Assembly (NCBI RefSeq): GCF_003095375.1
Contig: NZ_QEHR01000008.1
Span: forward strand, 1-64,000
Direction: 5' to 3'
DNA length: 64,000 nt
Origin: Marixanthomonas spongiae
GTDB lineage: Bacteria > Bacteroidota > Bacteroidia > Flavobacteriales > Flavobacteriaceae
A program made the position numbers and the translations under genes. The notes beneath the pieces were generated by a model, which searched no databases, had not been told where the DNA came from, and saw only the letters and a list, made by a program, of their open reading frames with translations. Below are positions 1 through 64,000 of the stretch, in pieces; the stretch's first letter is position 1; each line of letters begins with the position of its first letter.

Positions 1-264
1 TCTTCGCTTCAAGCTTAAGCTTACCAAATTATCTCTGATTGGGTAATCCTCAATTATTCGGGGCTCCATAAAGCCGCTAGCTTTATATTGGTGATTTTTA
101 TAGGCTTCGGGGATTTCCTTTTTTTCTCCTAAATAAATGGTCAGCCGATTAACGTATAAGGGGTCTTTAATGGTTTTTTTATCAAACCCAACAATGGTAA
201 AGTAAGTTAGCAAACCTTCAGGAAGGATTAAGCTTAGCAGGGGTAAATCAGTCTCTTTATTCAT
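1..264 (-). CDS. ISAon1-like transposase N-terminal region protein (partial)
   Basis: The minus strand reads openly from ATG at 264 to the window edge (88 codons, no stop). The product has LLSLILPEGLL near the N-terminus and PIRDNLVSLSLKRR at the visible end. This matches my memory of the small first protein of ISAon1-type elements of Bacteroidota, in which an N-terminal region protein precedes the transposase proper. The element's main transposase would lie to the left, outside the window. Whether the open frame is intact beyond the edge cannot be seen. The assignment rests on pattern recognition; another short IS-encoded protein is possible. Confidence 0.65.
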   Translation of the reverse strand, partial: MNKETDLPLLSLILPEGLLTYFTIVGFDKKTIKDPLYVNRLTIYLGEKKEIPEAYKNHQYKASGFMEPRIIEDYPIRDNLVSLSLKRR

Positions 265-303
265 TGGAAAATATTTATCCGCAAAGAAAACTATTTTTCA
301 CTT

Positions 304-321
304 TAGACCCAACTTTTGGAC
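304..321. repeat. Candidate insertion-sequence terminus
   Basis: Upstream of the ISAon1-like start codon lies TAGACCCAACTTTTGGAC. It is the sort of sequence expected at the outer end of an IS about 40 bp before its first gene. The matching inverted copy would be to the left of the window, so this is only a candidate. The rest of 265-523 holds two hairpins and no gene. Confidence 0.25.
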
Positions 322-344
322 TTGATCCATAAGGAGTTACGAAC

Positions 345-383
345 AAAAAAAGTATATCGCTTTTTCTGCGATGCGTACTTTTT
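345..383. terminator. Hairpin with A and T flanks, possible terminator
   Basis: AAAAAGTA and TACTTTTT arms, with inner ATCGC/GCGAT pairing, surround a short T-rich loop. The structure would end transcripts in either direction between the IS and the lipoprotein gene. It could also be part of the IS end. Confidence 0.35.
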
Positions 384-454
384 CATTGTAAAGTGGGAGT
401 TTATTCAGGATTACAAAGATATTTCTTTAAAGTTTTCACAATACATTCGATATA

Positions 455-490
455 AAAAAACGCACCATTTCATAAAATGATGCGTTTTAA
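455..490 (-). terminator. Rho-independent terminator of the PKD lipoprotein gene
   Basis: The arms AAAACGCACCATTT (457-470) and AAATGATGCGTTTT (475-488) pair with one G-T wobble around a four-base loop. On the minus strand the stem is followed by a run of T. It lies about 35 bp beyond the stop of the minus-strand lipoprotein gene. Confidence 0.8.
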
Positions 491-523
491 ATATTCTATG
501 TAGTTATGTGCTACTCTCAAAAA

Positions 524-2230
524 CTATTTAGAACACGTTCCAATATAGGTCAATGTTTTACTGAATCCGTTAGTGTGGGTGAATGTCACGCTAGGTGGCA
601 TATTTAAATCGATAAAGTAATTGTTATTGGATTTAAATTTCTGCTTTAATCTTTTCTTTCCAGATTGCGACACTGCGGGCAATAGAGATGACAGGCTTTC
701 TGGTGCACACGATGTCCCCGCTGCCAAATAAACATCTCCAGACGAGTTGATGGACTTCTCCCCTTTTTTACGGTATCGGAACAAGTGTTTTATCTTAGTA
801 CCGCCACCAAACAAATCGAACCTTTTCTTCGATTTTATTTTTAGCTTCAGTCGTCTACCATCGTATTTTTCTTTGTGTTTTTCAGACATCTGCTGCCGTT
901 TACACGTATCCCAAGAAGACACTTGGGTCCCTGCTGAGTTTTTACAGAAATTTTCTTTTTCGATGGTAACGGATACGTTAAAGATCTCTGGATTACACGG
1001 CGTAGGAAAGGTATGTGTGATGGTATTGGTGTTATAAGTTGTTTGTACCGGGCTACCATCGCCAAAATCCCAATGTAGTACATATCCTCCAGTACTTCCT
1101 TCTAAACCTTCTAAGGTAAACAACCATTTTCCTAATTGTGCATTCAATGGCTTTTTGGATATGGAAACAGGACAATCCAGCAATAACGCAAGCGTGTCCA
1201 TATCACTACAGCTATCGCCTCCTAATAATCCTGTGTTTACCACCAAGTCGATCAACAGAGAAGGGACCATGGTGGTAAATGTTGAGTAATCCACATCTAT
1301 AATGAACCATTTTCCTGGATATACAAAACTATTGGCGTCCTGCAATTCCCAATTAACACCTATAGCAGAAGGAATGGATCCGTCTATAATTTCAATGCTT
1401 GCAAAGTCAGCAGCATTCGAGATATAAAACCCTAAATTGGGCTCGCTTCCCACGGGAGCAATGTAATTGGCTTCTACTTTAATACTAATTGTTTTATTTA
1501 AGGGATCATGGGTCAATATGTCGTGTGTGATATGTGCTTCTAAACCACATTTTGTACCGCTTTTTTCCACATCGTACGGTTTGTCGTTCCCAATAGGGTA
1601 GTTTAATTCACTTATGGTCTCAAAATCATATCTTGGGTCTGTACATACATCTACATCTGAAATGTTCTCGTCATTCCTATACTTAAACATCTCTTCTTCG
1701 GCAGCTGAAGATCCATCGTAGGTTTTTACAAAACCTGCAAATTGCAATAAGGTTTTATAATCTGAGCAATTGTCATAAGCAATGCGGTGGATCACACAAC
1801 CGTCATCCCATACATACAAATACTCGCCAATGATGATCATACCGTCTTCATTGAGCATCGTTTCCAGTATTAAATCGCTGGTATAGCTCCAAGAGTCGAA
1901 GTTGGGGTCTGAAGGGATATTGCCCAAATCCATGTCTTCATCTTTTTTCCGAAGCGAATAAAATGACCGGTCATCTTCCCAAGCCCGAAGAATTTCCACA
2001 TCCTCACCGCTGTTTTGATAATCATCGTACAATGCTTTATGGGCGTTTTGAATTTCGGTTAATGAACTGTACTTCATAATAGGCTTGTCATCGCACACGG
2101 GGCCCGAGCTAAAATTTCCTGAAAGAACCTCTGTGTTAATTTCTTGATTTGCCGGATCAATTTCAGCTTCACAACTTACCAATGCAATTGCGCAAATTAA
2201 GAATACGGTCAATAATTTTAAATGTTTCAT
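524..2230 (-). CDS. PKD-domain lipoprotein of unknown function
   Basis: 568-residue exported protein. A type II signal peptide ends in the lipobox LVSC with the lipidated Cys at residue 20, so it should be membrane-anchored. A PKD-like immunoglobulin fold is visible at about residues 365-430 (HWDFGDGSPVQTT followed by THTF and FNVSVTI). The C-terminal 130 residues are basic (KHKEKYDGRRLKLKIKSKKR) and end in a Cys-containing strand. The middle has several Cys residues that could form disulfides. No catalytic motif was recognised. The gene is monocistronic, ends at a strong terminator, and lies between the IS edge and the divergent copper island. It may be species-specific cargo. Confidence 0.8.
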   Translation of the reverse strand: MKHLKLLTVFLICAIALVSCEAEIDPANQEINTEVLSGNFSSGPVCDDKPIMKYSSLTEIQNAHKALYDDYQNSGEDVEILRAWEDDRSFYSLRKKDEDMDLGNIPSDPNFDSWSYTSDLILETMLNEDGMIIIGEYLYVWDDGCVIHRIAYDNCSDYKTLLQFAGFVKTYDGSSAAEEEMFKYRNDENISDVDVCTDPRYDFETISELNYPIGNDKPYDVEKSGTKCGLEAHITHDILTHDPLNKTISIKVEANYIAPVGSEPNLGFYISNAADFASIEIIDGSIPSAIGVNWELQDANSFVYPGKWFIIDVDYSTFTTMVPSLLIDLVVNTGLLGGDSCSDMDTLALLLDCPVSISKKPLNAQLGKWLFTLEGLEGSTGGYVLHWDFGDGSPVQTTYNTNTITHTFPTPCNPEIFNVSVTIEKENFCKNSAGTQVSSWDTCKRQQMSEKHKEKYDGRRLKLKIKSKKRFDLFGGGTKIKHLFRYRKKGEKSINSSGDVYLAAGTSCAPESLSSLLPAVSQSGKKRLKQKFKSNNNYFIDLNMPPSVTFTHTNGFSKTLTYIGTCSK

Positions 2231-2375
2231 AGTAATTGTAATTAAGGTTTAAATATGTTTTATACCTCCATATACAACAACATTCATTTTGTTACCCCTT
2301 TTTTTTACGGTTTGAGTTTTGCTGCAATATTAAAGGGTCGTATTTTTCATCACGCGCTTTTATTTAAAAAATCAT

Positions 2376-2383
2376 TATCTTTG
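2376..2383 (+). promoter_or_regulatory. Bacteroidota -7 box of the copper island
   Basis: TATCTTTG fits the Bacteroidota sigma-ABfrM -7 consensus TAnnTTTG. It ends only eight bases before the ATG at 2392, so the mRNA would have a leader of a few bases at most. No metal-regulator operator could be recognised. Confidence 0.6.
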
Positions 2384-2391
2384 CACTATTC

Positions 2392-2808
2392 ATGAAACAA
2401 GTATTCCACAAATTCGGTGCAGTTTCCATGGCATTTTTAGTGCTCTTCACTACTATGTCATTTACTGTAAATATGCACTATTGTGGAGAAATGTTAGTAG
2501 ATTACAGTTTTACACAACACGTAAAAACGTGTGGCATGGACGTTCAAACTTCTTCGGAAAGCTGCGATTCCAGCACTACCAAAGATTCTTGCTGTAATGA
2601 CAAACAATTAGTTGTTGAAGGAGAAGACAACCTGAAACTTTCTTTTGAAAACCTTTCTTTGCAGCAGCAAACCTTTGTTGCCAGTTTTGTGTATTCTTAC
2701 ATCAACCTTTTTCAAGTAGTTGAAGAAAAAAATGATTCTTTTAGCTATTATTCACCCCCTTATCTTATAAAAGATATTTCGGTCCTACATCAGACCTTCC
2801 TAATTTGA
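2392..2808 (+). CDS. HYC_CC_PP family protein
   Basis: Small (138-residue) secreted or membrane-anchored protein. A hydrophobic N-terminus (residues 8-25) is followed by the three signatures that name the family: His29-Tyr30-Cys31, the Cys67-Cys68 pair, and Pro122-Pro123 near the C-terminus. Other Cys residues (47, 58) and scattered His could bind a soft metal. In Flavobacteriaceae such genes are commonly found just upstream of CusA-type RND pumps, and here one lies 105 bp before cusA. A periplasmic copper-binding role is inferred from this context; no function is established that I know of. Confidence 0.8.
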   Translation: MKQVFHKFGAVSMAFLVLFTTMSFTVNMHYCGEMLVDYSFTQHVKTCGMDVQTSSESCDSSTTKDSCCNDKQLVVEGEDNLKLSFENLSLQQQTFVASFVYSYINLFQVVEEKNDSFSYYSPPYLIKDISVLHQTFLI

Positions 2809-2913
2809 TATTTAAACAGTAACCATTTATACTCTTTAGTTAACTACCTAAAGAGCAATTCCTTTTGTTTGTGATTTTTTCACAAATGTGTTTAACTGTT
2901 TAATTATCAGAAT

Positions 2914-5900
2914 ATGCTAAATAAGAGCATCAAATTTTTAATAGAAAATAAATTGGTAGCGGTCCTGTTACTGGTTTTATTTGTAGGTTGGGGCATTGTT
3001 ACCGCTCCTTTTAATTGGGATACGGGTTTTTTACCAACCGATCCCGTTGCTGTTGACGCCATCCCGGATATTGGCGAAAACCAACAGATTGTCTTTACCA
3101 AATGGCAAGGCCGATCGCCACAGGATATTGAAGATCAAATTACGTATCCGCTCACCACTTCCCTACTCGGGATTCCCGGTGTAAAAACTATCCGGAGTTC
3201 ATCCATGTTCGGAATATCGAGTATTTATATCATTTTTGAAGAAGATGTGGAGTTTTATTGGAGCCGAAGCCGCATCCTTGAAAAACTGAACTCCCTCCCC
3301 GCCAACCTACTCCCCGAGGGCATAAACCCGACATTGGGACCAGATGCAACGGGATTGGGACAAATATTCTGGTACACTTTAGAAGGTCGTGACAAAGACG
3401 GCAACGTTACCGGGGGTTGGGATTTGCACGAACTACGGAGCATTCAGGATTATTACGTAAAATATGCGCTTTCATCAGCCAGTGGCGTTTCGGAAGTCGC
3501 TTCCATTGGCGGGTACGTACAAGAATACCAAGTTGATGTAAACCCCGAATTGATGCGCCAATACAATATTGGGCTGGATCAAATTGTAACTGCCATAAAA
3601 CAAAGCAACGAAGATGTTGGGGCCCAAACTTTGGAAATCAACAAGGCAGAATACTTAGTTAGAGGATTAGGGTATATACAATCGATTAAGGATATTGAGA
3701 ATGCCGTGGTCACTTCCAAAGACTTCACGTCCATCCGTATCAAAGATGTGGCAAAAGTACATTTAGGGCCTGAAACCCGACGCGGAATTTTAGACAAGGA
3801 AGGTGCCGAGGTTGTTGGTGGTGTGGTCGTGGCCCGGTATGGCGCGAATCCCATGGAAGTCATTAACAATGTAAAAGATAAAATAAACGAACTCAGCGCC
3901 GGCCTTCCTTCCAAAACATTAAAAGATGGACGAACCTCACAATTAACCATCGTTCCATTTTACGACCGTACCGAACTGATACAGGAAACTCTCGGTACTC
4001 TTAATGAAGCATTGACTTTGGAAATCCTGATCACCATTTTAGTTATCGTAATTATGGTGTTCAACCTTCGTGCTTCCATCCTCATCTCAGGGTTATTGCC
4101 CGTTGCCGTGCTCATGGTTTTTATCGCCATGAAGGTTTTCAATGTCGATGCAAACATCGTAGCCCTTTCGGGTATTGCCATTGCCATTGGTACGATGGTC
4201 GATGTTGGGGTGATCCTTTCAGAAAATATTATCAGGCATTTGGAGGCGTGGAAAGCGGAAAATGGAAGCTCGAAGTTGGAAACTGGAAATTCGAAGTTGG
4301 AAGCTGGAAGTAGGAAGTTAGAAGATAACAATCCTCAAACCTCCAGCCTCAAACCTCCAGCTTCAAATATCAATACCGTTGTTTATAATGCTACTTCCGA
4401 AGTTTCGGGAGCGATTCTCACGGCTGTGTTGACGACTATTATCAGTTTTATTCCAGTGTTTACCATGATCGGTGCCGAAGGAAAACTATTCCGTCCGCTT
4501 GCTTTCACAAAAACCATGGCGCTTACGGCTTCCATTATTGTCGCCTTGTTTTTAATTCCGCCTTTTGCCGCGTATCTCTTCAGAAAGAAAAACATACGGT
4601 CTGTTTTTAGTCATATTTTGCATACGCTATTACTTCTTGTTGGGATTGTAGCAATCGCCTATGGGTATTGGTTAGGACTTATCCTTATTGCCTTTGGAGC
4701 AACAGGTTTCTTAAAAAACCCCAGGTTCGTTGCCCGTTTTTCTAAAAAAATAGTGCTGCGTGAACAACGTATCAATACCATCAATATTATTATCTCGGCC
4801 TTGGCCATTGTATTTCTGTTAGCAGAATATTGGCGCCCCTTAGGTTTTGATCGAAGCTTGATTATGAATTTACTGTTCGTAAGCTTTATCTGTTTCGGGT
4901 TATTGACTGTCTTCTGGGTGTTTATGCGGTATTACACCCGAATTTTAAATTGGTGCTTGCAAAATAAACTGCTGTTTTTGTCGATTCCTACCGTAATCCT
5001 GATTTTGGGATTCCTGATTATGAGAAACACCGGAAAGGAATTTATGCCTTCCTTAAATGAAGGATCCTTTTTGTTGATGCCTACTTCCTTACCGCACGCA
5101 GGGGTAGAAGAAAACAAACGCGTATTGCAGCAACTCGATATGGCCGTGGCCAGTATTCCCGAAATTGAAACAGTGGTAGGAAAAGCCGGTCGAACCGAAT
5201 CTGCCTTAGATCCGGCACCACTTTCTATGTACGAAAATATCATTCAATACAAATCGGAATATATTATAGATGAAACGGGGAGTCCACAACGCTTTAAAGT
5301 AAATGAAGATGGGTTGTTCGTCTTGAAAGATGGAAGTTTGGTTGAAAATAGTAACATGGAATCACTCGAAAACCAAGGAAATGAAACGTCAGATCGAGTA
5401 TTGCGAGGCACGAGCAACGTATCGAGATCGCAGCTCATCCCCGATGAAGATGGTGAATACTACCGAAACTGGCGTCCTGAAATTCAATCGCCAGACGATA
5501 TTTGGAATGAAATTGTAAACGTCACCAAATTGCCGGGCGTTACTTCGGCCCCAAAACTGCAACCCATTGAAACCCGATTGGTGATGTTGCAAACTGGAAT
5601 GCGCGCCCCAATGGGCATCAAGGTAAAAGGTCAGGATTTAAAGGAAATTGAAGCTTTTGGTATGCAACTGGAAACTATTCTAAAACAAGTAGAAGGTGTA
5701 AAAGAACAAGCTGTTTTTGCCGACCGTATTGTTGGTAAACCATATTTATTGCTAGATATAAACCGGGATCGATTGGCCCGCTACGGCATTTCCATCGAGA
5801 CGGTACAACAAACCCTACAGGTAGCCATTGGCGGTATGCCGTTAACGCAAACAGTTGAAGGTCGGGAACGTTATTCCGTAAGGGTTCGGTATCCTCGGGA

Positions 5901-6810
5901 ACTCAGGGAAAACCCAACCGATTTAAAAAACATCTATGTCCCTGTTGAAGGCGGAAGCCCCGTTCCGTTAGGCGAATTGGTTGAAATACGCTACGAACAA
6001 GGGCCACAGATGATAAAAAGTGAAGACACTTTTTTAGTGGGTTATGTACTGTTTGATAAATTAGATGGTTTTGCTGAAGTAGATGTAGTGGAAAACGCGC
6101 AACAAGCCATTCAAGATAAAATAGATTCGGGCGAATTGACCGTTCCGAAAGGAATTAACTATCAATTTACCGGAACGTATGAAAACCAAGTTCGGGCAGA
6201 GAAAACGCTTTCTGTGGTTGTTCCATTGGCGCTATTGATCATCTTTTTTATTCTGTATTTTCAGTTTAAATCGGTTGCCACTTCGTTTATGGTGTTTAGT
6301 GGTATTGCTGTAGCATTTGCCGGTGGGTTTTTAATGATTTGGTTCTATGGCCAAGATTGGTTTTTAAATTTCAGTTTATTTGGGGAAAACCTACGGGACC
6401 TTTTCCAGATGCACACCATTAATTTAAGTGTCGCCGTATGGGTCGGGTTTATTGCCTTATTCGGTATTGCGACAGATGACGGAGTTGTGATGGCCACCTA
6501 CCTGAAACAAACGTTCGACAAAAACAAACCAACACTAAAAGAGGACATACGAAAGTCAGTCATTGAAGCCGGACAAAAACGGATTCGCCCTTGTTTGATG
6601 ACAACAGCTACAACAATTCTTGCCCTGTTACCCATTTTAACTTCTACCGGGCGTGGAAGCGATATCATGATCCCGATGGCCATACCCAGCTTTGGAGGGA
6701 TGTTAATCGCATTGATCACCTTATTTGTGGTACCGGTGTTGTTTAGTTGGCGGGCGGAAGCTACTCTTAAAAGAGAACAAAAAAGGAATCAAGTCCTAAA
6801 AACGAATTAA
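2914..6810 (+). CDS. cusA: CusA/CzcA-family heavy-metal efflux RND pump
   Basis: Inner-membrane proton-driven transporter (1298 residues) that moves Cu+/Ag+ or similar ions out through a tripartite CusCBA-type complex. Visible family features are the N-terminal TM segment, the periplasmic stretch with GRSPQDIEDQITYPL, the TM bundle at about 335-560, the second porter half, and the TM bundle at about 1080-1290 with FGIATDDGVVMATYL, carrying proton-relay acids. Met-rich positions in the porter domain suit copper. Residues about 447-488 (KAENGSSKLETGNSKLE onward) are a low-complexity insertion encoded by an interspersed repeat. The family normally passes straight from ENIIRHLE to VVYNATSEV. The TolC partner follows; the CusB adaptor is encoded at the far end of the island. 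Confidence 0.95.
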   Translation: MLNKSIKFLIENKLVAVLLLVLFVGWGIVTAPFNWDTGFLPTDPVAVDAIPDIGENQQIVFTKWQGRSPQDIEDQITYPLTTSLLGIPGVKTIRSSSMFGISSIYIIFEEDVEFYWSRSRILEKLNSLPANLLPEGINPTLGPDATGLGQIFWYTLEGRDKDGNVTGGWDLHELRSIQDYYVKYALSSASGVSEVASIGGYVQEYQVDVNPELMRQYNIGLDQIVTAIKQSNEDVGAQTLEINKAEYLVRGLGYIQSIKDIENAVVTSKDFTSIRIKDVAKVHLGPETRRGILDKEGAEVVGGVVVARYGANPMEVINNVKDKINELSAGLPSKTLKDGRTSQLTIVPFYDRTELIQETLGTLNEALTLEILITILVIVIMVFNLRASILISGLLPVAVLMVFIAMKVFNVDANIVALSGIAIAIGTMVDVGVILSENIIRHLEAWKAENGSSKLETGNSKLEAGSRKLEDNNPQTSSLKPPASNINTVVYNATSEVSGAILTAVLTTIISFIPVFTMIGAEGKLFRPLAFTKTMALTASIIVALFLIPPFAAYLFRKKNIRSVFSHILHTLLLLVGIVAIAYGYWLGLILIAFGATGFLKNPRFVARFSKKIVLREQRINTINIIISALAIVFLLAEYWRPLGFDRSLIMNLLFVSFICFGLLTVFWVFMRYYTRILNWCLQNKLLFLSIPTVILILGFLIMRNTGKEFMPSLNEGSFLLMPTSLPHAGVEENKRVLQQLDMAVASIPEIETVVGKAGRTESALDPAPLSMYENIIQYKSEYIIDETGSPQRFKVNEDGLFVLKDGSLVENSNMESLENQGNETSDRVLRGTSNVSRSQLIPDEDGEYYRNWRPEIQSPDDIWNEIVNVTKLPGVTSAPKLQPIETRLVMLQTGMRAPMGIKVKGQDLKEIEAFGMQLETILKQVEGVKEQAVFADRIVGKPYLLLDINRDRLARYGISIETVQQTLQVAIGGMPLTQTVEGRERYSVRVRYPRELRENPTDLKNIYVPVEGGSPVPLGELVEIRYEQGPQMIKSEDTFLVGYVLFDKLDGFAEVDVVENAQQAIQDKIDSGELTVPKGINYQFTGTYENQVRAEKTLSVVVPLALLIIFFILYFQFKSVATSFMVFSGIAVAFAGGFLMIWFYGQDWFLNFSLFGENLRDLFQMHTINLSVAVWVGFIALFGIATDDGVVMATYLKQTFDKNKPTLKEDIRKSVIEAGQKRIRPCLMTTATTILALLPILTSTGRGSDIMIPMAIPSFGGMLIALITLFVVPVLFSWRAEATLKREQKRNQVLKTN
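4261..4368. repeat. In-frame TTGGAAG-type repeat inside cusA
   Basis: A purine-rich half built of GAAGTTGGAA/GAAGCTGGAA units is followed by a pyrimidine-rich half built of CCTCAAACCTCCAG units, so the two halves are roughly inverted. The same units occur at 6891-6932, 7337-7353 and, inverted, at 7471-7508. The insert keeps the cusA frame and has no stop codon. Confidence 0.85.
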
Positions 6811-6811
6811 G

Positions 6812-6826
6812 ATGAAAACAATAAGC
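6812..6826 (+). pseudogene. Possible detached start of the TolC gene
   Basis: One base after the cusA stop is ATGAAAACAATAAGC (Met-Lys-Thr-Ile-Ser). The spacing (TAA, G, ATG) equals that between the TolC gene and the next gene at 8714-8720. Joined to the hydrophobic FLFPLVIFCFLSQISYAQ now encoded at 7505-7558, it would give a normal signal peptide. The frame now runs into repeat DNA and stops. This is inference. Confidence 0.4.
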
Positions 6827-6868
6827 CTTCGATACTTCCCTCCTATCGTCGGGACACTCAGGCACCGA
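6827..6868. repeat. Short interspersed repeat (CTTCGATAC type)
   Basis: CTTCGATACTTCCCTCC followed by GGGACACTCAGGCACCG resembles a dispersed intergenic repeat I associate with Flavobacteriia genomes. Only one copy is in this window, so it is called from memory of the type. Confidence 0.4.
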
Positions 6869-6890
6869 GAGAATGGATGCTGATGGCTAG

Positions 6891-6932
6891 ATGTTGGAAG
6901 CTGGATGTTGGATGTTGGATGTTGGAAATTGG
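6891..6932. repeat. TTGGAAG-type repeat, left flank of the four-helix-bundle gene
   Basis: Tandem ATGTTGG and AAGCTGG units lie 40 bp before the four-helix-bundle start codon. They are in the same orientation as the first half of the cusA insert and opposite to the copy at 7471-7508. Confidence 0.8.
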
Positions 6933-6970
6933 ATAAAAATGATAAATATATTAACCAAAAATTAGAAATT

Positions 6971-7336
6971 ATGATTAAATCATTCAAAGATTTAGATGTT
7001 TACAATGAATCGTATGCGTTGGCGATGGAAATATTTTGGCTTTCCCGAAAATTTCCGAAAGAAGAAATATACTCTCTTACTTCACAAGTTGTGAGGTCTT
7101 CGCGTTCTGTTTCAGCAAATATTTCCGAAGGTTGGTCAAAACGCAAGTACACTCAAATTTTCAAACAGCAACTTATTACTTCATTAGGTTCCAATGGAGA
7201 AACAGAAACATGGTTGGATTTCGCTAAAGATTGCGGTTACATTAATGAACAAGGTTATAAAGAGTTGTTAGACAAGAATGAAATAGTTGGTCGGAAAATT
7301 AGTCGATTGCACCAAAACTGGAAGGACTTTAAGTAG
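6971..7336 (+). CDS. Four-helix-bundle protein (23S rRNA intervening-sequence/S23 family)
   Basis: 121-residue helical protein starting IKSFKDLDVY and carrying SSRSVSANISEG, the family's best conserved stretch. Relatives are encoded in 23S rRNA intervening sequences and as lone genes in Bacteroidota; the Avd accessory protein of diversity-generating retroelements has the same fold. The biochemical role of the lone genes is not established. The ATG at 6971 is preferred: upstream in-frame codons from 6905 merely translate the repeat. The gene sits between inverted TTGGAAG-type repeats, interrupting the cusA-TolC junction, so it looks like cargo of a repeat-bounded element rather than part of copper resistance. 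Confidence 0.85.
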   Translation: MIKSFKDLDVYNESYALAMEIFWLSRKFPKEEIYSLTSQVVRSSRSVSANISEGWSKRKYTQIFKQQLITSLGSNGETETWLDFAKDCGYINEQGYKELLDKNEIVGRKISRLHQNWKDFK

Positions 7337-7353
7337 AAGGCTGGATGCTGGAA
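7337..7353. repeat. TTGGAAG-type repeat fragment
   Basis: AAGGCTGGATGCTGG starts right at the stop codon of the four-helix-bundle gene and matches the unit of the flanking repeats. Confidence 0.55.
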
Positions 7354-7405
7354 AATAAAAGATTGGGTTTTGAAGACACTGAACCCCCATAAATACGAAC
7401 AAATT

Positions 7406-8716
7406 ATGAAACAAAAAAAATATTCTTTTCTCGTTAGTTTTTTTACATTAAAAGCGAAGTATTCAAAGTTGGTCCCTTCCAACTTCCAACTTCCAACCTC
7501 AAGCTTCTTATTTCCCTTAGTTATCTTTTGTTTCCTAAGCCAAATCAGCTATGCCCAAACATTGGAAAGCTATATTCAAGAGGCACAGCAAAACAACCCC
7601 GATATTCAAGCTTTCGAGTTGCGTTATAATATTGCCGAAGAAAAGATTGATGAAGTCAACAGCCTACCCAACACCGAATTTAGTGCCGGCTATTTTGTTA
7701 GCGAGCCTGAAACCCGTACCGGAGCACAAAGAGCACGGTTTTCGGTCAAACAGATGCTGCCTTGGTTTGGTACCATTTCCGCGCGGGAAAACTATGCTTC
7801 GGCTATGGCAGAGGCTGAATTTATAGAAATAACGATAGCCAAACGAAAGCTTGCCCTGTCCGTTTCAGAATTCTATTACCAGCTCTATGAAATCAGGGCC
7901 AAACAACTTGTTTTAGAGGAAAACATTCAGTTATTGGAAACCTATGAACGCTTAGCGTTAACGTCTTTGGAAGTAAACAATGCAAGCGCAGTAGATGTGT
8001 TGCGGTTGCAGATACGTCAAAATGAACTGCAACAACAAATTGAGGTATTGCTACAGCAATCAACAGGCATTCAAGCGGCCTTAAACAGCTTATTGAACCG
8101 TCCCTACAATGCTGATGTTGAAGTGCCTACCAATCTCGAAATTCCTGAAACAGACCCCGTGTATAGCTTTGAAGCTCTTTCTTTAAATCCAGAATTGCTT
8201 AAATATGATAAGTTGTATGAATCGGTAATACAATCAGAAACACTAAATCTAAAAGAAAAACTGCCCAATATTGGTTTTGGGTTGGATTTTGTGGCCGTTG
8301 AAGAACGTCCTGAGATGAATTTCAGCGATAACGGAAAAGATATTGTGATGCCCATGGTTTCTGTTTCCATCCCTATTTTCAACAATAAATATAAATCCAC
8401 TAGCAGGCAGAACGAACTTCGGAAACGTGAAATTACCTCGCAAAAAGATAATAGACTGAATGTTTTAAAGTCAGCATTTTCGAAGGCAATATCACAACGC
8501 AATCAAGCAAAGATTAAATTCAATACACAACAAAAAAACTTAAAGCAAGCACAAGATGCAGAAGAAATCTTGATCAAGAATTATGAAACCGGCACCATTG
8601 ATTTTAACGATGTCCTGGACATTCAAGAGTTGCAATTAAAATTTGGAATCAACAGCATTGAAGCCATTAAAGAATATTACATACAATCTGCGAACATAAA
8701 CTATTTAACCAACTAA
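7406..8716 (+). CDS. TolC-family outer-membrane efflux channel (CusC-like)
   Basis: Outer-membrane factor completing the CusA/CusB pump. The mature part (from about QTLESYIQEAQQNNP) has the two long alpha-helical repeats of the TolC family, with NNASAVDVLRLQ in the first half and NYETGTIDFNDVLDIQ in the second. ATG 7406 is used; an upstream in-frame ATG at 7370 would add 12 residues. The N-terminus is odd: MKQKKYSFLVSFFTL is followed by KAKYSKLVPSNFQLPTSS, translated from the inverted TTCCAAC repeat, and only then by FLFPLVIFCFLSQISYAQ, which looks like an ordinary signal-peptide core. The signal sequence was probably rebuilt after an insertion. Confidence 0.9.
   Translation: MKQKKYSFLVSFFTLKAKYSKLVPSNFQLPTSSFLFPLVIFCFLSQISYAQTLESYIQEAQQNNPDIQAFELRYNIAEEKIDEVNSLPNTEFSAGYFVSEPETRTGAQRARFSVKQMLPWFGTISARENYASAMAEAEFIEITIAKRKLALSVSEFYYQLYEIRAKQLVLEENIQLLETYERLALTSLEVNNASAVDVLRLQIRQNELQQQIEVLLQQSTGIQAALNSLLNRPYNADVEVPTNLEIPETDPVYSFEALSLNPELLKYDKLYESVIQSETLNLKEKLPNIGFGLDFVAVEERPEMNFSDNGKDIVMPMVSVSIPIFNNKYKSTSRQNELRKREITSQKDNRLNVLKSAFSKAISQRNQAKIKFNTQQKNLKQAQDAEEILIKNYETGTIDFNDVLDIQELQLKFGINSIEAIKEYYIQSANINYLTN
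7471..7508. repeat. Inverted TTCCAAC repeat read as TolC leader codons
   Basis: CCTTCCAACTTCCAACTTCC and adjoining units are the reverse complement of the TTGGAAG family at 4261 and 6891. They form the right flank of the four-helix-bundle segment and lie in frame in the TolC leader. Confidence 0.8.
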
Positions 8717-8717
8717 G

Positions 8718-9287
8718 ATGGAAAAAGATTTTTTTATAAAAAACATGGTTTGCGATCGGTGCATTAAAGTAGTCCGTGAAGAGTTGGAAGCTTCAGGATT
8801 TGATGTAACGCAAGTTGAATTGGGAAAAGTCATCCTGCAAGTAGAGAAAGAAAAAGCCATAAACGACAAACTAAACAGTATCCTAACCAAAAACGGCTTT
8901 TCATTACTAGCCACAACAAATGAGCAAGTAGTTGAAAAGGTAAAAGTAACGATCCTTTCGCTTTTTAAAGAATTACCACTTCAGCTAGAAGAAAAGTTAT
9001 CTGAGTATTTATCGAGAAAGCTGCACTTGGAATATTCAAAAATAAGCAAGCTTTTTTCATACACCGAAAAAATAACCATTGAAAAATATTTCATCAAAGT
9101 AAAAATAGAAAAGGTAAAAGAGTTGATCCAAGTTGGAGAATTGAATTTCACACAAATAAGTCAATTATTGGATTACAGCAACGTAAACCACCTGAGCTCT
9201 CAGTTTAAAAATGAAACAGGCATGAGTTTGACAAAATACAAAGCTATGGATCAAAACTTTAGAAACCCTTTAGACCAAATTGTATAG
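8718..9287 (+). CDS. AraC-family regulator with N-terminal metal-binding (HMA-like) domain
   Basis: 189 residues. Residues 1-70 resemble a heavy-metal-associated ferredoxin-like domain with the pair Cys12-x-x-Cys15 (NMVCDRCIKVV). Residues about 100-180 form an AraC-type double helix-turn-helix (IEKVKELIQVGELNFTQIS, then LDYSNVNHLSSQFKNETGMS). A plausible job is to sense Cu+ through the CxxC pair and control this island. The gene starts one base after the TolC stop, so it is translationally linked. Direct metal sensing is inferred from the fusion. Typical copper regulators in other phyla are MerR (CueR) or CusRS instead. Confidence 0.85.
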   Translation: MEKDFFIKNMVCDRCIKVVREELEASGFDVTQVELGKVILQVEKEKAINDKLNSILTKNGFSLLATTNEQVVEKVKVTILSLFKELPLQLEEKLSEYLSRKLHLEYSKISKLFSYTEKITIEKYFIKVKIEKVKELIQVGELNFTQISQLLDYSNVNHLSSQFKNETGMSLTKYKAMDQNFRNPLDQIV

Positions 9288-9353
9288 ATATAAACCATAA
9301 TTATGTCACAAGCCATTGATTATCAAAATTATATTTGTAAAAAATCTAAACAA

Positions 9354-11744
9354 ATGAAAATAAAAATCACCTATTTTCTAATTTTATTAATTTCATACAG
9401 TGCTACTGCTCAAACCGCTAACAAAAGCGAAGAAAACGTAGATAATTGGCCTGTGCACGAATACAACCTCACCATTGATTACAAAACCGTAAATGTAAGC
9501 GGTGAAAAAGAGGTGAAGGCAATGACTATTAATGGAGGTATTCCTGGTCCCAATCTAGAATTTGAAGAGGGGGAGTTTGCTGTGATTAACGTTACCAACA
9601 ATATGAATGTGGAAACATCGGTGCATTGGCACGGTATGATATTACCCAATTTTTATGACGGGGTGCCCTATTTAACCACCCCGCCCATTCGTCCCGGCGA
9701 AACGCTTCAGTACAAATTTGCTATCAAACAATCTGGAACGTATTGGTACCACTCCCATACTGGGTTACAGGAACAACGCGGCGTGTATGGTTCTTTACAG
9801 ATTAACCCAAAAGAAAAAACGCTAGATTATGATAAAGATTTGGTCATGGTTCTTTCAGATTGGATGGATGAAGACCCTGCTTCTCAACTTAAAAACCTAA
9901 AACGGGGCAATGAATGGTACCTCATTAAAAAAGGACAAATTCAAAGTTGGGATAAAATCATTAAAAAGAAAGCCGTGGGAGCCAAATTAAAAATGATTTG
10001 GCAACGCATGCCAGACATGGCAATTTCAGATAATTATTACGACACTTTTTTTATCAATGGAGAAAACAACCAAGAATATCCCAATTTTAAGCCTGGCGAA
10101 AAGGTACGGTTACGGTTCGTGAATGCTTCGGCAGCTACTTACTTCTGGCTCACTTTTGGTGGGGAAGATCCACTATTGGTTTCTTCAGATGGTAAGGATG
10201 TGGTACCGGTAAAACACAACAAAACCCTCATTGGGGTGGCAGAAACCTACGATTATATTGTCACCATCCCCGAAAACGGAAAACTTGAAGTTCGCGCCAC
10301 AGCCCAAGATGGTTCCGGTTTTGCAACAGCATACGTAGGTCAAGGCCCAGCGTTTAAAGCCCCGGTGGTGTCCAAACCCGACCTTATTGAAAACATGAAG
10401 CGTATGATGGCCATGGACATGAAAATGGGTGCGCCAGCAGCAAAATTCAATCCTTCCAAAAATGACTCGATTAAGTATATGAAAAAATACAGCATGGACC
10501 CGCCTGCCGGTCGGGCAGGTATGAGCGGAATGGACGGTATGAATATGAAAGATGGCGAGATGAAGGAGGACGCAATGAAGATGGATATGAAAAAAGATAG
10601 TACTGCAATGGCAGCAGAAAAAATGGATACTTCTAAAATGGGCCCGCCTGATGACAAGAAAGAAAAAACCAATATGAAGATGGGTTATGTAGTCCCTGCC
10701 GATAAAGTGGTAGGTGACAATATGAAAACAGGTGGAAATCCTAAATTTAACTACGATTATCTTAAATCACCCATTAAAACATCGTTTGAGGGAGATAAAC
10801 CCGTTAAAGAAATGCTCTTTAATCTAACGGGAAATATGAACCGGTATGTTTGGTCCATCAATGGAGTGCCCCTTTCAGAAACCGATAAAATAAAAATTAA
10901 AAAAGGCGAAGTCGTTCGTATTACAATGAACAACTTGACCATGATGCACCACCCCATGCACCTGCATGGCCACTTTTTTAGGGTACTGAACAAAAATGGA
11001 GACTACTCACCCTTAAAGCACACCGTAGATGTTGCGCCCATGCAAAAAGTGGTCATCGAGTTTGATGCCAATGAAACCGGGGATTGGTTTTTCCATTGCC
11101 ACATATTGTATCACCTAAACAGTGGAATGGCCCGGGTTTTCAGTTACGATACGCCACGGGACACCCGTTTAAAAGGCTACCCATTAACCAACTTGACCAA
11201 CGAAGCCGACCATATATACACGTGGGGCGAAGTAACGGCCGCCAGCCACATGACCGAATTTTCTGCAACCGCAACGAACATCAGGAATCAATTTTCAGTA
11301 CTGGGGGAATACGGCTGGAACAAAAACTTAGAAGCCGAACTTACTTACGAGCGGTATTTAACCAGCTACCTTAGGGTTTTTGGCGGTCTAAATGTGGAGA
11401 ATGAACTTGAAGATAGTTTAGACGAAATCAACACCACCGCCATAGGAGGTATTCGGTATTTGATGCCTCTCTTGATCGATGCCGATATACGAATTGATAA
11501 TAAATTACGCCCCCAGATAAGTTTTTCAAAATCCACGATGATTTTCCCCCGTATTGGTCTTTTTGGTGAATACGAGTATCAAATGGACTTTGGCTGGGTA
11601 AACGACTTTGCCCCTGGAGAAGACTTTCGAGAAGAAACCACTTGGCAAGTAGGCCTTGAATATGTGTTGGGAAGAAACTTTTCATTAATGGGAAGTTACG
11701 ATAACCGCTTTGGTGTGGGTGGTGGACTTGAAGCACGATTTTAA
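9354..11744 (+). CDS. Multicopper oxidase fused to a CopB-like outer-membrane barrel
   Basis: 796 residues from ATG 9354, which begins a clear signal peptide (KIKITYFLILLISYSATAQ); the in-frame ATG at 9303 would bury it. Copper ligands are visible: HWH (91-93), HSH (133-135), HHPMHLHGH from 532 and HCHILYHLNSGM from 581. These give the T1, T2 and T3 sites of a CopA/PcoA-type oxidase that would convert Cu+ to Cu2+. Residues about 348-443 are a Met-, Lys- and Asp-rich segment likely to bind copper. Residues about 625-796 are alternating beta-strands (LEAELTYERYLTSYLRVFGG, ending GGGLEARF) resembling the CopB/PcoB barrel. The two partners are separate proteins in Proteobacteria. Confidence 0.9.
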   Translation: MKIKITYFLILLISYSATAQTANKSEENVDNWPVHEYNLTIDYKTVNVSGEKEVKAMTINGGIPGPNLEFEEGEFAVINVTNNMNVETSVHWHGMILPNFYDGVPYLTTPPIRPGETLQYKFAIKQSGTYWYHSHTGLQEQRGVYGSLQINPKEKTLDYDKDLVMVLSDWMDEDPASQLKNLKRGNEWYLIKKGQIQSWDKIIKKKAVGAKLKMIWQRMPDMAISDNYYDTFFINGENNQEYPNFKPGEKVRLRFVNASAATYFWLTFGGEDPLLVSSDGKDVVPVKHNKTLIGVAETYDYIVTIPENGKLEVRATAQDGSGFATAYVGQGPAFKAPVVSKPDLIENMKRMMAMDMKMGAPAAKFNPSKNDSIKYMKKYSMDPPAGRAGMSGMDGMNMKDGEMKEDAMKMDMKKDSTAMAAEKMDTSKMGPPDDKKEKTNMKMGYVVPADKVVGDNMKTGGNPKFNYDYLKSPIKTSFEGDKPVKEMLFNLTGNMNRYVWSINGVPLSETDKIKIKKGEVVRITMNNLTMMHHPMHLHGHFFRVLNKNGDYSPLKHTVDVAPMQKVVIEFDANETGDWFFHCHILYHLNSGMARVFSYDTPRDTRLKGYPLTNLTNEADHIYTWGEVTAASHMTEFSATATNIRNQFSVLGEYGWNKNLEAELTYERYLTSYLRVFGGLNVENELEDSLDEINTTAIGGIRYLMPLLIDADIRIDNKLRPQISFSKSTMIFPRIGLFGEYEYQMDFGWVNDFAPGEDFREETTWQVGLEYVLGRNFSLMGSYDNRFGVGGGLEARF
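10503..10519. repeat. CCTGCC palindromic repeat inside the oxidase gene
   Basis: CCTGCCGGTCGGGCAGG has arms CCTGCC/GGCAGG and is translated in frame as PPAGRAG within the Met-rich linker. It is GC-rich in an AT-rich gene and resembles a palindrome I recall as dispersed in Flavobacteriia genomes. Confidence 0.6.
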
Positions 11745-11791
11745 ACTTAAAAATAAACAGATTAATCAATAACCTTTAAAATTTAGAAACA

Positions 11792-12391
11792 ATGAAAAAT
11801 TTAAAAACAACCGTAAGTATTCTCGTTTTATCCGTGACCTTGCTAGGCTTTACATCGTGTAAAGACAAAAAAACCGAAGAAGCAGCAAAACCAATGTCCA
11901 GTGAGATGCATCATGAAGATGGACATAGTCAAACAAGTTCTGATAAAATGATGTCTGAAGCATCTGGAAATACCGCTTCCATTATTGAAAATTACCTGAA
12001 AATTAAAAATGCTTTGGTTGCAAGCAATGAAGATGAAGCTGCAACAGCTGGAGGAATGTTGGAATCAAACTTTAAAGAATTTGACAAAAGCCCATATTCT
12101 TCAGAAGAACAAAAAGAATTGACCGATATTATTACAGATGCCATAGAACATGCTGAGCATATCTCAGAAAGTCCTTTGGAGCACCAACGAGAGCATTTCG
12201 ACTTGTTAAGTAAAGACCTAATTGATATGATTGCTATTACAGGAACCGATAAAAAGCTATATCAAGATTATTGTCCTATGTACAATAACAATAAAGGAGC
12301 TGCTTGGTTGAGCACCACCAAAGAAATTAAAAATCCATATTTCGGAAGTAAAATGATGAACTGCGGAAAAATTCAAAAAGAAATCAATTAA
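11792..12391 (+). CDS. DUF3347 lipoprotein, periplasmic copper-handling candidate
   Basis: 199 residues with a lipoprotein signal (lipidated Cys23 in GFTSC). A His/Met-rich spacer (SSEMHHEDGHS) precedes a helical DUF3347 domain (about 60-199). The domain ends with Cys161-Pro-Met163 in DYCPMYNNNKGAAWLS and Cys191 in MMNCG, which are candidate metal ligands. The same domain, with CPMANSNKGASWLS and MMTCG, forms the C-terminus of the CusB adaptor at 17476-19218. The free form may deliver or buffer copper for the pump; this is inferred from the shared domain. Confidence 0.85.
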   Translation: MKNLKTTVSILVLSVTLLGFTSCKDKKTEEAAKPMSSEMHHEDGHSQTSSDKMMSEASGNTASIIENYLKIKNALVASNEDEAATAGGMLESNFKEFDKSPYSSEEQKELTDIITDAIEHAEHISESPLEHQREHFDLLSKDLIDMIAITGTDKKLYQDYCPMYNNNKGAAWLSTTKEIKNPYFGSKMMNCGKIQKEIN

Positions 12392-12473
12392 AAAGAGACT
12401 TAGGACAGATTGACGTAACATATAAGACTAAAAGATTCATTCTTAAAAGTTTACGTTGTAAGTCAAGCTTTAT

Positions 12474-12926
12474 ATGAAAATTCTGAAAATCACAGCTTTG
12501 GTTTTATTGGTCGCGTTTGTGGGGATACAGTTTATTCCCACAAACCGCAATCAAAGTGATACCGTACCCAAAACCGACTTTATGTTGGTTAACAATGTTC
12601 CTGCCAGCGTACAGAATACCCTGCAGGAATCCTGTTATGATTGTCATAGCAACAATACAGCCTATCCTTGGTACAATAAAACACAACCGGCTGCGTGGTT
12701 TCTGGAAGACCATATAAAAGAAGGAAAAGCCGAACTGAATTTTAATGAATGGAGCGAGTATTCAGACCGAAGAAAGAACAGCAAATTACGTTCTATAATC
12801 AGCCAGATTGAAGATGAGGAAATGCCATTGGATTCTTATACCTTTATACATAGAGACGCAAAACTTTCTGAAGAAGAAAAAGCAGAAATATTACAATTTA
12901 TAAAACAACTTAAAAATAGCTTATAA
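12474..12926 (+). CDS. Heme-binding domain protein with one CxxCH motif
   Basis: 150-residue protein anchored by an N-terminal hydrophobic helix (5-20), with one c-type heme site Cys54-x-x-Cys57-His58 (ESCYDCHSN). It matches the short Haem_bd family, including the following NTAYPWYNKTQPAAW and EMPLDSY, where a Met could be the distal ligand. In a copper island it may pass electrons from or to the oxidase. That link is inferred from position only. Confidence 0.85.
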   Translation: MKILKITALVLLVAFVGIQFIPTNRNQSDTVPKTDFMLVNNVPASVQNTLQESCYDCHSNNTAYPWYNKTQPAAWFLEDHIKEGKAELNFNEWSEYSDRRKNSKLRSIISQIEDEEMPLDSYTFIHRDAKLSEEEKAEILQFIKQLKNSL

Positions 12927-12965
12927 TACGAACCATTAAGTATCAGTAAAATTAAATAAACAGCT

Positions 12966-14192
12966 ATGAACAACTTTCTAAAACAATGGGGCGAAGCAGC
13001 CTACACAACCGCCGGGTTTTTCTGGATGGCGCTCTGGGCGTTCGTTTTAGGGTATTTGATTAGCAGTATGATACAAATTTTCGTAACCGAAAAGCGCATG
13101 CAAAAAACCATGGGCGAAGAAGAAGGCAAAAGCATGGTATTGGGAACGTTTTTTGGATTTATTAGCAGTTCATGCAGTTTTGCCGCGCTCGCTTCTGCCA
13201 AATCAATCTTTAAAAAAGGGGCAAGTTTTGTCTCGTCCATTGCTTTTTTATTGGCTTCGACCAATTTGGTCATCGAGCTGGGGATTATCATTTCCATTTT
13301 CTTGGGCTGGCAGTTTGTAGTAGGCGAATATGTAGGTGGCGTACTGTTGATTTTGATTTGTTGGATTCTTATACGTGTAATCAATCCCAAAAAGTTAATT
13401 GAAAAAGCGCGGAAAAACCTTGAAGATGAAGACGACGATTCGATAGACGATTCCAAAGACTGGAAAAAACAAATTCAAAAAGAAAGCAGCTGGGCAAAAG
13501 TGGCCCGTAAATATAAAATGGAATGGCAAATGGTCTGGAAAGACGTCACCGTTGGCTTTACCATTGCTGGGATTGTTGCAGCTTTTGTTCCAGATTCTTT
13601 TTTTCAAACCCTATTTATCAATAGCGGCCAAGGCAATACAGATTTTACCTTTCTGGAAATCCTGGAACATATTATTGTGGGACCAGTTGCGGCATTTTTA
13701 ACGTTTATTGGTTCGATGGGAAATATTCCATTGGCGGCTTTGCTGTTTGGAAAAGGCGTAAGTTTTGCAGGAGTCATGGCCTTTATATTTAGTGATTTGG
13801 TGGTGTTTCCCGTATTGCGTATCAATGCGAAATACTACGGCTGGAAAATGTCATTGTTCATCTTATTTTTACTTTTTACGGCGTTAATTGGCACATCACT
13901 CGCCTTACACTATAGTTTTGATTTGTTCGGTGCCCTGCCAGATCCTTCCCAAGTGAAAATTCAGGATAGTGAGTATTTCAAAATAGATTATACCTTCTTT
14001 TTAAACATCGCTTTTCTGCTTATTTCAGGATACCTCGTTTATCTGGGCTTTTTCAAAAAGAAAGATATAGATTACAATATGAGCGAAATGGCACCCAAAA
14101 GCCAACTGCTCGAGAACATTTTAAAATATGCGGCCTTCATCTGCTACCTTTGGTTAGCTGGCGGACTGCTTGTTAAATTCTTTATTCAATAA
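12966..14192 (+). CDS. ArsP/DUF318-type permease
   Basis: 408-residue inner-membrane protein with about eight TM helices and a charged cytoplasmic loop at about 140-180 ([16 protein letters not shown]). The signature [20 protein letters not shown] near residue 60 and the related [21 protein letters not shown] in the second half show the internal two-fold repeat of the permease family (PF03773) that includes ArsP. Substrates of this branch are unknown. The Cys in the SSC motif and the location suggest a soft metal or a metal-thiol compound. The stop is one base before the ATPase start. Confidence 0.85.
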
Positions 14193-14193
14193 T

Positions 14194-14661
14194 ATGAAAC
14201 ATACCTATCACATACACGGAATGACCTGCAATGGCTGTAGAAGCCATGTAGAAGAAACCCTTTCAAAAGTGGAAGGTGTTAGCAACGCATCGGTCAATCT
14301 TGAAAAAGAAGAAGCGACCATCGAAATGGAAAAGCATATTCCTATTGAAAGATTTCAAAAGGCATTGGAAGCGGATGGCGGGACGTATAGTATTCATCCG
14401 GAAGGAGAAAAACCATTAGACAAGACCTCAAAGGCCGAAATGAAACACACCTATCATATTCAAGGAATGACTTGCAATGGCTGTAGAAGCCACGTAGAAG
14501 AAACCCTTTCAAAAGTGGAAGGTGTTAGCAATGCATCGGTGAATCTTGAAAAAGAAGAAGCGACCATCGAAATGGAAAAGCATATTCCTATTGAAAGGTT
14601 TCAAAAAGCCTTGGAAGATGATGGCGGAACCTATAGTATTTATCCAGAAGGAGAAAAACCG
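14194..14661 (+). repeat. Tandem 246-bp duplication encoding two HMA domains
   Basis: The unit starting at 14194 is repeated at 14440. The proteins differ at a handful of residues over about 75, mostly at the end ([13 protein letters not shown] versus [13 protein letters not shown]). The DNA is also nearly the same, with some silent changes, showing a fairly recent duplication. Confidence 0.9.
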
Positions 14662-16950
14662 AAAGATGTTGGAACGAAAGGTAAAGATAACAGCAAGGAG
14701 ACTCCCGTCTCCACGGGAGTTTATTACTGCCCCATGCATTGCGAAGGCGATAAAACCTACGACAAGCCAGGCGATTGCCCTGTATGTGGCATGGATTTAG
14801 TGCCTGAAGCAAGTGCAACCCCTTCTTCTGAAGAGTGGACTTGCCCCATGCACCCAGAAGTAGTGAAAAACGAACCCGGCTCCTGCCCTATTTGTGGGAT
14901 GGATCTCGTGCCAAAAGAACCGGATCTTTCTGCAGAAGAAAAAACGTACAACAAACTCATTAAAAAATTCTGGTGGGCATTGGGTTTTACCTTCCCCATT
15001 TTTCTGATTGCCATGTCCGAGATGATTCCAAATAATCCATTGTACACCATAATGGATCAAAAATATTGGAACTGGATTCAGTTTGCCTTATCAATCCCTG
15101 TAGTGTTTTACGCTACATGGATGTTCTTTGAGCGCGCCTACCGAAGTATTAAAACCTGGAACCTCAACATGTTTACCCTTATTGGTATTGGTGCTGGTGT
15201 AGCCTGGATTTTTAGTGTTTTTGGAATGTTGATCCCCGATTTCTTCCCCCCGCAGTTTAAATCTGAATCGGGATCGGTACACGTTTATTTTGAAGCTGCC
15301 ACGGTTATCTTAACGCTGGTATTGATGGGACAGGTATTAGAGGCCCGTGCCCACAGCAAAACCAACAGTGCTGTTAAAGAATTATTGAAACTCGCGCCCA
15401 ACAAAGCCATTCGTGTTGTGGATGGACAAGAAGAAGAAATAACCATCGAACAAATACAAACTGGCGATATTTTAAGGGTAAAACCAGGCGATAAAATACC
15501 CGTAGATGGGAGCATTACCGAAGGAAATACCTCGGTGGATGAATCGATGATTACAGGGGAGCCTATTCCTGTGGATAAACAAGAAGGAGATAAAGTAAGC
15601 AGCGGAACCATTAACGGCACACAGTCCTTTTTAATGAAAGCTGAAAAAGTAGGATCCGATACGCTGCTGTCGCAAATCATTAAAATGGTAAACGATGCCA
15701 GTCGTAGCCGGGCACCCATTCAAAAACTGGCCGATACCATCTCAAGTTATTTTGTGCCCATTGTGGTGGTGGTGTCCGTACTTACCTTTATCGTTTGGGC
15801 CGTTTGGGGCCCCGAGCCGGCGTACGTATATGCCTTGGTCAATGCCATTGCGGTATTGATCATCGCCTGTCCCTGTGCGCTCGGTCTGGCCACACCAATG
15901 TCGGTGATGGTGGGAGTGGGAAAAGGCGCTCAAAACGGCGTGCTCATCAAAAATGCCGAAGCCTTGGAAAAAATGGATAAGATCGATACCCTTATTATCG
16001 ACAAGACCGGTACCATAACCGAAGGAAAGCCCACGGTTTCAGAAGTTGGAAAAGCTCAAGGAGGCTCTTTTTCAGAAGAGGAAGTGTTGCAGTACATTGT
16101 TTCTTTGAATAACTTAAGTGAGCATCCGTTGGCCGAAGCGACCGTTACCTTCGGAAAAGGGAAAAATGTTGACTTTTTAAAAGCTGATAACTTCAATTCG
16201 GTTACCGGAAAAGGCGTGGAAGGCACCGTAAACGGGAAAAAGACCGCTTTGGGGAACGATAAGATGATGCAAGAAGCCAAAGCAACCCTTTCCGAAGCCT
16301 TAAAAGAAACCGCGCAATCCTTTCAGAAAAAAGGGAAAACCGTTTCCTATCTCGCCGTCGATGGAGAGGCCGTTGGCTATGTGGTAATTGGTGACAAGAT
16401 AAAGGAAACCAGTAAAAAAGCGATCCATACCCTTCGGGAAAAAGGAATCGACGTAATCATGCTTACCGGGGACAATCACGATACTGCCCAAGCCGTAGCA
16501 AATGAATTGGAACTGGCCGATTTTAAAGCCAGCATGCTTCCCAAAGACAAATTGGACGAGGTGGAACGTTTGCAAAACGAAGGTAAAAAAGTAGCCATGG
16601 CCGGTGACGGCATAAACGATGCTCCTGCCCTAGCGAAAAGTGACGTGGGCATTGCAATGGGCACCGGAACCGATGTTGCTATTGAAAGTGCAGAAATCAC
16701 TTTGGTAAAAGGTGATCTGCACGGTATTGTTAAAGCCCGGATCCTAAGTGATAAGGTAATGAGAAACATTAAAGAAAATTTATTCTTTGCCCTTATCTAC
16801 AACACCTTGGGAATCCCTATTGCTGCCGGGGTTTTATTCCCGGTATTTGGCTTATTGCTATCCCCTATGATTGCGGCGTTGGCGATGAGTTTCAGTTCGG
16901 TTTCCGTTATTGCGAACTCGTTACGGCTGCGATCTGCTTCTATTGACTAA
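14194..16950 (+). CDS. copA: Cu+-exporting P1B-type ATPase with duplicated HMA domains
   Basis: 918 residues from ATG 14194, which overlaps nothing; an upstream in-frame start at 14170 would lie inside the permease gene. Order: HMA1 (GMTCNGC, Cys12/15), HMA2 (Cys94/97), two Cys/Met/His-rich metal-binding modules (YYCPMHCEG... CPVCGMDL from 177, WTCPMHPEV... CPICGMDL), then eight TM helices. Catalytic motifs are TGEP (actuator), CPCALGLAT (Cu+ path), DKTGT with Asp603 phosphorylated, HPLAEA and [14 protein letters not shown]. It would export Cu+ from cytoplasm to periplasm for the oxidase and Cus pump. The two HMA modules are almost identical. Confidence 0.95.
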
Positions 16951-16968
16951 CTTTAAAATCAACTATAT

Positions 16969-17451
16969 ATGAAAAATTCAAATGACCATTCAAAAAAGAA
17001 CAATTACACGACATTTATATTGATGCTCGTTTTCTCTTTTATCGCTATGTACATCACCATGTACCTAAATACATATGCAATCGATCACGTATATTTCAGC
17101 CTCACCCGTTTTTATATGACGTGTTTGGGAATTTCTGCCATGGCAGTCATTATGTGGTTTTTTATGCGAAATATGTATAAGAACAAAAAGAAAAACATAG
17201 CGATTCTCGCTGGCAGTTTTATTCTTTTTGTAAGCGCATTGGGCTTGGTTAGGGCGCAAAAACCGATTATAGGTGACATATTGTATATGAGAGCGATGAT
17301 TCCGCACCACTCCATCGCTATTTTAACAAGTGAAAGAGCAGACATTCAAGATCCAGAAGTAAGAAAATTGGCTGACGAAATTATTAAAGCCCAACGTAAA
17401 GAAATAGCTGAAATGAAAGCAATGATAAAACGTTTGGAAAACGAAAAATAA
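16969..17451 (+). CDS. DUF305 membrane protein
   Basis: 160 residues with three TM helices (about 12-32, 41-60, 67-90) followed by a periplasmic helical tail. The tail carries the DUF305 signature MIPHHSIAI (Met110, His113, His114), then ILTSERADIQDPEVRKLADEIIKAQRKEI. The HH motif and Met are likely Cu ligands, since DUF305 proteins are frequent in copper and silver resistance loci. The tail is short, covering about one helical repeat of the usual DUF305 fold. Confidence 0.85.
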   Translation: MKNSNDHSKKNNYTTFILMLVFSFIAMYITMYLNTYAIDHVYFSLTRFYMTCLGISAMAVIMWFFMRNMYKNKKKNIAILAGSFILFVSALGLVRAQKPIIGDILYMRAMIPHHSIAILTSERADIQDPEVRKLADEIIKAQRKEIAEMKAMIKRLENEK

Positions 17452-17475
17452 AGTATTGAACTAATGTAACAAATT

Positions 17476-19218
17476 ATGAAAAAGAATATAATATACATAT
17501 TGCTGGCACTTGTAGGTGGTCTATTGGTTGGCTACTTAATTTTCGGTACTGCTACTGAAGGTTCCGTCTCAGAAAAGGATATTTCTGAACTATCTGATTC
17601 CCATGACCACGAAGGCGAAACGGTTGCACAGATGTGGACCTGCTCGATGCACCCACAAATTATGCAACCCGAACCCGGCGATTGCCCTATTTGCGGAATG
17701 GATCTCATCCCAGCCGAGAGCACATCCGATGGATTGGCTGCCAATGAATTTACCATGACCGAAAATGCCATGGCGTTGGCCAATATTCAAACAACAGTTG
17801 TGGGGAGCGCTAACATTTCAGAAAATGGGACAATGAGTCTTTCCGGAAAAATATTGGAAAACGAAGAGGCCAACGCTATTCAAACCAGTTATTTTGACGG
17901 GCGTATAGAGCGCTTAAATATGAATTATAAAGGCCAAGAAGTTAACAAAGGCCAATTATTGGCTACCATTTATGCTCCAAAATTAGTCGCCGCACAACAA
18001 GAACTGATTACCGCAGCTTCCCTCAAAGAATCGCAACCTGCCTTGTATAAAGCAGTGCGCAACAAACTGAAATTGTGGAAACTTTCAGAAAAACAAATCA
18101 ATGCCATCGAAACCTCTGGAGTGGTACGCGAAAATTTTCCTATTTATGCCACGGTTTCGGGTACCGTTTCAGAAGTTTTAAGTGCTGAAGGGGATTATGT
18201 AAAGCAAGGACAGCCCATATTAAAAATGACCAACCTCAACACCGTTTGGGCTACTTTTGATGTCTATGAAAACCAGATTTCAGAAATTAGCAAAGGACAG
18301 GAGGTTATTGTCACTACAAACGCCTACCCCAATAAGGAATTTACGGCGACCATTTCGTTTATCAACCCTGTTTTAGACACCCAAACCCGGACTGTCAAGG
18401 TACGGGCTACATTAAAGAACACCGAAGGAGTTTTTAAACCCGGCATGTTCGTTACCGGAACCATTGAAGGCTTAAGTGATACATCGGGTTCCTCACAAAT
18501 CACCGTTCCGGCAAGTGCGGTGTTATGGACGGGCGAGCGATCGCTAGTGTATGTTAAAACAGCTGCCGAAAAGCCAGTTTTTGAAATGCGCGAAGTTACT
18601 TTAGGTACTAAATCTGGAGATAACTACACCATTACCGACGGCTTGGTTCCTGGCGATGAAATTGTTACTAACGGAACCTTTACCGTCGATGCCGCCGCGC
18701 AGTTGCAGGGCAAGAAATCGATGATGAACCCAAGTGAAAATGAAGATGAAATTGAAGATGAAGTTGAAATGGAGATGGAGCTTTCAGAATCGGTTCAACA
18801 GCAATTAAAAGGGGGGTTACCTAATTATTTTGCAATGAAGAATGCCTTTGTGGAAAGTGATTCCAAAAAAGTATCGCAATTGGCTTCAGAGATGAGCAGC
18901 AAATTGGCAACCATAAAAGAGACCAATTTGGGGGCTATGGAACAAAAACATATCGCTAAAAGCAAGGAAATATTGAAAATGATTTCAGAAAGCGATGATC
19001 TGGAAGACCAACGAAACCATTTTGTAGGGCTTAACCAAACCATTATTCCGTTGTTTAAAAATATGGAGAACAACTCAGAAACTATTTTTATTCAAAAATG
19101 TCCCATGGCAAACAGCAACAAAGGCGCTTCTTGGTTAAGTACCGAAGAAGAAATACGCAATCCTTATTATGGCGACGCGATGATGACGTGCGGCAGTGTT
19201 ATTGATTCTATTGAATAG
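17476..19218 (+). CDS. cusB: CusB-like periplasmic adaptor with HMBD and C-terminal DUF3347
   Basis: 580-residue membrane-fusion protein that bridges CusA and the TolC-like channel. An N-terminal TM anchor (3-25) is followed by a metal-binding module (WTCSMHPQI... CPICGMDL, residues 54-78). The usual adaptor domains come next: barrel-sandwich (SYFDGRIERLNMNYKGQEV), hairpin, beta-barrel and membrane-proximal (VTNGTFTVDAAAQL). An acidic linker (EDEIEDEVEMEMEL) joins a DUF3347 domain (about 440-580) homologous to the free lipoprotein at 11792. The fused domain probably hands metal to the adaptor or pump. It is the last gene of the island and lies 11 kb from cusA. Confidence 0.93.
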   Translation: MKKNIIYILLALVGGLLVGYLIFGTATEGSVSEKDISELSDSHDHEGETVAQMWTCSMHPQIMQPEPGDCPICGMDLIPAESTSDGLAANEFTMTENAMALANIQTTVVGSANISENGTMSLSGKILENEEANAIQTSYFDGRIERLNMNYKGQEVNKGQLLATIYAPKLVAAQQELITAASLKESQPALYKAVRNKLKLWKLSEKQINAIETSGVVRENFPIYATVSGTVSEVLSAEGDYVKQGQPILKMTNLNTVWATFDVYENQISEISKGQEVIVTTNAYPNKEFTATISFINPVLDTQTRTVKVRATLKNTEGVFKPGMFVTGTIEGLSDTSGSSQITVPASAVLWTGERSLVYVKTAAEKPVFEMREVTLGTKSGDNYTITDGLVPGDEIVTNGTFTVDAAAQLQGKKSMMNPSENEDEIEDEVEMEMELSESVQQQLKGGLPNYFAMKNAFVESDSKKVSQLASEMSSKLATIKETNLGAMEQKHIAKSKEILKMISESDDLEDQRNHFVGLNQTIIPLFKNMENNSETIFIQKCPMANSNKGASWLSTEEEIRNPYYGDAMMTCGSVIDSIE

Positions 19219-19227
19219 CGCATCTCT

Positions 19228-19363
19228 GTCATTCCGAAGCAGGAACGACTGAGGAATCGCATTTGAGTGAAAGGCCGAAGGTTTAATGGAAAACACAGGC
19301 TTTCAAGTTTTCTGTGACAAACAGTGTGTGATTTCTCTCCCGAGGCTTCGGGATCGAAATGAC
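19228..19363. repeat. GTCATTYCGA palindromic repeat, copy 1
   Basis: Begins GTCATTCCGAAGCAGGAACG and ends GGGATCGAAATGAC, so the ends are inverted copies of each other. The interior (GTGAAAGGCCGAAGG, TTTAATGGA, TTTTCAAGT, GATTTCTCTCCCG) is shared with copy 3. It directly follows the last gene of the island and precedes the GIY-YIG gene. Confidence 0.85.
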
Positions 19364-19384
19364 CGAAAATATTATATTTACAAG

Positions 19385-19684
19385 ATGTTGTTCAACTATT
19401 TTGTATATATCGTTACCAACACCTACAGGACTACCATTTATATTGGAGTTACCAATAATATTCAACGGAGGATTTCCCAGCATTATTTTGATAGCCAAAA
19501 CGGAGGTAAATCGTTTGCCGGAAAATATAACTGTTATTATTTAGTCTATTATGAAGGTTTTCAATCTCCAAATGAAGCGATTGCAAGAGAAAAAGAATTA
19601 AAGAAATGGCGAAGGGAGAAAAAGAATAAATTGATCACAGATTTCAACCCCAAATGGGAAAGCTTGAACAATCAAGTGATTTAA
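19385..19684 (+). CDS. GIY-YIG nuclease-like protein
   Basis: 99-residue single-domain protein of the UPF0213-like GIY-YIG group. Visible are VYIVTN and IYIGVTNNIQRRISQH (the GIY and YIG strands plus the conserved Arg), and the helix EAIAREKELKKWRREKKNKLI with the catalytic-position Glu. ATG 19385 is chosen: upstream in-frame codons from 19286 translate repeat sequence. The gene is wedged between copies of the GTCATTYCGA repeat, 21 bases after copy 1 and 12 before copy 2. It may act on, or spread with, that repeat. Its target is unknown. Confidence 0.88.
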   Translation: MLFNYFVYIVTNTYRTTIYIGVTNNIQRRISQHYFDSQNGGKSFAGKYNCYYLVYYEGFQSPNEAIAREKELKKWRREKKNKLITDFNPKWESLNNQVI

Positions 19685-19696
19685 AAAACAGGTTGT

Positions 19697-19730
19697 GATT
19701 TCTCTCCCGAGGGTTCGAGATCGAAATGAC
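19697..19730. repeat. GTCATTYCGA repeat, right-half copy 2
   Basis: GATTTCTCTCCCGAGGGTTC followed by GAGATCGAAATGAC matches the right end of copy 1; the left half is absent. Confidence 0.8.
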
Positions 19731-19737
19731 TGGATTA

Positions 19738-19864
19738 GTCATTCCGAAGGAGGAACGACTGAGGAATCGCATCTGAGTGAAAGGCGAAAAATTTAATGGA
19801 ACGACAAAAGTTTTCAAGTATTCCGTAACAAAGAGGATGGGATTTCTCCTAACGTCGAAATGAC
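19738..19864. repeat. GTCATTYCGA palindromic repeat, copy 3
   Basis: Full-length copy: GTCATTCCGAAGGAGGAACG start, GTGAAAGGC, TTTAATGGA, TTTTCAAGT, GATTTCTC and GTCGAAATGAC end. The sequence differs from copy 1 at many interior sites, so the copies are not very recent. Confidence 0.85.
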
Positions 19865-19871
19865 TGGATTA

Positions 19872-19978
19872 GTCATTCCACAGGAGGAAACGACGAGGAA
19901 TCGCCCCCCTAAAAGACCAAAATCGCAATGGAAAGACAAAACCCCTGAAACCCTGCGAAGATTTAGAACCGAAATGAC
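19872..19978. repeat. GTCATTYCGA palindromic repeat, degenerate copy 4
   Basis: Starts GTCATTCCACAGGAGG and ends GAACCGAAATGAC, with an eroded interior. The interval 19685-20010 holds only copies 2-4 and no gene. Confidence 0.7.
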
Positions 19979-20010
19979 TTATGATTCAAGATGGCATTAA
20001 ACTTTAATTT

Positions 20011-20652
20011 ATGACCCTGTTAACACAACTCTTTTTTCCTATTTTGTATTTTTCAATAACTATGACGCCACTGCAAGACAGTATCCCAACCCACAAAATC
20101 ATTCCAGAATCCATAAAGGAAGAAGCTTTAACAGCACTGTCCTATTTTCCCGAACTAAAGGATACACCCATTACCTTTAAATTTAAAGACCGCATTAAAA
20201 AATCGACCATGCAAGCACAACCCACCTGGGGCAGTTTTTTTAAACGCAAGGAAAACAGGGAATACGTGATATTGATCAGCCGGAAAATACAGATTGAAAA
20301 TGAAGAGTTTACCATAAACGACATCCCTTCCGATGTGATTACCGGCTGGCTGGGCCACGAACTGGGCCATGTTATGGACTACCGGAACCGCAACAATTTT
20401 GGGATGCTTATCTTTGGCATAAAATACCTCTTTTCAAAAATGCACATCAAAGAGGTGGAACGTGCGGCCGATACCATTGCAATAGCCCATGGTATGGGTG
20501 ATTACATTTTAAAGACCAAGCACTATATTTTAGATCAGGCGAACATTTCAGAAAAATATAAAAAACGCATCCGCTCGTTCTATATGTCGCCCGAAGAAGT
20601 CATGGAACTCATCAATAAAGGCAAATTGAAAGAAGCCGCTACGGCTGAATAG
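20011..20652 (+). CDS. Putative zinc metallopeptidase-like protein (HExxH)
   Basis: 213 residues with a hydrophobic N-terminus (1-20), probably a signal anchor. The motif GHELGHVMDY holds His116-Glu117-x-x-His120. The Glu in EVERAADTIAIAHG (about 148-150) is a likely third zinc ligand. The arrangement suggests an M48/M78-like peptidase, but no family was firmly recognised. The gene converges on the GH3-family gene and their 3' ends overlap by 14 bp. Confidence 0.7.
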   Translation: MTLLTQLFFPILYFSITMTPLQDSIPTHKIIPESIKEEALTALSYFPELKDTPITFKFKDRIKKSTMQAQPTWGSFFKRKENREYVILISRKIQIENEEFTINDIPSDVITGWLGHELGHVMDYRNRNNFGMLIFGIKYLFSKMHIKEVERAADTIAIAHGMGDYILKTKHYILDQANISEKYKKRIRSFYMSPEEVMELINKGKLKEAATAE

Positions 20653-22165
20653 AAGCTGCAAAATCTTCCCATTCTTTAAACTTTTCTTCGTCCATAACCT
20701 TTTCCATTTTAACTTGACCGCCTTTCTTTTTGTTTTTGGCATTCCATTCGTGAAAAGTACTTGGTGGCACCGTAGTTACCTTTACGCCTCTCAATGCCTT
20801 GCCACGGGCCACTTTATAGTTTTTATTGGCCTTTTGCAAAGCGGTGTCAAGCACTTCTGAGAGTTTGCTTTCTTCTATTGTGGCCGTCGTTCCTAAATAC
20901 CAATGGTGGTAAAATTCGCCATTTTTCTTAACCGCAGCGATGGTAAATTCCGGCAATTCGATATCAAATTGCTGTTCCAGTTCGCGGAGGGCCGTTTCCA
21001 TTTTATTGACCGAAAGCTGCGAGCCTACCACGTTTAAAAAGAATTTAGTGCGTCCAGTAATGATTATTTCGGCCTTTTCCACATCGGTAAAAGCAATGGT
21101 GTCGCCAATTAAATAACGCCAAGCACCAGAAACCGAACTCATAACCAATACATAATCGGTATCTTTTTCTACTTCTGAAAGGTTCAGCACCGGGGCATCT
21201 TGCGCAATGGAACCATCTTTGTTGACATATTCAGGCTTAAAAGGAACAAACTCAAAATAGATACCATTGTCTGTAACCAGTTTCATGGCTGTGGTGCCAG
21301 GGCGTTGCTGAAAAGCGATAAACCCTTCGGAAGCCAGATAGGTATCGATAACGGTAATAGGCCGCGCCAACAGTTTATTGAAACTTTTTTCGTACGGTTG
21401 AAAGGCCACGCCACCACTGGTATATACTTGCAGGTTGGGCCAGATGTCGTGAATGGTCTCCAGGTTATTGTGTTCGATCACTTTTTTCATCATCAGTTCC
21501 ATCCAAGAGGGAATACCGCTCAACGCGCCGATGTCCCATTCGTGGGCACGCTCGGCAATGGTTTGCACGCGTTGGTCCCAATCGGCTATTTTGGCGATTT
21601 CTTCACCCGGTTTGTAATACCCACGAAACCAGAACGGGATGTTGCTGGCACTAATGCCACTTATTTCGCCTTCATGAAACTCGTCTCTTTTTTCCAAATC
21701 GGTCGAGCTGCCCAACATCATAATTTCTTTTTCAAAAAAATCGGGCGGAAGATCGAAGTTTGCCAAAGCACCCACTTGCTTGATGCCGGTCTTGCGTATG
21801 GCTTCGATCATGTCTTTGGTGACGGGAATGCGTTTACTGGTTTTTCCGGTAGTGCCGCTGCTCAAAGCAAAATAATCTGGTTTTCCCGGCCAGGTAATAT
21901 CTTCAAAACCTTCATGAACGCGGTGCCACCATTCATTTGTCATTTTATTGTAATCGTGAAAGGAAACGGTTTCAGCAAAATGCGTTGCGGTATCTTTTGC
22001 TTTCAGGATTTTTTTAAAGCCGTAATACTTTCCAAAGGAAGTATTCTGTGCCTTTTCCAATAGGTTCTTCAATACGTTCTGTTGTGCCTCAACAGGGGAG
22101 TCTTCGGTAACCAAATTATCCCGAAGGTCGATTGCACTTTTTATAATAGAGCCTAGTACCGCCAT
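20639..22165 (-). CDS. GH3 auxin-responsive promoter family protein
   Basis: 508 residues covering the GH3 superfamily fold of acyl-adenylating, amide-forming enzymes. The nucleotide-binding stretch YFALSSGTTGKTSKRIPVT and the later TSGGVAFQPYEKSF and VMSSVSGAWRYLIGDT are visible. Plant GH3 enzymes conjugate amino acids to hormones. Bacteroidota members are widespread with unknown substrates. The coding strand faces rluF across a 94-bp divergent spacer. Confidence 0.9.
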   Translation of the reverse strand: MAVLGSIIKSAIDLRDNLVTEDSPVEAQQNVLKNLLEKAQNTSFGKYYGFKKILKAKDTATHFAETVSFHDYNKMTNEWWHRVHEGFEDITWPGKPDYFALSSGTTGKTSKRIPVTKDMIEAIRKTGIKQVGALANFDLPPDFFEKEIMMLGSSTDLEKRDEFHEGEISGISASNIPFWFRGYYKPGEEIAKIADWDQRVQTIAERAHEWDIGALSGIPSWMELMMKKVIEHNNLETIHDIWPNLQVYTSGGVAFQPYEKSFNKLLARPITVIDTYLASEGFIAFQQRPGTTAMKLVTDNGIYFEFVPFKPEYVNKDGSIAQDAPVLNLSEVEKDTDYVLVMSSVSGAWRYLIGDTIAFTDVEKAEIIITGRTKFFLNVVGSQLSVNKMETALRELEQQFDIELPEFTIAAVKKNGEFYHHWYLGTTATIEESKLSEVLDTALQKANKNYKVARGKALRGVKVTTVPPSTFHEWNAKNKKKGGQVKMEKVMDEEKFKEWEDFAASIQP

Positions 22166-22245
22166 GTGTTCTTTTTTTCTGAAAATATAATAATTAAAGA
22201 ATTTCTGCTATTTATTTAAAACAAGTTTAACGATTGTACAATTTG

Positions 22246-22253
22246 TATCTTTG
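22246..22253 (+). promoter_or_regulatory. Bacteroidota -7 box of rluF
   Basis: TATCTTTG fits TAnnTTTG and ends seven bases before the ATG at 22260, predicting a nearly leaderless mRNA. This argues against the alternative TTG start at 22251, which would lie inside the box. Confidence 0.6.
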
Positions 22254-22259
22254 CAAACT

Positions 22260-23072
22260 ATGACACACCATCCAGATTCCGTACGCATTAACAAAGCCAT
22301 TAGCGATAGTGGATACTGCTCCAGAAGGCAGGCGGATACCTTGATTGAAAAGGAAAAAGTAACCATTAACGGTACCTTGGCTACCTTGGGCGACCGCGTG
22401 ATGCCCGACGACGAAGTGAGGGTGGACGGCAAGTTGATTACCGAAAATGAAAACCTGGTGTATATTGCCCTTAACAAACCTATTGGCATTACCTGTACTA
22501 CTGACAGGCGCGTGGAAGGCAATGTGGTGGATTTTATAAACCATGATGAACGCATATTCCATATTGGTAGGCTCGACAAACCCAGCGAAGGCCTGTTGTT
22601 GATGACCAATGATGGTGATATCGTGAACAAAATTTTAAGGGCCGGCAACAAACATGAAAAAGAATATATCGTAACAGTGGACCGGCCCATAACCAACGAC
22701 TTCATAAAACGAATGGGCAATGGTATCCCTATTTTGGATACGGTCACCAAAAAATGCAAGGTGGAAAAAATAAGCCGGTTTGTGTTCCGTATTATCTTGG
22801 TACAAGGCTTAAACAGGCAAATACGCAGGATGTGCGAATATTTGGGCTACGAGGTTACCGCTCTAAAAAGAATACGCATCATGAACATAGACTTGGACGG
22901 CTTGCCCGTTGGTTCTTGGCGCGACCTCACCAAAGAGGAATTAAAAACCCTAAAAGAATCTGTTGAAGTATCTAAAAATGTCCCTCAATCCAAAAGACCA
23001 CAACAAAGCACCGGCAACGCAAAAAAAGTTGGCAACAAACAAAGTACTGGCGGCAAACGCAGAAAAAGGTAG
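22260..23072 (+). CDS. rluF: 23S rRNA pseudouridine synthase RluF-like
   Basis: 270 residues. An N-terminal S4 RNA-binding domain ([22 protein letters not shown]) is followed by the RsuA/RluB/RluF-type catalytic domain. The catalytic Asp lies in [18 protein letters not shown], and [16 protein letters not shown] is the family's second motif. E. coli RluF modifies U2604. A basic Gln/Ser/Lys tail (about 235-270) is typical of flavobacterial versions. Confidence 0.92.
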
Positions 23073-23096
23073 TTTTTTAAAAGAGGCCATAAAAAA

Positions 23097-23124
23097 ACCG
23101 CACACCGATTGAGTAGTGTGCGGT
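23097..23124. terminator. Bidirectional terminator between rluF and hsp20
   Basis: ACCGCACAC and GTGTGCGGT pair around an 11-base loop. A run of A precedes the stem on the plus strand, giving a T-tail for the minus-strand hsp20 gene; it also follows rluF. Confidence 0.8.
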
Positions 23125-23156
23125 CATTTCAACTAACTAACCAAATTAAATTTCAA

Positions 23157-23594
23157 TTATGAAATCTCAACCATTCTTTTTAATGCTTTTTCTTCTTCTT
23201 TTTTGGGCAATGTAATTTGCAATACCCCGTTTTTATATGTTGCGTTTACAGCTTCTACATCAATGTTTTCCGGTAAGGTAAACGATCGTTCAAATGTACT
23301 GTAATCAAACTCTTTACGCGTGTAATTTGTTTTATTTTCTGTGCTATTTTCTTCTTTGTTTTCTGAAGAAACCTCCGCGGAAATTTTCAAAACGTCATCT
23401 TCAAGTTCAATATTAAAGTTTTCTTTCCTTAAACCAGGCACAGCTAATTCAACTACAAAATTCGTGTTTTTTTCTTGAATATTTACAGCTGGAATGCTAA
23501 AGTTTTCATAATTGGGAACGTCCAATCTGTTTTCGGCAAACAATTCATCCAACACCGATGGAAACCAATTGCTGTTTGTTTTAACTAAACTCAT
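23157..23594 (-). CDS. Small heat-shock protein (Hsp20/alpha-crystallin)
   Basis: 145-residue ATP-independent chaperone. The alpha-crystallin domain spans about residues 33-135: FSIPAVNIQEKNTNFVVELAVPGLRKENF, the loop with LPENIDVEAVNATYKNGVLQITLPK, and the C-terminal IxI-like tail. Monocistronic, with a strong terminator downstream. Heat control is expected for the family; no known operator was seen. Confidence 0.93.
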   Translation of the reverse strand: MSLVKTNSNWFPSVLDELFAENRLDVPNYENFSIPAVNIQEKNTNFVVELAVPGLRKENFNIELEDDVLKISAEVSSENKEENSTENKTNYTRKEFDYSTFERSFTLPENIDVEAVNATYKNGVLQITLPKKEEEKALKRMVEIS

Positions 23595-23777
23595 AATCTA
23601 TAATTTTATTGTTGTTATATGTTCTTTTTTATCTTCTGTTTGGTATATGGCAAAAGCGGTTCCACAATGTTAATTATGCCATTATGTCTTTTTTATCACT
23701 CTATATTATGCCATTTTGACGGTTTTAAGGAGTGTTAAAAAAATACGGGCCATATAACAAAACCAAAGTTTTCTATT

Positions 23778-23785
23778 TATCTTTA
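23778..23785 (+). promoter_or_regulatory. Bacteroidota -7 box of the DUF2254 gene
   Basis: TATCTTTA, 17 bases upstream of the ATG at 23803, is close to the TAnnTTTG consensus. Confidence 0.45.
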
Positions 23786-23802
23786 GGGCAAGAGCCTGTT
23801 AT

Positions 23803-25095
23803 ATGAAACAATTTCTTGTTAGAATCCATACTTTTTACAGTACGTTAAAAAGTAAGATAGCGTTTTACCCATCGCTTATCGCCTTGTTTGGTTTTGTTAT
23901 AGCTTTGATCATGGTAATTGCCGAACAAAAAGGAATATCAAGGCATCTCATAGAAGTATTTCCCCTATTGGTTGTTGAAGATGGCGATACGGCTTTAAGT
24001 GTGTTGAGCACGTGTATTGGTGGGCTTATTTCTTTAATGGTATTCAGTTTTTCTATGGTGATGTTGCTGTTGAGCCAGGCTTCGAGCAATTTTTCGCCAC
24101 GGTTGTTGCCCGGGCTTATTTCGAACAAAAGGCACCAGATTATCCTTGGGGTGTACCTGGGCACGATTATCTATAATATTTTTACGCTTTTCAGTGTAGA
24201 GACCAGTGAAGAAAAGTTTACGCTACCAGGTTTTTCCATATTGCTGGGGGTGGTGTTCAGCATTATCTGTTTGGGAGCGTTTATTTTTTTTATCCACAAT
24301 ATTTCGCAAAGCATACAGATTAACAATATCATGGACGGTATCTACGATCAAGCCACCCATAGGCTCAACAGTATCATTGAGCGCGAAGACGAGAAAAAAG
24401 ATCAAATTATCCAAGCGTTTCCCAAAACCGAAAACTGGTACAGCTACACCTCGCCCAAGAGCGGATATTTTCAAAATATTGCCACGCAAAATATCATCGA
24501 TATCTGTAAAAGGAAAGAGATGAAACTATACATCACCGTTCCCAAGGGACTTTTTGTATTGAAAAACATCCGCGTACTGAAAGCCAACAAAAAACTGGAT
24601 GAAGACACGGTGCAAGCTATTTTCGCAAACCTGAACTTTGCCAGGGGCGAATACATACAAGATAATTATGCCTTAGCCTTTAAACAAATTACCGAAATTG
24701 CCGTACGGGCCATGTCTCCTGGTGTAAACGATCCTGGAACGGCCATCAACGCTATAGATTACCTTACCGAACTGTTCGCTTTACGCATGAAAAAAAATGA
24801 TTTGGGCGTATTTTCGGAAGAAGGCAACCCGTACATCAAAATTGCAGTGGTGCATTTTCATGAGCTGTTGTACCAAGTAATGGCCTCACTTCGAACCTAC
24901 TGTCGCCACGACCCCACCGTTGCCCAAAAACTCATCTGGATGCTGGGCTACTTAAAACAACAGCCTTCGCTGGAACAAGCGTACATGGAAGCGATTGATG
25001 AAGAGCTGAAAGTATTGCTTAAAGCCATTTCATTTGATTCGGAAAAAGATATGGAAAAGGTTCAACAATTAGCCGACAGTATTTTGAAATCTTAA
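23803..25095 (+). CDS. DUF2254 membrane protein
   Basis: 430 residues with four N-terminal TM helices (about 20-40, 65-90, 105-130, 140-165) and a long cytoplasmic part. The signature GVNDPGTAINAIDYLTEL at about 305 identifies DUF2254. The function of the family is unknown; the layout suggests a channel or stress-related membrane protein. Confidence 0.88.
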   Translation: MKQFLVRIHTFYSTLKSKIAFYPSLIALFGFVIALIMVIAEQKGISRHLIEVFPLLVVEDGDTALSVLSTCIGGLISLMVFSFSMVMLLLSQASSNFSPRLLPGLISNKRHQIILGVYLGTIIYNIFTLFSVETSEEKFTLPGFSILLGVVFSIICLGAFIFFIHNISQSIQINNIMDGIYDQATHRLNSIIEREDEKKDQIIQAFPKTENWYSYTSPKSGYFQNIATQNIIDICKRKEMKLYITVPKGLFVLKNIRVLKANKKLDEDTVQAIFANLNFARGEYIQDNYALAFKQITEIAVRAMSPGVNDPGTAINAIDYLTELFALRMKKNDLGVFSEEGNPYIKIAVVHFHELLYQVMASLRTYCRHDPTVAQKLIWMLGYLKQQPSLEQAYMEAIDEELKVLLKAISFDSEKDMEKVQQLADSILKS

Positions 25096-25107
25096 ACAAG
25101 AGCACAA

Positions 25108-25135
25108 AAAAACCTGAAGCGAAACACTTCAGGCT
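25108..25135 (-). terminator. Terminator of sucC
   Basis: GCCTGAAGTG and CGCTTCAGG arms, read on the minus strand, are followed by seven T. The structure lies 24 bp past the sucC stop and also follows the plus-strand DUF2254 gene. Confidence 0.8.
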
Positions 25136-25158
25136 TTGTATAATCTTAATTCGCTTTG

Positions 25159-26349
25159 TTACGACAGTACTTTATGTACTTTATCGGCAGCTTCTTGAAA
25201 CTCGACAGCACTTTCAACCGCAAGACCACTGTTGTCTATCAACTCTTTTGCTTTATCGGCATTGGTGCCTTGCAAACGTACAATAATAGGAACATCGATA
25301 TTGCCCATGTTTTTATAGGCATCTACAACACCTTGTGCCACACGGTCGCAACGTACGATCCCTCCAAAGATATTTACCAAAATAGCTTTTACCGAAGGAT
25401 CTTTCAATATTAAGTTGAATGCTTTTTCCACACGCTCGGCATCTGCGGTACCACCAACGTCCAAGAAGTTAGCAGGCTCTCCTCCGGCTTGTTTAATAAG
25501 GTCCATTGTGGCCATAGCAAGACCAGCACCATTTACCATACAACCAACGTTGCCATCTAAGTCCACATAGCTCAATCCGGCTTCGCGGGCTTCCACCTCA
25601 ACAGGGTTTTCTTCTCTGGTGTCGCGCATAGCGGCATAGTCCTTATGACGAAAGAGCGCATTGTCGTCCAACGTTACTTTTGCGTCTACAGCGATAATCT
25701 TGTCGTCGCTTGTTTTAAGGACGGGGTTTATTTCAAACAAAGAAGAATCAGACTCGGTATAGGCTTTGTAAAGTGCGGTTACAAACTTGGTCATTTGTTT
25801 AAATGCCTTGCCGCTCAATCCCAAATTAAAAGCGATACGACGTGCTTGAAACGGCATAAGCCCTAAAGCGGGATCAACTTCTTCATTGAAGATTAAATGT
25901 GGGGTTTCGTCGGCTACGGTTTCAATGTCCATGCCTCCTTCGGTGGAGTACATAATCATGTTTTTTCCGGTAGCACGGTTAAGCAGAACGCTCATATAAT
26001 ATTCTTCAGGTTCGCTATCGCCAGGATAGTACACATCTTCGGTGATCAACACTTGGTTTACTTTCTTTCCTTCCTCACTGGTTTGTGGGGTAACCAAATT
26101 CATCCCGATGATCTCACCTGCAATTTCTTCGACCTCTTTTAGGTTTTTGGCCAATTTTACGCCGCCGCCCTTACCTCGGCCACCTGCGTGCACCTGTGCT
26201 TTTACCACGTGCCAGCCGGTACCGGTTTCTTCGGTCAATTTTTTTGCAGCCTCGACTGCTTCTTCTGGAGTTTCAGCAACGATTCCGCGCTGTATTTCAA
26301 CTCCAAAACTATTCAGTATTTCTTTTCCTTGATATTCGTGTAAATTCAT
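25159..26349 (-). CDS. sucC: Succinate-CoA ligase, ADP-forming, beta subunit
   Basis: 396-residue TCA-cycle enzyme that makes succinate and ATP from succinyl-CoA. Visible motifs are MNLHEYQGKEILNSFGV, the ATP-grasp region (VKAQVHAGGRGKGGGVKL), SLFEINPVLKT, GNVGCMVNGAGLAMATMD and ILVNIFGGIVRCD. Length equals the family norm. The alpha subunit (sucD) is not adjacent, as is usual in Flavobacteriia. Confidence 0.97.
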   Translation of the reverse strand: MNLHEYQGKEILNSFGVEIQRGIVAETPEEAVEAAKKLTEETGTGWHVVKAQVHAGGRGKGGGVKLAKNLKEVEEIAGEIIGMNLVTPQTSEEGKKVNQVLITEDVYYPGDSEPEEYYMSVLLNRATGKNMIMYSTEGGMDIETVADETPHLIFNEEVDPALGLMPFQARRIAFNLGLSGKAFKQMTKFVTALYKAYTESDSSLFEINPVLKTSDDKIIAVDAKVTLDDNALFRHKDYAAMRDTREENPVEVEAREAGLSYVDLDGNVGCMVNGAGLAMATMDLIKQAGGEPANFLDVGGTADAERVEKAFNLILKDPSVKAILVNIFGGIVRCDRVAQGVVDAYKNMGNIDVPIIVRLQGTNADKAKELIDNSGLAVESAVEFQEAADKVHKVLS

Positions 26350-26541
26350 AATAGCGTTTTATGGCTTAGTTTTAAGATGCACAAAAGTAACAAATGTAAT
26401 AGGATTTTACTACTATTTTTTGCCCAGTCCTGCGGGTATTACGAAAATTTTATGGTTTTTCTCACCCTAATTTTTTATTAACATGAACGAAGCGGTTGTT
26501 TTTTTACAGTATCTTTTCAGAACTAATAAAAACCAATCATT

Positions 26542-27069
26542 ATGTCACTCGATCATTTTTTCAAAAACCTCACAGAAATACCCGAAGTGTTTATCGGCAC
26601 CACTGTTATCTTTATTCTTTTAATCTTGTACACCAGACTTTTTGGATTGAAAAGTTTCAGTAAGATGACAGGCTTTGATTTTGTAATTACCGTTGCCATC
26701 GGTAACATTATTGCGATGACGGTGAACACAGGCAGTCCTTCCGTTTTGGTGGGCGCCGTTTTACTGCTTATCCTCTACGCGCTGAATTATTTAATTAATT
26801 ATATAAGATTTAAAAGCCAATCGGTTGAAAAACTAATTGAAAACAAACCCATTATGCTTATGCGGAACGGTGAAATTTTAAAAGAGAATATGAAGAGATC
26901 GAAAGTAACCGAATCCGAACTGCAATCTAAATTACGGGAGGCTAACGTAATCAACCTTAGCCAAGTAAAGGCAGTTATCCTTGAATCTACAGGCGATGTG
27001 CTCGTTTTACATACCGATAAGGAAAATATCGATGTTGATGATTATTTGTTGCAGGGAATAGAAATTTAA
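26542..27069 (+). CDS. DUF421 (YetF-like) membrane protein
   Basis: 175 residues with three TM helices (about 18-35, 48-65, 70-88). A C-terminal DUF421 beta/alpha domain has MLMRNGEILKENMKRSKVTESELQSKLRE, the family signature. YetF relatives form membrane channels or spore-germination factors in Bacillus; the role here is unknown. The 3' end overlaps the converging oxidoreductase gene by 4 bp. Confidence 0.85.
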   Translation: MSLDHFFKNLTEIPEVFIGTTVIFILLILYTRLFGLKSFSKMTGFDFVITVAIGNIIAMTVNTGSPSVLVGAVLLLILYALNYLINYIRFKSQSVEKLIENKPIMLMRNGEILKENMKRSKVTESELQSKLREANVINLSQVKAVILESTGDVLVLHTDKENIDVDDYLLQGIEI

Positions 27070-28007
27070 AGGTTATATACTTCTTCTTTTGCTGTTTTAA
27101 ATTCTGCAATCATATCTTCCACAATTTGGGCGGCTGGTTTGATGTCGTGTATCAGCCCGGAAATCTGACCGATTTCCAGTTCGCCTTCTTCCAAGTCGCC
27201 TTCAAACATGCCTTTTTTGGCACGGGCCCTACCCAAAAGCTTTATCAAGTCTTCTTTTTTTGGGTTTTTGGCATAAAGCTCCATAATGTCTTCAAAGAAT
27301 TTGTTTTTCAGCATGCGCACGGGCGCCAACTCTTTTAAAGTGAGCATGGTGTCGCCTTCTTTAGCATTGATCACCATTTTTTTAAATGCTTGGTGCGAAC
27401 TCGATTCTTCACTGGCCACAAAACGGCTACCCACCTGTACGGCATCGGCGCCTAACACCATTGCCGCCAGCATACCACGGCCGGTAGCAATTCCGCCAGC
27501 AGCAATCAATGGAATGTCAATTTGTTCTTTCACCATCGGGATTAAAGTGAAGGTGGTCGTTTCATCCCGACCATTATGTCCACCGGCTTCAAACCCTTCG
27601 GCAACTACGGCATCTACGCCTGCTTCTTGAGATTTTAATGCAAATTTCACACTGCTCACCACGTGGACGACAGTAATGCCGTGTTTTTGTAATTTTGACG
27701 TATAGGTTTTTGGGTTTCCGGCAGAAGTAAATACAATTTTCACCCCTTCATCTATAATAATATCGATGATTTCATCAATATCTGGGTACAACATCGGCAC
27801 ATTGACCCCAAAGGGTTTATCGGTCGCTTTTTGGCATTTTTGAATATGCTCCAGTAATATTTCAGGATACATAGAGCCAGCGCCAATAATCCCCAACCCA
27901 CCGGCGTTGCTCACAGCACTGGCCAAACGCCAACCGCTGTTCCAGATCATTCCGGCTTGTATTAATGGATACTGTATATTGAAAAGTTCGGTAATCCTAT
28001 TTTGCAC
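27066..28007 (-). CDS. FMN-dependent nitronate monooxygenase-like oxidoreductase
   Basis: 313-residue TIM-barrel flavoprotein of the 2-nitropropane dioxygenase family. The start QYPLIQAGMIWNSGW binds FMN; EGFEAGGHNG and IPLIAAGGIATGRGM contact phosphate. VQVGSRFVASEES follows. Enzymes of this type oxidise alkyl nitronates or act as enoyl reductases, so the substrate is open. It lies 5 bp downstream of the subtilase gene on the same strand. Confidence 0.88.
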   Translation of the reverse strand: MQNRITELFNIQYPLIQAGMIWNSGWRLASAVSNAGGLGIIGAGSMYPEILLEHIQKCQKATDKPFGVNVPMLYPDIDEIIDIIIDEGVKIVFTSAGNPKTYTSKLQKHGITVVHVVSSVKFALKSQEAGVDAVVAEGFEAGGHNGRDETTTFTLIPMVKEQIDIPLIAAGGIATGRGMLAAMVLGADAVQVGSRFVASEESSSHQAFKKMVINAKEGDTMLTLKELAPVRMLKNKFFEDIMELYAKNPKKEDLIKLLGRARAKKGMFEGDLEEGELEIGQISGLIHDIKPAAQIVEDMIAEFKTAKEEVYNL

Positions 28008-28012
28008 GTATG

Positions 28013-29638
28013 TTACTGTTTAATCAGTTTAAATGAAGTTTTTTTGTTTCCGGTTTCAACGGTGGCAATATAAACCCCGGCGGTTAATTGAGAAACATCC
28101 ACCTGATTGTTATTGGCTGAAATACGAGCTCTTTTCACTTGTTCTCCTAAGATATTATACATGGTGAAGGTTGCTTCGGCATATCCTTTGGGGAACGAAA
28201 TGTTAACATCGGTCGTTACCGGGTTTGGATACAAAGCAAAGTTTTTCTGAAGCATTTCATCTTCAACAGACAATTGGATTAATGCATTATAGGCGTCTTC
28301 AAAATTTGGTATTCCGTAGCCCATTTCATCGGTAGGATTATCATACAAGGAACCAGATTCGCGTATCATTTGCATAATCTCGATGTTTGGGGTTTCTGGA
28401 CGAACCTGCCAAAACGAAGCAACAGATCCAGCCATAATGGGCGAACTAAAAGAAGTACCATTGCTATAGGTAACGCTTCCATACAAATCTACAATGGCGG
28501 CACTCTCCCCTTGTGCCATCACGTCGGGTTTTACGCGGCCATCAACCGTGGGGCCTATTGAACTGAAATAGGCTAAATTTCCATACGCATCGACTGCCCC
28601 TATGGTTAACATTCCCGGTGCATCCCCTGGTGTTCCTACATATGTAAACCCATAATAACCATCATTTCCGGCCGATGTAACCAGTATCATGCCTTTATCG
28701 AACGCATGATTGGCACCGCGAGCCCCAATCGTGGTCTGCCCGTCCAGATCTTCATAACTATGGTTGTAGTCGGGATCATCAAAATCCTGGTAACCTAAGG
28801 AGGTGTTAACTACATCAACCCCAAGGCTGTCGGCGCGTTCCAAAGCTTCCACCCACAGGGCTTCTTCCAACGGACTTTCATTATCACCATCTTCGGTAAC
28901 AAACAAATAATATGAAGCATTGGGAGCCGTACCTACAAATTCCCCATTTAAAAATGCTGCGGCATCACTAAGAGTATGTGATCCATGGCTTGACGTACCA
29001 TCAACATTTTCTTGACGTTCCACAAAATCATATGTCCCTAAAAGCCTCCCTTCATTTCTAAGATTTTCAAAGGCGGGATTGTTCATAACGTTAGGAAAAC
29101 CACCATCCATAAATGCAACTACCATGCCTTCTCCTGTAAAATTGTTTTCGTGCAGGAAATCCACAGAGAGCATTTCGGTTTGGTTGGCAGCATTACCGTA
29201 GTTGTATTCAATCCGGGACTGCTGATTTTCAATTTCAAATTTATCTGGAGTGGTGCCCGCCGGTTTTCTGAAATTTAAATCCTTATCAGCGAACTCTACT
29301 TCGGTAACAAAATCGAGATTCAACAAGTTATTGATGTTCGATATACTACCCCGTACATATACTGCATTCATCCATTTAGACTTGGCAAGCACTGTTATAC
29401 CCGTGCTGTTGTTTACCTGGGTTTTATAACTTTCGTTCACCGGCACATCCCTTTCGTCTATTGGCGTACCATGCATTTGTTTGCGGTCTATGGCTTCTTG
29501 GGTTAATATGGTAATGGGGTTGGCAAGCGCATCTGCCACACCTTCTTTATCGGCAAAGAAAACGAGTGCGTCTTCTTGCGAAAATACAAGTTGTGTTGTA
29601 ATTAGGGCGATTAACAGGAATAGTATTCTTTTCATCAT
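28013..29638 (-). CDS. Secreted S8 serine peptidase with T9SS sorting domain
   Basis: 541 residues. A signal peptide (1-20) and propeptide-like region (about 21-155) precede the subtilisin domain. The triad is visible as Asp178 (AFMDGG), His218 (SSHGSH) and Ser396 (NGTSFSSP), with oxyanion Asn325 (SAGNDG). The last 70 residues (LYPNPVTTDVNISFP... FKLIKQ) are a type A sorting domain for the type IX system, so the enzyme is probably exported to the surface or medium. Two adjacent Met codons leave the exact start open. Confidence 0.95.
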   Translation of the reverse strand: MMKRILFLLIALITTQLVFSQEDALVFFADKEGVADALANPITILTQEAIDRKQMHGTPIDERDVPVNESYKTQVNNSTGITVLAKSKWMNAVYVRGSISNINNLLNLDFVTEVEFADKDLNFRKPAGTTPDKFEIENQQSRIEYNYGNAANQTEMLSVDFLHENNFTGEGMVVAFMDGGFPNVMNNPAFENLRNEGRLLGTYDFVERQENVDGTSSHGSHTLSDAAAFLNGEFVGTAPNASYYLFVTEDGDNESPLEEALWVEALERADSLGVDVVNTSLGYQDFDDPDYNHSYEDLDGQTTIGARGANHAFDKGMILVTSAGNDGYYGFTYVGTPGDAPGMLTIGAVDAYGNLAYFSSIGPTVDGRVKPDVMAQGESAAIVDLYGSVTYSNGTSFSSPIMAGSVASFWQVRPETPNIEIMQMIRESGSLYDNPTDEMGYGIPNFEDAYNALIQLSVEDEMLQKNFALYPNPVTTDVNISFPKGYAEATFTMYNILGEQVKRARISANNNQVDVSQLTAGVYIATVETGNKKTSFKLIKQ

Positions 29639-29653
29639 AGTTTATTTTTAAAT

Positions 29654-30850
29654 TTAAGATATTACGCCACTGCCTAGCAATTCTTCCCCTTGGTACCAAG
29701 CAACAAATTGTCCTTCGGTAATAGCAGATTGTGGTTCTTCAAAGATAACATAAAGTCCCGAAACGGTCTGGTGCAAAGTGGCTTTTTCAAGCGGTTGCCT
29801 GTACCGTATTCTTGCGACCATTTCTTTTGATTCATCAACTTCCAACCGCTGGTCTTTCCGTACCCAATGCACTTCTTCATTTTTAACGAAAAGGCCACGG
29901 CGGTACAAACCGGGATGTTTTTTTCCTTGTCCGGTGTAAATAATGTTTTCTTTCACATCGGTATCGATGACAAAGAGCGGTTCTTTAGTCCCGCCCACGG
30001 CCAAACCCTTACGTTGGCCTTTAGTAAAAAAGTGCGCGCCAGGATGCGTCCCCACTTTTTTGCCATCTGAAACCGTATAGGTGTTTTTTTCTGAAAGGAA
30101 TTGCAGTTTTTCTTCTTCGGAAGAAAATTCAGGTTCGGTTTTTTGATAGGCCGAATAATCTGAAGGCACCTCCACGATCATCCCTTCTTTTGGTGCTAAT
30201 TGATGTTGCAAAAACTCTGGAAGCCTTACCTTGCCAATAAAGCACAGCCCTTGGGAGTCTCTTTTTTCGGCAGTGATCAAGCCTTGTTCCGAAGCGATTT
30301 TACGCACTTCTGGTTTTAAAAGCTCCCCAATGGGAAACAATGTTTTTGAAAGCTGTTCTTGCGATAATTGACACAGAAAATACGACTGGTCTTTATTGGG
30401 ATCTTTCCCTGAAAGCAATTGGTAGATTGTTGAACCCTCTTTTTCAATGGTACCTTTTCTACAATAATGACCGGTAGCCACATAATCGGCCCCCAGTTCC
30501 ATGGCTATGTTCAAAAATACGTCAAACTTAATTTCACGGTTGCAAAGGACATCTGGATTTGGCGTGCGGCCCATTTTATATTCGTTGAACATGTAATCGA
30601 CAATGCGCTCTTTGTACTGTTCGCTTAAATCGACCGTTTGAAAGGGAATGTTAAGTTTTTGGGCTACCAACATAGCATCGTTGCTGTCTTCCAGCCAAGG
30701 GCACTCGTTTGATATGGTTACCGAATCGTCATGCCAGTTTTTCATAAACAGACCAATAACCTCATACCCTTGCTCTTTCAACAAATATGCTGCCACGCTG
30801 GAATCCACTCCACCGCTTAAACCTACCACCACTCTTTTTTTTGTGTTCAT
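29654..30850 (-). CDS. mnmA: tRNA 2-thiouridine(34) synthase MnmA
   Basis: 398-residue enzyme thiolating U34 of tRNA-Lys/Glu/Gln. The PP-loop SGGVDS (12-17) binds ATP. Cys103 ([12 protein letters not shown]) and Cys203 (GLCFIGKV) are the catalytic pair. The sequence between 265 and 300 ([12 protein letters not shown]) is the family's RNA-contact region. It is somewhat longer than the E. coli enzyme, as is usual in Flavobacteriia. Confidence 0.96.
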
Positions 30851-30983
30851 GCTGCTATTGATCTAAAACTGCTTTGCGGGTGCAAAGATACAAATTTTAA
30901 CACGGCTTTTTATCCTGCCCTATCTATTGTCTTTATGGTAATTACAGCAAAATTTATACCGTACCGGTCTAGAAGACTATGGT

Positions 30984-31682
30984 TTACTGCTTTTCTGGAT
31001 TTTTCGGTTTGGGATACGTTTCTTCCAGTTCCAGTTCGCCGTTTTTAAAGTATTGCCAAAGACCGTATTTTTTCCCCTTTTTGTAATGGCCTTTAATGGT
31101 CAGGGTGCCGTTGTCGTCGTAATGCACAGCTTTCCCGCTAAGTTTGTCGGCTTCGTAATTGAGCTGCTTCAACAAAACACCCTGGGGAGAGTAAAACTTG
31201 CTTTCGCCATGTTTTAAACCGTTTTCGTAGTGGGTTTCTTCGGTTTTAGTGCCATTGGGATAATAGGTGGTTTTTGTTCCATCTAATTTTCCGTTTTTAT
31301 AATATTCCCGGGTCATCACAGCGTTGGATCCCGCATGATAATAGACCCATTCCCCTATTCTATTTTTACCTTCCATTTCGCCTTCGCTCACCAATTTTCC
31401 TTTTATGGTGAAATAGCGCACATAAGCTTTTGTCCCTTCAGAAGAAAAATTCTTTACTGCCATGGGTTGCCCATTACAGGCTTTACAATAAAAATTGAAT
31501 GTTCCTATTTCTTTTCCGTGGTCAAACTGGCCTTCATACCTTAGTTGTTGGGTGCCGGGATAGTATTTTTTCCATACCCCGTGCCGTTTGCCGTTTTCAT
31601 CAAGCTGATTAACGTTTTCTTGCGCTATTGAAATTTGCAGGCTGACGAGTATTCCGAAGAAAAAAACAAAAACATGCTTCAT
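30984..31682 (-). CDS. Secreted MORN-repeat (YwqK-like) protein
   Basis: 232 residues with a signal peptide (1-20) and about six repeats of the form NGKxDGxxxxYYPNGT (for example YKNGKLDGTKTTYYPNG, then YENGLKHGESKFYSPQG). Databases often call these 'toxin-antitoxin YwqK antitoxin', but no toxin gene is present and the label is not supported. Likely a periplasmic or surface repeat protein of unknown role. Confidence 0.8.
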   Translation of the reverse strand: MKHVFVFFFGILVSLQISIAQENVNQLDENGKRHGVWKKYYPGTQQLRYEGQFDHGKEIGTFNFYCKACNGQPMAVKNFSSEGTKAYVRYFTIKGKLVSEGEMEGKNRIGEWVYYHAGSNAVMTREYYKNGKLDGTKTTYYPNGTKTEETHYENGLKHGESKFYSPQGVLLKQLNYEADKLSGKAVHYDDNGTLTIKGHYKKGKKYGLWQYFKNGELELEETYPKPKNPEKQ

Positions 31683-31768
31683 TGTAACGTATCGTTTAAG
31701 TTATAAATCAAAACGCATAAGTGATGGCTAAAGTATAAAGCTATTTGACACAAAAAGAACATGTTTAA

Positions 31769-31827
31769 ACTGACTACAGTCGAAATTTTTAACCGATTGA
31801 TATACAATTGAGGTTTCGACTACGATC
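31769..31827. repeat. Imperfect palindromic repeat (TTTCGACTAC type)
   Basis: GACTACAGTCGAAA and TTTCGACTACGATCAAC form inverted arms in the YwqK-yidC spacer. This resembles a dispersed flavobacterial repeat and could serve as a transcript end. Confidence 0.5.
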
Positions 31828-31876
31828 AACTTAACAGCGTTAAATTATTCGCTTTTTTGACACCCTCTATGACGCA

Positions 31877-33766
31877 CTACTTTTTTTTCTGTGCTTTCTT
31901 TTGTTCTTCGGCCTGTTCCATCATTTCGGCCATTTTACGCTGAAAACGGTTTTGTTTCTTGGGCTGTTTTTTCTTTTTCTGAATTTTGGCGTGCACCTTA
32001 TCTTCATCAATGATAAAATTCTTGATGACCAACATAATACCAATGGTAATAAGGTTTGAAGTTAAATAATACAACGACAGGCCACTGGCGTAGTTGTTAA
32101 AGAACACCAACATAAACAGCGGAGAGAGGTACATAATAAATTTCATGTTGGGCATTCCCGGTTGCTGCTGGGCTTGCATGTTCTGTCCCGTGGTCATCAT
32201 CATATAGATAAAGATGGCGATAGAAGCCAAAATGGGAAACAAACTCACGTGGTCGCCATAAAACGGGATGTGAAACGGCAAATGGGCCACAACATCGTAA
32301 CTGGACAGATCGTCTGCCCACAAAAAACTTTTTTGGCGCAAATCGAAGGCCGAAGGGAAAAAGGTGAACAAGGCGTAAAACACCGGTAATTGCAGTAACG
32401 CGGGCAAACATCCTTTCAACGGACTGGCCCCTGCGGCGCTTTGCAATTTCATGGTTTCCTGCTGGATCTTCATTTTGTTGTCTCCGTATTTTTCACGGAT
32501 TTCTTCAATTTCCGGCCGCAAAATCTTCATCTTCGCCTGCGAAAGATATTGCTTGTACTGCACGGGCGACAGCAATAATTTTATCAATACGGTCAAGCAG
32601 ATAATGGCTATCCCGGCAGGTAAAAAGCCACTTAAAAAGCCGAAAAGTGGAATAATAATGTATTTATTGATCATCCCGAAAATGCCCCAGCCCAAAGGCA
32701 TGGCTTCATCCAGGTTTCTTCCATAATCATTGAAAATTTGATAATCGGTAGGCCCGTAATACATGTTCATATCGTAGGAAATCCCTCCTCCTTTGGGCTC
32801 CAACAGCATTTTGGCTCCGTATTGCTTGGTGTAAACGGTGTCTATTTCTTCGTCTTCTACCAAATCGACTGAGCTGAACGCCACTTCTTTAAAAGGCGTA
32901 TCGGTCAACAGCAGCGAACTGAAGAAGTGCTGGCGGAAGTTCATCCACGTGACGTCTTTTTCCAGTTCTTCATCTTCTCCCGAAGGGGAAAGTTTATCGT
33001 GTTTTTCGTCCTCATATTCGTAAGTGAGACGGGTGTACCTATTTTCGTACGTAATGCTTTTTGCGTGGCGGTATCCTTTTAATCGCCAATCCAGATACAT
33101 AGGCTGGGTGGTGTTGAGCACGCCTTCCAAGCCCTGCGATTTTACGCTGAAATTGAGCATATACTCATTGGGCAATAGCTCGTAACGGTATTCTATAAAG
33201 GCGTTTTCGGAAGTTTTTAACTTCATGGAAAGCACTTTATTATCGCCATTGGTGCTTGTGGTGGGTTCAAAAAAGAGGTCTTTGGTGTTCAGCAATCTGT
33301 TTTCCGAAGAAAATTGCAGGTTCAAGCTGCTGTTGCCATCTTTTATAAGGCTTACCGGTAGCGAATCGTAAGTGGTATGGTTCTTTAAACGGGCCTCGGT
33401 AATATATCCGCCTTGGTTGCTTATCTCTAAGTAAAGCACCTCATTTTCAAGTACCGTAGTGTTTTGTTTTGCCGATGGCAGCGTCCCGGAATAAGCAAAC
33501 GACCCCAATTTGTTTTTCAGTTTTTCAAAAGCAAGCGAGTCTTGCGCATTGGCAATGGCCATTTCCTGGGTGGCATCATTGAGATTGGTTTCTTGCTGCC
33601 CTTCTTTTTCAGAAGCTTCTTGTGATTTTGAAGCCGCTTCGGTTTTGGCTTTTTCGGCCTGCACTGCATCTTCAGTAGGTTCTTGCATATAAAGCATCCA
33701 TACCAATATACCACCAATCAATACAAACCCTATGAGGGAATTAATGTCAAAATTCTTTTTTTCCAT
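31877..33766 (-). CDS. yidC: Membrane protein insertase YidC
   Basis: 629-residue Oxa1-family insertase. TM1 (12-25) is followed by a large periplasmic beta-sandwich (about 60-360) and the conserved five-TM core (about 365-590). The core holds LLSPVQYKQYLSQAKMKILRPEI and GCLPALLQLPVFYALFTFFP. A Lys/Gln-rich C-terminus may contact the ribosome. It lies 156 bp downstream of pyrG, a common flavobacterial pairing. Confidence 0.97.
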   Translation of the reverse strand: MEKKNFDINSLIGFVLIGGILVWMLYMQEPTEDAVQAEKAKTEAASKSQEASEKEGQQETNLNDATQEMAIANAQDSLAFEKLKNKLGSFAYSGTLPSAKQNTTVLENEVLYLEISNQGGYITEARLKNHTTYDSLPVSLIKDGNSSLNLQFSSENRLLNTKDLFFEPTTSTNGDNKVLSMKLKTSENAFIEYRYELLPNEYMLNFSVKSQGLEGVLNTTQPMYLDWRLKGYRHAKSITYENRYTRLTYEYEDEKHDKLSPSGEDEELEKDVTWMNFRQHFFSSLLLTDTPFKEVAFSSVDLVEDEEIDTVYTKQYGAKMLLEPKGGGISYDMNMYYGPTDYQIFNDYGRNLDEAMPLGWGIFGMINKYIIIPLFGFLSGFLPAGIAIICLTVLIKLLLSPVQYKQYLSQAKMKILRPEIEEIREKYGDNKMKIQQETMKLQSAAGASPLKGCLPALLQLPVFYALFTFFPSAFDLRQKSFLWADDLSSYDVVAHLPFHIPFYGDHVSLFPILASIAIFIYMMMTTGQNMQAQQQPGMPNMKFIMYLSPLFMLVFFNNYASGLSLYYLTSNLITIGIMLVIKNFIIDEDKVHAKIQKKKKQPKKQNRFQRKMAEMMEQAEEQKKAQKKK

Positions 33767-33922
33767 GTACGCTGTACTTGTTTCAAAAAACGTCCGTTTT
33801 AACGGAGTATTTTATAATTAAATCTTTCTGAAATGTTCCTTTTTCAGAAAATTGTTCTTTTTAAAATTCACTTGCATAACGCAAATATCCCGCCCTAAAG
33901 CAAGGCACGCCAAATTGTCGCA

Positions 33923-35584
<1,662 letters not shown>

Positions 35585-35796
35585 TTATTGTGGAAGGCAA
35601 GGGGTGATTTTTTATAAAGATTTGAGAACGGTACACGATTAGATTTTAGATGTGAGCCCCTATTACCATTTACGCTTAAAAGCTTGTACTTCGGCCGATG
35701 TCATAGACTTTTGCCGCTGGCCATTGGCTAAAAACCCTGCCACGAACGGGAAATTGACAAGCCGTATTGGTTAAATATATAAAATGATGAATTTGA

Positions 35797-36180
35797 TTAT
35801 CCTAAAATCTTGTTGCTCTGCGGATGTAAGTCGATGTGTTTGAGCAACAGCTTTACGGCCATAATAAGATTAAGGACTAGAAAAATGCCGCCCACAAGCA
35901 AGAATTTTTGTACGGAGATGGTAAATGACGGGCTCGCAACTATATCAGAAAACAGGGCTAAAAACAAATATAGGTTTAAAAGCACGAGAACGCTCCCTAA
36001 AAAAAGACCCAATCCTTTTTTATTGAAAACAAGCTGTGAGGTTAAAAGAATTAGCAATACAAAAGCAACGGGGTTTAATAATGTAGCGGTGGATACCCAA
36101 TACAACAAGGTTGCCAAAACAAGGTACAGTTCTGGCATCCAATAGAATAAAGGCTTTATGTATTTTAACGTTATCCCCAT
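35797..36180 (-). CDS. Small four-TM membrane protein, unknown
   Basis: 127 residues with about four hydrophobic helices (14-32, 38-52, 60-78, 92-112) and little else. Family not recognised. Codon use looks native and the frame is intact, so it is likely a real gene. Confidence 0.6.
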   Translation of the reverse strand: MGITLKYIKPLFYWMPELYLVLATLLYWVSTATLLNPVAFVLLILLTSQLVFNKKGLGLFLGSVLVLLNLYLFLALFSDIVASPSFTISVQKFLLVGGIFLVLNLIMAVKLLLKHIDLHPQSNKILG

Positions 36181-36301
36181 GTAGCTTGTATAACCATAAA
36201 ATAGATGGGGATTTGGCGGGATGGTTGCGTAAAAATTCGTTTAAATTTTTAGGGAAAACATAAGTTAAAATACAAAAAGCTAACTGTTTATTAGTTGTAT
36301 T

Positions 36302-36532
36302 TTACTTTCTAATCAATTTTTTAAGCAATCCTTCCAAACCATTTAATTTAATCTCATACATTTCTTGCATTAGTTTACCCAACTTCCCATCGGGAAACCC
36401 CTTCTGCTTAAACCACACGTAATAATATTCAGGAATGTTGACCAAGTACTGCCCTTTGTATTTCCCAAAAGACATTTTATAATTGGCGAGTTCTTCCAAA
36501 TGTTTTGGGTCGGGGTTATTTCCAGCGTTCAT
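36302..36532 (-). CDS. DUF3820 family protein
   Basis: 76 residues with the DUF3820 core KMSFGKYKGQYLVNIPEYYYVWFKQKGFP. This is similar to the short domain found near exonucleases. The start overlaps the 3' end of the DUF922 gene by 17 bp, implying translational coupling; a second Met at residue 20 could also start it. Function unknown. Confidence 0.8.
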   Translation of the reverse strand: MNAGNNPDPKHLEELANYKMSFGKYKGQYLVNIPEYYYVWFKQKGFPDGKLGKLMQEMYEIKLNGLEGLLKKLIRK

Positions 36533-37052
36533 AGGCTCTCAATTGATTGGCTATTTTTTGTCGCCAGCGGTATTCTGCTGCTTTGTTTTTCGAGTGGTCG
36601 GTTTCCAAATCATATTGGTCTTGCAGGTTTTGCCGCTCCTGTTCCGTTTTTCGATATAATGCCTCTATTTTTTCTTTCACATTTTTTGAAAATTCAGCTT
36701 CAGCCAGACGTTTCCGCAAGATGCGGGCGTGCAGTTCTGAAATATCAAAATGGGTCTGCTCGTGTTTTAAAATATAATTTGATACCTTACCGGGCTTAAA
36801 CCAAGATAACTGTGGGTAAAAATTACACGTTACGCTGTGTTGCATGGTTTGTTTGCCATTTTTTTCTGAATATGAAAAAGAAAATGCCATCCCGCTGTTG
36901 GCACTGGCCACAAAATTAGCCCCAGCTGGTGGTGTTCCTTTAAAATCGTCCCAAGTGAGCTGTTTTGTTTCGGTCCAAGGAATTTTTTCTTTATTTTCTT
37001 CCGAGGTAAGAAAAGAGAGTGTAAATAATAAAAGCGCAGCAAAAAGTTTCAT
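36516..37052 (-). CDS. DUF922 secreted protease-like protein
   Basis: 178 residues with a signal peptide (1-17). The DUF922 domain has LTWDDFKGTPPAGA and the metal-site-like LKHEQTHFDISELHARIL (His-Glu-x-x-His). The family resembles zinc peptidases but activity is unproved. It is co-directional with the OsmC gene upstream and coupled to DUF3820 downstream. Confidence 0.85.
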   Translation of the reverse strand: MKLFAALLLFTLSFLTSEENKEKIPWTETKQLTWDDFKGTPPAGANFVASANSGMAFSFSYSEKNGKQTMQHSVTCNFYPQLSWFKPGKVSNYILKHEQTHFDISELHARILRKRLAEAEFSKNVKEKIEALYRKTEQERQNLQDQYDLETDHSKNKAAEYRWRQKIANQLRAYERWK

Positions 37053-37105
37053 AAAAATTAAAACGCAAATATCCTGCCTTTATTGAAACAGATTGAAAAA
37101 ACGGC

Positions 37106-37510
37106 TTATCCCCAATTAAAGGTTATCACTTTTTCAATATCGGGATGTAAGCTGTGATGCACAGGACAGGTGTTAGCGGTTTTTTCAAGGATTTTTTGAT
37201 GCTTGGTTTCTGAAATGGCCGGTAAATGAAAAACCAGTTCAATTTTGGAAATGCGCCGCGGGTTGCTGGCCATGGTTTTGGTCACGGTTGCCGTGCTTCC
37301 TTTTAAGTTAACTTGCAAATCATTGGCTTTAATGCCCATTACCGTAAGCATGCAATTTGCAAGGCCTGTGGCTACCGTATCGGTGGGTGAGAATGCTTCC
37401 CCCTTTCCGTGGTTGTCGGTTGGGGCATCGGTAATGTATGTGTTGCCCGATTTCAAGTGTTCGCATTCCGTTCGCAGATTACCAAGGTATGTTACTTTAG
37501 CTGTGCTCAT
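37106..37510 (-). CDS. OsmC family peroxiredoxin-like protein
   Basis: 134 residues of the OsmC/Ohr fold. Cys50 lies in GLANCMLTVMGI (first site) and Cys119 in NTCPVHHSLHPDI (second site), the pair that reduces organic peroxides with thiols. The start overlaps the stop of the LysM gene by 4 bp (ATGA), so the two are co-translated. Confidence 0.88.
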   Translation of the reverse strand: MSTAKVTYLGNLRTECEHLKSGNTYITDAPTDNHGKGEAFSPTDTVATGLANCMLTVMGIKANDLQVNLKGSTATVTKTMASNPRRISKIELVFHLPAISETKHQKILEKTANTCPVHHSLHPDIEKVITFNWG

Positions 37511-39414
37511 TCGGCTTCTTTAAAATGAAGGTTCTCGTCGTATTTCACAATGTAAACCGCATTGTTTTGGTAACCGGAAAGTAATTTGTTGGTGTACTGA
37601 AATTTATTTTCAATGTATTCGGTCACAAAATCGTTTTCGCTGGCTTGGTACATATCTTCTGCCGAAGCCAACCGCAGCAATACATCGTACATAATATCAA
37701 AACCTCTTACCGCATACCGGTTGGGCAACACCCCATATTTATTTTTATAACTGATTAAAAACGGGTCTTTCTCGTTAAAGTCGTAATTCTTGTTGACCGA
37801 CGGAAAGGTAAACTGCAAGTTGGCCAAGTGCATGTTCGACACGTCGTGATAGTCATACGCCTTGTTTTTTTCCAATGCCAGCAACCTAAGGTAATACGTA
37901 TCGGGCATTCCGTTTAAAAGCCCCACCACATTGCTCACCAAAACCGGATCGCTGGAAGCGAGCACTACCCAGTTTTCCCGTTCGGCATCTACTTTTGCGG
38001 CAATATCGCGTTGGTACAAATAACCACCTTCCCGGGGCGATACCGTTTTTGCAGTTGGGATTTTTGAAAGGATACGCTGTTTTTCACCATTGTGTTTGGC
38101 ATCGCTGATGACAATCAGGTTCCTGCCTGCGGCCTTTTCCACCAGATAATCCATCATACGGGTTTTTAACATCTCGTCGCTAGGTAACGTTTGGAACAGG
38201 TTGGGGTACATCCGTATTTCTTTATTGCTTAAAGGAGAAAAAACTGGGACATTCTTACCCCGCAACAAAGCAGCGGCTTTGTCAACGTTTTTACTTAGTA
38301 AGGGGCCAATAACCGCATCTATATCATTAAAACCAGAGCCTGAAACGATACTGCCCACTTTTGGTGCACTCCGCTCGGTATCAAACACTTTTAAATTTAC
38401 TGAAATACCTTTGTCCTTAGCAAATTCGGTAGCCATAAGCACTCCGCTGTAAAAATCAAGGGCAATGCGCAATACTGAATTGGACTTCAATAATGCTGTA
38501 TTCGCAGCGGTAGAATCGGAATCTGCTTCCCGGAGTTGAAACGGCAAAAGCACGGCCACATTTTTTACAGATCGGTTTGAAATATAATGCTCCAAGTTTA
38601 CCGGAGTCGCTTTTTCAGAAACACCAACGGCATTTTCTTTTGGGATTTTTAAAATCATCCCATCTTTTAAACCATCTTTGGCGAACGGGTTCAGGGCAAC
38701 GATTTCTTCTTCTGAAAGGCCCAACTTCACTTTTAGGCGGTAAAACCCTTCTTTGGGCTGTACTTCATACAAATCGTATTTTTCGTTGTCGATCGTTGCA
38801 GATGCTGTTGTTGAAACATCTGGAACGGTTAAAACCGTACCTATTGCAATGTTTTTGTCAAGCCCGGGATTGCGTTTTTTCAATTCGGCAATCGTGGTAT
38901 TGTATTTTCTGGCGATGCCGTAAATGGTTTCTTTAGGCGCTACGGTATGGGTATTGGTGTCGGTATTTTCTGTAGTTTCAGGATCAGTAACAACCGTTGC
39001 TTTTTCTGAAACGGGAATACGGATTTTCTCGCCCTTTTTAAGCTGTCTTGAATACAGCTCCTTATTGTATTTCTTGATGGCTTCTTGCGTAACGTTATAC
39101 TGTTGTGCAATGCTGAAAAGGGTTTCCCTGCGTTTTACGCGGTGCATTTTAAACTTCACATCACTAAACCCTGCACTCGATATCACATTTGAAGACCGTG
39201 GCAAAATAATAATGGTGTTGGCCCCTATGCCGTTTTTGGCATCGGGGTTTAAGCGGTAAATGGCATTTTCGGTGGTGTCGTATTGTTGGGCAATGCTGTA
39301 AACCGTTTCGCCCTTGGTCACCCGATGGCTTCTATACTGCTGTTGTTGCTGTGTAGCAACCCCACATCCTGTGTTGAGGAAGGAGATAATGAACAAAAAA
39401 ATGAAATGCTTCAA
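37507..39414 (-). CDS. LysM lipoprotein with periplasmic-binding-like domain
   Basis: 635-residue lipoprotein (lipobox LNTGC, Cys17). Four LysM-type modules lie at about 30-70, 92-135, 157-200 and 213-260 (such as HRVTKGETVYSIAQQYDTTENAIYRLNP), expected to bind peptidoglycan. The second half (about 285-635) is a type I periplasmic-binding fold like amino-acid ABC binding proteins (NVAVLLPFQLREAD, then NRYAVRGFDIMYDVLLRLA). The fusion is common in Flavobacteriia and resembles LpoA-like regulators of cell-wall synthases, but that role is inference. Confidence 0.88.
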   Translation of the reverse strand: MKHFIFLFIISFLNTGCGVATQQQQQYRSHRVTKGETVYSIAQQYDTTENAIYRLNPDAKNGIGANTIIILPRSSNVISSAGFSDVKFKMHRVKRRETLFSIAQQYNVTQEAIKKYNKELYSRQLKKGEKIRIPVSEKATVVTDPETTENTDTNTHTVAPKETIYGIARKYNTTIAELKKRNPGLDKNIAIGTVLTVPDVSTTASATIDNEKYDLYEVQPKEGFYRLKVKLGLSEEEIVALNPFAKDGLKDGMILKIPKENAVGVSEKATPVNLEHYISNRSVKNVAVLLPFQLREADSDSTAANTALLKSNSVLRIALDFYSGVLMATEFAKDKGISVNLKVFDTERSAPKVGSIVSGSGFNDIDAVIGPLLSKNVDKAAALLRGKNVPVFSPLSNKEIRMYPNLFQTLPSDEMLKTRMMDYLVEKAAGRNLIVISDAKHNGEKQRILSKIPTAKTVSPREGGYLYQRDIAAKVDAERENWVVLASSDPVLVSNVVGLLNGMPDTYYLRLLALEKNKAYDYHDVSNMHLANLQFTFPSVNKNYDFNEKDPFLISYKNKYGVLPNRYAVRGFDIMYDVLLRLASAEDMYQASENDFVTEYIENKFQYTNKLLSGYQNNAVYIVKYDENLHFKEAE

Positions 39415-39466
39415 AATGTTTGGTTTTTAAACACCCACAAGGCTTTTTAAAACCTTTTGGGATGGG

Positions 39467-40996
39467 TTATTCCCATTCAATGGTTGCCGGCGGCTTTGAA
39501 CTAATATCGTACACTACTCTATTAACGCCTTTTACCCGGTTTATTATATGATTGCTCGTTTCCTGTAAAAATTCATAGGGTAAATTTACCCAATCTGCGG
39601 TCATGCCATCGGTCGATTCCACCGCTCTTAGTGCGACCACCTTTTCGTACGTTCGCTCATCGCCCATAACGCCGACACTTTGTACCGGCAGCAAGATGGC
39701 CCCAGCTTGCCATACTTTATCGTAAAGGTCCCATTTGCGCAACCCGTTGATGAAAATGGCATCTACTTCTTGTAATATACGAACTTTTTCGGCAGTGATA
39801 TCGCCCAAAATACGAATGGCCAACCCAGGACCCGGGAACGGATGCCTTCCCAAGAGTTTTTTATCGATGCCCATTTCAGCCCCAACGCGGCGTACTTCAT
39901 CTTTAAAGAGCATGCGCAAGGGTTCTACTACTTTGAGCTTCATAAAATCGGGCAAACCACCTACATTGTGGTGCGATTTAATGGTTACCGAAGGCCCGTT
40001 GACCGAAACACTCTCAATAACATCGGGATAAATAGTACCCTGCGCCAACCAATCTACATCTTCCACTTGGTGGGCTTCATCATCAAACACTTCAATAAAG
40101 GCGTTGCCAATGGCTTTGCGTTTCAATTCGGGGTCGCTAACATCTTTTAAAGCTTCCAAAAAGCGTACCGAAGCATCGACACCTTTAACGTTCAAGCCCA
40201 TGTCTTTATATTGCGACAGAACATCACTGAATTCGTTTTTCCGAAGCAAACCATTGTTCACAAAAATACAGTACAGGTTTTTGCCAATTGCTTTATGCAA
40301 TAAAATAGCCGCGACTGTTGAATCTACACCGCCACTTAGGCCCAAAACCACTTTGTCGTCGCCCAACTGTTCTTTAAGGGCGTCGACTGTCGTGTCAACA
40401 AACGCTGCGGGCGTCCAGCTTTGTTCAATACCTGCAATATGAACCAAAAAGTTTTCCAGCAGTTGTTTGCCATCGGTGGTGTGATATACCTCTGGGTGAA
40501 ACTGAATGCCATAGATTTGTTGTCCATCCACTCGGTAGGCAGCGTTCAACACATCTGGTGTACTGGCTAAACGGATGCCGTTTTCAGGTAGTTTTGCAAT
40601 GGTATCGCTATGGCTCATCCATACCTGTGTGCCTTCTTGTATGTTTTTGAAAAGTGGCTCTTCGGCTTTTATCATGGAAAGTTTTGCGCGACCATATTCC
40701 CTGATATTGGAAGGTGCTACACTGCCTCCGTTAAAATGGGCAAGGTATTGCGCTCCATAACATACGGCCAAGATGGGGAATTTCCCCTTTATTCGGGATA
40801 AATCGGGATGTGGCGCATCTTCGGCGCGGGTAGAAAAGGGACTGCCCGAAAGGATTACGGCTTTAAATTCATCTAAACTTTCTGGAATGTTGTGATAAGG
40901 ATGGATCTCGCAGTAAATGTTCAACTCTCGCACACGTCGTGCTATTAGCTGTGTGTACTGCGAACCAAAATCTAAAATAAGGACGTTGTTTTGCAT
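39467..40996 (-). CDS. guaA: GMP synthase (glutamine-hydrolysing)
   Basis: Converts XMP to GMP (about 509 residues). The class I amidotransferase domain has the nucleophile Cys in [10 protein letters not shown] and the [10 protein letters not shown] motif. The ATP-pyrophosphatase domain has [12 protein letters not shown]. The C-terminal dimerisation domain ends [23 protein letters not shown] 40996 ([14 protein letters not shown]) is preferred over the in-frame TTG at 41002. Confidence 0.97.
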
Positions 40997-41071
40997 AGGC
41001 AAAAATAATTGAAAAATAAGGTTAGGAAAACCTTATCCTTGTTTTTTTACAAAATTTTAAAGGTTCCATCT

Positions 41072-42097
41072 TCACTCCCAACCCAAGGTTGCACTTACCG
41101 GAAAATGATCTGAAAACGATTGGTCCATCGTTTTGAAGCTCAATACTTCAAAATCATTGCTGCTCAGGATAAAATCGATTCGCATGGGGTAAAAGTCAAA
41201 CTTAAAGGTCGTGCCAATACCATTGCCCTGTTTTAAAAAGGCATCTTGCATATTGGCGGTCATTTTTTTATAAATATAAGAAAAAGATGTATTGTTGAAA
41301 TCGCCCATAACCATAGTTTTATATGGGGTTTTTGCTTTGTGTTCTTTAATTTCAGCTATTTGTCCTTCCTGTTTTACAAACGCATCGGTAATCCGTTTTC
41401 GCAATCTGGTTTTATCATTTTCCTGTAAGTAACTCACCCTGGGCTTTATGCCCATAGACTGTAAGTGCACGTTATAGACCCGAAGTGTGTCGTCATTTTT
41501 AACGATATCTGCGTAAATGGCATTGTTGGATGTTTCAGAAAAATTAAATGCTCCTTTATGTATAATGGGAAACTTTGAAAAAATAGCATGGCCCAATTTA
41601 TTCTTCTCTTTAAAATTTATATACTGATAAGGATATTCAGAAAAATCTACTTTATTTTGAATGTAATACTCTTGTACCGAAATAACATCAGGCTTTTCTT
41701 TTTTTAGAATCTCGGAAAAGGTTTTTGATACGTCTTCAGAAGCTGGGTTATCTTCGTATGCATTGAACAACCGCACATTATAGGAAAGCACGGTGATTGT
41801 TTTTTTGTATGCTGAACTGTTCCCTTCAGAAGAAATTTCAAAAAAAGGATTGAAATACATATATGCTACGACCAAGATTATTGCCGAAAGCAAGAATTTA
41901 CGTTTTAGCCTTACCAACCAATATACCGCAAAAAGAAGGTTCAATACAATTAAAGGCGAAACCAACAGGCTCAATAACGAAAGGGTGGGGAATTTTGAAG
42001 GTGGCAAATAAGGCAGCACAAACGATAGCAACAGTAAAAACGCAACAAACGAATTGCCCCAGAAAACTATTTTAGTAACGCATCCCTCTTTTTTCAC
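41072..42097 (-). CDS. EEP-superfamily endonuclease/phosphatase-like membrane protein
   Basis: About 341 residues. Two or three N-terminal TM helices (about 15-35, 38-60, 65-85) are followed by an exonuclease-endonuclease-phosphatase domain with LSYNVRLFN, KPDVISVQEYY, MVMGDFNNTSFS and the end SDHFPVSATLGW. These give the acid/His active site. No ATG is available near the start. GTG 42097 (VKKEG) or TTG 42103, which overlaps the rhomboid stop, are the options. The substrate is unknown. Confidence 0.8.
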   Translation of the reverse strand: MKKEGCVTKIVFWGNSFVAFLLLLSFVLPYLPPSKFPTLSLLSLLVSPLIVLNLLFAVYWLVRLKRKFLLSAIILVVAYMYFNPFFEISSEGNSSAYKKTITVLSYNVRLFNAYEDNPASEDVSKTFSEILKKEKPDVISVQEYYIQNKVDFSEYPYQYINFKEKNKLGHAIFSKFPIIHKGAFNFSETSNNAIYADIVKNDDTLRVYNVHLQSMGIKPRVSYLQENDKTRLRKRITDAFVKQEGQIAEIKEHKAKTPYKTMVMGDFNNTSFSYIYKKMTANMQDAFLKQGNGIGTTFKFDFYPMRIDFILSSNDFEVLSFKTMDQSFSDHFPVSATLGWE

Positions 42098-42099
42098 TA

Positions 42100-42972
42100 T
42101 CAATCGTCTTTACCGGCTTTAAAAAGGAAGTCCTTTTCGGCTTTGGTTAAACTATCGTAACCGCTTTTACCAATTTTATCCAAAATAGCGTCTATTTTCT
42201 TTTGGTTGGCATCTTTTTGGGCATCTGTGGTGCGTTTTGTGGTCGTTTTCCTGTTTCGGTGCACTTTAGTAAATGGTTTTTTCTTTTTGGGCTTGAACAT
42301 ATTCCCTACCCAATCGATCATATTTTCGAACCATTTGCCAATGTCGTTCCCTTTTTGAAGCTGCTGCGCATAAACAAACCCGAAGATGGCGCCGCCAATG
42401 TGGGCTAAGCGGCCACCGGCATTGTCGCTATTGGGTAATAACACCAAATCGAGCAACACCAAGACCAATGCAATATGCCATAATTTTATACGGAACCTGA
42501 AGATCATCACTTCGGTATTGGGCGTATAGGTGGCAATAAAAACCATTATGGCCGTAACCGCTCCCGAAGCGCCTATTAACCCGGCACTGCTTCCTTTTAA
42601 GGCAGGAAAAACATTATGGGTCGCCACGTAGAGCACCCCCCCAAAAAAGGCCCCTAACAAATAAACGGTCAGAAATCGCTTTTCACTGAACAGGTTCAAC
42701 ACAAAACGCCCAAACCAATACAGCCACAGCATATTGAAAAGTATATGAAAAAATCCAAAATGCAAGAACGCATAAGTTAACAACGACCAAGGCTGCAACA
42801 GGACACTGCCGAAACCTTCGGGCAGCACAAACCATTGGGTAAGCTGTCCCGGGGCCATCCCCATAAAAAAGGCCATTAGGCGAACGGCCAAGAAAATGAC
42901 CGCATTGATAACGATCAGTTTTATGACGATGCTCGATGTTTTAAATTGGTATGTGAGGTTATTAGTATCCAT
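42100..42972 (-). CDS. Rhomboid family intramembrane serine protease (2)
   Basis: About 290 residues with six TM helices. Catalytic Ser lies in GASGAVTAIMVF and His in RLAHIGGAIFGF. The cytoplasmic C-terminus is Lys/Thr-rich and ends in a helix (KIDAILDKIGKSGYDSLTKAEKDFLFKAG). ATG 42972 is preferred over the upstream in-frame TTG at 42984. It follows rhomboid 1 by two bases. Confidence 0.9.
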   Translation of the reverse strand: MDTNNLTYQFKTSSIVIKLIVINAVIFLAVRLMAFFMGMAPGQLTQWFVLPEGFGSVLLQPWSLLTYAFLHFGFFHILFNMLWLYWFGRFVLNLFSEKRFLTVYLLGAFFGGVLYVATHNVFPALKGSSAGLIGASGAVTAIMVFIATYTPNTEVMIFRFRIKLWHIALVLVLLDLVLLPNSDNAGGRLAHIGGAIFGFVYAQQLQKGNDIGKWFENMIDWVGNMFKPKKKKPFTKVHRNRKTTTKRTTDAQKDANQKKIDAILDKIGKSGYDSLTKAEKDFLFKAGKDD

Positions 42973-42974
42973 AA

Positions 42975-43709
42975 TCAGTCCCAACGGGTTGAATCGAAAC
43001 TATTTTTTTTCCAGTAATAGGCCATGATAAAACCAAACAAAGCCCCTCCAATGTGTGCCCAATGGGCTATCCCAAATGGCGAGCCCGTTATTCCGAAGAA
43101 CAGGTCGCCCAAAATGATCAACGGGATAAAATATTTCGCCTTGATGGGGATGGGCAAAAATATGAGCATCAACTCGATATTTGGGAACATTAACCCAAAG
43201 GCGACGAGTATGCCGTAGATCGCTCCAGAAGCTCCAACGGCAGGGGTATTGAAATTATTATACAAGGTCTGTATGGTTTCTTTTGAAACACTTTCCAAAA
43301 TGCGCGAATTGTACTGCCCGGTTTCCACCAAGGTCATTATTTGCGATTGGTCCATCCCTGCGGCAAGCAAGGCATCGTAGCCGCTGTGTATTTGAAAATA
43401 ATTCACCAGCGTATGGATTAAAGCCGCACCAAAACCTGCGGAAAAGTAGAAAAACAAAAACTTTTTCTGTCCCCATCGCATTTCCAAAGGCGAGCCAAAG
43501 GCCCACAACGCATACATATTGAACAGTATATGCATAAAATTGCCGTGCATGAACATATGCGTAAGCGGCTGCCAAATCTGGAAATTAGGGTTTTCAAAAT
43601 AATATAGTGAAAACAGCCTGTACGAGATATCGCTCGAAAGCAACGTGCCGATAAAGCAAATTACGTTTATAATGATTAAAACCTTAACGGTTTCGGTTAT
43701 TCTTCCCAT
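42975..43709 (-). CDS. Rhomboid family intramembrane serine protease (1)
   Basis: 244 residues with about six TM helices, Ser in GASGAIYGILVAFG and His in IAHWAHIGGALFGF. HMFMHGNFMHILFNMYALWAFG is the conserved oxyanion region. It directly abuts mutL (stop at 43710) and rhomboid 2; the tandem pair downstream of mutL is a usual flavobacterial arrangement. Natural substrates are not known. Confidence 0.93.
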   Translation of the reverse strand: MGRITETVKVLIIINVICFIGTLLSSDISYRLFSLYYFENPNFQIWQPLTHMFMHGNFMHILFNMYALWAFGSPLEMRWGQKKFLFFYFSAGFGAALIHTLVNYFQIHSGYDALLAAGMDQSQIMTLVETGQYNSRILESVSKETIQTLYNNFNTPAVGASGAIYGILVAFGLMFPNIELMLIFLPIPIKAKYFIPLIILGDLFFGITGSPFGIAHWAHIGGALFGFIMAYYWKKNSFDSTRWD

Positions 43710-45560
43710 TTACATAAATTTTTTATCAAAGTCGTTGGCATCCAAAGTTACCAAAACCGGCCTGTTGCCGGGCGACACACTGGGTTCTTTGCACGCAAAC
43801 AATTGGTGCACCAAATGCAATTGCGCTTCCTGCTTTAACGGCGTACCGGTTTTTACCGCCATGCTTTTTGCCATGCTTTTTGCCAGCAGGTCGTTTTGGC
43901 TAAAACCAGCATCGGGCACTTCTTCTTTAACATCTTTTACCAGCTGCGTCAACACCTGCTCTACTTGGCTTTCGGCAATTGAAACCGGGATGCCGCTAAT
44001 TTCAACACAGCCGTTTTTTATTTGCGAAAAAACAAAACCGGTGTGTTCCAACTGTTCTTTTAAATCTTCCAAAAATACTAAATCGGGATTTGAAAAGCTT
44101 AATTGAAGCGGAAATAACAATTGTTGGCTCACGGCTTCTTGCACGGTTATGTTTTTCAGCAATTCTTCATATAGAATTCGTTGGTGTGCCAAATGTTGAT
44201 GCACCACCAACATCCCACTTTTAATGGGACTAATGATGTATTTGTTCTGAAGCTGAAACGTAACGCGTAGGTTTTCTTCTTGATCGGTTTCAAAAAGACT
44301 TCCGGACACTTGCTCACTTTCAAACTCGATGCTATCATCTTGATCTACAACTGTTGTTTCATCTTTTAAACCTGCATATAAGGATTCCCAAGAAGCTGCA
44401 TTTTTTTTCTCCCGTTTAAACGGAAAAATGATGTTTTTTTGTTTTGGCTCGTTTTTAAAAGGGTTAAAACTCCGGTCCACATCGATGGTGGGCGCCACGG
44501 GCGATTTTTTGCTGTATTCGTAAGGCGTATCAAAACCGGTGTCTTTTTCAAAATCGAGCACCGGGGCAATACTAAACTGTCCCAAACTGTGCTTTATAGT
44601 CGCGCGGAGCATCGCATAAATAGCGTGCTCGTCATCAAATTTTATTTCGGTTTTGGTGGGATGTATGTTAATATCGATGCTTTTGGTATCGACTTCCAAA
44701 AAGAGAAAGTACCCGGGATGGGCACCGTCTTTCAACAAGCCTTCAAAGGCGGCATTGACGGCGTGGTGCAAATAAGCGCTTTTTATAAAGCGGTCATTAA
44801 CAAAGAAAAACTGTTCGCCCCTGCTTTTTTTGGCATATTCGGGCTTGATAACGAAACCATCGATTTTTAGCATTTCGGTTGCTTCGGAAACAGGAACGAG
44901 TTTTTCGTTCATTTTGCTTCCGAAGATATTCACGATACGTTGCCGTTTGTTGCTGGCAGGAAGGTTGAATACATCGCTGCCATTGTGCATCATGATAAAT
45001 TCCACTTGCGGATGCGCCAAAGCCACCCGATGGAACTCATCGATAATGTGGCGGGTTTCCACATTGTTGCTTTTAAGGAAATTGCGCCGCGCCGGAATGT
45101 TGTAAAACAGGTTTTTTACTGAAATGGTCGTGCCTTTGGCAACCACTTCAGGCTCTTGTTGGGTCACTTCGCTGCCTTCAATAGTGATTTTAGTACCGAT
45201 TTCGGCATCTTCGGTTTTTGTTTTTAACTCCACGTGGGCAATGGCGGCGATAGAAGCCAACGCCTCGCCACGGAAGCCTTTGGTGTGCAGATTAAAGAGA
45301 TCGTCTGCCGACTTGATTTTTGAAGTGGCGTGCCGTTCAAAGCTCAAACGGGCGTCGGTGGTGCTCATCCCAATCCCGTTGTCAATGACCTGGATTAATG
45401 TCTTTCCAGCATCTTTTACCACCAATTTAATGGACGTGGACTGTGCGTCGATGGCGTTTTCCAATAGTTCTTTTACCACAGAGGCCGGGCGTTGCACCAC
45501 TTCTCCCGCGGCTATTTGATTGGCGACGTGATCTGGTAAAAGTTGAATGATGTCGGTCAT
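43710..45560 (-). CDS. mutL: DNA mismatch repair protein MutL
   Basis: 616-residue GHKL ATPase. N-terminal motifs are ELLENAIDAQSTSI, VIDNGIGM, TKGFRGEAL and GTTISVKNLFYNIPARRNFLK. The C-terminal dimerisation domain is also present. At about 450-463 the endonuclease motif DQHA(x)2E(x)4E appears as HQHLAHQRILYE, with the leading Asp and first Glu replaced, so nicking activity may be altered. The cell should use MutL with MutS encoded elsewhere. Confidence 0.95.
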   Translation of the reverse strand: MTDIIQLLPDHVANQIAAGEVVQRPASVVKELLENAIDAQSTSIKLVVKDAGKTLIQVIDNGIGMSTTDARLSFERHATSKIKSADDLFNLHTKGFRGEALASIAAIAHVELKTKTEDAEIGTKITIEGSEVTQQEPEVVAKGTTISVKNLFYNIPARRNFLKSNNVETRHIIDEFHRVALAHPQVEFIMMHNGSDVFNLPASNKRQRIVNIFGSKMNEKLVPVSEATEMLKIDGFVIKPEYAKKSRGEQFFFVNDRFIKSAYLHHAVNAAFEGLLKDGAHPGYFLFLEVDTKSIDINIHPTKTEIKFDDEHAIYAMLRATIKHSLGQFSIAPVLDFEKDTGFDTPYEYSKKSPVAPTIDVDRSFNPFKNEPKQKNIIFPFKREKKNAASWESLYAGLKDETTVVDQDDSIEFESEQVSGSLFETDQEENLRVTFQLQNKYIISPIKSGMLVVHQHLAHQRILYEELLKNITVQEAVSQQLLFPLQLSFSNPDLVFLEDLKEQLEHTGFVFSQIKNGCVEISGIPVSIAESQVEQVLTQLVKDVKEEVPDAGFSQNDLLAKSMAKSMAVKTGTPLKQEAQLHLVHQLFACKEPSVSPGNRPVLVTLDANDFDKKFM

Positions 45561-45842
45561 TTAATAAAAAATTGACAAGTCAAAATCGATAATGTAGAGG
45601 AAAATAAAGATTAAAATAGCGGCTATCAACAAAATGGTACGATTGGCACGGCGGTCTTTTGATTGCCTAAGCTCTTCCCAAGCAGTGGTGAATTTGCTTT
45701 TTAAACCCGAATTGCCACCCACGGTCGTCCTGTACTCATCAAACTTGTGTTTCATGCTGTACGGGCTCCCTTCGCCATCATGCTTGTAATAGCGGGGACT
45801 GTAATCAAACTTTTTGTTCTTTCGTGACTTTAATATTCCCAT
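45561..45842 (-). CDS. Small basic membrane protein upstream of mutL
   Basis: 93 residues: a basic N-terminus (MGILKSRKNKKFDYSPRYY), a charged middle, and one C-terminal TM helix (about 70-90). Similar proteins sit between ribH and mutL in many Flavobacteriia and are misnamed 'riboflavin synthase subunit beta' because of that neighbour. No catalytic feature is visible. One base separates it from mutL. Confidence 0.8.
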   Translation of the reverse strand: MGILKSRKNKKFDYSPRYYKHDGEGSPYSMKHKFDEYRTTVGGNSGLKSKFTTAWEELRQSKDRRANRTILLIAAILIFIFLYIIDFDLSIFY

Positions 45843-45979
45843 AATCCTTGAGTTTCAAATGTACTTAAAATACTGCAGTTTTTGAAGCATGTTTACTTCA
45901 ATTGTGATTTTCGCAATATCCATACCATTCTATGTGAAATTGTTTAAGAGAAAAGGATTATAGAGAAATAAAGGTTAGA

Positions 45980-46741
45980 TTAATTGTAAATATATTCTGC
46001 AGTGTTTGATTCTATCTCGCTAGATCCTTCAGATATAATCAATGTCCTTTTAATCGGAAGATTTTCATTTGAATACTCGTATTCCCAAGTTTGTTTATAC
46101 ACATCGTTTCCCTGACCATTTTTTTCTTCTTCACCAACAATATTTCCACCAAGAGAATTGTTGGTGCGGTAAAAGAAGTAATTGATGGGTTTTAAGTTTT
46201 TATCAGGTCGAAATTTATTATCGTACCTATAATGGGTTACATTCTCTCCACCTATAAACTGAGAAGTGGCTAAATTCCCATCTTCATCATACGTAAAGGT
46301 CTCCCTGTCTGTTGAGATTAATTGGTTTTTAGAATTAAAGGTATAATTCCCTATCTCATCAGGGGTAGTGTTGTCGTTATAAAAAACCTCTTTTTTAGAA
46401 CGCCTATTATTTGAATCATATTTATAGACAGTACGTTGATTTAATGTACCGTTCAGTTTAAACCTTTCTTCTACAATATTATTTTCATCGTCATAAAAGA
46501 ATTCAACTTTATTTGAACCAAAATCTATTTTTCTAACATAATTATCCCCATCAGTATTATAAGTTACCGTATATTCTATTTTAGCTTCACCGTAAAGTTT
46601 TTCTTCAATATTAACGCTTCTTAAAACCGTGTTAGTTTCTTCATTAGAATCAACCGGAGCATCATCAGAACTACACGAAAGTATAATAAAAGATAAACTG
46701 AGTATATAAAATATTTTTATACGTGAATTTGTAACAATCAT
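45980..46741 (-). CDS. Lipoprotein with YD/RHS-like strands
   Basis: 253 residues with a lipoprotein signal (ILSCSS, Cys23). Successive Tyr-rich short strands (NGTLNQRTVYKYDSNNRR, GNYTFNSKNQLISTD, HYRYDNKFRPDKN) resemble YD-repeat hairpins. Function unknown. The gene is more AT-rich than its neighbours and separates ribH from the small mutL-linked gene, a junction that is usually direct, so it is probably a later insertion. Confidence 0.75.
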   Translation of the reverse strand: MIVTNSRIKIFYILSLSFIILSCSSDDAPVDSNEETNTVLRSVNIEEKLYGEAKIEYTVTYNTDGDNYVRKIDFGSNKVEFFYDDENNIVEERFKLNGTLNQRTVYKYDSNNRRSKKEVFYNDNTTPDEIGNYTFNSKNQLISTDRETFTYDEDGNLATSQFIGGENVTHYRYDNKFRPDKNLKPINYFFYRTNNSLGGNIVGEEEKNGQGNDVYKQTWEYEYSNENLPIKRTLIISEGSSEIESNTAEYIYN

Positions 46742-46765
46742 TTTGAAAGCAAGTAAATGGTGATC

Positions 46766-47263
46766 TTAAAACCTCGCATCTTTACGCAATTGGGCCATTT
46801 TTATGGCCGCTATGGCTGCTTCACTACCTTTGTTGCCGTGTTTGCCCCCGCTGCGGTCTATAGATTGTTGCATCGTGTTATCGGTCAATACACAGAAAAT
46901 AACGGGAATATCGCTTTGCACGTTTAAATCCTTTATGCCTTGGGTTACGCCATCGCACACAAAATCGAAGTGCTTGGTTTCGCCTTGAATCACGCTTCCT
47001 ATAGCGATTACTGCATCGAGCATATCGTAACTTTGCTGCATTTTTTTACAGCCGTAAATCAATTCAAAACTTCCGGGAACGTTCCACCGGACAATATTTT
47101 CCTTTACGCCGCCACAATCTAAAATAGTATCGAAAGCACCTTGAAACAGGCCTTCGGTTATATTGTTGTTCCATTCTGAAACAACAATCCCAAACCGAAA
47201 GTCTTTCGCGTTTGGGATTGTTGCTTTATCGTAGTGCGATAAATTTTTATTTGCTGTCGCCAT
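46766..47263 (-). CDS. ribH: 6,7-dimethyl-8-ribityllumazine synthase
   Basis: 165-residue riboflavin-pathway enzyme joining 5-amino-6-ribitylaminouracil with dihydroxybutanone phosphate. FGIVVSEWNNNITEGL starts the flavodoxin-like fold. VPGSFELIYGCKKM, VIAIGSVIQGETKHFDFVCDGVTQG (active-site His) and IPVIFCVLTDNTMQQSIDRSGGKHGNKG are diagnostic. It lies 9 bp after the TPR gene on the same strand. Confidence 0.96.
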   Translation of the reverse strand: MATANKNLSHYDKATIPNAKDFRFGIVVSEWNNNITEGLFQGAFDTILDCGGVKENIVRWNVPGSFELIYGCKKMQQSYDMLDAVIAIGSVIQGETKHFDFVCDGVTQGIKDLNVQSDIPVIFCVLTDNTMQQSIDRSGGKHGNKGSEAAIAAIKMAQLRKDARF

Positions 47264-47272
47264 ACTGTTGCA

Positions 47273-48037
47273 TTATTCTGTTCCTTCAGCCTGACCTATA
47301 TACAGGTCTGCTTTTTTAGCTTCTGCGGCATTAGGGTAGGCTTCACTTATTTTTTTGAAATGCTTCATAGCCACATCTTTCTTGCCCAATTGCAAGGCGG
47401 TAATGCCGGCTTTTAGCAGAAAACGCGGAGCAGTCAACTCATTATCGCGCATCTTGGCAGCTTCTTCGTAATATTTTAACGCTTCTTCGTTTTGTTCCAA
47501 TTGTACAAAGGCATCACCAATAGCTCCTTTTGCAATGGGTGCCAAAAAGGCATCGTCACTGCTAAAATTGTCCAGATGGTCAATCGCCTCTTGGTACTTA
47601 TTGGTGTTCAAATAGGCCATCCCTGCATAATAGTTGGCAAGGTTTCCGGCATCGGTACTTCCGTAGTTGTCTATAATATCGATAAAACCATATTTACCCT
47701 GTCCACCGTTCAAGGCCAAATTGTAGAGCGAATCTTTGGGCCCAGCCGTAAGTGCCATTTCGTAATAAGATTGTGCTTGGAACATTTCGTTCATGGCTTC
47801 GGCCTCTTTGGGTTTTTGGATAAACTGCTCGTAAGCAAGGTACCCCAACACGCCAATGGCGATGATCCCAACGATGCTCAATATATATTTTTGGTTTTTT
47901 TCTACCCATGCCTCGGTCCTGGAAGCACCTTCGTCCAGAGAGCCAAATACTTCAGCTGTTGTGCTTTGTTCTTCAATTGCTTCTTGCTTTTCGGCTTTGG
48001 TCTTGGGTTTATATCCGCGTTTTTTGTACGTTGCCAT
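47273..48037 (-). CDS. TPR-repeat inner-membrane protein
   Basis: 254 residues: a basic N-terminus (ATYKKRGYKPKTKAEKQEA), a TM helix (about 50-68), and four or five tetratricopeptide helices (YYAGMAYLNTNKYQEAIDHLDNF, QLEQNEEALKYYEEAAKM). The layout resembles the YfgM-like chaperone-associated proteins. It lies upstream of ribH, a widespread arrangement in Flavobacteriia. Confidence 0.85.
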   Translation of the reverse strand: MATYKKRGYKPKTKAEKQEAIEEQSTTAEVFGSLDEGASRTEAWVEKNQKYILSIVGIIAIGVLGYLAYEQFIQKPKEAEAMNEMFQAQSYYEMALTAGPKDSLYNLALNGGQGKYGFIDIIDNYGSTDAGNLANYYAGMAYLNTNKYQEAIDHLDNFSSDDAFLAPIAKGAIGDAFVQLEQNEEALKYYEEAAKMRDNELTAPRFLLKAGITALQLGKKDVAMKHFKKISEAYPNAAEAKKADLYIGQAEGTE

Positions 48038-48187
48038 AGTCTTGGTTTAATGATGGGCAAAAATAAAATTTTTAATGGAATTTAAAAGGGAATTTATTTA
48101 GTATTTTATAATATTTTGTGCGGGTTTTTTCAGAATTTTGCTGAAGATCGCCCACGGAAACCAAAAATACGCAACTTACTTATAATT

Positions 48188-49267
48188 ATGGTCTTAGAAT
48201 CGCTTTCCTTACTGAATTATAAAAATTTTGATGCTGTTACGTTTCAAATGGATCCCAAAATCAACTGTTTTACAGGCCATAACGGCGTAGGAAAGACCAA
48301 CGTATTGGATGCAATTTACCATCTTTCCTTCGGAAAAAGCTATTTTAACCCCATTACCAGCCAAAACATAAAACACGGTACCGATTTTTTTGTGATTGAA
48401 GGAGATTACACAAAAAACGACCGACCTGAAAAAATTATCATCAGTGCCAAGCAAGGTCAGAAGAAAATGATTAAACGCAATGGGAAGGCTTATGAAAAAT
48501 TCAGTGAACACATTGGGTTTTTGCCGTTGGTGATTATTTCGCCTGCAGACCGCGACCTTATTATCGAGGGCAGCAGCACGCGACGAAAGTTTATGGACGG
48601 GGTGATTTCGCAAGGTGACCCGCAATACCTCGACACCTTATTAAAATACAACAAGACCCTGGCGCAGCGAAATTCGTTACTGAAATATTTTGCCGCCAAC
48701 AACACCTTTAACCAAGACACCCTTTCCATATATAACGAACAGCTTCATGAGTTTGGGACGCTTCTGTTCGGGAAACGGGCTGCATTTTTAAAAGAGTTCA
48801 CTCCTATTTTCCTGAAACGGTACCAATCGATAAGCAGCGGAACCGAAACCGTTGGGCTGGAATACAAAAGCCAATTGCACAACAACGACTTACTCAGCTT
48901 ATTACAGGCGAACATTTCAAAAGACAAAATCACGCAGTACACCAATTTCGGCATCCATAAAGACGACCTTGTTTTTGAAATTGACGGCCATCCCATTAAA
49001 AAATTTGGATCGCAAGGACAACAAAAATCGTACTTGATTGCCTTGAAACTGGCACAATTCGATTTTATAAAAGCACAAAGCAAGGTTAACCCCATTTTGT
49101 TGTTGGACGATATTTTCGACAAATTGGACGAGCAGCGCGTGCAGCACATTATACAATTGGTGGACGATGAAAATTTTGGGCAGTTGTTCATTAGCGACAC
49201 CCACGCAGACCGAACAGAGGCCGTGATAAAAAAAGTACACCAAACGTATAAAATGTTTCCGCTTTGA
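48188..49267 (+). CDS. recF: DNA replication/repair protein RecF
   Basis: 359 residues from ATG 48188; the in-frame codons upstream to 48116 lack coding character. SMC/ABC-type ATPase that loads RecA at gaps. Walker A is [13 protein letters not shown], the signature region lies near [19 protein letters not shown], and Walker B is [17 protein letters not shown]. It diverges from the TPR-ribH operon. Confidence 0.95.
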
Positions 49268-49284
49268 TGCTTATAGGATACATT

Positions 49285-49335
49285 TCAAATTACAAATGTT
49301 CAAATTACAAACCGCAATTTTCAAATTTCAAAAAC
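49285..49335. repeat. CAAATTACAAA-type short repeat
   Basis: TTCAAATTACAAA, CAAATTACAAAC and TTCAAATTTCAAA occur in tandem between recF and the lipocalin-like gene. They resemble another simple interspersed family of Bacteroidota. Confidence 0.45.
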
Positions 49336-49337
49336 AC

Positions 49338-49760
49338 ATGTTTAAAAACGTTATAACAGCAGTAATCGCTACAGTACTCATTTCCTGTTCACAACAGTCG
49401 CCCGAAGAGCAATTGCAGCATCTTTCTGGGTATTGGGAGATCGAGTCTGTGGAATTTCCAGATGGTTCCAAAAAAGAATACAGCATAAGCACGACCATCG
49501 ATTACATAGAAATGGACGGCACTCAAGGCATCCGTAAAAAAGTGCATCCACGATTGGACGGAACGTTTAAGGTAACCAAAGACGCCGAAAGCTTTACGGC
49601 AAAAATAGAGCAAGACAGTTTACAGCTGTATTACAAAACCCCATACCACGATTGGAAAGAAACGGTTTTACTGGCCAAAGACAGCACCTTGCACGTGTTA
49701 AACAAAGAGGGGAACATCTATAAATACAAAAAGTTCAGTATCTTTAATTTTAACGAATAA
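49338..49760 (+). CDS. Lipocalin-like lipoprotein
   Basis: 140 residues from ATG 49338, giving a clean lipoprotein signal (LISCSQQ, Cys17); the upstream in-frame start translates the repeat. The remainder is an eight-stranded, lipocalin-like pattern (LSGYWEIESVEFPDGSKKEYS, DGTFKVTKDAESF, ending HVLNKEGNIYKYKK). A ligand-binding or outer-membrane maintenance role is possible. Confidence 0.75.
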   Translation: MFKNVITAVIATVLISCSQQSPEEQLQHLSGYWEIESVEFPDGSKKEYSISTTIDYIEMDGTQGIRKKVHPRLDGTFKVTKDAESFTAKIEQDSLQLYYKTPYHDWKETVLLAKDSTLHVLNKEGNIYKYKKFSIFNFNE

Positions 49761-49779
49761 CCAATAAAAGAACATAGTT

Positions 49780-50076
49780 TTGGCAAAAAGAAATCGGGAA
49801 GAAAGCACCTTGCGCGATGTCATTAAAGATTTTATCGAGGCCAACCGCCTGCAACAAGGCCTGGACAGAGTTTCGGTAAAAGAGGCTTGGCACAATGTCA
49901 TGGGCAATGCCATTTCAAAGTACACCACGACCTTAAAATTGGAGCGCGAAGTTTTGTATGTGCAATTGAGTTCTTCGGTATTGCGGGAAGAATTGAGTTA
50001 TGGGAAAGAAAAAATAATAAAACTGGTCAATGAAGAATTAGGAAAAGAGCTGATAAAAAAATTGGTTTTAAGGTAA
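49780..50076 (+). CDS. DUF721 protein, TTG start
   Basis: 98 residues of the DUF721 (DciA-like) family: STLRDVIKDFIEANRLQQGLDRVSVKEAWHNVMG, then TLKLEREVLYVQLSSSVLREELSYGKEKI. Related proteins act with the replicative helicase near recF/dnaA, which fits this site. The family's usual N-terminus (MAKRN...) matches only a TTG codon at 49780; no ATG is nearby. Confidence 0.88.
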   Translation: MAKRNREESTLRDVIKDFIEANRLQQGLDRVSVKEAWHNVMGNAISKYTTTLKLEREVLYVQLSSSVLREELSYGKEKIIKLVNEELGKELIKKLVLR

Positions 50077-50144
50077 ACTAAATCATTTTTCTTGCTATTT
50101 TGTTTGAATATCAGTAGTTTTAATAATGAATTACAAATATTATT

Positions 50145-51413
50145 ATGAAAAACTTATTGCTTTTTGTTATATCCTTGCAGTGTTGTTTTGCTTTTTCACA
50201 AGAAAACTGGAATTACCTACCAATTGAGTTATCCAATAATTATTATGGTGCCATTTGCCCAATAGATGAAAACGTTGTCCATGTTGTTACAGACAATGGT
50301 ATTTTTCTAAAAACTGAAAATGGTGGTGAAAACTGGACACAATTTGATAGTGGTGTAGATGAAATTTTCCTTGATATAGAATTTGACGGCTCCAATAATG
50401 GGTACGCGGTTGGAGACAATGGTAACGTTTTAAAAACCACAAATGCTGGGGAAACCTGGTCTTTGTTATCTTCAGGCACCACAGAAACCATTTTTTCTCT
50501 TGCCATTAATGCTCCTAACAGTATATGGATGGTTGGGGATAATGGTGTTGTTTTACATTCTACAGATGGTGGGAATTCTTGGATTATAAACACTTCTTTG
50601 ACTTCTGAAAAATTAAACAGCATTCAATTTAAAGACGAAAATATTGGCTATATAGCCGGAGAAAATGGCGCTTTGTTCTATACAGAAAATAGTGGGGCTA
50701 ATTGGGAGGAGCTTACAACACCTTCTGCTGATGATTTCTTTGCAATTTCAGTTACCGAAAACTATGTGAGTTTACTTTCTGGATCAAGTAATGGATATAA
50801 TGATTCTATACACTATGAAGCATATAGCGGTTATAGAAGCTATAACAATATAGACTGGACAGCTTTTTATATTGAAAATCCAGAATCTGGAGTCGCTGAT
50901 ATTACCTTTTATAGTGATTACAATGCTTTTTCAATAAGTTCAGTTGCTTTACTATGTGACTGTTGTTATGTTTGGATTGAAAAAACCAATGATGGTGGCT
51001 ATAGTTGGGAATATAGCTTAGACGAAGAAACCAACAGTGCCAACTGTCATGCTAATAGTGGTTACGCAGATATCAGTTTTGCTTCTGAAGAAGTTGGCTA
51101 TGTGCTTTTAGGACAGTATATTCTAAAAACTCCGTACGATCCTGTTGCTGGAATAGAAGATTTCTATAATATTGATGCTTTTACTATATATCCCAACCCA
51201 ATTGTTAACGATACATTTAAACTTACCTTCGATATTCCTATTCACGAAGGGTTTGCTTTAGAAATTATGGATATAAACGGCAGGAAAATTTTCCAGACAG
51301 ATGATTTAAAGAAAACAAATACCATACGTATTTCAGAAAGTTCAGCTGCAATTTATTTTGTAAAACTTTTAAACGAAGGAAACATGGTTGCCGTTAAAAA
51401 GATAGTTAAATAA
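50145..51413 (+). CDS. T9SS-sorted YCF48/BNR-repeat protein
   Basis: 422-residue secreted protein. After a signal peptide (1-19) come four or five beta-propeller-like repeats of the form GxxGxxxxTxNxGxxW (NGIFLKTENGGENWTQF, GNVLKTTNAGETWSLL, GVVLHSTDGGNSW). A Cys cluster CDCCY and a type A sorting domain (FTIYPNPIVNDTFKLTFD... VKKIVK) complete the protein. Probably displayed or released through the type IX system. Base use is more AT-rich than flanking housekeeping genes. Confidence 0.88.
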   Translation: MKNLLLFVISLQCCFAFSQENWNYLPIELSNNYYGAICPIDENVVHVVTDNGIFLKTENGGENWTQFDSGVDEIFLDIEFDGSNNGYAVGDNGNVLKTTNAGETWSLLSSGTTETIFSLAINAPNSIWMVGDNGVVLHSTDGGNSWIINTSLTSEKLNSIQFKDENIGYIAGENGALFYTENSGANWEELTTPSADDFFAISVTENYVSLLSGSSNGYNDSIHYEAYSGYRSYNNIDWTAFYIENPESGVADITFYSDYNAFSISSVALLCDCCYVWIEKTNDGGYSWEYSLDEETNSANCHANSGYADISFASEEVGYVLLGQYILKTPYDPVAGIEDFYNIDAFTIYPNPIVNDTFKLTFDIPIHEGFALEIMDINGRKIFQTDDLKKTNTIRISESSAAIYFVKLLNEGNMVAVKKIVK

Positions 51414-51440
51414 TAGAGAAAATAGTGTAAGAAGAAATTA

Positions 51441-51465
51441 AAAAAGCCGCTAAAAAAGCGGCTCT
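51441..51465 (-). terminator. Terminator between ndk and the YCF48-like gene
   Basis: AGCCGC and GCGGCT arms with A-rich and T-rich flanks. Read on the minus strand it ends in a T-run for ndk, and it also serves the plus-strand gene. Confidence 0.85.
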
Positions 51466-51489
51466 TGCAGTTAAATAAAGTGTACCAAC

Positions 51490-51909
51490 TTAAAAAATCT
51501 CCCTTCCCGCAAAGTGGAACTGACTTTCAATCTCGGCATTTTCGTCGCTATCACTTCCGTGCACGGCATTTTCGCCAATAGAAGCCGCGTATAATTTACG
51601 GATGGTGCCTTCGGCTGCTTCCTCTGGGTTTGTTGCGCCTATCAACGTACGGAAATCTTCCACAGCATTGTCTTTTTCCAACACAGCGGCAACGATGGGC
51701 CCGCGCGTCATATATTCTACCAATTCGCCGTAAAACGGACGTTCTTTGTGCACGGCATAAAATTCCTTGGCATCTGCTGTGGTCATTTGCGTTAGTTTCA
51801 TCGCTACAATCTTAAAGCCCGAAGCGGTAATTTTTTCAAGTATAGCGCCAATGTGTCCTTTTTCAACACTATCGGGCTTTAACATGGTAAACGTTCTATC
51901 TGTTCTCAT
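51490..51909 (-). CDS. ndk: Nucleoside diphosphate kinase
   Basis: 139 residues: [17 protein letters not shown] starts the fold. The catalytic His is in [16 protein letters not shown], and [14 protein letters not shown] and TIRKLYA are conserved. It balances NTP pools by transferring phosphate through phospho-His. The gene has its own terminator. Confidence 0.97.
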
Positions 51910-51970
51910 GGTGTTTTCAAATTTTGGGCAAAAGTAGCTAATTCAAAAACAAATACAAGCAAATTACCGT

Positions 51971-53008
51971 TTAATATTGTTGGGTGTATTGTTCCAACAA
52001 TTCATTGTTTTTGCCCCTTATTTCAAACGTAACCCGTTCTTGGGCAAAATCGAAGTACAGCACGCCAAAATTAAGCTGTTTGGTCCCTTCCCCTATTCTG
52101 TACGGGTTGATGTCCATGGGTGTTCCCGGCCACGTGTGGGTTAATCCGCTGCTGGTAAAATCGACTAAGGGAGCATCCAGCCCGGCAGTTTTGTTTACAG
52201 AAACCTCCGCATGGTGCCGGTCGCCGCTAAGTATTAAAATATTGTTTGCTTTGGTATTTTGTAAGGTTTTGTACATCTTTTTCACTTCGGAAGGGTGGTT
52301 CGCCCATTTTTCAAACCCGTGCTGGTTGCTCAAAAACTGAATACTGCTCACGATCACGGTAAAGTTGGGCGTGTCATCTTGCAATTGCCTTGCAAGCCAC
52401 TTCCATTGTTCGGCGCCCAAAATGCTTCCGCCCCTGCCTTCTTCCCACGGAATATAACGTTCGTAATTGTTCTCCGGGTTTGGGTTTTCTTTTAACGGCC
52501 CCCTAAAATATCGGGTGTCCAACAAAATCACTTTTACACTCCCAGCATCGGTAGTAAAAGTTTGTGCATGGTACACGCCTTCCCGCTTGCGCCGCGGATC
52601 ATTTTTGGGCAATTGCAGGAAATCGAGAAACACTTGTTGGGCTTCTTCTTTTTTGTGCCATTCCTTGCCGGCATCGTTTTTTCCGTAGTCGTGATCGTCC
52701 CAAGTGCCAATGATAGGTGTGTTTTTGACCAGTTCTTGATAACCGGTATTGGCCCACACCTTATCGTAATCGGCTGCCATTTTCTCCATATCATCGGTAT
52801 CGCTGTACACATTATCGCCACCCCAGATAAACACGTCGGGCTGGGTATTGATTATGGGTTTCCAAAGCGGCTGTTCGCGGTCTTGGTCGTTACAGCTCGC
52901 AAAAACCATGGTAAAAGGTTCAGGTTTAGTTTCTGAAGAAGCAACTTGCTGCGTTTGTTTACAAGCTGTAAGCGTTAAAAAAGCCAGTAAAAAAGCTATT
53001 TTGTTCAT
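51971..53008 (-). CDS. PhoD-like alkaline phosphatase lipoprotein
   Basis: 345 residues from ATG 53008, which opens a lipoprotein signal (LTLTACKQ, Cys16); the start at 53032 would bury it. Metallophosphoesterase residues of the PhoD family are visible: FASCNDQD, FIWGGDNVYSD, GTWDDHDYGKNDAG and ILSGDRHHAEV. Likely a phospholipase D- or phosphodiesterase-like periplasmic enzyme; the substrate is undetermined. Confidence 0.88.
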   Translation of the reverse strand: MNKIAFLLAFLTLTACKQTQQVASSETKPEPFTMVFASCNDQDREQPLWKPIINTQPDVFIWGGDNVYSDTDDMEKMAADYDKVWANTGYQELVKNTPIIGTWDDHDYGKNDAGKEWHKKEEAQQVFLDFLQLPKNDPRRKREGVYHAQTFTTDAGSVKVILLDTRYFRGPLKENPNPENNYERYIPWEEGRGGSILGAEQWKWLARQLQDDTPNFTVIVSSIQFLSNQHGFEKWANHPSEVKKMYKTLQNTKANNILILSGDRHHAEVSVNKTAGLDAPLVDFTSSGLTHTWPGTPMDINPYRIGEGTKQLNFGVLYFDFAQERVTFEIRGKNNELLEQYTQQY

Positions 53009-53070
53009 CGGTGTATTTTTTTTCGGTTTCAAAAATAAAGAAACTATTAAAGTAACGTGCTATTAAATTG

Positions 53071-53078
53071 TATCTTCG
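53071..53078 (+). promoter_or_regulatory. Bacteroidota-like -7 box of the DHH gene
   Basis: TATCTTCG, six bases before the ATG at 53085, is one base off TAnnTTTG and implies a nearly leaderless mRNA. Confidence 0.45.
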
Positions 53079-53084
53079 CAGTAT

Positions 53085-54107
53085 ATGAATACTGAATTTA
53101 TTGAACACGTAAAAAAATTACTTGCCAGCCCCCAAAAAATAGTGGTCGTTGGCCATAAAAACCCCGATGGTGATGCTGTGGGCGCCTGCTTGGGGTTGTC
53201 TTTTTTTCTGAACAGGCTGGGCCACAAGACCAATGTGATCATGCCCAATGATTTTCCCGATTTTTTAAAATGGCTCCCAGGTTGCGACGACGTTATAATA
53301 CACGATGCCGAAATCGATAAAAGCATTGCCACCATTAACAATGCCCACGTGATTTTTACCTTAGACTTCAACGCATTGAACCGAACAGGAAACATGCAGC
53401 AGTTTCTAGAAGATTGCGATGCGAAGTTTGTCATGATAGATCACCACCAAGAACCTGATGATTATGCGGTGGCCACGTACAGTGACACTTCTATGAGCTC
53501 TACCTGCGAGATGGTCTATCATTTTATCGATGCCATGGACGAACTGGCCGCGCTATGCGTAGAAGTTTCCACACACTTGTACACCGGGATTATGACCGAC
53601 ACCGGTTCGTTTCGGTTTCCGTCCACTACGGCTACAACCCACCGGGTCATTGCCCATTTAATTGAAATGGGGGCCGACAACTCCAAAATACACGAGCAAG
53701 TTTACGATGTTAATAGCCCCGACCGTATGAAGTTGCTGGGCGTCGCTTTAAAAAACCTCAACATTATGCCCGAATACCATACGGCATACATAACCCTTTC
53801 GCAAAAAGAACTGGACCAGCATAATTTTAAAAAAGGCGATACCGAAGGTTTTGTAAATTATGCCCTTTCGGTAAAAGGAATAAAATTTGCGGTCATTTTC
53901 ATAGAAAACAAACAGGAGAACATCGTAAAAATGTCGTTGCGGAGTAAAGGGGATTTTTCGGTAAACACCTTGGCACGGGAACACTATCAAGGTGGCGGAC
54001 ACACCAATGCCGCCGGCGGGAGGAGCACCCAATCCATGTCCAAAACCATTAGTGAATTTATTAGTATATTGCCTCAATATAAAAATGAACTTACAGATGC
54101 TTCATAA
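53085..54107 (+). CDS. DHH-family oligoribonuclease/PAP phosphatase NrnA-like
   Basis: 340 residues. The DHH domain has GHKNPDGDAVGA, the DxD-type LDFNALNR and the MIDHHQEPDD motif. The C-terminal DHHA1 domain has REHYQGGGHTNAAGG. Such enzymes degrade nano-RNA and cyclic-dinucleotide products. The 3' end overlaps the start of gldI by about 23 bp. Confidence 0.92.
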   Translation: MNTEFIEHVKKLLASPQKIVVVGHKNPDGDAVGACLGLSFFLNRLGHKTNVIMPNDFPDFLKWLPGCDDVIIHDAEIDKSIATINNAHVIFTLDFNALNRTGNMQQFLEDCDAKFVMIDHHQEPDDYAVATYSDTSMSSTCEMVYHFIDAMDELAALCVEVSTHLYTGIMTDTGSFRFPSTTATTHRVIAHLIEMGADNSKIHEQVYDVNSPDRMKLLGVALKNLNIMPEYHTAYITLSQKELDQHNFKKGDTEGFVNYALSVKGIKFAVIFIENKQENIVKMSLRSKGDFSVNTLAREHYQGGGHTNAAGGRSTQSMSKTISEFISILPQYKNELTDAS

Positions 54108-54651
54108 ATTAGCTTCTTTGTGCATAATTTTATTTCTTGCTTTTTCCTGTAAAGGGCCAGAAGCACGACGGCCGGTGCAGCAATCATCTGGTACGTTCAT
54201 AAAAGAATCTGCCCAGCGAAACAAAGCCCTGTATGCTGAAGAGCAACAGCGCATCAAATCCATTATTGAAGCTGACACAACAACAGATTACCTTACTTCA
54301 GAAAGTGGTTTTTGGTATTATTACAACACCAAAGACAGCACTGCAGCACCCAAACCCGAGTTGGGCGACGAGGTCACTTTCACCTACAACATTAAAGCGT
54401 TAGACGGAAAAACCATCCTTTCCGCAACAGAAACAGGCCTGCAGCACTACAAAGTAGACCAAACCAATCAAGATTTGATTTCTGGCCTGCGCGATGGCAT
54501 AAAATTAATGCAGGAAGGCGAAACCGTAACCTTTATATTCCCTTCATACAAAGCGTATGGATACTACGGAATAGAAAACAAATTGGGCACAAACATCCCC
54601 GTAAAAAGCACCGTAACCTTAAAAACAATCAAACAAAACCAAGAAAATTGA
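54085..54651 (+). CDS. gldI: Gliding-motility-associated peptidyl-prolyl isomerase GldI
   Basis: 188-residue lipoprotein (FLAFSCKG, Cys22) with an FKBP-type isomerase domain (about 80-185: GDEVTFTYNIKALDG, then LISGLRDGIKLMQEGETVTFIFP, YGYYG). In gliding Bacteroidota GldI helps fold type IX or gliding machinery. ATG 54085 lies within the DHH gene; a second Met at 54097 is also possible. Confidence 0.88.
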   Translation: MNLQMLHKLASLCIILFLAFSCKGPEARRPVQQSSGTFIKESAQRNKALYAEEQQRIKSIIEADTTTDYLTSESGFWYYYNTKDSTAAPKPELGDEVTFTYNIKALDGKTILSATETGLQHYKVDQTNQDLISGLRDGIKLMQEGETVTFIFPSYKAYGYYGIENKLGTNIPVKSTVTLKTIKQNQEN

Positions 54652-54658
54652 ACAACCC

Positions 54659-55768
54659 ATGAAAAAATCAACTTTATTATTCTTACTGCTCACAGCCCTT
54701 ACGTTAGTGGCTTGTAAAAGTAAATACCCAGATTTGAACGATGGCGTCTATGCCGAATTTGTAACCAATAAGGGAACTTTTGTAGCAAAGCTGTACAACG
54801 AAGCCACGCCGTTGACCGTGGCGAATTTTGTTTCGCTGGCAGAAGGCACCAATGGTATGGTAGATTCCATTTATAAAGGCAAAAAGTTTTACAACGGCTT
54901 GACGTTTCACCGCGTGATCAAGGATTTTATGATTCAAGGTGGCGACCCTGAAGGCACTGGACAGGGAAACCCAGGATACCGGTTCCCAGATGAAATTGTG
55001 GACACTTTGAAACATGACAAGAAAGGAATTCTTTCCATGGCAAATTCCGGTCCCGCCACCAACGGCAGCCAGTTTTTTATCACATTGAAGCCAACCCCTT
55101 GGTTAGACGGCCGCCACACGGTTTTTGGCGAAGTAGTAAAAGGCCAGGAGGTGGTTGATTCCATCGGAAATGTAGAAACTACCAAGCCCGGCGATAAGCC
55201 AAAAGACTCCATAGTGATGAAAGAAGTGAACATCATCAACAAAGGAAAGGTCAACGTGCCCCATTTTACCGAACAGATGGAAGAGATCGAAAAGAAAAAG
55301 AAAGAAAAAGAAGAACGCATCGGTAAAGTGGCTAAAGATAAAGCCCTGGAGTTTGACAAGCTTCGCGATGAAGCCGAAGAACTTCCTTCTGGCATTAAAA
55401 TATATTACAACAATAAAGGAGAAGGCGACAAACCTAAAGAAGGCAGCAAGGTGTTGATGAACTACGCTGGTTATTTTGATGACGGCCGTTTGTTTGATAC
55501 GAACATCTTAGAAGTCGCAGAACAATACGAAAATGTTGACGAAGCGCGTAAAGCTGCACAGCAATACAAACCCGTGGAAACACAATACAGTACCGAAGCA
55601 CGTTTAATACCAGGCTTTAGGGAAGGTTTGATGCAATTGAGCGTGGGCGATAAAGCGACTGTGTTTATCCCATCGCATTTAGGTTATGGACAAAGAGGGT
55701 ACCCACCCTTAATCCCTGCAAATGCCGATTTAATTTTTGAATTGGAATTAGTGGAAGTGGTGGAGTAA
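54659..55768 (+). CDS. Cyclophilin-FKBP fusion peptidyl-prolyl isomerase lipoprotein
   Basis: 369 residues, lipoprotein signal with Cys19 (LTLVACKS). A cyclophilin domain (about 30-195: FHRVIKDFMIQGGDPEGTGQG, MANSGPATNGSQFFITL) is joined by a Lys/Glu-rich coiled coil (about 200-235) to an FKBP domain (about 245-369: GSKVLMNYAGYFDDGRLFDTN, IPGFREGLMQL, GYGQRGYPP). Two catalytic folds in one lipoprotein, 7 bp after gldI, point to periplasmic protein folding. Confidence 0.93.
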   Translation: MKKSTLLFLLLTALTLVACKSKYPDLNDGVYAEFVTNKGTFVAKLYNEATPLTVANFVSLAEGTNGMVDSIYKGKKFYNGLTFHRVIKDFMIQGGDPEGTGQGNPGYRFPDEIVDTLKHDKKGILSMANSGPATNGSQFFITLKPTPWLDGRHTVFGEVVKGQEVVDSIGNVETTKPGDKPKDSIVMKEVNIINKGKVNVPHFTEQMEEIEKKKKEKEERIGKVAKDKALEFDKLRDEAEELPSGIKIYYNNKGEGDKPKEGSKVLMNYAGYFDDGRLFDTNILEVAEQYENVDEARKAAQQYKPVETQYSTEARLIPGFREGLMQLSVGDKATVFIPSHLGYGQRGYPPLIPANADLIFELELVEVVE

Positions 55769-55788
55769 ACAACACGTGCAATAACTAA

Positions 55789-55822
55789 AAAAAGCCTCTT
55801 GAAATACTTCAGGAGGCTTTTT
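55789..55822. terminator. Bidirectional terminator, isomerase/pepD
   Basis: AAAAGCCTC and GAGGCTTTT arms, extended by TGAA/TTCA pairing, sit between the converging isomerase and pepD genes. A and T runs on both sides serve both strands. Confidence 0.9.
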
Positions 55823-55841
55823 ACATTCATTTAATTGAGGC

Positions 55842-57299
55842 TTATTTCTTCGGAATACGTTGTAACGCCTCCAAAACAAACTTCCAGTATTTTTGAGCAG
55901 AAGAAATACTTGCGCGCTCATCTGGGGAATGGGCTCCACGAATGGTTGGCCCGAATGATATCATCTCCATTTCAGGATAATTCTGGCCTAAAATACCACA
56001 TTCCAATCCAGCGTGACAGGCAGCGACATTAGCCCGTTCGCCGTTCATTTCTTCATATAAAGAATCCAACAATTTCACGATCGAGCTGTCCATATTGGGT
56101 GCCCAACCGGGATATTCACCAGAAAATTCAACCGTAAAACCAGCCAGTTCAAAAGCAGCCTGTAAAGCGTTGGCTAAGTTATTTTTAGACGATTCTACCG
56201 AAGAACGCGTTAAACACAACACTTCAATCGTACCATTTTCAACCGTGATCTTGGCAATGTTGTTGGAGGTTTCAACCAAATCCTCAATCTCCGGACTCAT
56301 TCTATACACGCCGTTGTGCGCAGCATAAATCGCTTGAACAAACTTTTTGAAATCATCACATTCCATTACTTTTTTAGGTGCTTCGGAAACTTTTTCAACA
56401 GTAATATCCAATTCAGGCTCTAAGTTCTTGTACTCCTCTTTTATTTTGTTGGTGATCGTTTCAACTTCAGCTTTAAACGCATCCATAGTATTTGAAGCGA
56501 CAGTTACTACAGCAACGCTCTCCCTTGGAATGGCATTGCGGAGCCCACCACCGGAAAGCGAAGCCAAATGAACATAATCCCGTACAGCGTAAAGCACGCG
56601 GTTCATAAATTTATTGGCATTGCCCAAACCTTTAATGATGTCCATTCCGCTATGACCGCCTTGCAAGCCTTTTACGGTGATTTTAACCGCTTCGGTATTG
56701 GACGGGGTGTCTTTTTCAGCATATTTTTTGGTAGCGCTAATATCCACACCACCGGCACAGCCTACGCCTATTTCGTCGTCTTCTTCAGTATCAAGGTTTA
56801 AAAGGATATCGCCTTGCAAAATTCCGCCTTTCAACCCTTTGGCACCGGTCATGCCGGTTTCTTCATCGATGGTAAACAAGGCTTCCATCGCAGGATGTTC
56901 AATTGTATCGCTTTCCAAGATGGCCATAATCGTGGCAACGCCCAATCCGTTGTCGGCTCCCAGCGTAGTTCCTTTCGCCCTAACCCAATCGCCATCGACG
57001 TACATCTTGATGCCTTCGGTGTCGAAATCGAAATCGGTGTCGTTGTTTTTTTGGTGCACCATATCCAAATGCGACTGCAGGACAATCGGTTTTCTATCCT
57101 CCATCCCTTTCGTTGCAGGCTTACGGATAATGACGTTCCCCACCTCATCTTCAATGGTTTCCAAGTTCAGTTTTTTACCGAAATCTTTCATAAAAGCGAT
57201 AACGCGCTCTTCTTTTTTTGAAGGTCGCGGGACCGCGTTCAAATCGGCAAATTTGTTCCACAATTCTTTGGGTTCTAAGTTTCTTATTTCTTCATTCAT
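55842..57299 (-). CDS. pepD: Aminoacyl-histidine dipeptidase (M20 family)
   Basis: 485 residues from ATG 57299 (NEEIRNLEPKELW); the longer in-frame start is less typical. Zinc ligands are visible in LQSHLDMVHQKN, ADNGLGVATIMAI, FTIDEETGMTGAKGL and the C-terminal GAHSPDERASI. The internal lid domain (GGHSGMDIIKGLGNANKFMN) is present. It cleaves Xaa-His and related dipeptides in the cytoplasm. Confidence 0.95.
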   Translation of the reverse strand: MNEEIRNLEPKELWNKFADLNAVPRPSKKEERVIAFMKDFGKKLNLETIEDEVGNVIIRKPATKGMEDRKPIVLQSHLDMVHQKNNDTDFDFDTEGIKMYVDGDWVRAKGTTLGADNGLGVATIMAILESDTIEHPAMEALFTIDEETGMTGAKGLKGGILQGDILLNLDTEEDDEIGVGCAGGVDISATKKYAEKDTPSNTEAVKITVKGLQGGHSGMDIIKGLGNANKFMNRVLYAVRDYVHLASLSGGGLRNAIPRESVAVVTVASNTMDAFKAEVETITNKIKEEYKNLEPELDITVEKVSEAPKKVMECDDFKKFVQAIYAAHNGVYRMSPEIEDLVETSNNIAKITVENGTIEVLCLTRSSVESSKNNLANALQAAFELAGFTVEFSGEYPGWAPNMDSSIVKLLDSLYEEMNGERANVAACHAGLECGILGQNYPEMEMISFGPTIRGAHSPDERASISSAQKYWKFVLEALQRIPKK

Positions 57300-57516
57300 A
57301 GGCATTCCCTGCAAATGCAGGAATCTCTTTTTAGTTAGACAAAAGTTTAACAAAATTGATTTTTCAGAAAAAGTTCAAACGATCGTTCTAAGAACCTCTG
57401 AAAACAGTATCTGTGTATTGAAAGCCAACCACTTTAAATCAATTTTCCGCAAAATTAAGGTTTTAGGGCCGCATTAAAAATTATGCGGTAATCATTTTAC
57501 TTTGTAAGTTTACGGA

Positions 57517-58587
57517 ATGCAAAAAAAACGGACGCAACTTATTTTGACACTTTTATTATTGGGTCAAATTTTCGCATTGCAGTTGCTGAAATATTTCCCC
57601 CAATTTGTTGAGAACTACTACAGTTTGGGGGTCTATCCCATTATTTCAAAAACATCTCGGTATTTGTTTGGTTGGGTACCGTTTTCGGTGGGCGATTTGT
57701 TTTATGTTTTAATTTCCATTGTTGCGCTGCGATGGCTTTTTCTGAATTTCAAAAGACTTTGGAAACAGCCGCTCGGTTTCATTTTGGATATCACCGCCGC
57801 CATTTCGGTAGTGTATTTTATGTTCCATATGCTCTGGGGGTTTAACTATTACCGCTTGCCGTTGCACCAATCCATCGGTATTGAGGCCGATTATACTACG
57901 GAAGAATTGATCGCCACCACCAAGCGCTTGATTTCAAAATCAAACCAAATGCACCGTCAATTGGGCTATGCAGATAGTGTGAAAATCGATTTGCCGTTTA
58001 CGCAACAGGAAGTTTTTGATATCTCTGACAACGGATACAAAAACCTTGAAGCACAGTTTCCGAAGTTGGAATATTCGCCCAAAAGCATTAAAAAAAGCGG
58101 CTGGAGCTTAGGGCTAACCTATATGGGGTACAGCGGTTATCTAAATCCGTTTTCGGGCGAAGCACAAGTGAACAACCTCATAAAAACCTATAAATTCCCG
58201 GTAGTAAGCTGCCACGAGCAAGCCCACCAAATAGGCTATGCAGCCGAAAATGAAGCCAATTTCATCGCTACTTTGGCCACTTTAAATAGCGATGATGAAT
58301 ATATACAATATTCCGGTTATATTTTTGCGCTCCGTTATTGCGTAAACGAAATCGCCCGCAGGGATTTAGACACCTATCACCAATTATTGACCACCATCAA
58401 CCCGGGGATTTTGGCCAGTTATAAAGAAATGCGCGATTTTTGGGCGCGTTATGAAAATCCGTTCGAGGTTTTTTCAAAACATTTTTACAACTATTTTTTA
58501 AAAGCCAACAATCAATCCAAAGGCATTAAAAGCTATAATTATATGGTGGCCTTGGTGGTTAATTATTTTGAGGACAAGCCATTTTAA
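57517..58587 (+). CDS. DUF3810 membrane protein with HExxH-like motif
   Basis: 356 residues: three TM helices (about 8-25, 55-75, 90-110), then a large domain with VVSCHEQAHQIGYAAENEANFIATL. This contains His-Glu-x-x-His and a downstream Glu as in gluzincin peptidases. It matches the DUF3810 family, whose biochemical role is unproved. Upstream 57300-57516 has no gene. Confidence 0.85.
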   Translation: MQKKRTQLILTLLLLGQIFALQLLKYFPQFVENYYSLGVYPIISKTSRYLFGWVPFSVGDLFYVLISIVALRWLFLNFKRLWKQPLGFILDITAAISVVYFMFHMLWGFNYYRLPLHQSIGIEADYTTEELIATTKRLISKSNQMHRQLGYADSVKIDLPFTQQEVFDISDNGYKNLEAQFPKLEYSPKSIKKSGWSLGLTYMGYSGYLNPFSGEAQVNNLIKTYKFPVVSCHEQAHQIGYAAENEANFIATLATLNSDDEYIQYSGYIFALRYCVNEIARRDLDTYHQLLTTINPGILASYKEMRDFWARYENPFEVFSKHFYNYFLKANNQSKGIKSYNYMVALVVNYFEDKPF

Positions 58588-58645
58588 AATTTCTTAATGC
58601 TTTGTTAAAATACAAGGGCGTTCTGCCAAAATGCAATAAGTCTGC

Positions 58646-58653
58646 TATCTTTA
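58646..58653 (+). promoter_or_regulatory. Bacteroidota-like -7 box of the amidohydrolase operon
   Basis: TATCTTTA, 23 bases before ATG 58677, is close to TAnnTTTG. Confidence 0.45.
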
Positions 58654-58676
58654 GCAACTTAAATTTTGAAAACATA

Positions 58677-61637
58677 ATGAGAAAAACTACCCTCCTCCTA
58701 CTTTGTTGCTTTTTTTCGTCTTTTATTTTTGCCCAAGAGTACTTCCCAAAGAACGACGGGGTTAAAGAACAAAACAACAACTACATCGCCTTAACCAATG
58801 CTACCTTATTTATAACCCCTACCGAAAAGGTTAAAAACGGAACCTTGCTCATTCAACAAGGAAAAGTGGTAGCTTCGGGAAAATCGGTTGTCATTCCTGA
58901 AAATTCCGTGATCATCGATTTGAAGGGAAAACACATCTATCCGTCGTTTATCGATCCCTATACTAATTTTGGCATGAAAAAACCAAAAAAAGCAAAACGC
59001 AACGGTCGATCGGCACAATACAAACCGTCACGCGATGGCTATTACTGGAACGACCACATACGGCCAGACCAAAACGCCATCGATTATTTTAGTTACGATA
59101 AAAAACTGGCCAAGGAATACCGCAACATGGGCTTTGGCACTGTTACCACGCTTCAAATGGACGGTATCGCCCGGGGCACAGGGGTTTTGGTAGCCTTAAA
59201 CGATAAAGACGGAGCCGCTCAACGGATATTGGACGATGCCTTAGGGCAGTATTTTTCTTTTGAAAAAAGCGTGACCAGCTTACAAAGCTACCCAACCTCC
59301 TTAATGGGAGCGATGGCCCTATTACGCCAAATGTACCACGATGCCAGTTGGTACAGTAAAGGAAATATAGCAACAAAAGACCGCGCTCTCGAGGCTTTGT
59401 TAAACAATAAAAAGAACGTTGCCTTTTTCGAAGCGGGCAGCAAAAGCAATAACCTTCGGGCCGATAACATTGGGGATCAATTTGGTGTGGACTATATTCT
59501 TGTCGGCGGTGGCGATGAATATGAAATGTTAAATAAGACCAAACAAACAAATGCCAGCTTCATCATCCCAATTAATTTCCCGGAAGCATACGATGTAAGC
59601 AATCCTTATGCCGCAAAATATATTTCGTTGGCCGATATGCGCGACTGGAACCAAGCCCCAATAAACCCGAAAGTACTTTCAGAAAACGACATAACCTTTG
59701 CCTTGACTACGTTCAAGCTTAAAAAACCGAAAGAGTTTACCAAAAAACTGAAAAAAGCGTTTGAATACGGTTTTGACAAAATCAAAGCGTTGGAGTCGTT
59801 AACCACCGTTCCTGCTCAACTATTGGGCAAAAGTGATGAAATAGGATCCTTAAAGCCCGGTCGTTACGCCAATTTTTTAATTACTTCCGGAGCCCTTTTC
59901 GACGATGAAACCACACTTTATGAAAATTGGGTTCAAGGCACGAAAAACGTAATCAATACCCAGGATCAAAAAGACATTCGTGGTAATTATAAAATCACTT
60001 CTGGTGGAAAAACCTATGATGTTGCCATTACAGGTGATGTTTCAAAACCAAAAGCAACCATAAAACTCGGGGATGTTGAATATCCTTCAAAAATGGATTA
60101 TTCAGCAAACTGGGTAACGCTTTCTTTTACCGATAAAGAAACGAACGAGGTGTTCAGAACCACAGGAATCGTCCCTAAACAAGGAGATGGATTTTCAGGA
60201 AAAATGGTCAATCCCGATGGCAGCGAAACCGACTTTACAGCGGTACGGCAAAAAGGAGGCATTTCCGAAGAAAAAACAAAAAAGAAATCCAAAACCGAAA
60301 AACCCGAAATCGTGCCCATTACCTACCCCAATATTGGGTACGGTTTTGCAACCAAGCCCAAACAACAGGATGTATTGTTTAAAAACGCCACCGTCTGGAC
60401 CAGTGAAGATGCAGGCATATTGAACAATACCGATGTATTGGTTAAAAACGGAAAAATAGCCGAAATAGGCCAAAATTTACGTGCCGGAGGTGCCAAAACC
60501 ATCGATGCGACCGGAAAGCACTTAACCGCAGGTATCATTGACGAGCACTCGCACCTGGCCACCTTGGCAGTGAACGAAGCGGGGCAAAACTCCTCGGCCG
60601 AGGTAACCATTGAAGATGTGGTGGACCCCGAAGACATTGGTATTTATAGGGACCTCGCCGGCGGCGTTACTTCTATACAGATTCTGCACGGTTCGGCAAA
60701 CCCCATTGGTGGTCGTTCGGCTATCATTAAATTGAAATGGGGCGAAGATGCCGATGGTTTGATTTATGACAATTCGCCGAAATTTATCAAATTCGCCTTG
60801 GGAGAAAACGTAAAACAGTCCAATTGGCAAAGTTTCAACCGTTTTCCACAGACCCGAATGGGCGTGGAACAAGTGTATGTAAACTATTTTAACCGCGCTA
60901 AGGAATACGATGCTAAAAAGAAACGCGGCCAACCCGTTCGGTATGATGAAGAATTGGAAGTATTGGCTGAAATTTTAAACGGCGAACGTTTCATAAGTTG
61001 TCATTCTTATGTGCAAAGCGAAATCAATATGTTGATGAAAGTAGCTGAAAAGTTCGATTTCCGTATCAATACGTTTACGCACATTCTGGAAGGCTATAAA
61101 GTGGCCGATAAAATGGCTGCTCACGGTGTAGGTGGTTCTACCTTTAGCGATTGGTGGGCTTATAAATATGAAGTAAACGACGCCATCCCGTATAATGCGT
61201 CGATCATGAACAGCCAAGGCGTGGTAACGGCTATCAACAGTGATGATGCCGAAATGAGCCGCCGTTTAAATCAAGAAGCGGCCAAAAGCGTTAAATACGG
61301 AGGTATGAGCGAAGAAGACGCTTGGAATATGGTTACCATCAATCCTGCAAAACTGTTACACCTGGACGACCGTACCGGAAGCATTAAAGAAGGAAAAGAC
61401 GCCGATTTGGTCCTCTGGAGTGACAACCCATTATCGGTACACGCAAAAGCAGAAAAAACCATGATCGAAGGCACCACCTATTTCGATTTGGAACGGGACA
61501 AGCAAAAGCAAAAGGCAATTAAAAAAGAACGCAATAAATTGATAAAAATGATGCTCGCCGAAAAACAGAACGGTGGAAAAACCAAACCACCCAAAGGAAA
61601 GGACAAACGCGAATTCACCTGTGAAACCATAAACTAA
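58677..61637 (+). CDS. Secreted two-module amidohydrolase-like protein
   Basis: 986 residues from ATG 58677, which begins a signal peptide (RKTTLLLLCCFFSSFIFAQ). Two amidohydrolase-like modules (about 30-430 and 580-960) are joined by a Lys-rich beta-domain. The second has the metal pair His624-Ser-His626 (GIIDEHSHLAT) and the closing NPAKLLHLDDRTGSIKEGKDADLVLW. In the first the corresponding site reads Asp93-Pro-Tyr-Thr-Asn97, with no HxH. The substrate is unknown; imidazolonepropionase- and dipeptidase-type relatives suggest a cyclic amide or peptide. Confidence 0.88.
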   Translation: MRKTTLLLLCCFFSSFIFAQEYFPKNDGVKEQNNNYIALTNATLFITPTEKVKNGTLLIQQGKVVASGKSVVIPENSVIIDLKGKHIYPSFIDPYTNFGMKKPKKAKRNGRSAQYKPSRDGYYWNDHIRPDQNAIDYFSYDKKLAKEYRNMGFGTVTTLQMDGIARGTGVLVALNDKDGAAQRILDDALGQYFSFEKSVTSLQSYPTSLMGAMALLRQMYHDASWYSKGNIATKDRALEALLNNKKNVAFFEAGSKSNNLRADNIGDQFGVDYILVGGGDEYEMLNKTKQTNASFIIPINFPEAYDVSNPYAAKYISLADMRDWNQAPINPKVLSENDITFALTTFKLKKPKEFTKKLKKAFEYGFDKIKALESLTTVPAQLLGKSDEIGSLKPGRYANFLITSGALFDDETTLYENWVQGTKNVINTQDQKDIRGNYKITSGGKTYDVAITGDVSKPKATIKLGDVEYPSKMDYSANWVTLSFTDKETNEVFRTTGIVPKQGDGFSGKMVNPDGSETDFTAVRQKGGISEEKTKKKSKTEKPEIVPITYPNIGYGFATKPKQQDVLFKNATVWTSEDAGILNNTDVLVKNGKIAEIGQNLRAGGAKTIDATGKHLTAGIIDEHSHLATLAVNEAGQNSSAEVTIEDVVDPEDIGIYRDLAGGVTSIQILHGSANPIGGRSAIIKLKWGEDADGLIYDNSPKFIKFALGENVKQSNWQSFNRFPQTRMGVEQVYVNYFNRAKEYDAKKKRGQPVRYDEELEVLAEILNGERFISCHSYVQSEINMLMKVAEKFDFRINTFTHILEGYKVADKMAAHGVGGSTFSDWWAYKYEVNDAIPYNASIMNSQGVVTAINSDDAEMSRRLNQEAAKSVKYGGMSEEDAWNMVTINPAKLLHLDDRTGSIKEGKDADLVLWSDNPLSVHAKAEKTMIEGTTYFDLERDKQKQKAIKKERNKLIKMMLAEKQNGGKTKPPKGKDKREFTCETIN

Positions 61638-61643
61638 GCACTC

Positions 61644-62936
61644 ATGAACGTATTCTATAAAATAACCACGCTTGTAATTGTGTTAATCACTTCGGTGAGT
61701 TTTGCACAACAAACACCGGCACCAAAACAAACGCAGGCCATTACCATAAAAGGAGCAACGGCTCATATTGGCGATGGCAGCGTACTTGAAAACAGCACGA
61801 TTGTTTTTGAAAATGGAAAAATTACCGCCATTGGAACTGCTATTCCTACAAAAGGAAACGTGATTGATGCGACTGGAAAACACGTCTATCCAGGTATTAT
61901 CGCGCCCGTTTCCACATTGGGATTGGGCGAAATCGATGCCGTGCGTCCCACAATCGATGACGATGAAATAGGCGATATGATCCCTAATGTTAGAAGTTTG
62001 ATTGCTTACAATGCCGAAAGCAAAGTGGTGGAAAGTATGCGTCCCAACGGTGTTTTGTTGGCGCAGGTTACCCCACAGGGCGGACGTATTTCGGGCACTT
62101 CGTCCATTGTGCAACTCGACGCTTGGAACTGGGAAGACGCCGCCGTAAAAGTGGATGATGGCATCCATATGAACTGGCCAAACAGTTTTAAACGCGGCCG
62201 TTGGTGGCTAGGCGAAGACCGTGGGTACAAACCCAATAAAAATTACGAAAAGGACCTTGATGAAATTCGTTCTTTTTTGGTAAATGCCAAAGCGTATAAA
62301 AATACCAAAGAACAACCTAAAAATGAAGCCTTCAAAGCCATGAAAGGGCTGTTCGATGGTTCAAAAACATTGTTCATCAATGCCAATGGTGAAAAGGAAA
62401 TGATCGATGCCATTACCACCGCCAAAGAACATGGTGTTAAAAACGTGGTTATCGTTGGCGGTTACGAAGCCCATAAAATCGCTGCATTTTTAAAGAAAAA
62501 CGATATTTCGGTTTTAATACGGCGCGTGCACAGCCTTCCGCAACGGGAAGACGATGCTTACGACTTACCGTACAGCTTGCCAAAATTATTGACCGATGCC
62601 GGCGTACTGGTCGGGTTGCAGGCCAACGGAAGAATGGAACGTATGAACACCCGAAACATGCCTTTTTATGCCGGTCATTTGGTAAGCCAAGGCATGGACA
62701 AAGAAAAGGCCTTGCAATTGATTACGGGGAACACGGCAAAAATTTTAGGCATCGATGATTCGTACGGCACTTTGGAAAAAGGGAAAAGTGCCACGCTTTT
62801 TATTTCGGAAGGCGATGCTTTGGATATGCGCACCAATATCTTAACACACGTTTTTATAGACGGCCGGGATGTGTCGCTGGAAACCCACCAAACCGAACTG
62901 TGGAAACGGTATATGGGGAAGTATGAGGGGAAATAG
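61644..62936 (+). CDS. Secreted amidohydrolase-like protein lacking HxH
   Basis: 430 residues with a signal peptide (1-21). An amidohydrolase-type composite fold: GDGSVLENSTIVFENGKITAIG, YPGIIAPVSTLGLGE, and TGNTAKILGIDDSYGTLEKGKSATLFI. The expected HxH position reads Ala87-Pro-Val-Ser-Thr91. It resembles the degenerate first module of its upstream neighbour, 6 bp away, and may be its partner subunit. Confidence 0.85.
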   Translation: MNVFYKITTLVIVLITSVSFAQQTPAPKQTQAITIKGATAHIGDGSVLENSTIVFENGKITAIGTAIPTKGNVIDATGKHVYPGIIAPVSTLGLGEIDAVRPTIDDDEIGDMIPNVRSLIAYNAESKVVESMRPNGVLLAQVTPQGGRISGTSSIVQLDAWNWEDAAVKVDDGIHMNWPNSFKRGRWWLGEDRGYKPNKNYEKDLDEIRSFLVNAKAYKNTKEQPKNEAFKAMKGLFDGSKTLFINANGEKEMIDAITTAKEHGVKNVVIVGGYEAHKIAAFLKKNDISVLIRRVHSLPQREDDAYDLPYSLPKLLTDAGVLVGLQANGRMERMNTRNMPFYAGHLVSQGMDKEKALQLITGNTAKILGIDDSYGTLEKGKSATLFISEGDALDMRTNILTHVFIDGRDVSLETHQTELWKRYMGKYEGK

Positions 62937-63005
62937 ATATTAGATATGAGACTTGAGACATATGACGTGTGATGCTGAGGTGTGGCCGAAGTCTCTCTTA
63001 TAGAT
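62937..63005. repeat. Two adjoining short repeats (TGAGACTTGAGAC and GATGCTGAGG types)
   Basis: TAGATATGAGACTTGAGACA and GTGATGCTGAGGTGTG with CCGAAGTCTCTC resemble simple dispersed repeats of Bacteroidota. The rest of 63006-63230 holds the palindrome listed next and no gene. Confidence 0.45.
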
Positions 63006-63078
63006 ATCCGGATTTTTGATTATAAATGCTGGTAGCTCATCAGTCAATGTTCGACCCTTTTAAAGTTTTAAACCATAT

Positions 63079-63119
63079 CAGTTCAAGTAAATTTCTAAAA
63101 GAAATTTGTATCGAGAACT
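63079..63119. repeat. Palindromic repeat (GTTCTCGATAC type)
   Basis: TCAGTTCAAGTAAATTTCT and AGAAATTTGTATCGAGAAC form a hairpin with AAATTTCT/AGAAATTT arms. The type is familiar from intergenic regions of Flavobacteriia. Confidence 0.5.
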
Positions 63120-63230
63120 ATATGTACAATTAAAAATCTATATTTCAAAAAGACAGTTCTTTCCCAACTTTCCACACCAAACAATATAATCGTCCGTAAA
63201 AAGTTATATTTTTACTGAAAATTATCGTTA

Positions 63231-64000
63231 ATGAAGTATGTTTATGGATTGGCAATACTTGCTTGCCTCGTTTTATGGAGTTCCTGCCGAAATGATTTTG
63301 AAAGTGTCCCCAGCACCGGAAACCTTGAATTTTCAAAAGACACGGTCTATCTGGACACCGTTTTCAGCAATATTGGCTCCAGCACGTATAACTTGAAAGT
63401 GTATAACCGAAGCGATGAGGACATTAACATCCCTTCCATTCAACTGGCCAATGGCGAAACGTCCAACTACCGTTTAAATGTGGACGGCATTCCTGGAAAA
63501 TCATTTCAGGATATACAGGTAATGGCCGAAGACAGTATTTTCATCTTCATTGAAACCACTGCCGATATCACCACCCTACCCACCGATGAGACCACCTTTT
63601 TATATACCGACCAAATTCAATTTGACACCGGCGGCAACCAACAGAACGTAGAACTGGTTACCTTGGTGCAAGATGCGGTATTCCTGTTTCCTGAGCAACT
63701 GGGCGACGGCATTGTGGAAACTTTAAATTTGGGCACCGACAACGACGGCAACGATATTTTAATTGAAGGTTTTTTCTTGGATGATAACGAACTCACCTTT
63801 ACCAACGAAAAACCGTATGTAATTTATGGTTATGCGGCGGTCCCACCGCAAAAAACATTGCAATTGGAAGCCGGGGCACGCGTTCATTTTCACGCCAACA
63901 GCGGGATTTTAGTCGCCAACACGGGCTCCATAAAAGCAAACGGTGCACCAAGCAATGATCCCGAATTGCTGGAAAACGAAATCATTTTTGAAGGTGACCG
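63231..64000 (+). CDS. Lipoprotein, partial at window end
   Basis: 256 codons without a stop to the window edge. Lipoprotein signal with Cys19 (LWSSCRND). The segment FSKDTVYLDTVFSNIGSSTYNLKVYN is a beta-sandwich-like N-terminal domain. From about 195, repeated short strands (KTLQLEAGARVHFHANSGILV, TGSIKANGAP) suggest a right-handed beta-helix follows, as in parallel beta-helix surface proteins. The start ATG 63231 is well placed; function unknown. Confidence 0.8.
   Translation, partial: MKYVYGLAILACLVLWSSCRNDFESVPSTGNLEFSKDTVYLDTVFSNIGSSTYNLKVYNRSDEDINIPSIQLANGETSNYRLNVDGIPGKSFQDIQVMAEDSIFIFIETTADITTLPTDETTFLYTDQIQFDTGGNQQNVELVTLVQDAVFLFPEQLGDGIVETLNLGTDNDGNDILIEGFFLDDNELTFTNEKPYVIYGYAAVPPQKTLQLEAGARVHFHANSGILVANTGSIKANGAPSNDPELLENEIIFEGD

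Follow-up and report, generated by a model that had tools for sequence, protein, structure and literature searches.

Small intergenic hairpin units with an associated protein are known from the REP elements, which go together with a RAYT (Y1) transposase, and STRR belong among the heptamer simple repeats. Other repeats of this kind, the LSSR and the TAACTGA repeats, consist of 7-base tandem units located in intergenic regions (PMC4679880). The closest described systems are the intervening sequences (IVSs) of rRNA genes, which had been described by 1990 and whose functionality and origin were still called unclear in 2016 (PMC4990558). In the 23S IVS of Coxiella burnetii, 428 nt in length, tandem heptamers GACAGAT lie ahead of a sense S23 gene and the ends form a terminal stem of 28 bp that has an RNase III end inside it; the number of heptamers varies between strains (PMC4990558). 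Insertions in CPR rRNA can also contain an S23 gene (PMC11270868).

The window analysed here is a stretch of 64,000 nucleotides of Marixanthomonas spongiae (contig NZ_QEHR01000008.1, positions 1 to 64,000). It contains an S23 gene flanked by two inverted arrays of degenerate heptamers. Since this element is located between cusA and tolC, outside any rRNA gene, it is IVS-like and not an IVS. We consider, with a probability of about 0.7, that what was inserted is a mobile, IVS-like S23 element located outside rRNA, with no recognisable transposase of its own. Its parts and neighbours, in window positions, are the following.

2914–6810, plus strand: cusA, the upstream neighbour, an RND efflux pump gene (PF00873, 625.7 bits).
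4249–4372, plus strand: second heptamer hairpin, without S23 gene, in a CusA loop and in frame (SSKLETGNSKLEAGSRKLED...SSLKPPAS), detected by TRF.
6812–6826, plus strand: leftover of the original TolC start (MKTI, perhaps MKTIS), matching the TolC start of the uninterrupted loci L044 and L045.
6824–6874, plus strand: dispersed repeat belonging to the insert; other copies in the genome are 86–93% identical.
6890–6940, plus strand: left arm, a degenerate TTGGATG/TTGGAAG array (TRF 6890–6934, period 7) that pairs with the right arm.
6971–7336, plus strand: S23 (23S-rRNA-intervening-sequence-protein) gene encoding a four-helix bundle (PF05635; PDB relatives).
7406–7504, plus strand: rebuilt N-terminal TolC leader codons with ATG 7406 as the probable new start (frame open into TolC; counterpart leader in L018/L047).
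7476–7507, minus strand: right arm, an inverted TTGGAAG array whose plus-strand reading gives the TolC leader residues SNFQLPTSS (TRF 7476–7497, with 100% matches, and 7476–7507).
7505–8716, plus strand: tolC from the ancestral hydrophobic core on (PF02321, 140.1 bits; alignment with relatives).

Direct reading places the TAA of cusA at 6808–6810, followed by one G and by ATGAAAACAATAAGC at 6812–6826, and the hydrophobic core of TolC, FLFPLVIFCFLSQISYAQ, begins at 7505. The original prediction, made from the letters of the window, had described MKTIS one base past cusA, the core some 0.7 kb farther on and, in between, a repeat, a four-helix gene and an inverted copy of the repeat; all of these were found. 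Units of the array between MKTI and the S23 gene read TTGGAWG. The insert of about 680 bp is composite, since 6824–6874 is a separate dispersed repeat, which also comes after TGGATG-type arrays at L002, L007 and L008. Because the L002 copy likewise starts with AGC, the S of MKTIS may have come with the insert; the remnant agrees with the TolC start of the empty relatives and may consist of MKTI only. At two mismatches or fewer, TTGGAAGNTKGAWGTTGGAAG matched the 3.4-Mb genome 13 times, some of the matches overlapping and five of them lying in the window at 4290–7496, and the reversed control gave none; hence the arrays of the window are not a product of chance, and such arrays are rare in the genome. 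The window arms pair with a computed energy of -46.9 kcal/mol; when the right arm was shuffled 300 times the values were -25.3 +/- 3.9 (z -5.5), and no shuffle was as low. The hairpin in the CusA loop, for which TRF reported period 7 at 4249–4309, 4263–4324 and 4329–4357 and period 14 at 4333–4367, has arms that pair at -28.3 kcal/mol, a value reached by 4 of 300 shuffles; its array is present in L047 and L048 and absent from L049 and L050. An Rfam search of window positions 6000–8000 returned no match to an rRNA family; hits to IS009 (25.5 bits, gathering score 117) and SCARNA7 (17.8, gathering score 65) were below threshold and were taken as chance.

The protein had been predicted to be a four-helix bundle, which is correct, and it is not an unknown protein: against PF05635 it scored 108.1 bits (cut-off 33.8; E 3.2e-31) over profile positions 1–105 of 106, which makes it a member of the S23/IVP family, and 2gsc and 2rld are its PDB relatives by sequence. 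PF05635 was its sole Pfam match at E 0.001, with no Y1 transposase domain. The search of the genome for further genes of this type with the same flanks, suggested along with the original prediction, succeeded as regards genes and arms: the genome has eight S23-family matches, and repeat arms surround S23 genes elsewhere too. The units, however, are not the same, as each of the eight is surrounded by different short repeats (by eye), those at L010 are longer than seven bases, and the arm units of S23 elements in general differ from locus to locus. S23 matches occur in 139 of the 246 genomes of the order, with a maximum of 17 in one genome. Relatives of the window protein were sampled as the best 80 named of at least 162 confirmed ones, plus the copies of the genus; record titles among those best 80 include Bacteroidetes, Deltaproteobacteria, Omnitrophica, Chloroflexi, Phycisphaerae and others, and most are metagenome-assembled genomes (MAGs).

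The comparison of cusA-tolC junctions suggested along with the original prediction did yield an uninterrupted site. TolC was looked for in 40 genomes, that of the window included, and the 25 with a match provided 30 loci that were read by eye. At 24 of these a cusA-like ORF ends 62 nt or less from the TolC match and no insert was seen; three carry S23 (the window locus L017, L018 and L027); the remaining ones are L032, which has a gap of 478 nt and a heptamer array, L036, which has a gap of 89 nt, and L041, which is another TolC. Judged by CusA, the closest junctions without an insert are those of two genomes of the same genus, G001 (L044) and G002 (L045), in which the cusA stop is followed by the TolC start ATGAAAAC(A/T)ATAA and the core comes directly after; both match the window over the cusA stop and the beginning of TolC, L045 at 27 of 31 nt as counted by eye. 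The TolC leaders past the start are MKTIKIDIINRFVLILAACFLSQVSSGQ in L044 and MKTIKSNITNRVVLILTACFLSQFSNAQ in L045, and the MKTIS of the window joined to FLFPLVIFCFLSQISYAQ is about five residues shorter than these. These empty junctions uphold the claim that some 680 bp were inserted in the leader codons of TolC and, judged from such alignments, the leader is split just after MKTI. Among the junction sequences compared the MKTI remnant occurs in the window only; the left array of L047, L048 and L050 extends into the last part of cusA, which makes the ancestral left boundary unsure. As the insert cuts off the original tolC start, the TolC of the window must start at another place. The anticipated rebuilding of the leader from an internal ATG is supported in that the inverted array is read as codons in the leader MKQKKYSFLVSFFTLKAKYSKLVPSNFQLPTSS..., and likewise in its counterpart in L047 (the same as L018, from the sister genome G005); as to the exact start, we infer that ATG 7406 is the real one.

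Placement of S23 genes follows a pattern. Among 77 of 87 loci with both neighbours within 600 nt, 61 have co-directional neighbours, and at these the S23 gene is in sense in 57 and antisense in 4 (p 4.9e-13, with crude ORF calling); the median gaps to the upstream and downstream ORFs are 88 and 60 nt, respectively. Apart from cusA and tolC, the neighbouring genes are named as we presume them to be from their protein sequences (atpG/atpA, ruvX/def, murD/mraY, trpG, grpE/dnaJ). In the window genome S23 copies also occupy three of these junctions. At atpG/atpA all five matched relatives are empty and show, by eye, a short inverted repeat, which in G002 and G003 consists of GAGTATT units; the repeats of G003 and G006 were folded. 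Such S23-free hairpins are found at the atp junction and in the CusA loop. At ruvX/def five of six matched relatives are empty and the sixth is cut off by its contig, and at murD/mraY five of six are empty and G002 is filled. With the array translated, the MurD N-terminus reads MCKSKIENRKSKIARLVILGAGESG in the window genome and MGKSKIENRKSKITRLVILG... in G002, and two empty relatives have MAGRLVILG and MTERLVILG. The TrpG proteins of G127 and G194 start with MKQNIPTTNNQQPATKVLVFDNYDSF and with a similar but longer sequence; by comparison with the usual TrpG start, a repeat arm is probably the new N-terminus there as well. At L052 the S23 gene lies between grpE and dnaJ; DnaJ was considered as a further rebuilt start, the frame being open through the arm, and was discarded because the ordinary ATG is still there.

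An S23 gene is present between cusA and tolC in six genomes, namely those of the window, G005, G013 (L027), Aequorivita lipolytica (L048), A. viscosa (L049) and the MAG BCD18 (L050); the count leaves L032 aside. G013 and A. lipolytica are two different genomes, since their S23 proteins are 72.5% and 77% identical to that of the window, respectively. In a tree of 45 chosen S23 proteins, from which L049, L063 and L136 fell out because of length or stops, five junction proteins and the grpE/dnaJ copy L052 share one branch (99/98), and the junction copies without L052 are supported at 52/21 only. A single clade of the S23-bearing TolCs was rejected (p-AU 3.65e-5 with six rows; 5e-4 with four rows, long rows removed), as was one of the S23-bearing CusA C-termini (p-AU 6.15e-6 with three rows, the window row L017 having been dropped for length); the second test of these clades was made without L049, L050, L033 and L046. 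Since the S23 proteins of the junction cluster and their CusA and TolC neighbours do not, either one S23 lineage arrived repeatedly, or losses or recombination occurred. Repeated insertion at this one junction is therefore possible on the trees. The opposite view, a single ancient insertion after which the metal-resistance cassette was transferred or recombined, or the insert was lost in some lineages, would account for the cluster of S23 proteins (L049 absent), and could well be right, with chances a little short of even. The rejected clades speak against it, although recombination within the locus could still fit them, and so does the identity of the window CusA, which is nearest to G005 and then to the S23-free G001 (91.0%) and G002 (91.7%).

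The heptamer character of the flanks was assessed as lag-7 identity over 80 named loci, the eight of the window genome and 21 of the 23 of the genus (broken copies L147 and L149 were left out). Beside S23 genes it was 0.376 on the left (78 loci) and 0.353 on the right (76), falling to 0.266 and 0.260 at 1 kb (74 each); own and genus copies had 0.338 and 0.350 (29 each), compared with 0.269 and 0.256 at 1 kb. A further set from the order, made up of the single best match from 40 of the 139 genomes with a match, gave 0.340 and 0.329 at lag 7 and nearly equal values at lag 8 (0.316, 0.331). Lag 7 ranked top in 16 of these 40 on the left and 17 on the right, in 2 of 40 gene bodies and in none of the 20 flanks on either side of Y1-transposase genes. 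Control stretches 570–700 nt away had means of 0.302 and 0.282, and lag 7 was top there in 9 of 40 and in 11 of 39, which makes the contrast smaller in the order set than among the named relatives.

Pairing of the arms was evaluated by swapping them between loci. Sixty-nine of the 80 named loci entered the count of inversion, 67 of them with full flanks and related loci kept, and 15 of the 67 exceeded the 99th percentile of swapped pairings. For the duplex, orientation and mismatch tests, 22 of 109 loci were dropped as redundant, being at one site with another locus or nearly a copy of it. Ranked on RNA duplex energy, 34 of the 82 non-redundant loci fell in the best 5% of their own swaps, as did 10% of 132 pseudo-genes, and 25 of the 82 beat all 30 swaps, compared with 6 of the 132. 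The other 48 own-arm pairings lie outside the best 5%, the window locus included; its rank of 0.80 with 150-nt flanks arises because the right array sits further out. In the order set 12 of 40 S23 loci, and 8 of 20 Y1 genes, beat every swap. Flanks of Y1 genes are thus also inverted, with palindromes of another kind, so that inverted flanks alone are no mark of S23, and it is the heptamers that mark it. Over 80 loci the arms carry no wobble sign of selection for an RNA stem (165 GU and 176 AC mismatches), and the sense duplex is slightly and weakly more stable than the antisense one (p 0.02–0.03; 20 of 34 loci).

The prediction of a mobile unit devoid of a transposase holds in that the element itself has none and three further sites are empty in relatives; its way of movement is unproven. 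Diverged copies are found in one Desulfatiglandales MAG, SG_15_bin78, whose four loci (L105, L106, L107 and L110) are 85.5–91.8% identical over gene and arms, in an alignment in which L106 is cut on the left by its contig and in a MAG that may contain foreign contigs; pairs of these copies with L109, from another MAG, are 81–87% identical. In an unsystematic look no target duplication was noticed at S23 loci, and no movement event was observed. There could be no mobile unit at all, if an old intergenic S23 gene had acquired its flanking heptamers by slippage and the TolC start had been displaced. Most surveyed genomes have more heptamers than any other long simple repeat, and the text of PMC4679880 ascribes them to slippage; the number of units varies among relatives and arrays exist without S23; however, empty sites at four junctions, own arms that are inverted more than swapped ones, and similar copies at different places of one MAG make slippage an improbable origin.

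The preferred reading, a mobile S23 element, is compatible with two sources of enzyme in trans. A reverse transcriptase could copy the S23 RNA, in the manner of Avd with the reverse transcriptase of diversity-generating retroelements, and the resemblance of PF05635 to Avd (PMC10053308), the sense orientation in 57 of 61 loci and the one RVT_1 match of the window genome suit such a route. It is nevertheless unlikely, for the arms have no GU excess, and in a survey of 46 of the 47 genomes with at least eight S23 matches (G049 was left out) 21 had no match to RVT_1, the one reverse-transcriptase family searched. Alternatively, a MITE-like unit would be moved by a resident Y1 transposase of REP/RAYT type with S23 as a passenger, in line with Y1 matches in 42 of the 46 genomes, the inverted flanks and the S23-free hairpins. 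This too has a poor chance: G052, G068, G139 and G145, with 8–17 S23 matches, have neither Y1 nor RVT_1 matches, and 20 Y1 genes have flanks with a different type of palindrome and without 7-base periodicity. Neither Y1 nor an enzyme of the RVT_1 family is hence a general requirement, though old copies could outlast a lost enzyme. In four genomes Y1 genes lie no more than 4 kb from S23 genes; they were considered as partners and rejected, being separate neighbours in two shared gene orders.

For the mobile S23 element the following course is proposed. The unit comprises the S23 gene between two inverted degenerate heptamer arrays, and an ancestor acquired it sense-wise in the first codons of tolC; after loss of the original start, a new start and the right array were recruited as the tolC leader, as the compared relatives show. 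The transcript can, by computation, form an imperfect stem whose loop carries the S23 gene. From the example of 23S IVSs, RNase III may cut the stem and part the cusA and tolC messages; such a cut would cost little between cistrons, which may explain the sense placement at gene boundaries. The empty sites and the diverged copies in one MAG support spreading as a unit, and the S23 protein presumably binds the arms and aids movement. On a wider and tentative view, for which the odds are rather against, S23 elements would form a very widespread mobile class with a non-catalytic four-helix protein and heptamer arms, placed in sense at cistron boundaries and returning to particular junctions (cusA-tolC several times, by one S23 lineage); the rRNA IVSs would be members that landed in rRNA, and the S23-free hairpins of the CusA loop and the atp junction non-autonomous derivatives. 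Flavobacteriia whose genomes each hold several S23 elements in ordinary operons, variable among closely related species, would allow tests of mobility and of what the S23 protein does. Moreover, repeat arms can turn into new N-terminal residues of conserved proteins, as in TolC and MurD by comparison with empty relatives and probably in TrpG.

Compared with known systems, the element shares with REP/RAYT the form of a small intergenic hairpin unit with an associated protein, but its S23 protein has no Y1 match and S23 arms are heptamer arrays that change between loci. Among open-licence titles and openings of abstracts, subscription literature being outside this scope, no heptamer arms tied to S23 genes outside rRNA were found. 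The heptamer simple repeats of PMC4679880 are likewise 7-base intergenic tandem units, whereas those of the window are paired, inverted and tied to S23; no mention of a link to S23 was noticed there, and the words 'intervening' and 'helix bundle' are absent from its main text. Avd of the diversity-generating retroelements is similar to PF05635 in sequence and structure (PMC10053308). Unlike those retroelements, the window S23 gene has no reverse transcriptase beside it, the only RVT_1 match of the genome being on contig C17 and the element on C8. Closest is the rRNA IVS, with which the element, of about 0.65 kb, shares complementary ends able to form a stem and an S23/IVP ORF in sense with the host transcript and, as in Coxiella, heptamers before the gene (PMC4990558). 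It differs from the Coxiella IVS in that its stem is imperfect instead of 28 bp, its site is in a protein operon and not in rRNA, and its right arm is translated into the next protein.

A loop of CusA in the window holds an in-frame hairpin of heptamers without an S23 (PF05635) gene (4249-4372), and among four other genomes examined that carry S23 between cusA and tolC this hairpin is found in two (L047 and L048) and is absent from two (L049 and L050). The insert between cusA and tolC contains at 6824-6874 a dispersed repeat, CCTTCGATAC...CTCAGGCACC, which also comes after TGGATG-type arrays at three loci (L002, L007 and L008) and of which three copies lie near one another on another contig of the source genome, C17. 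Elsewhere in the window, an ATTTCAA array of period 7 is located at 49282-49332, no inverted partner of it being seen by eye, and a tandem duplication of period 246 occupies 14194-14660, in what is presumably a heavy-metal-binding domain gene.

Before tolC, the signal peptides of loci L032 and L036, FSLFTFHF and FIFHFSF, abound in F, S and H, and their coding DNA looks as if it consisted of heptamer-like repeats. Two genomes (L232 and L233) present the order trpE-S23-trpG, and their TrpG bears an NNQQP-type N-terminal extension.

At the 40 further S23 loci of the order (L170-L209), control stretches 570-700 nt from the S23 genes also showed a mild excess of base identity at a 7-nt shift, and this lag came out on top for 9 of 40 stretches and for 11 of 39. 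At the atpG/atpA junction (genes named from their protein sequences), S23-free relatives (L151-L155) carry a short inverted repeat, in G006 a perfect stem of 15 bp, as if these repeats were either left behind by the element or a seed for it.
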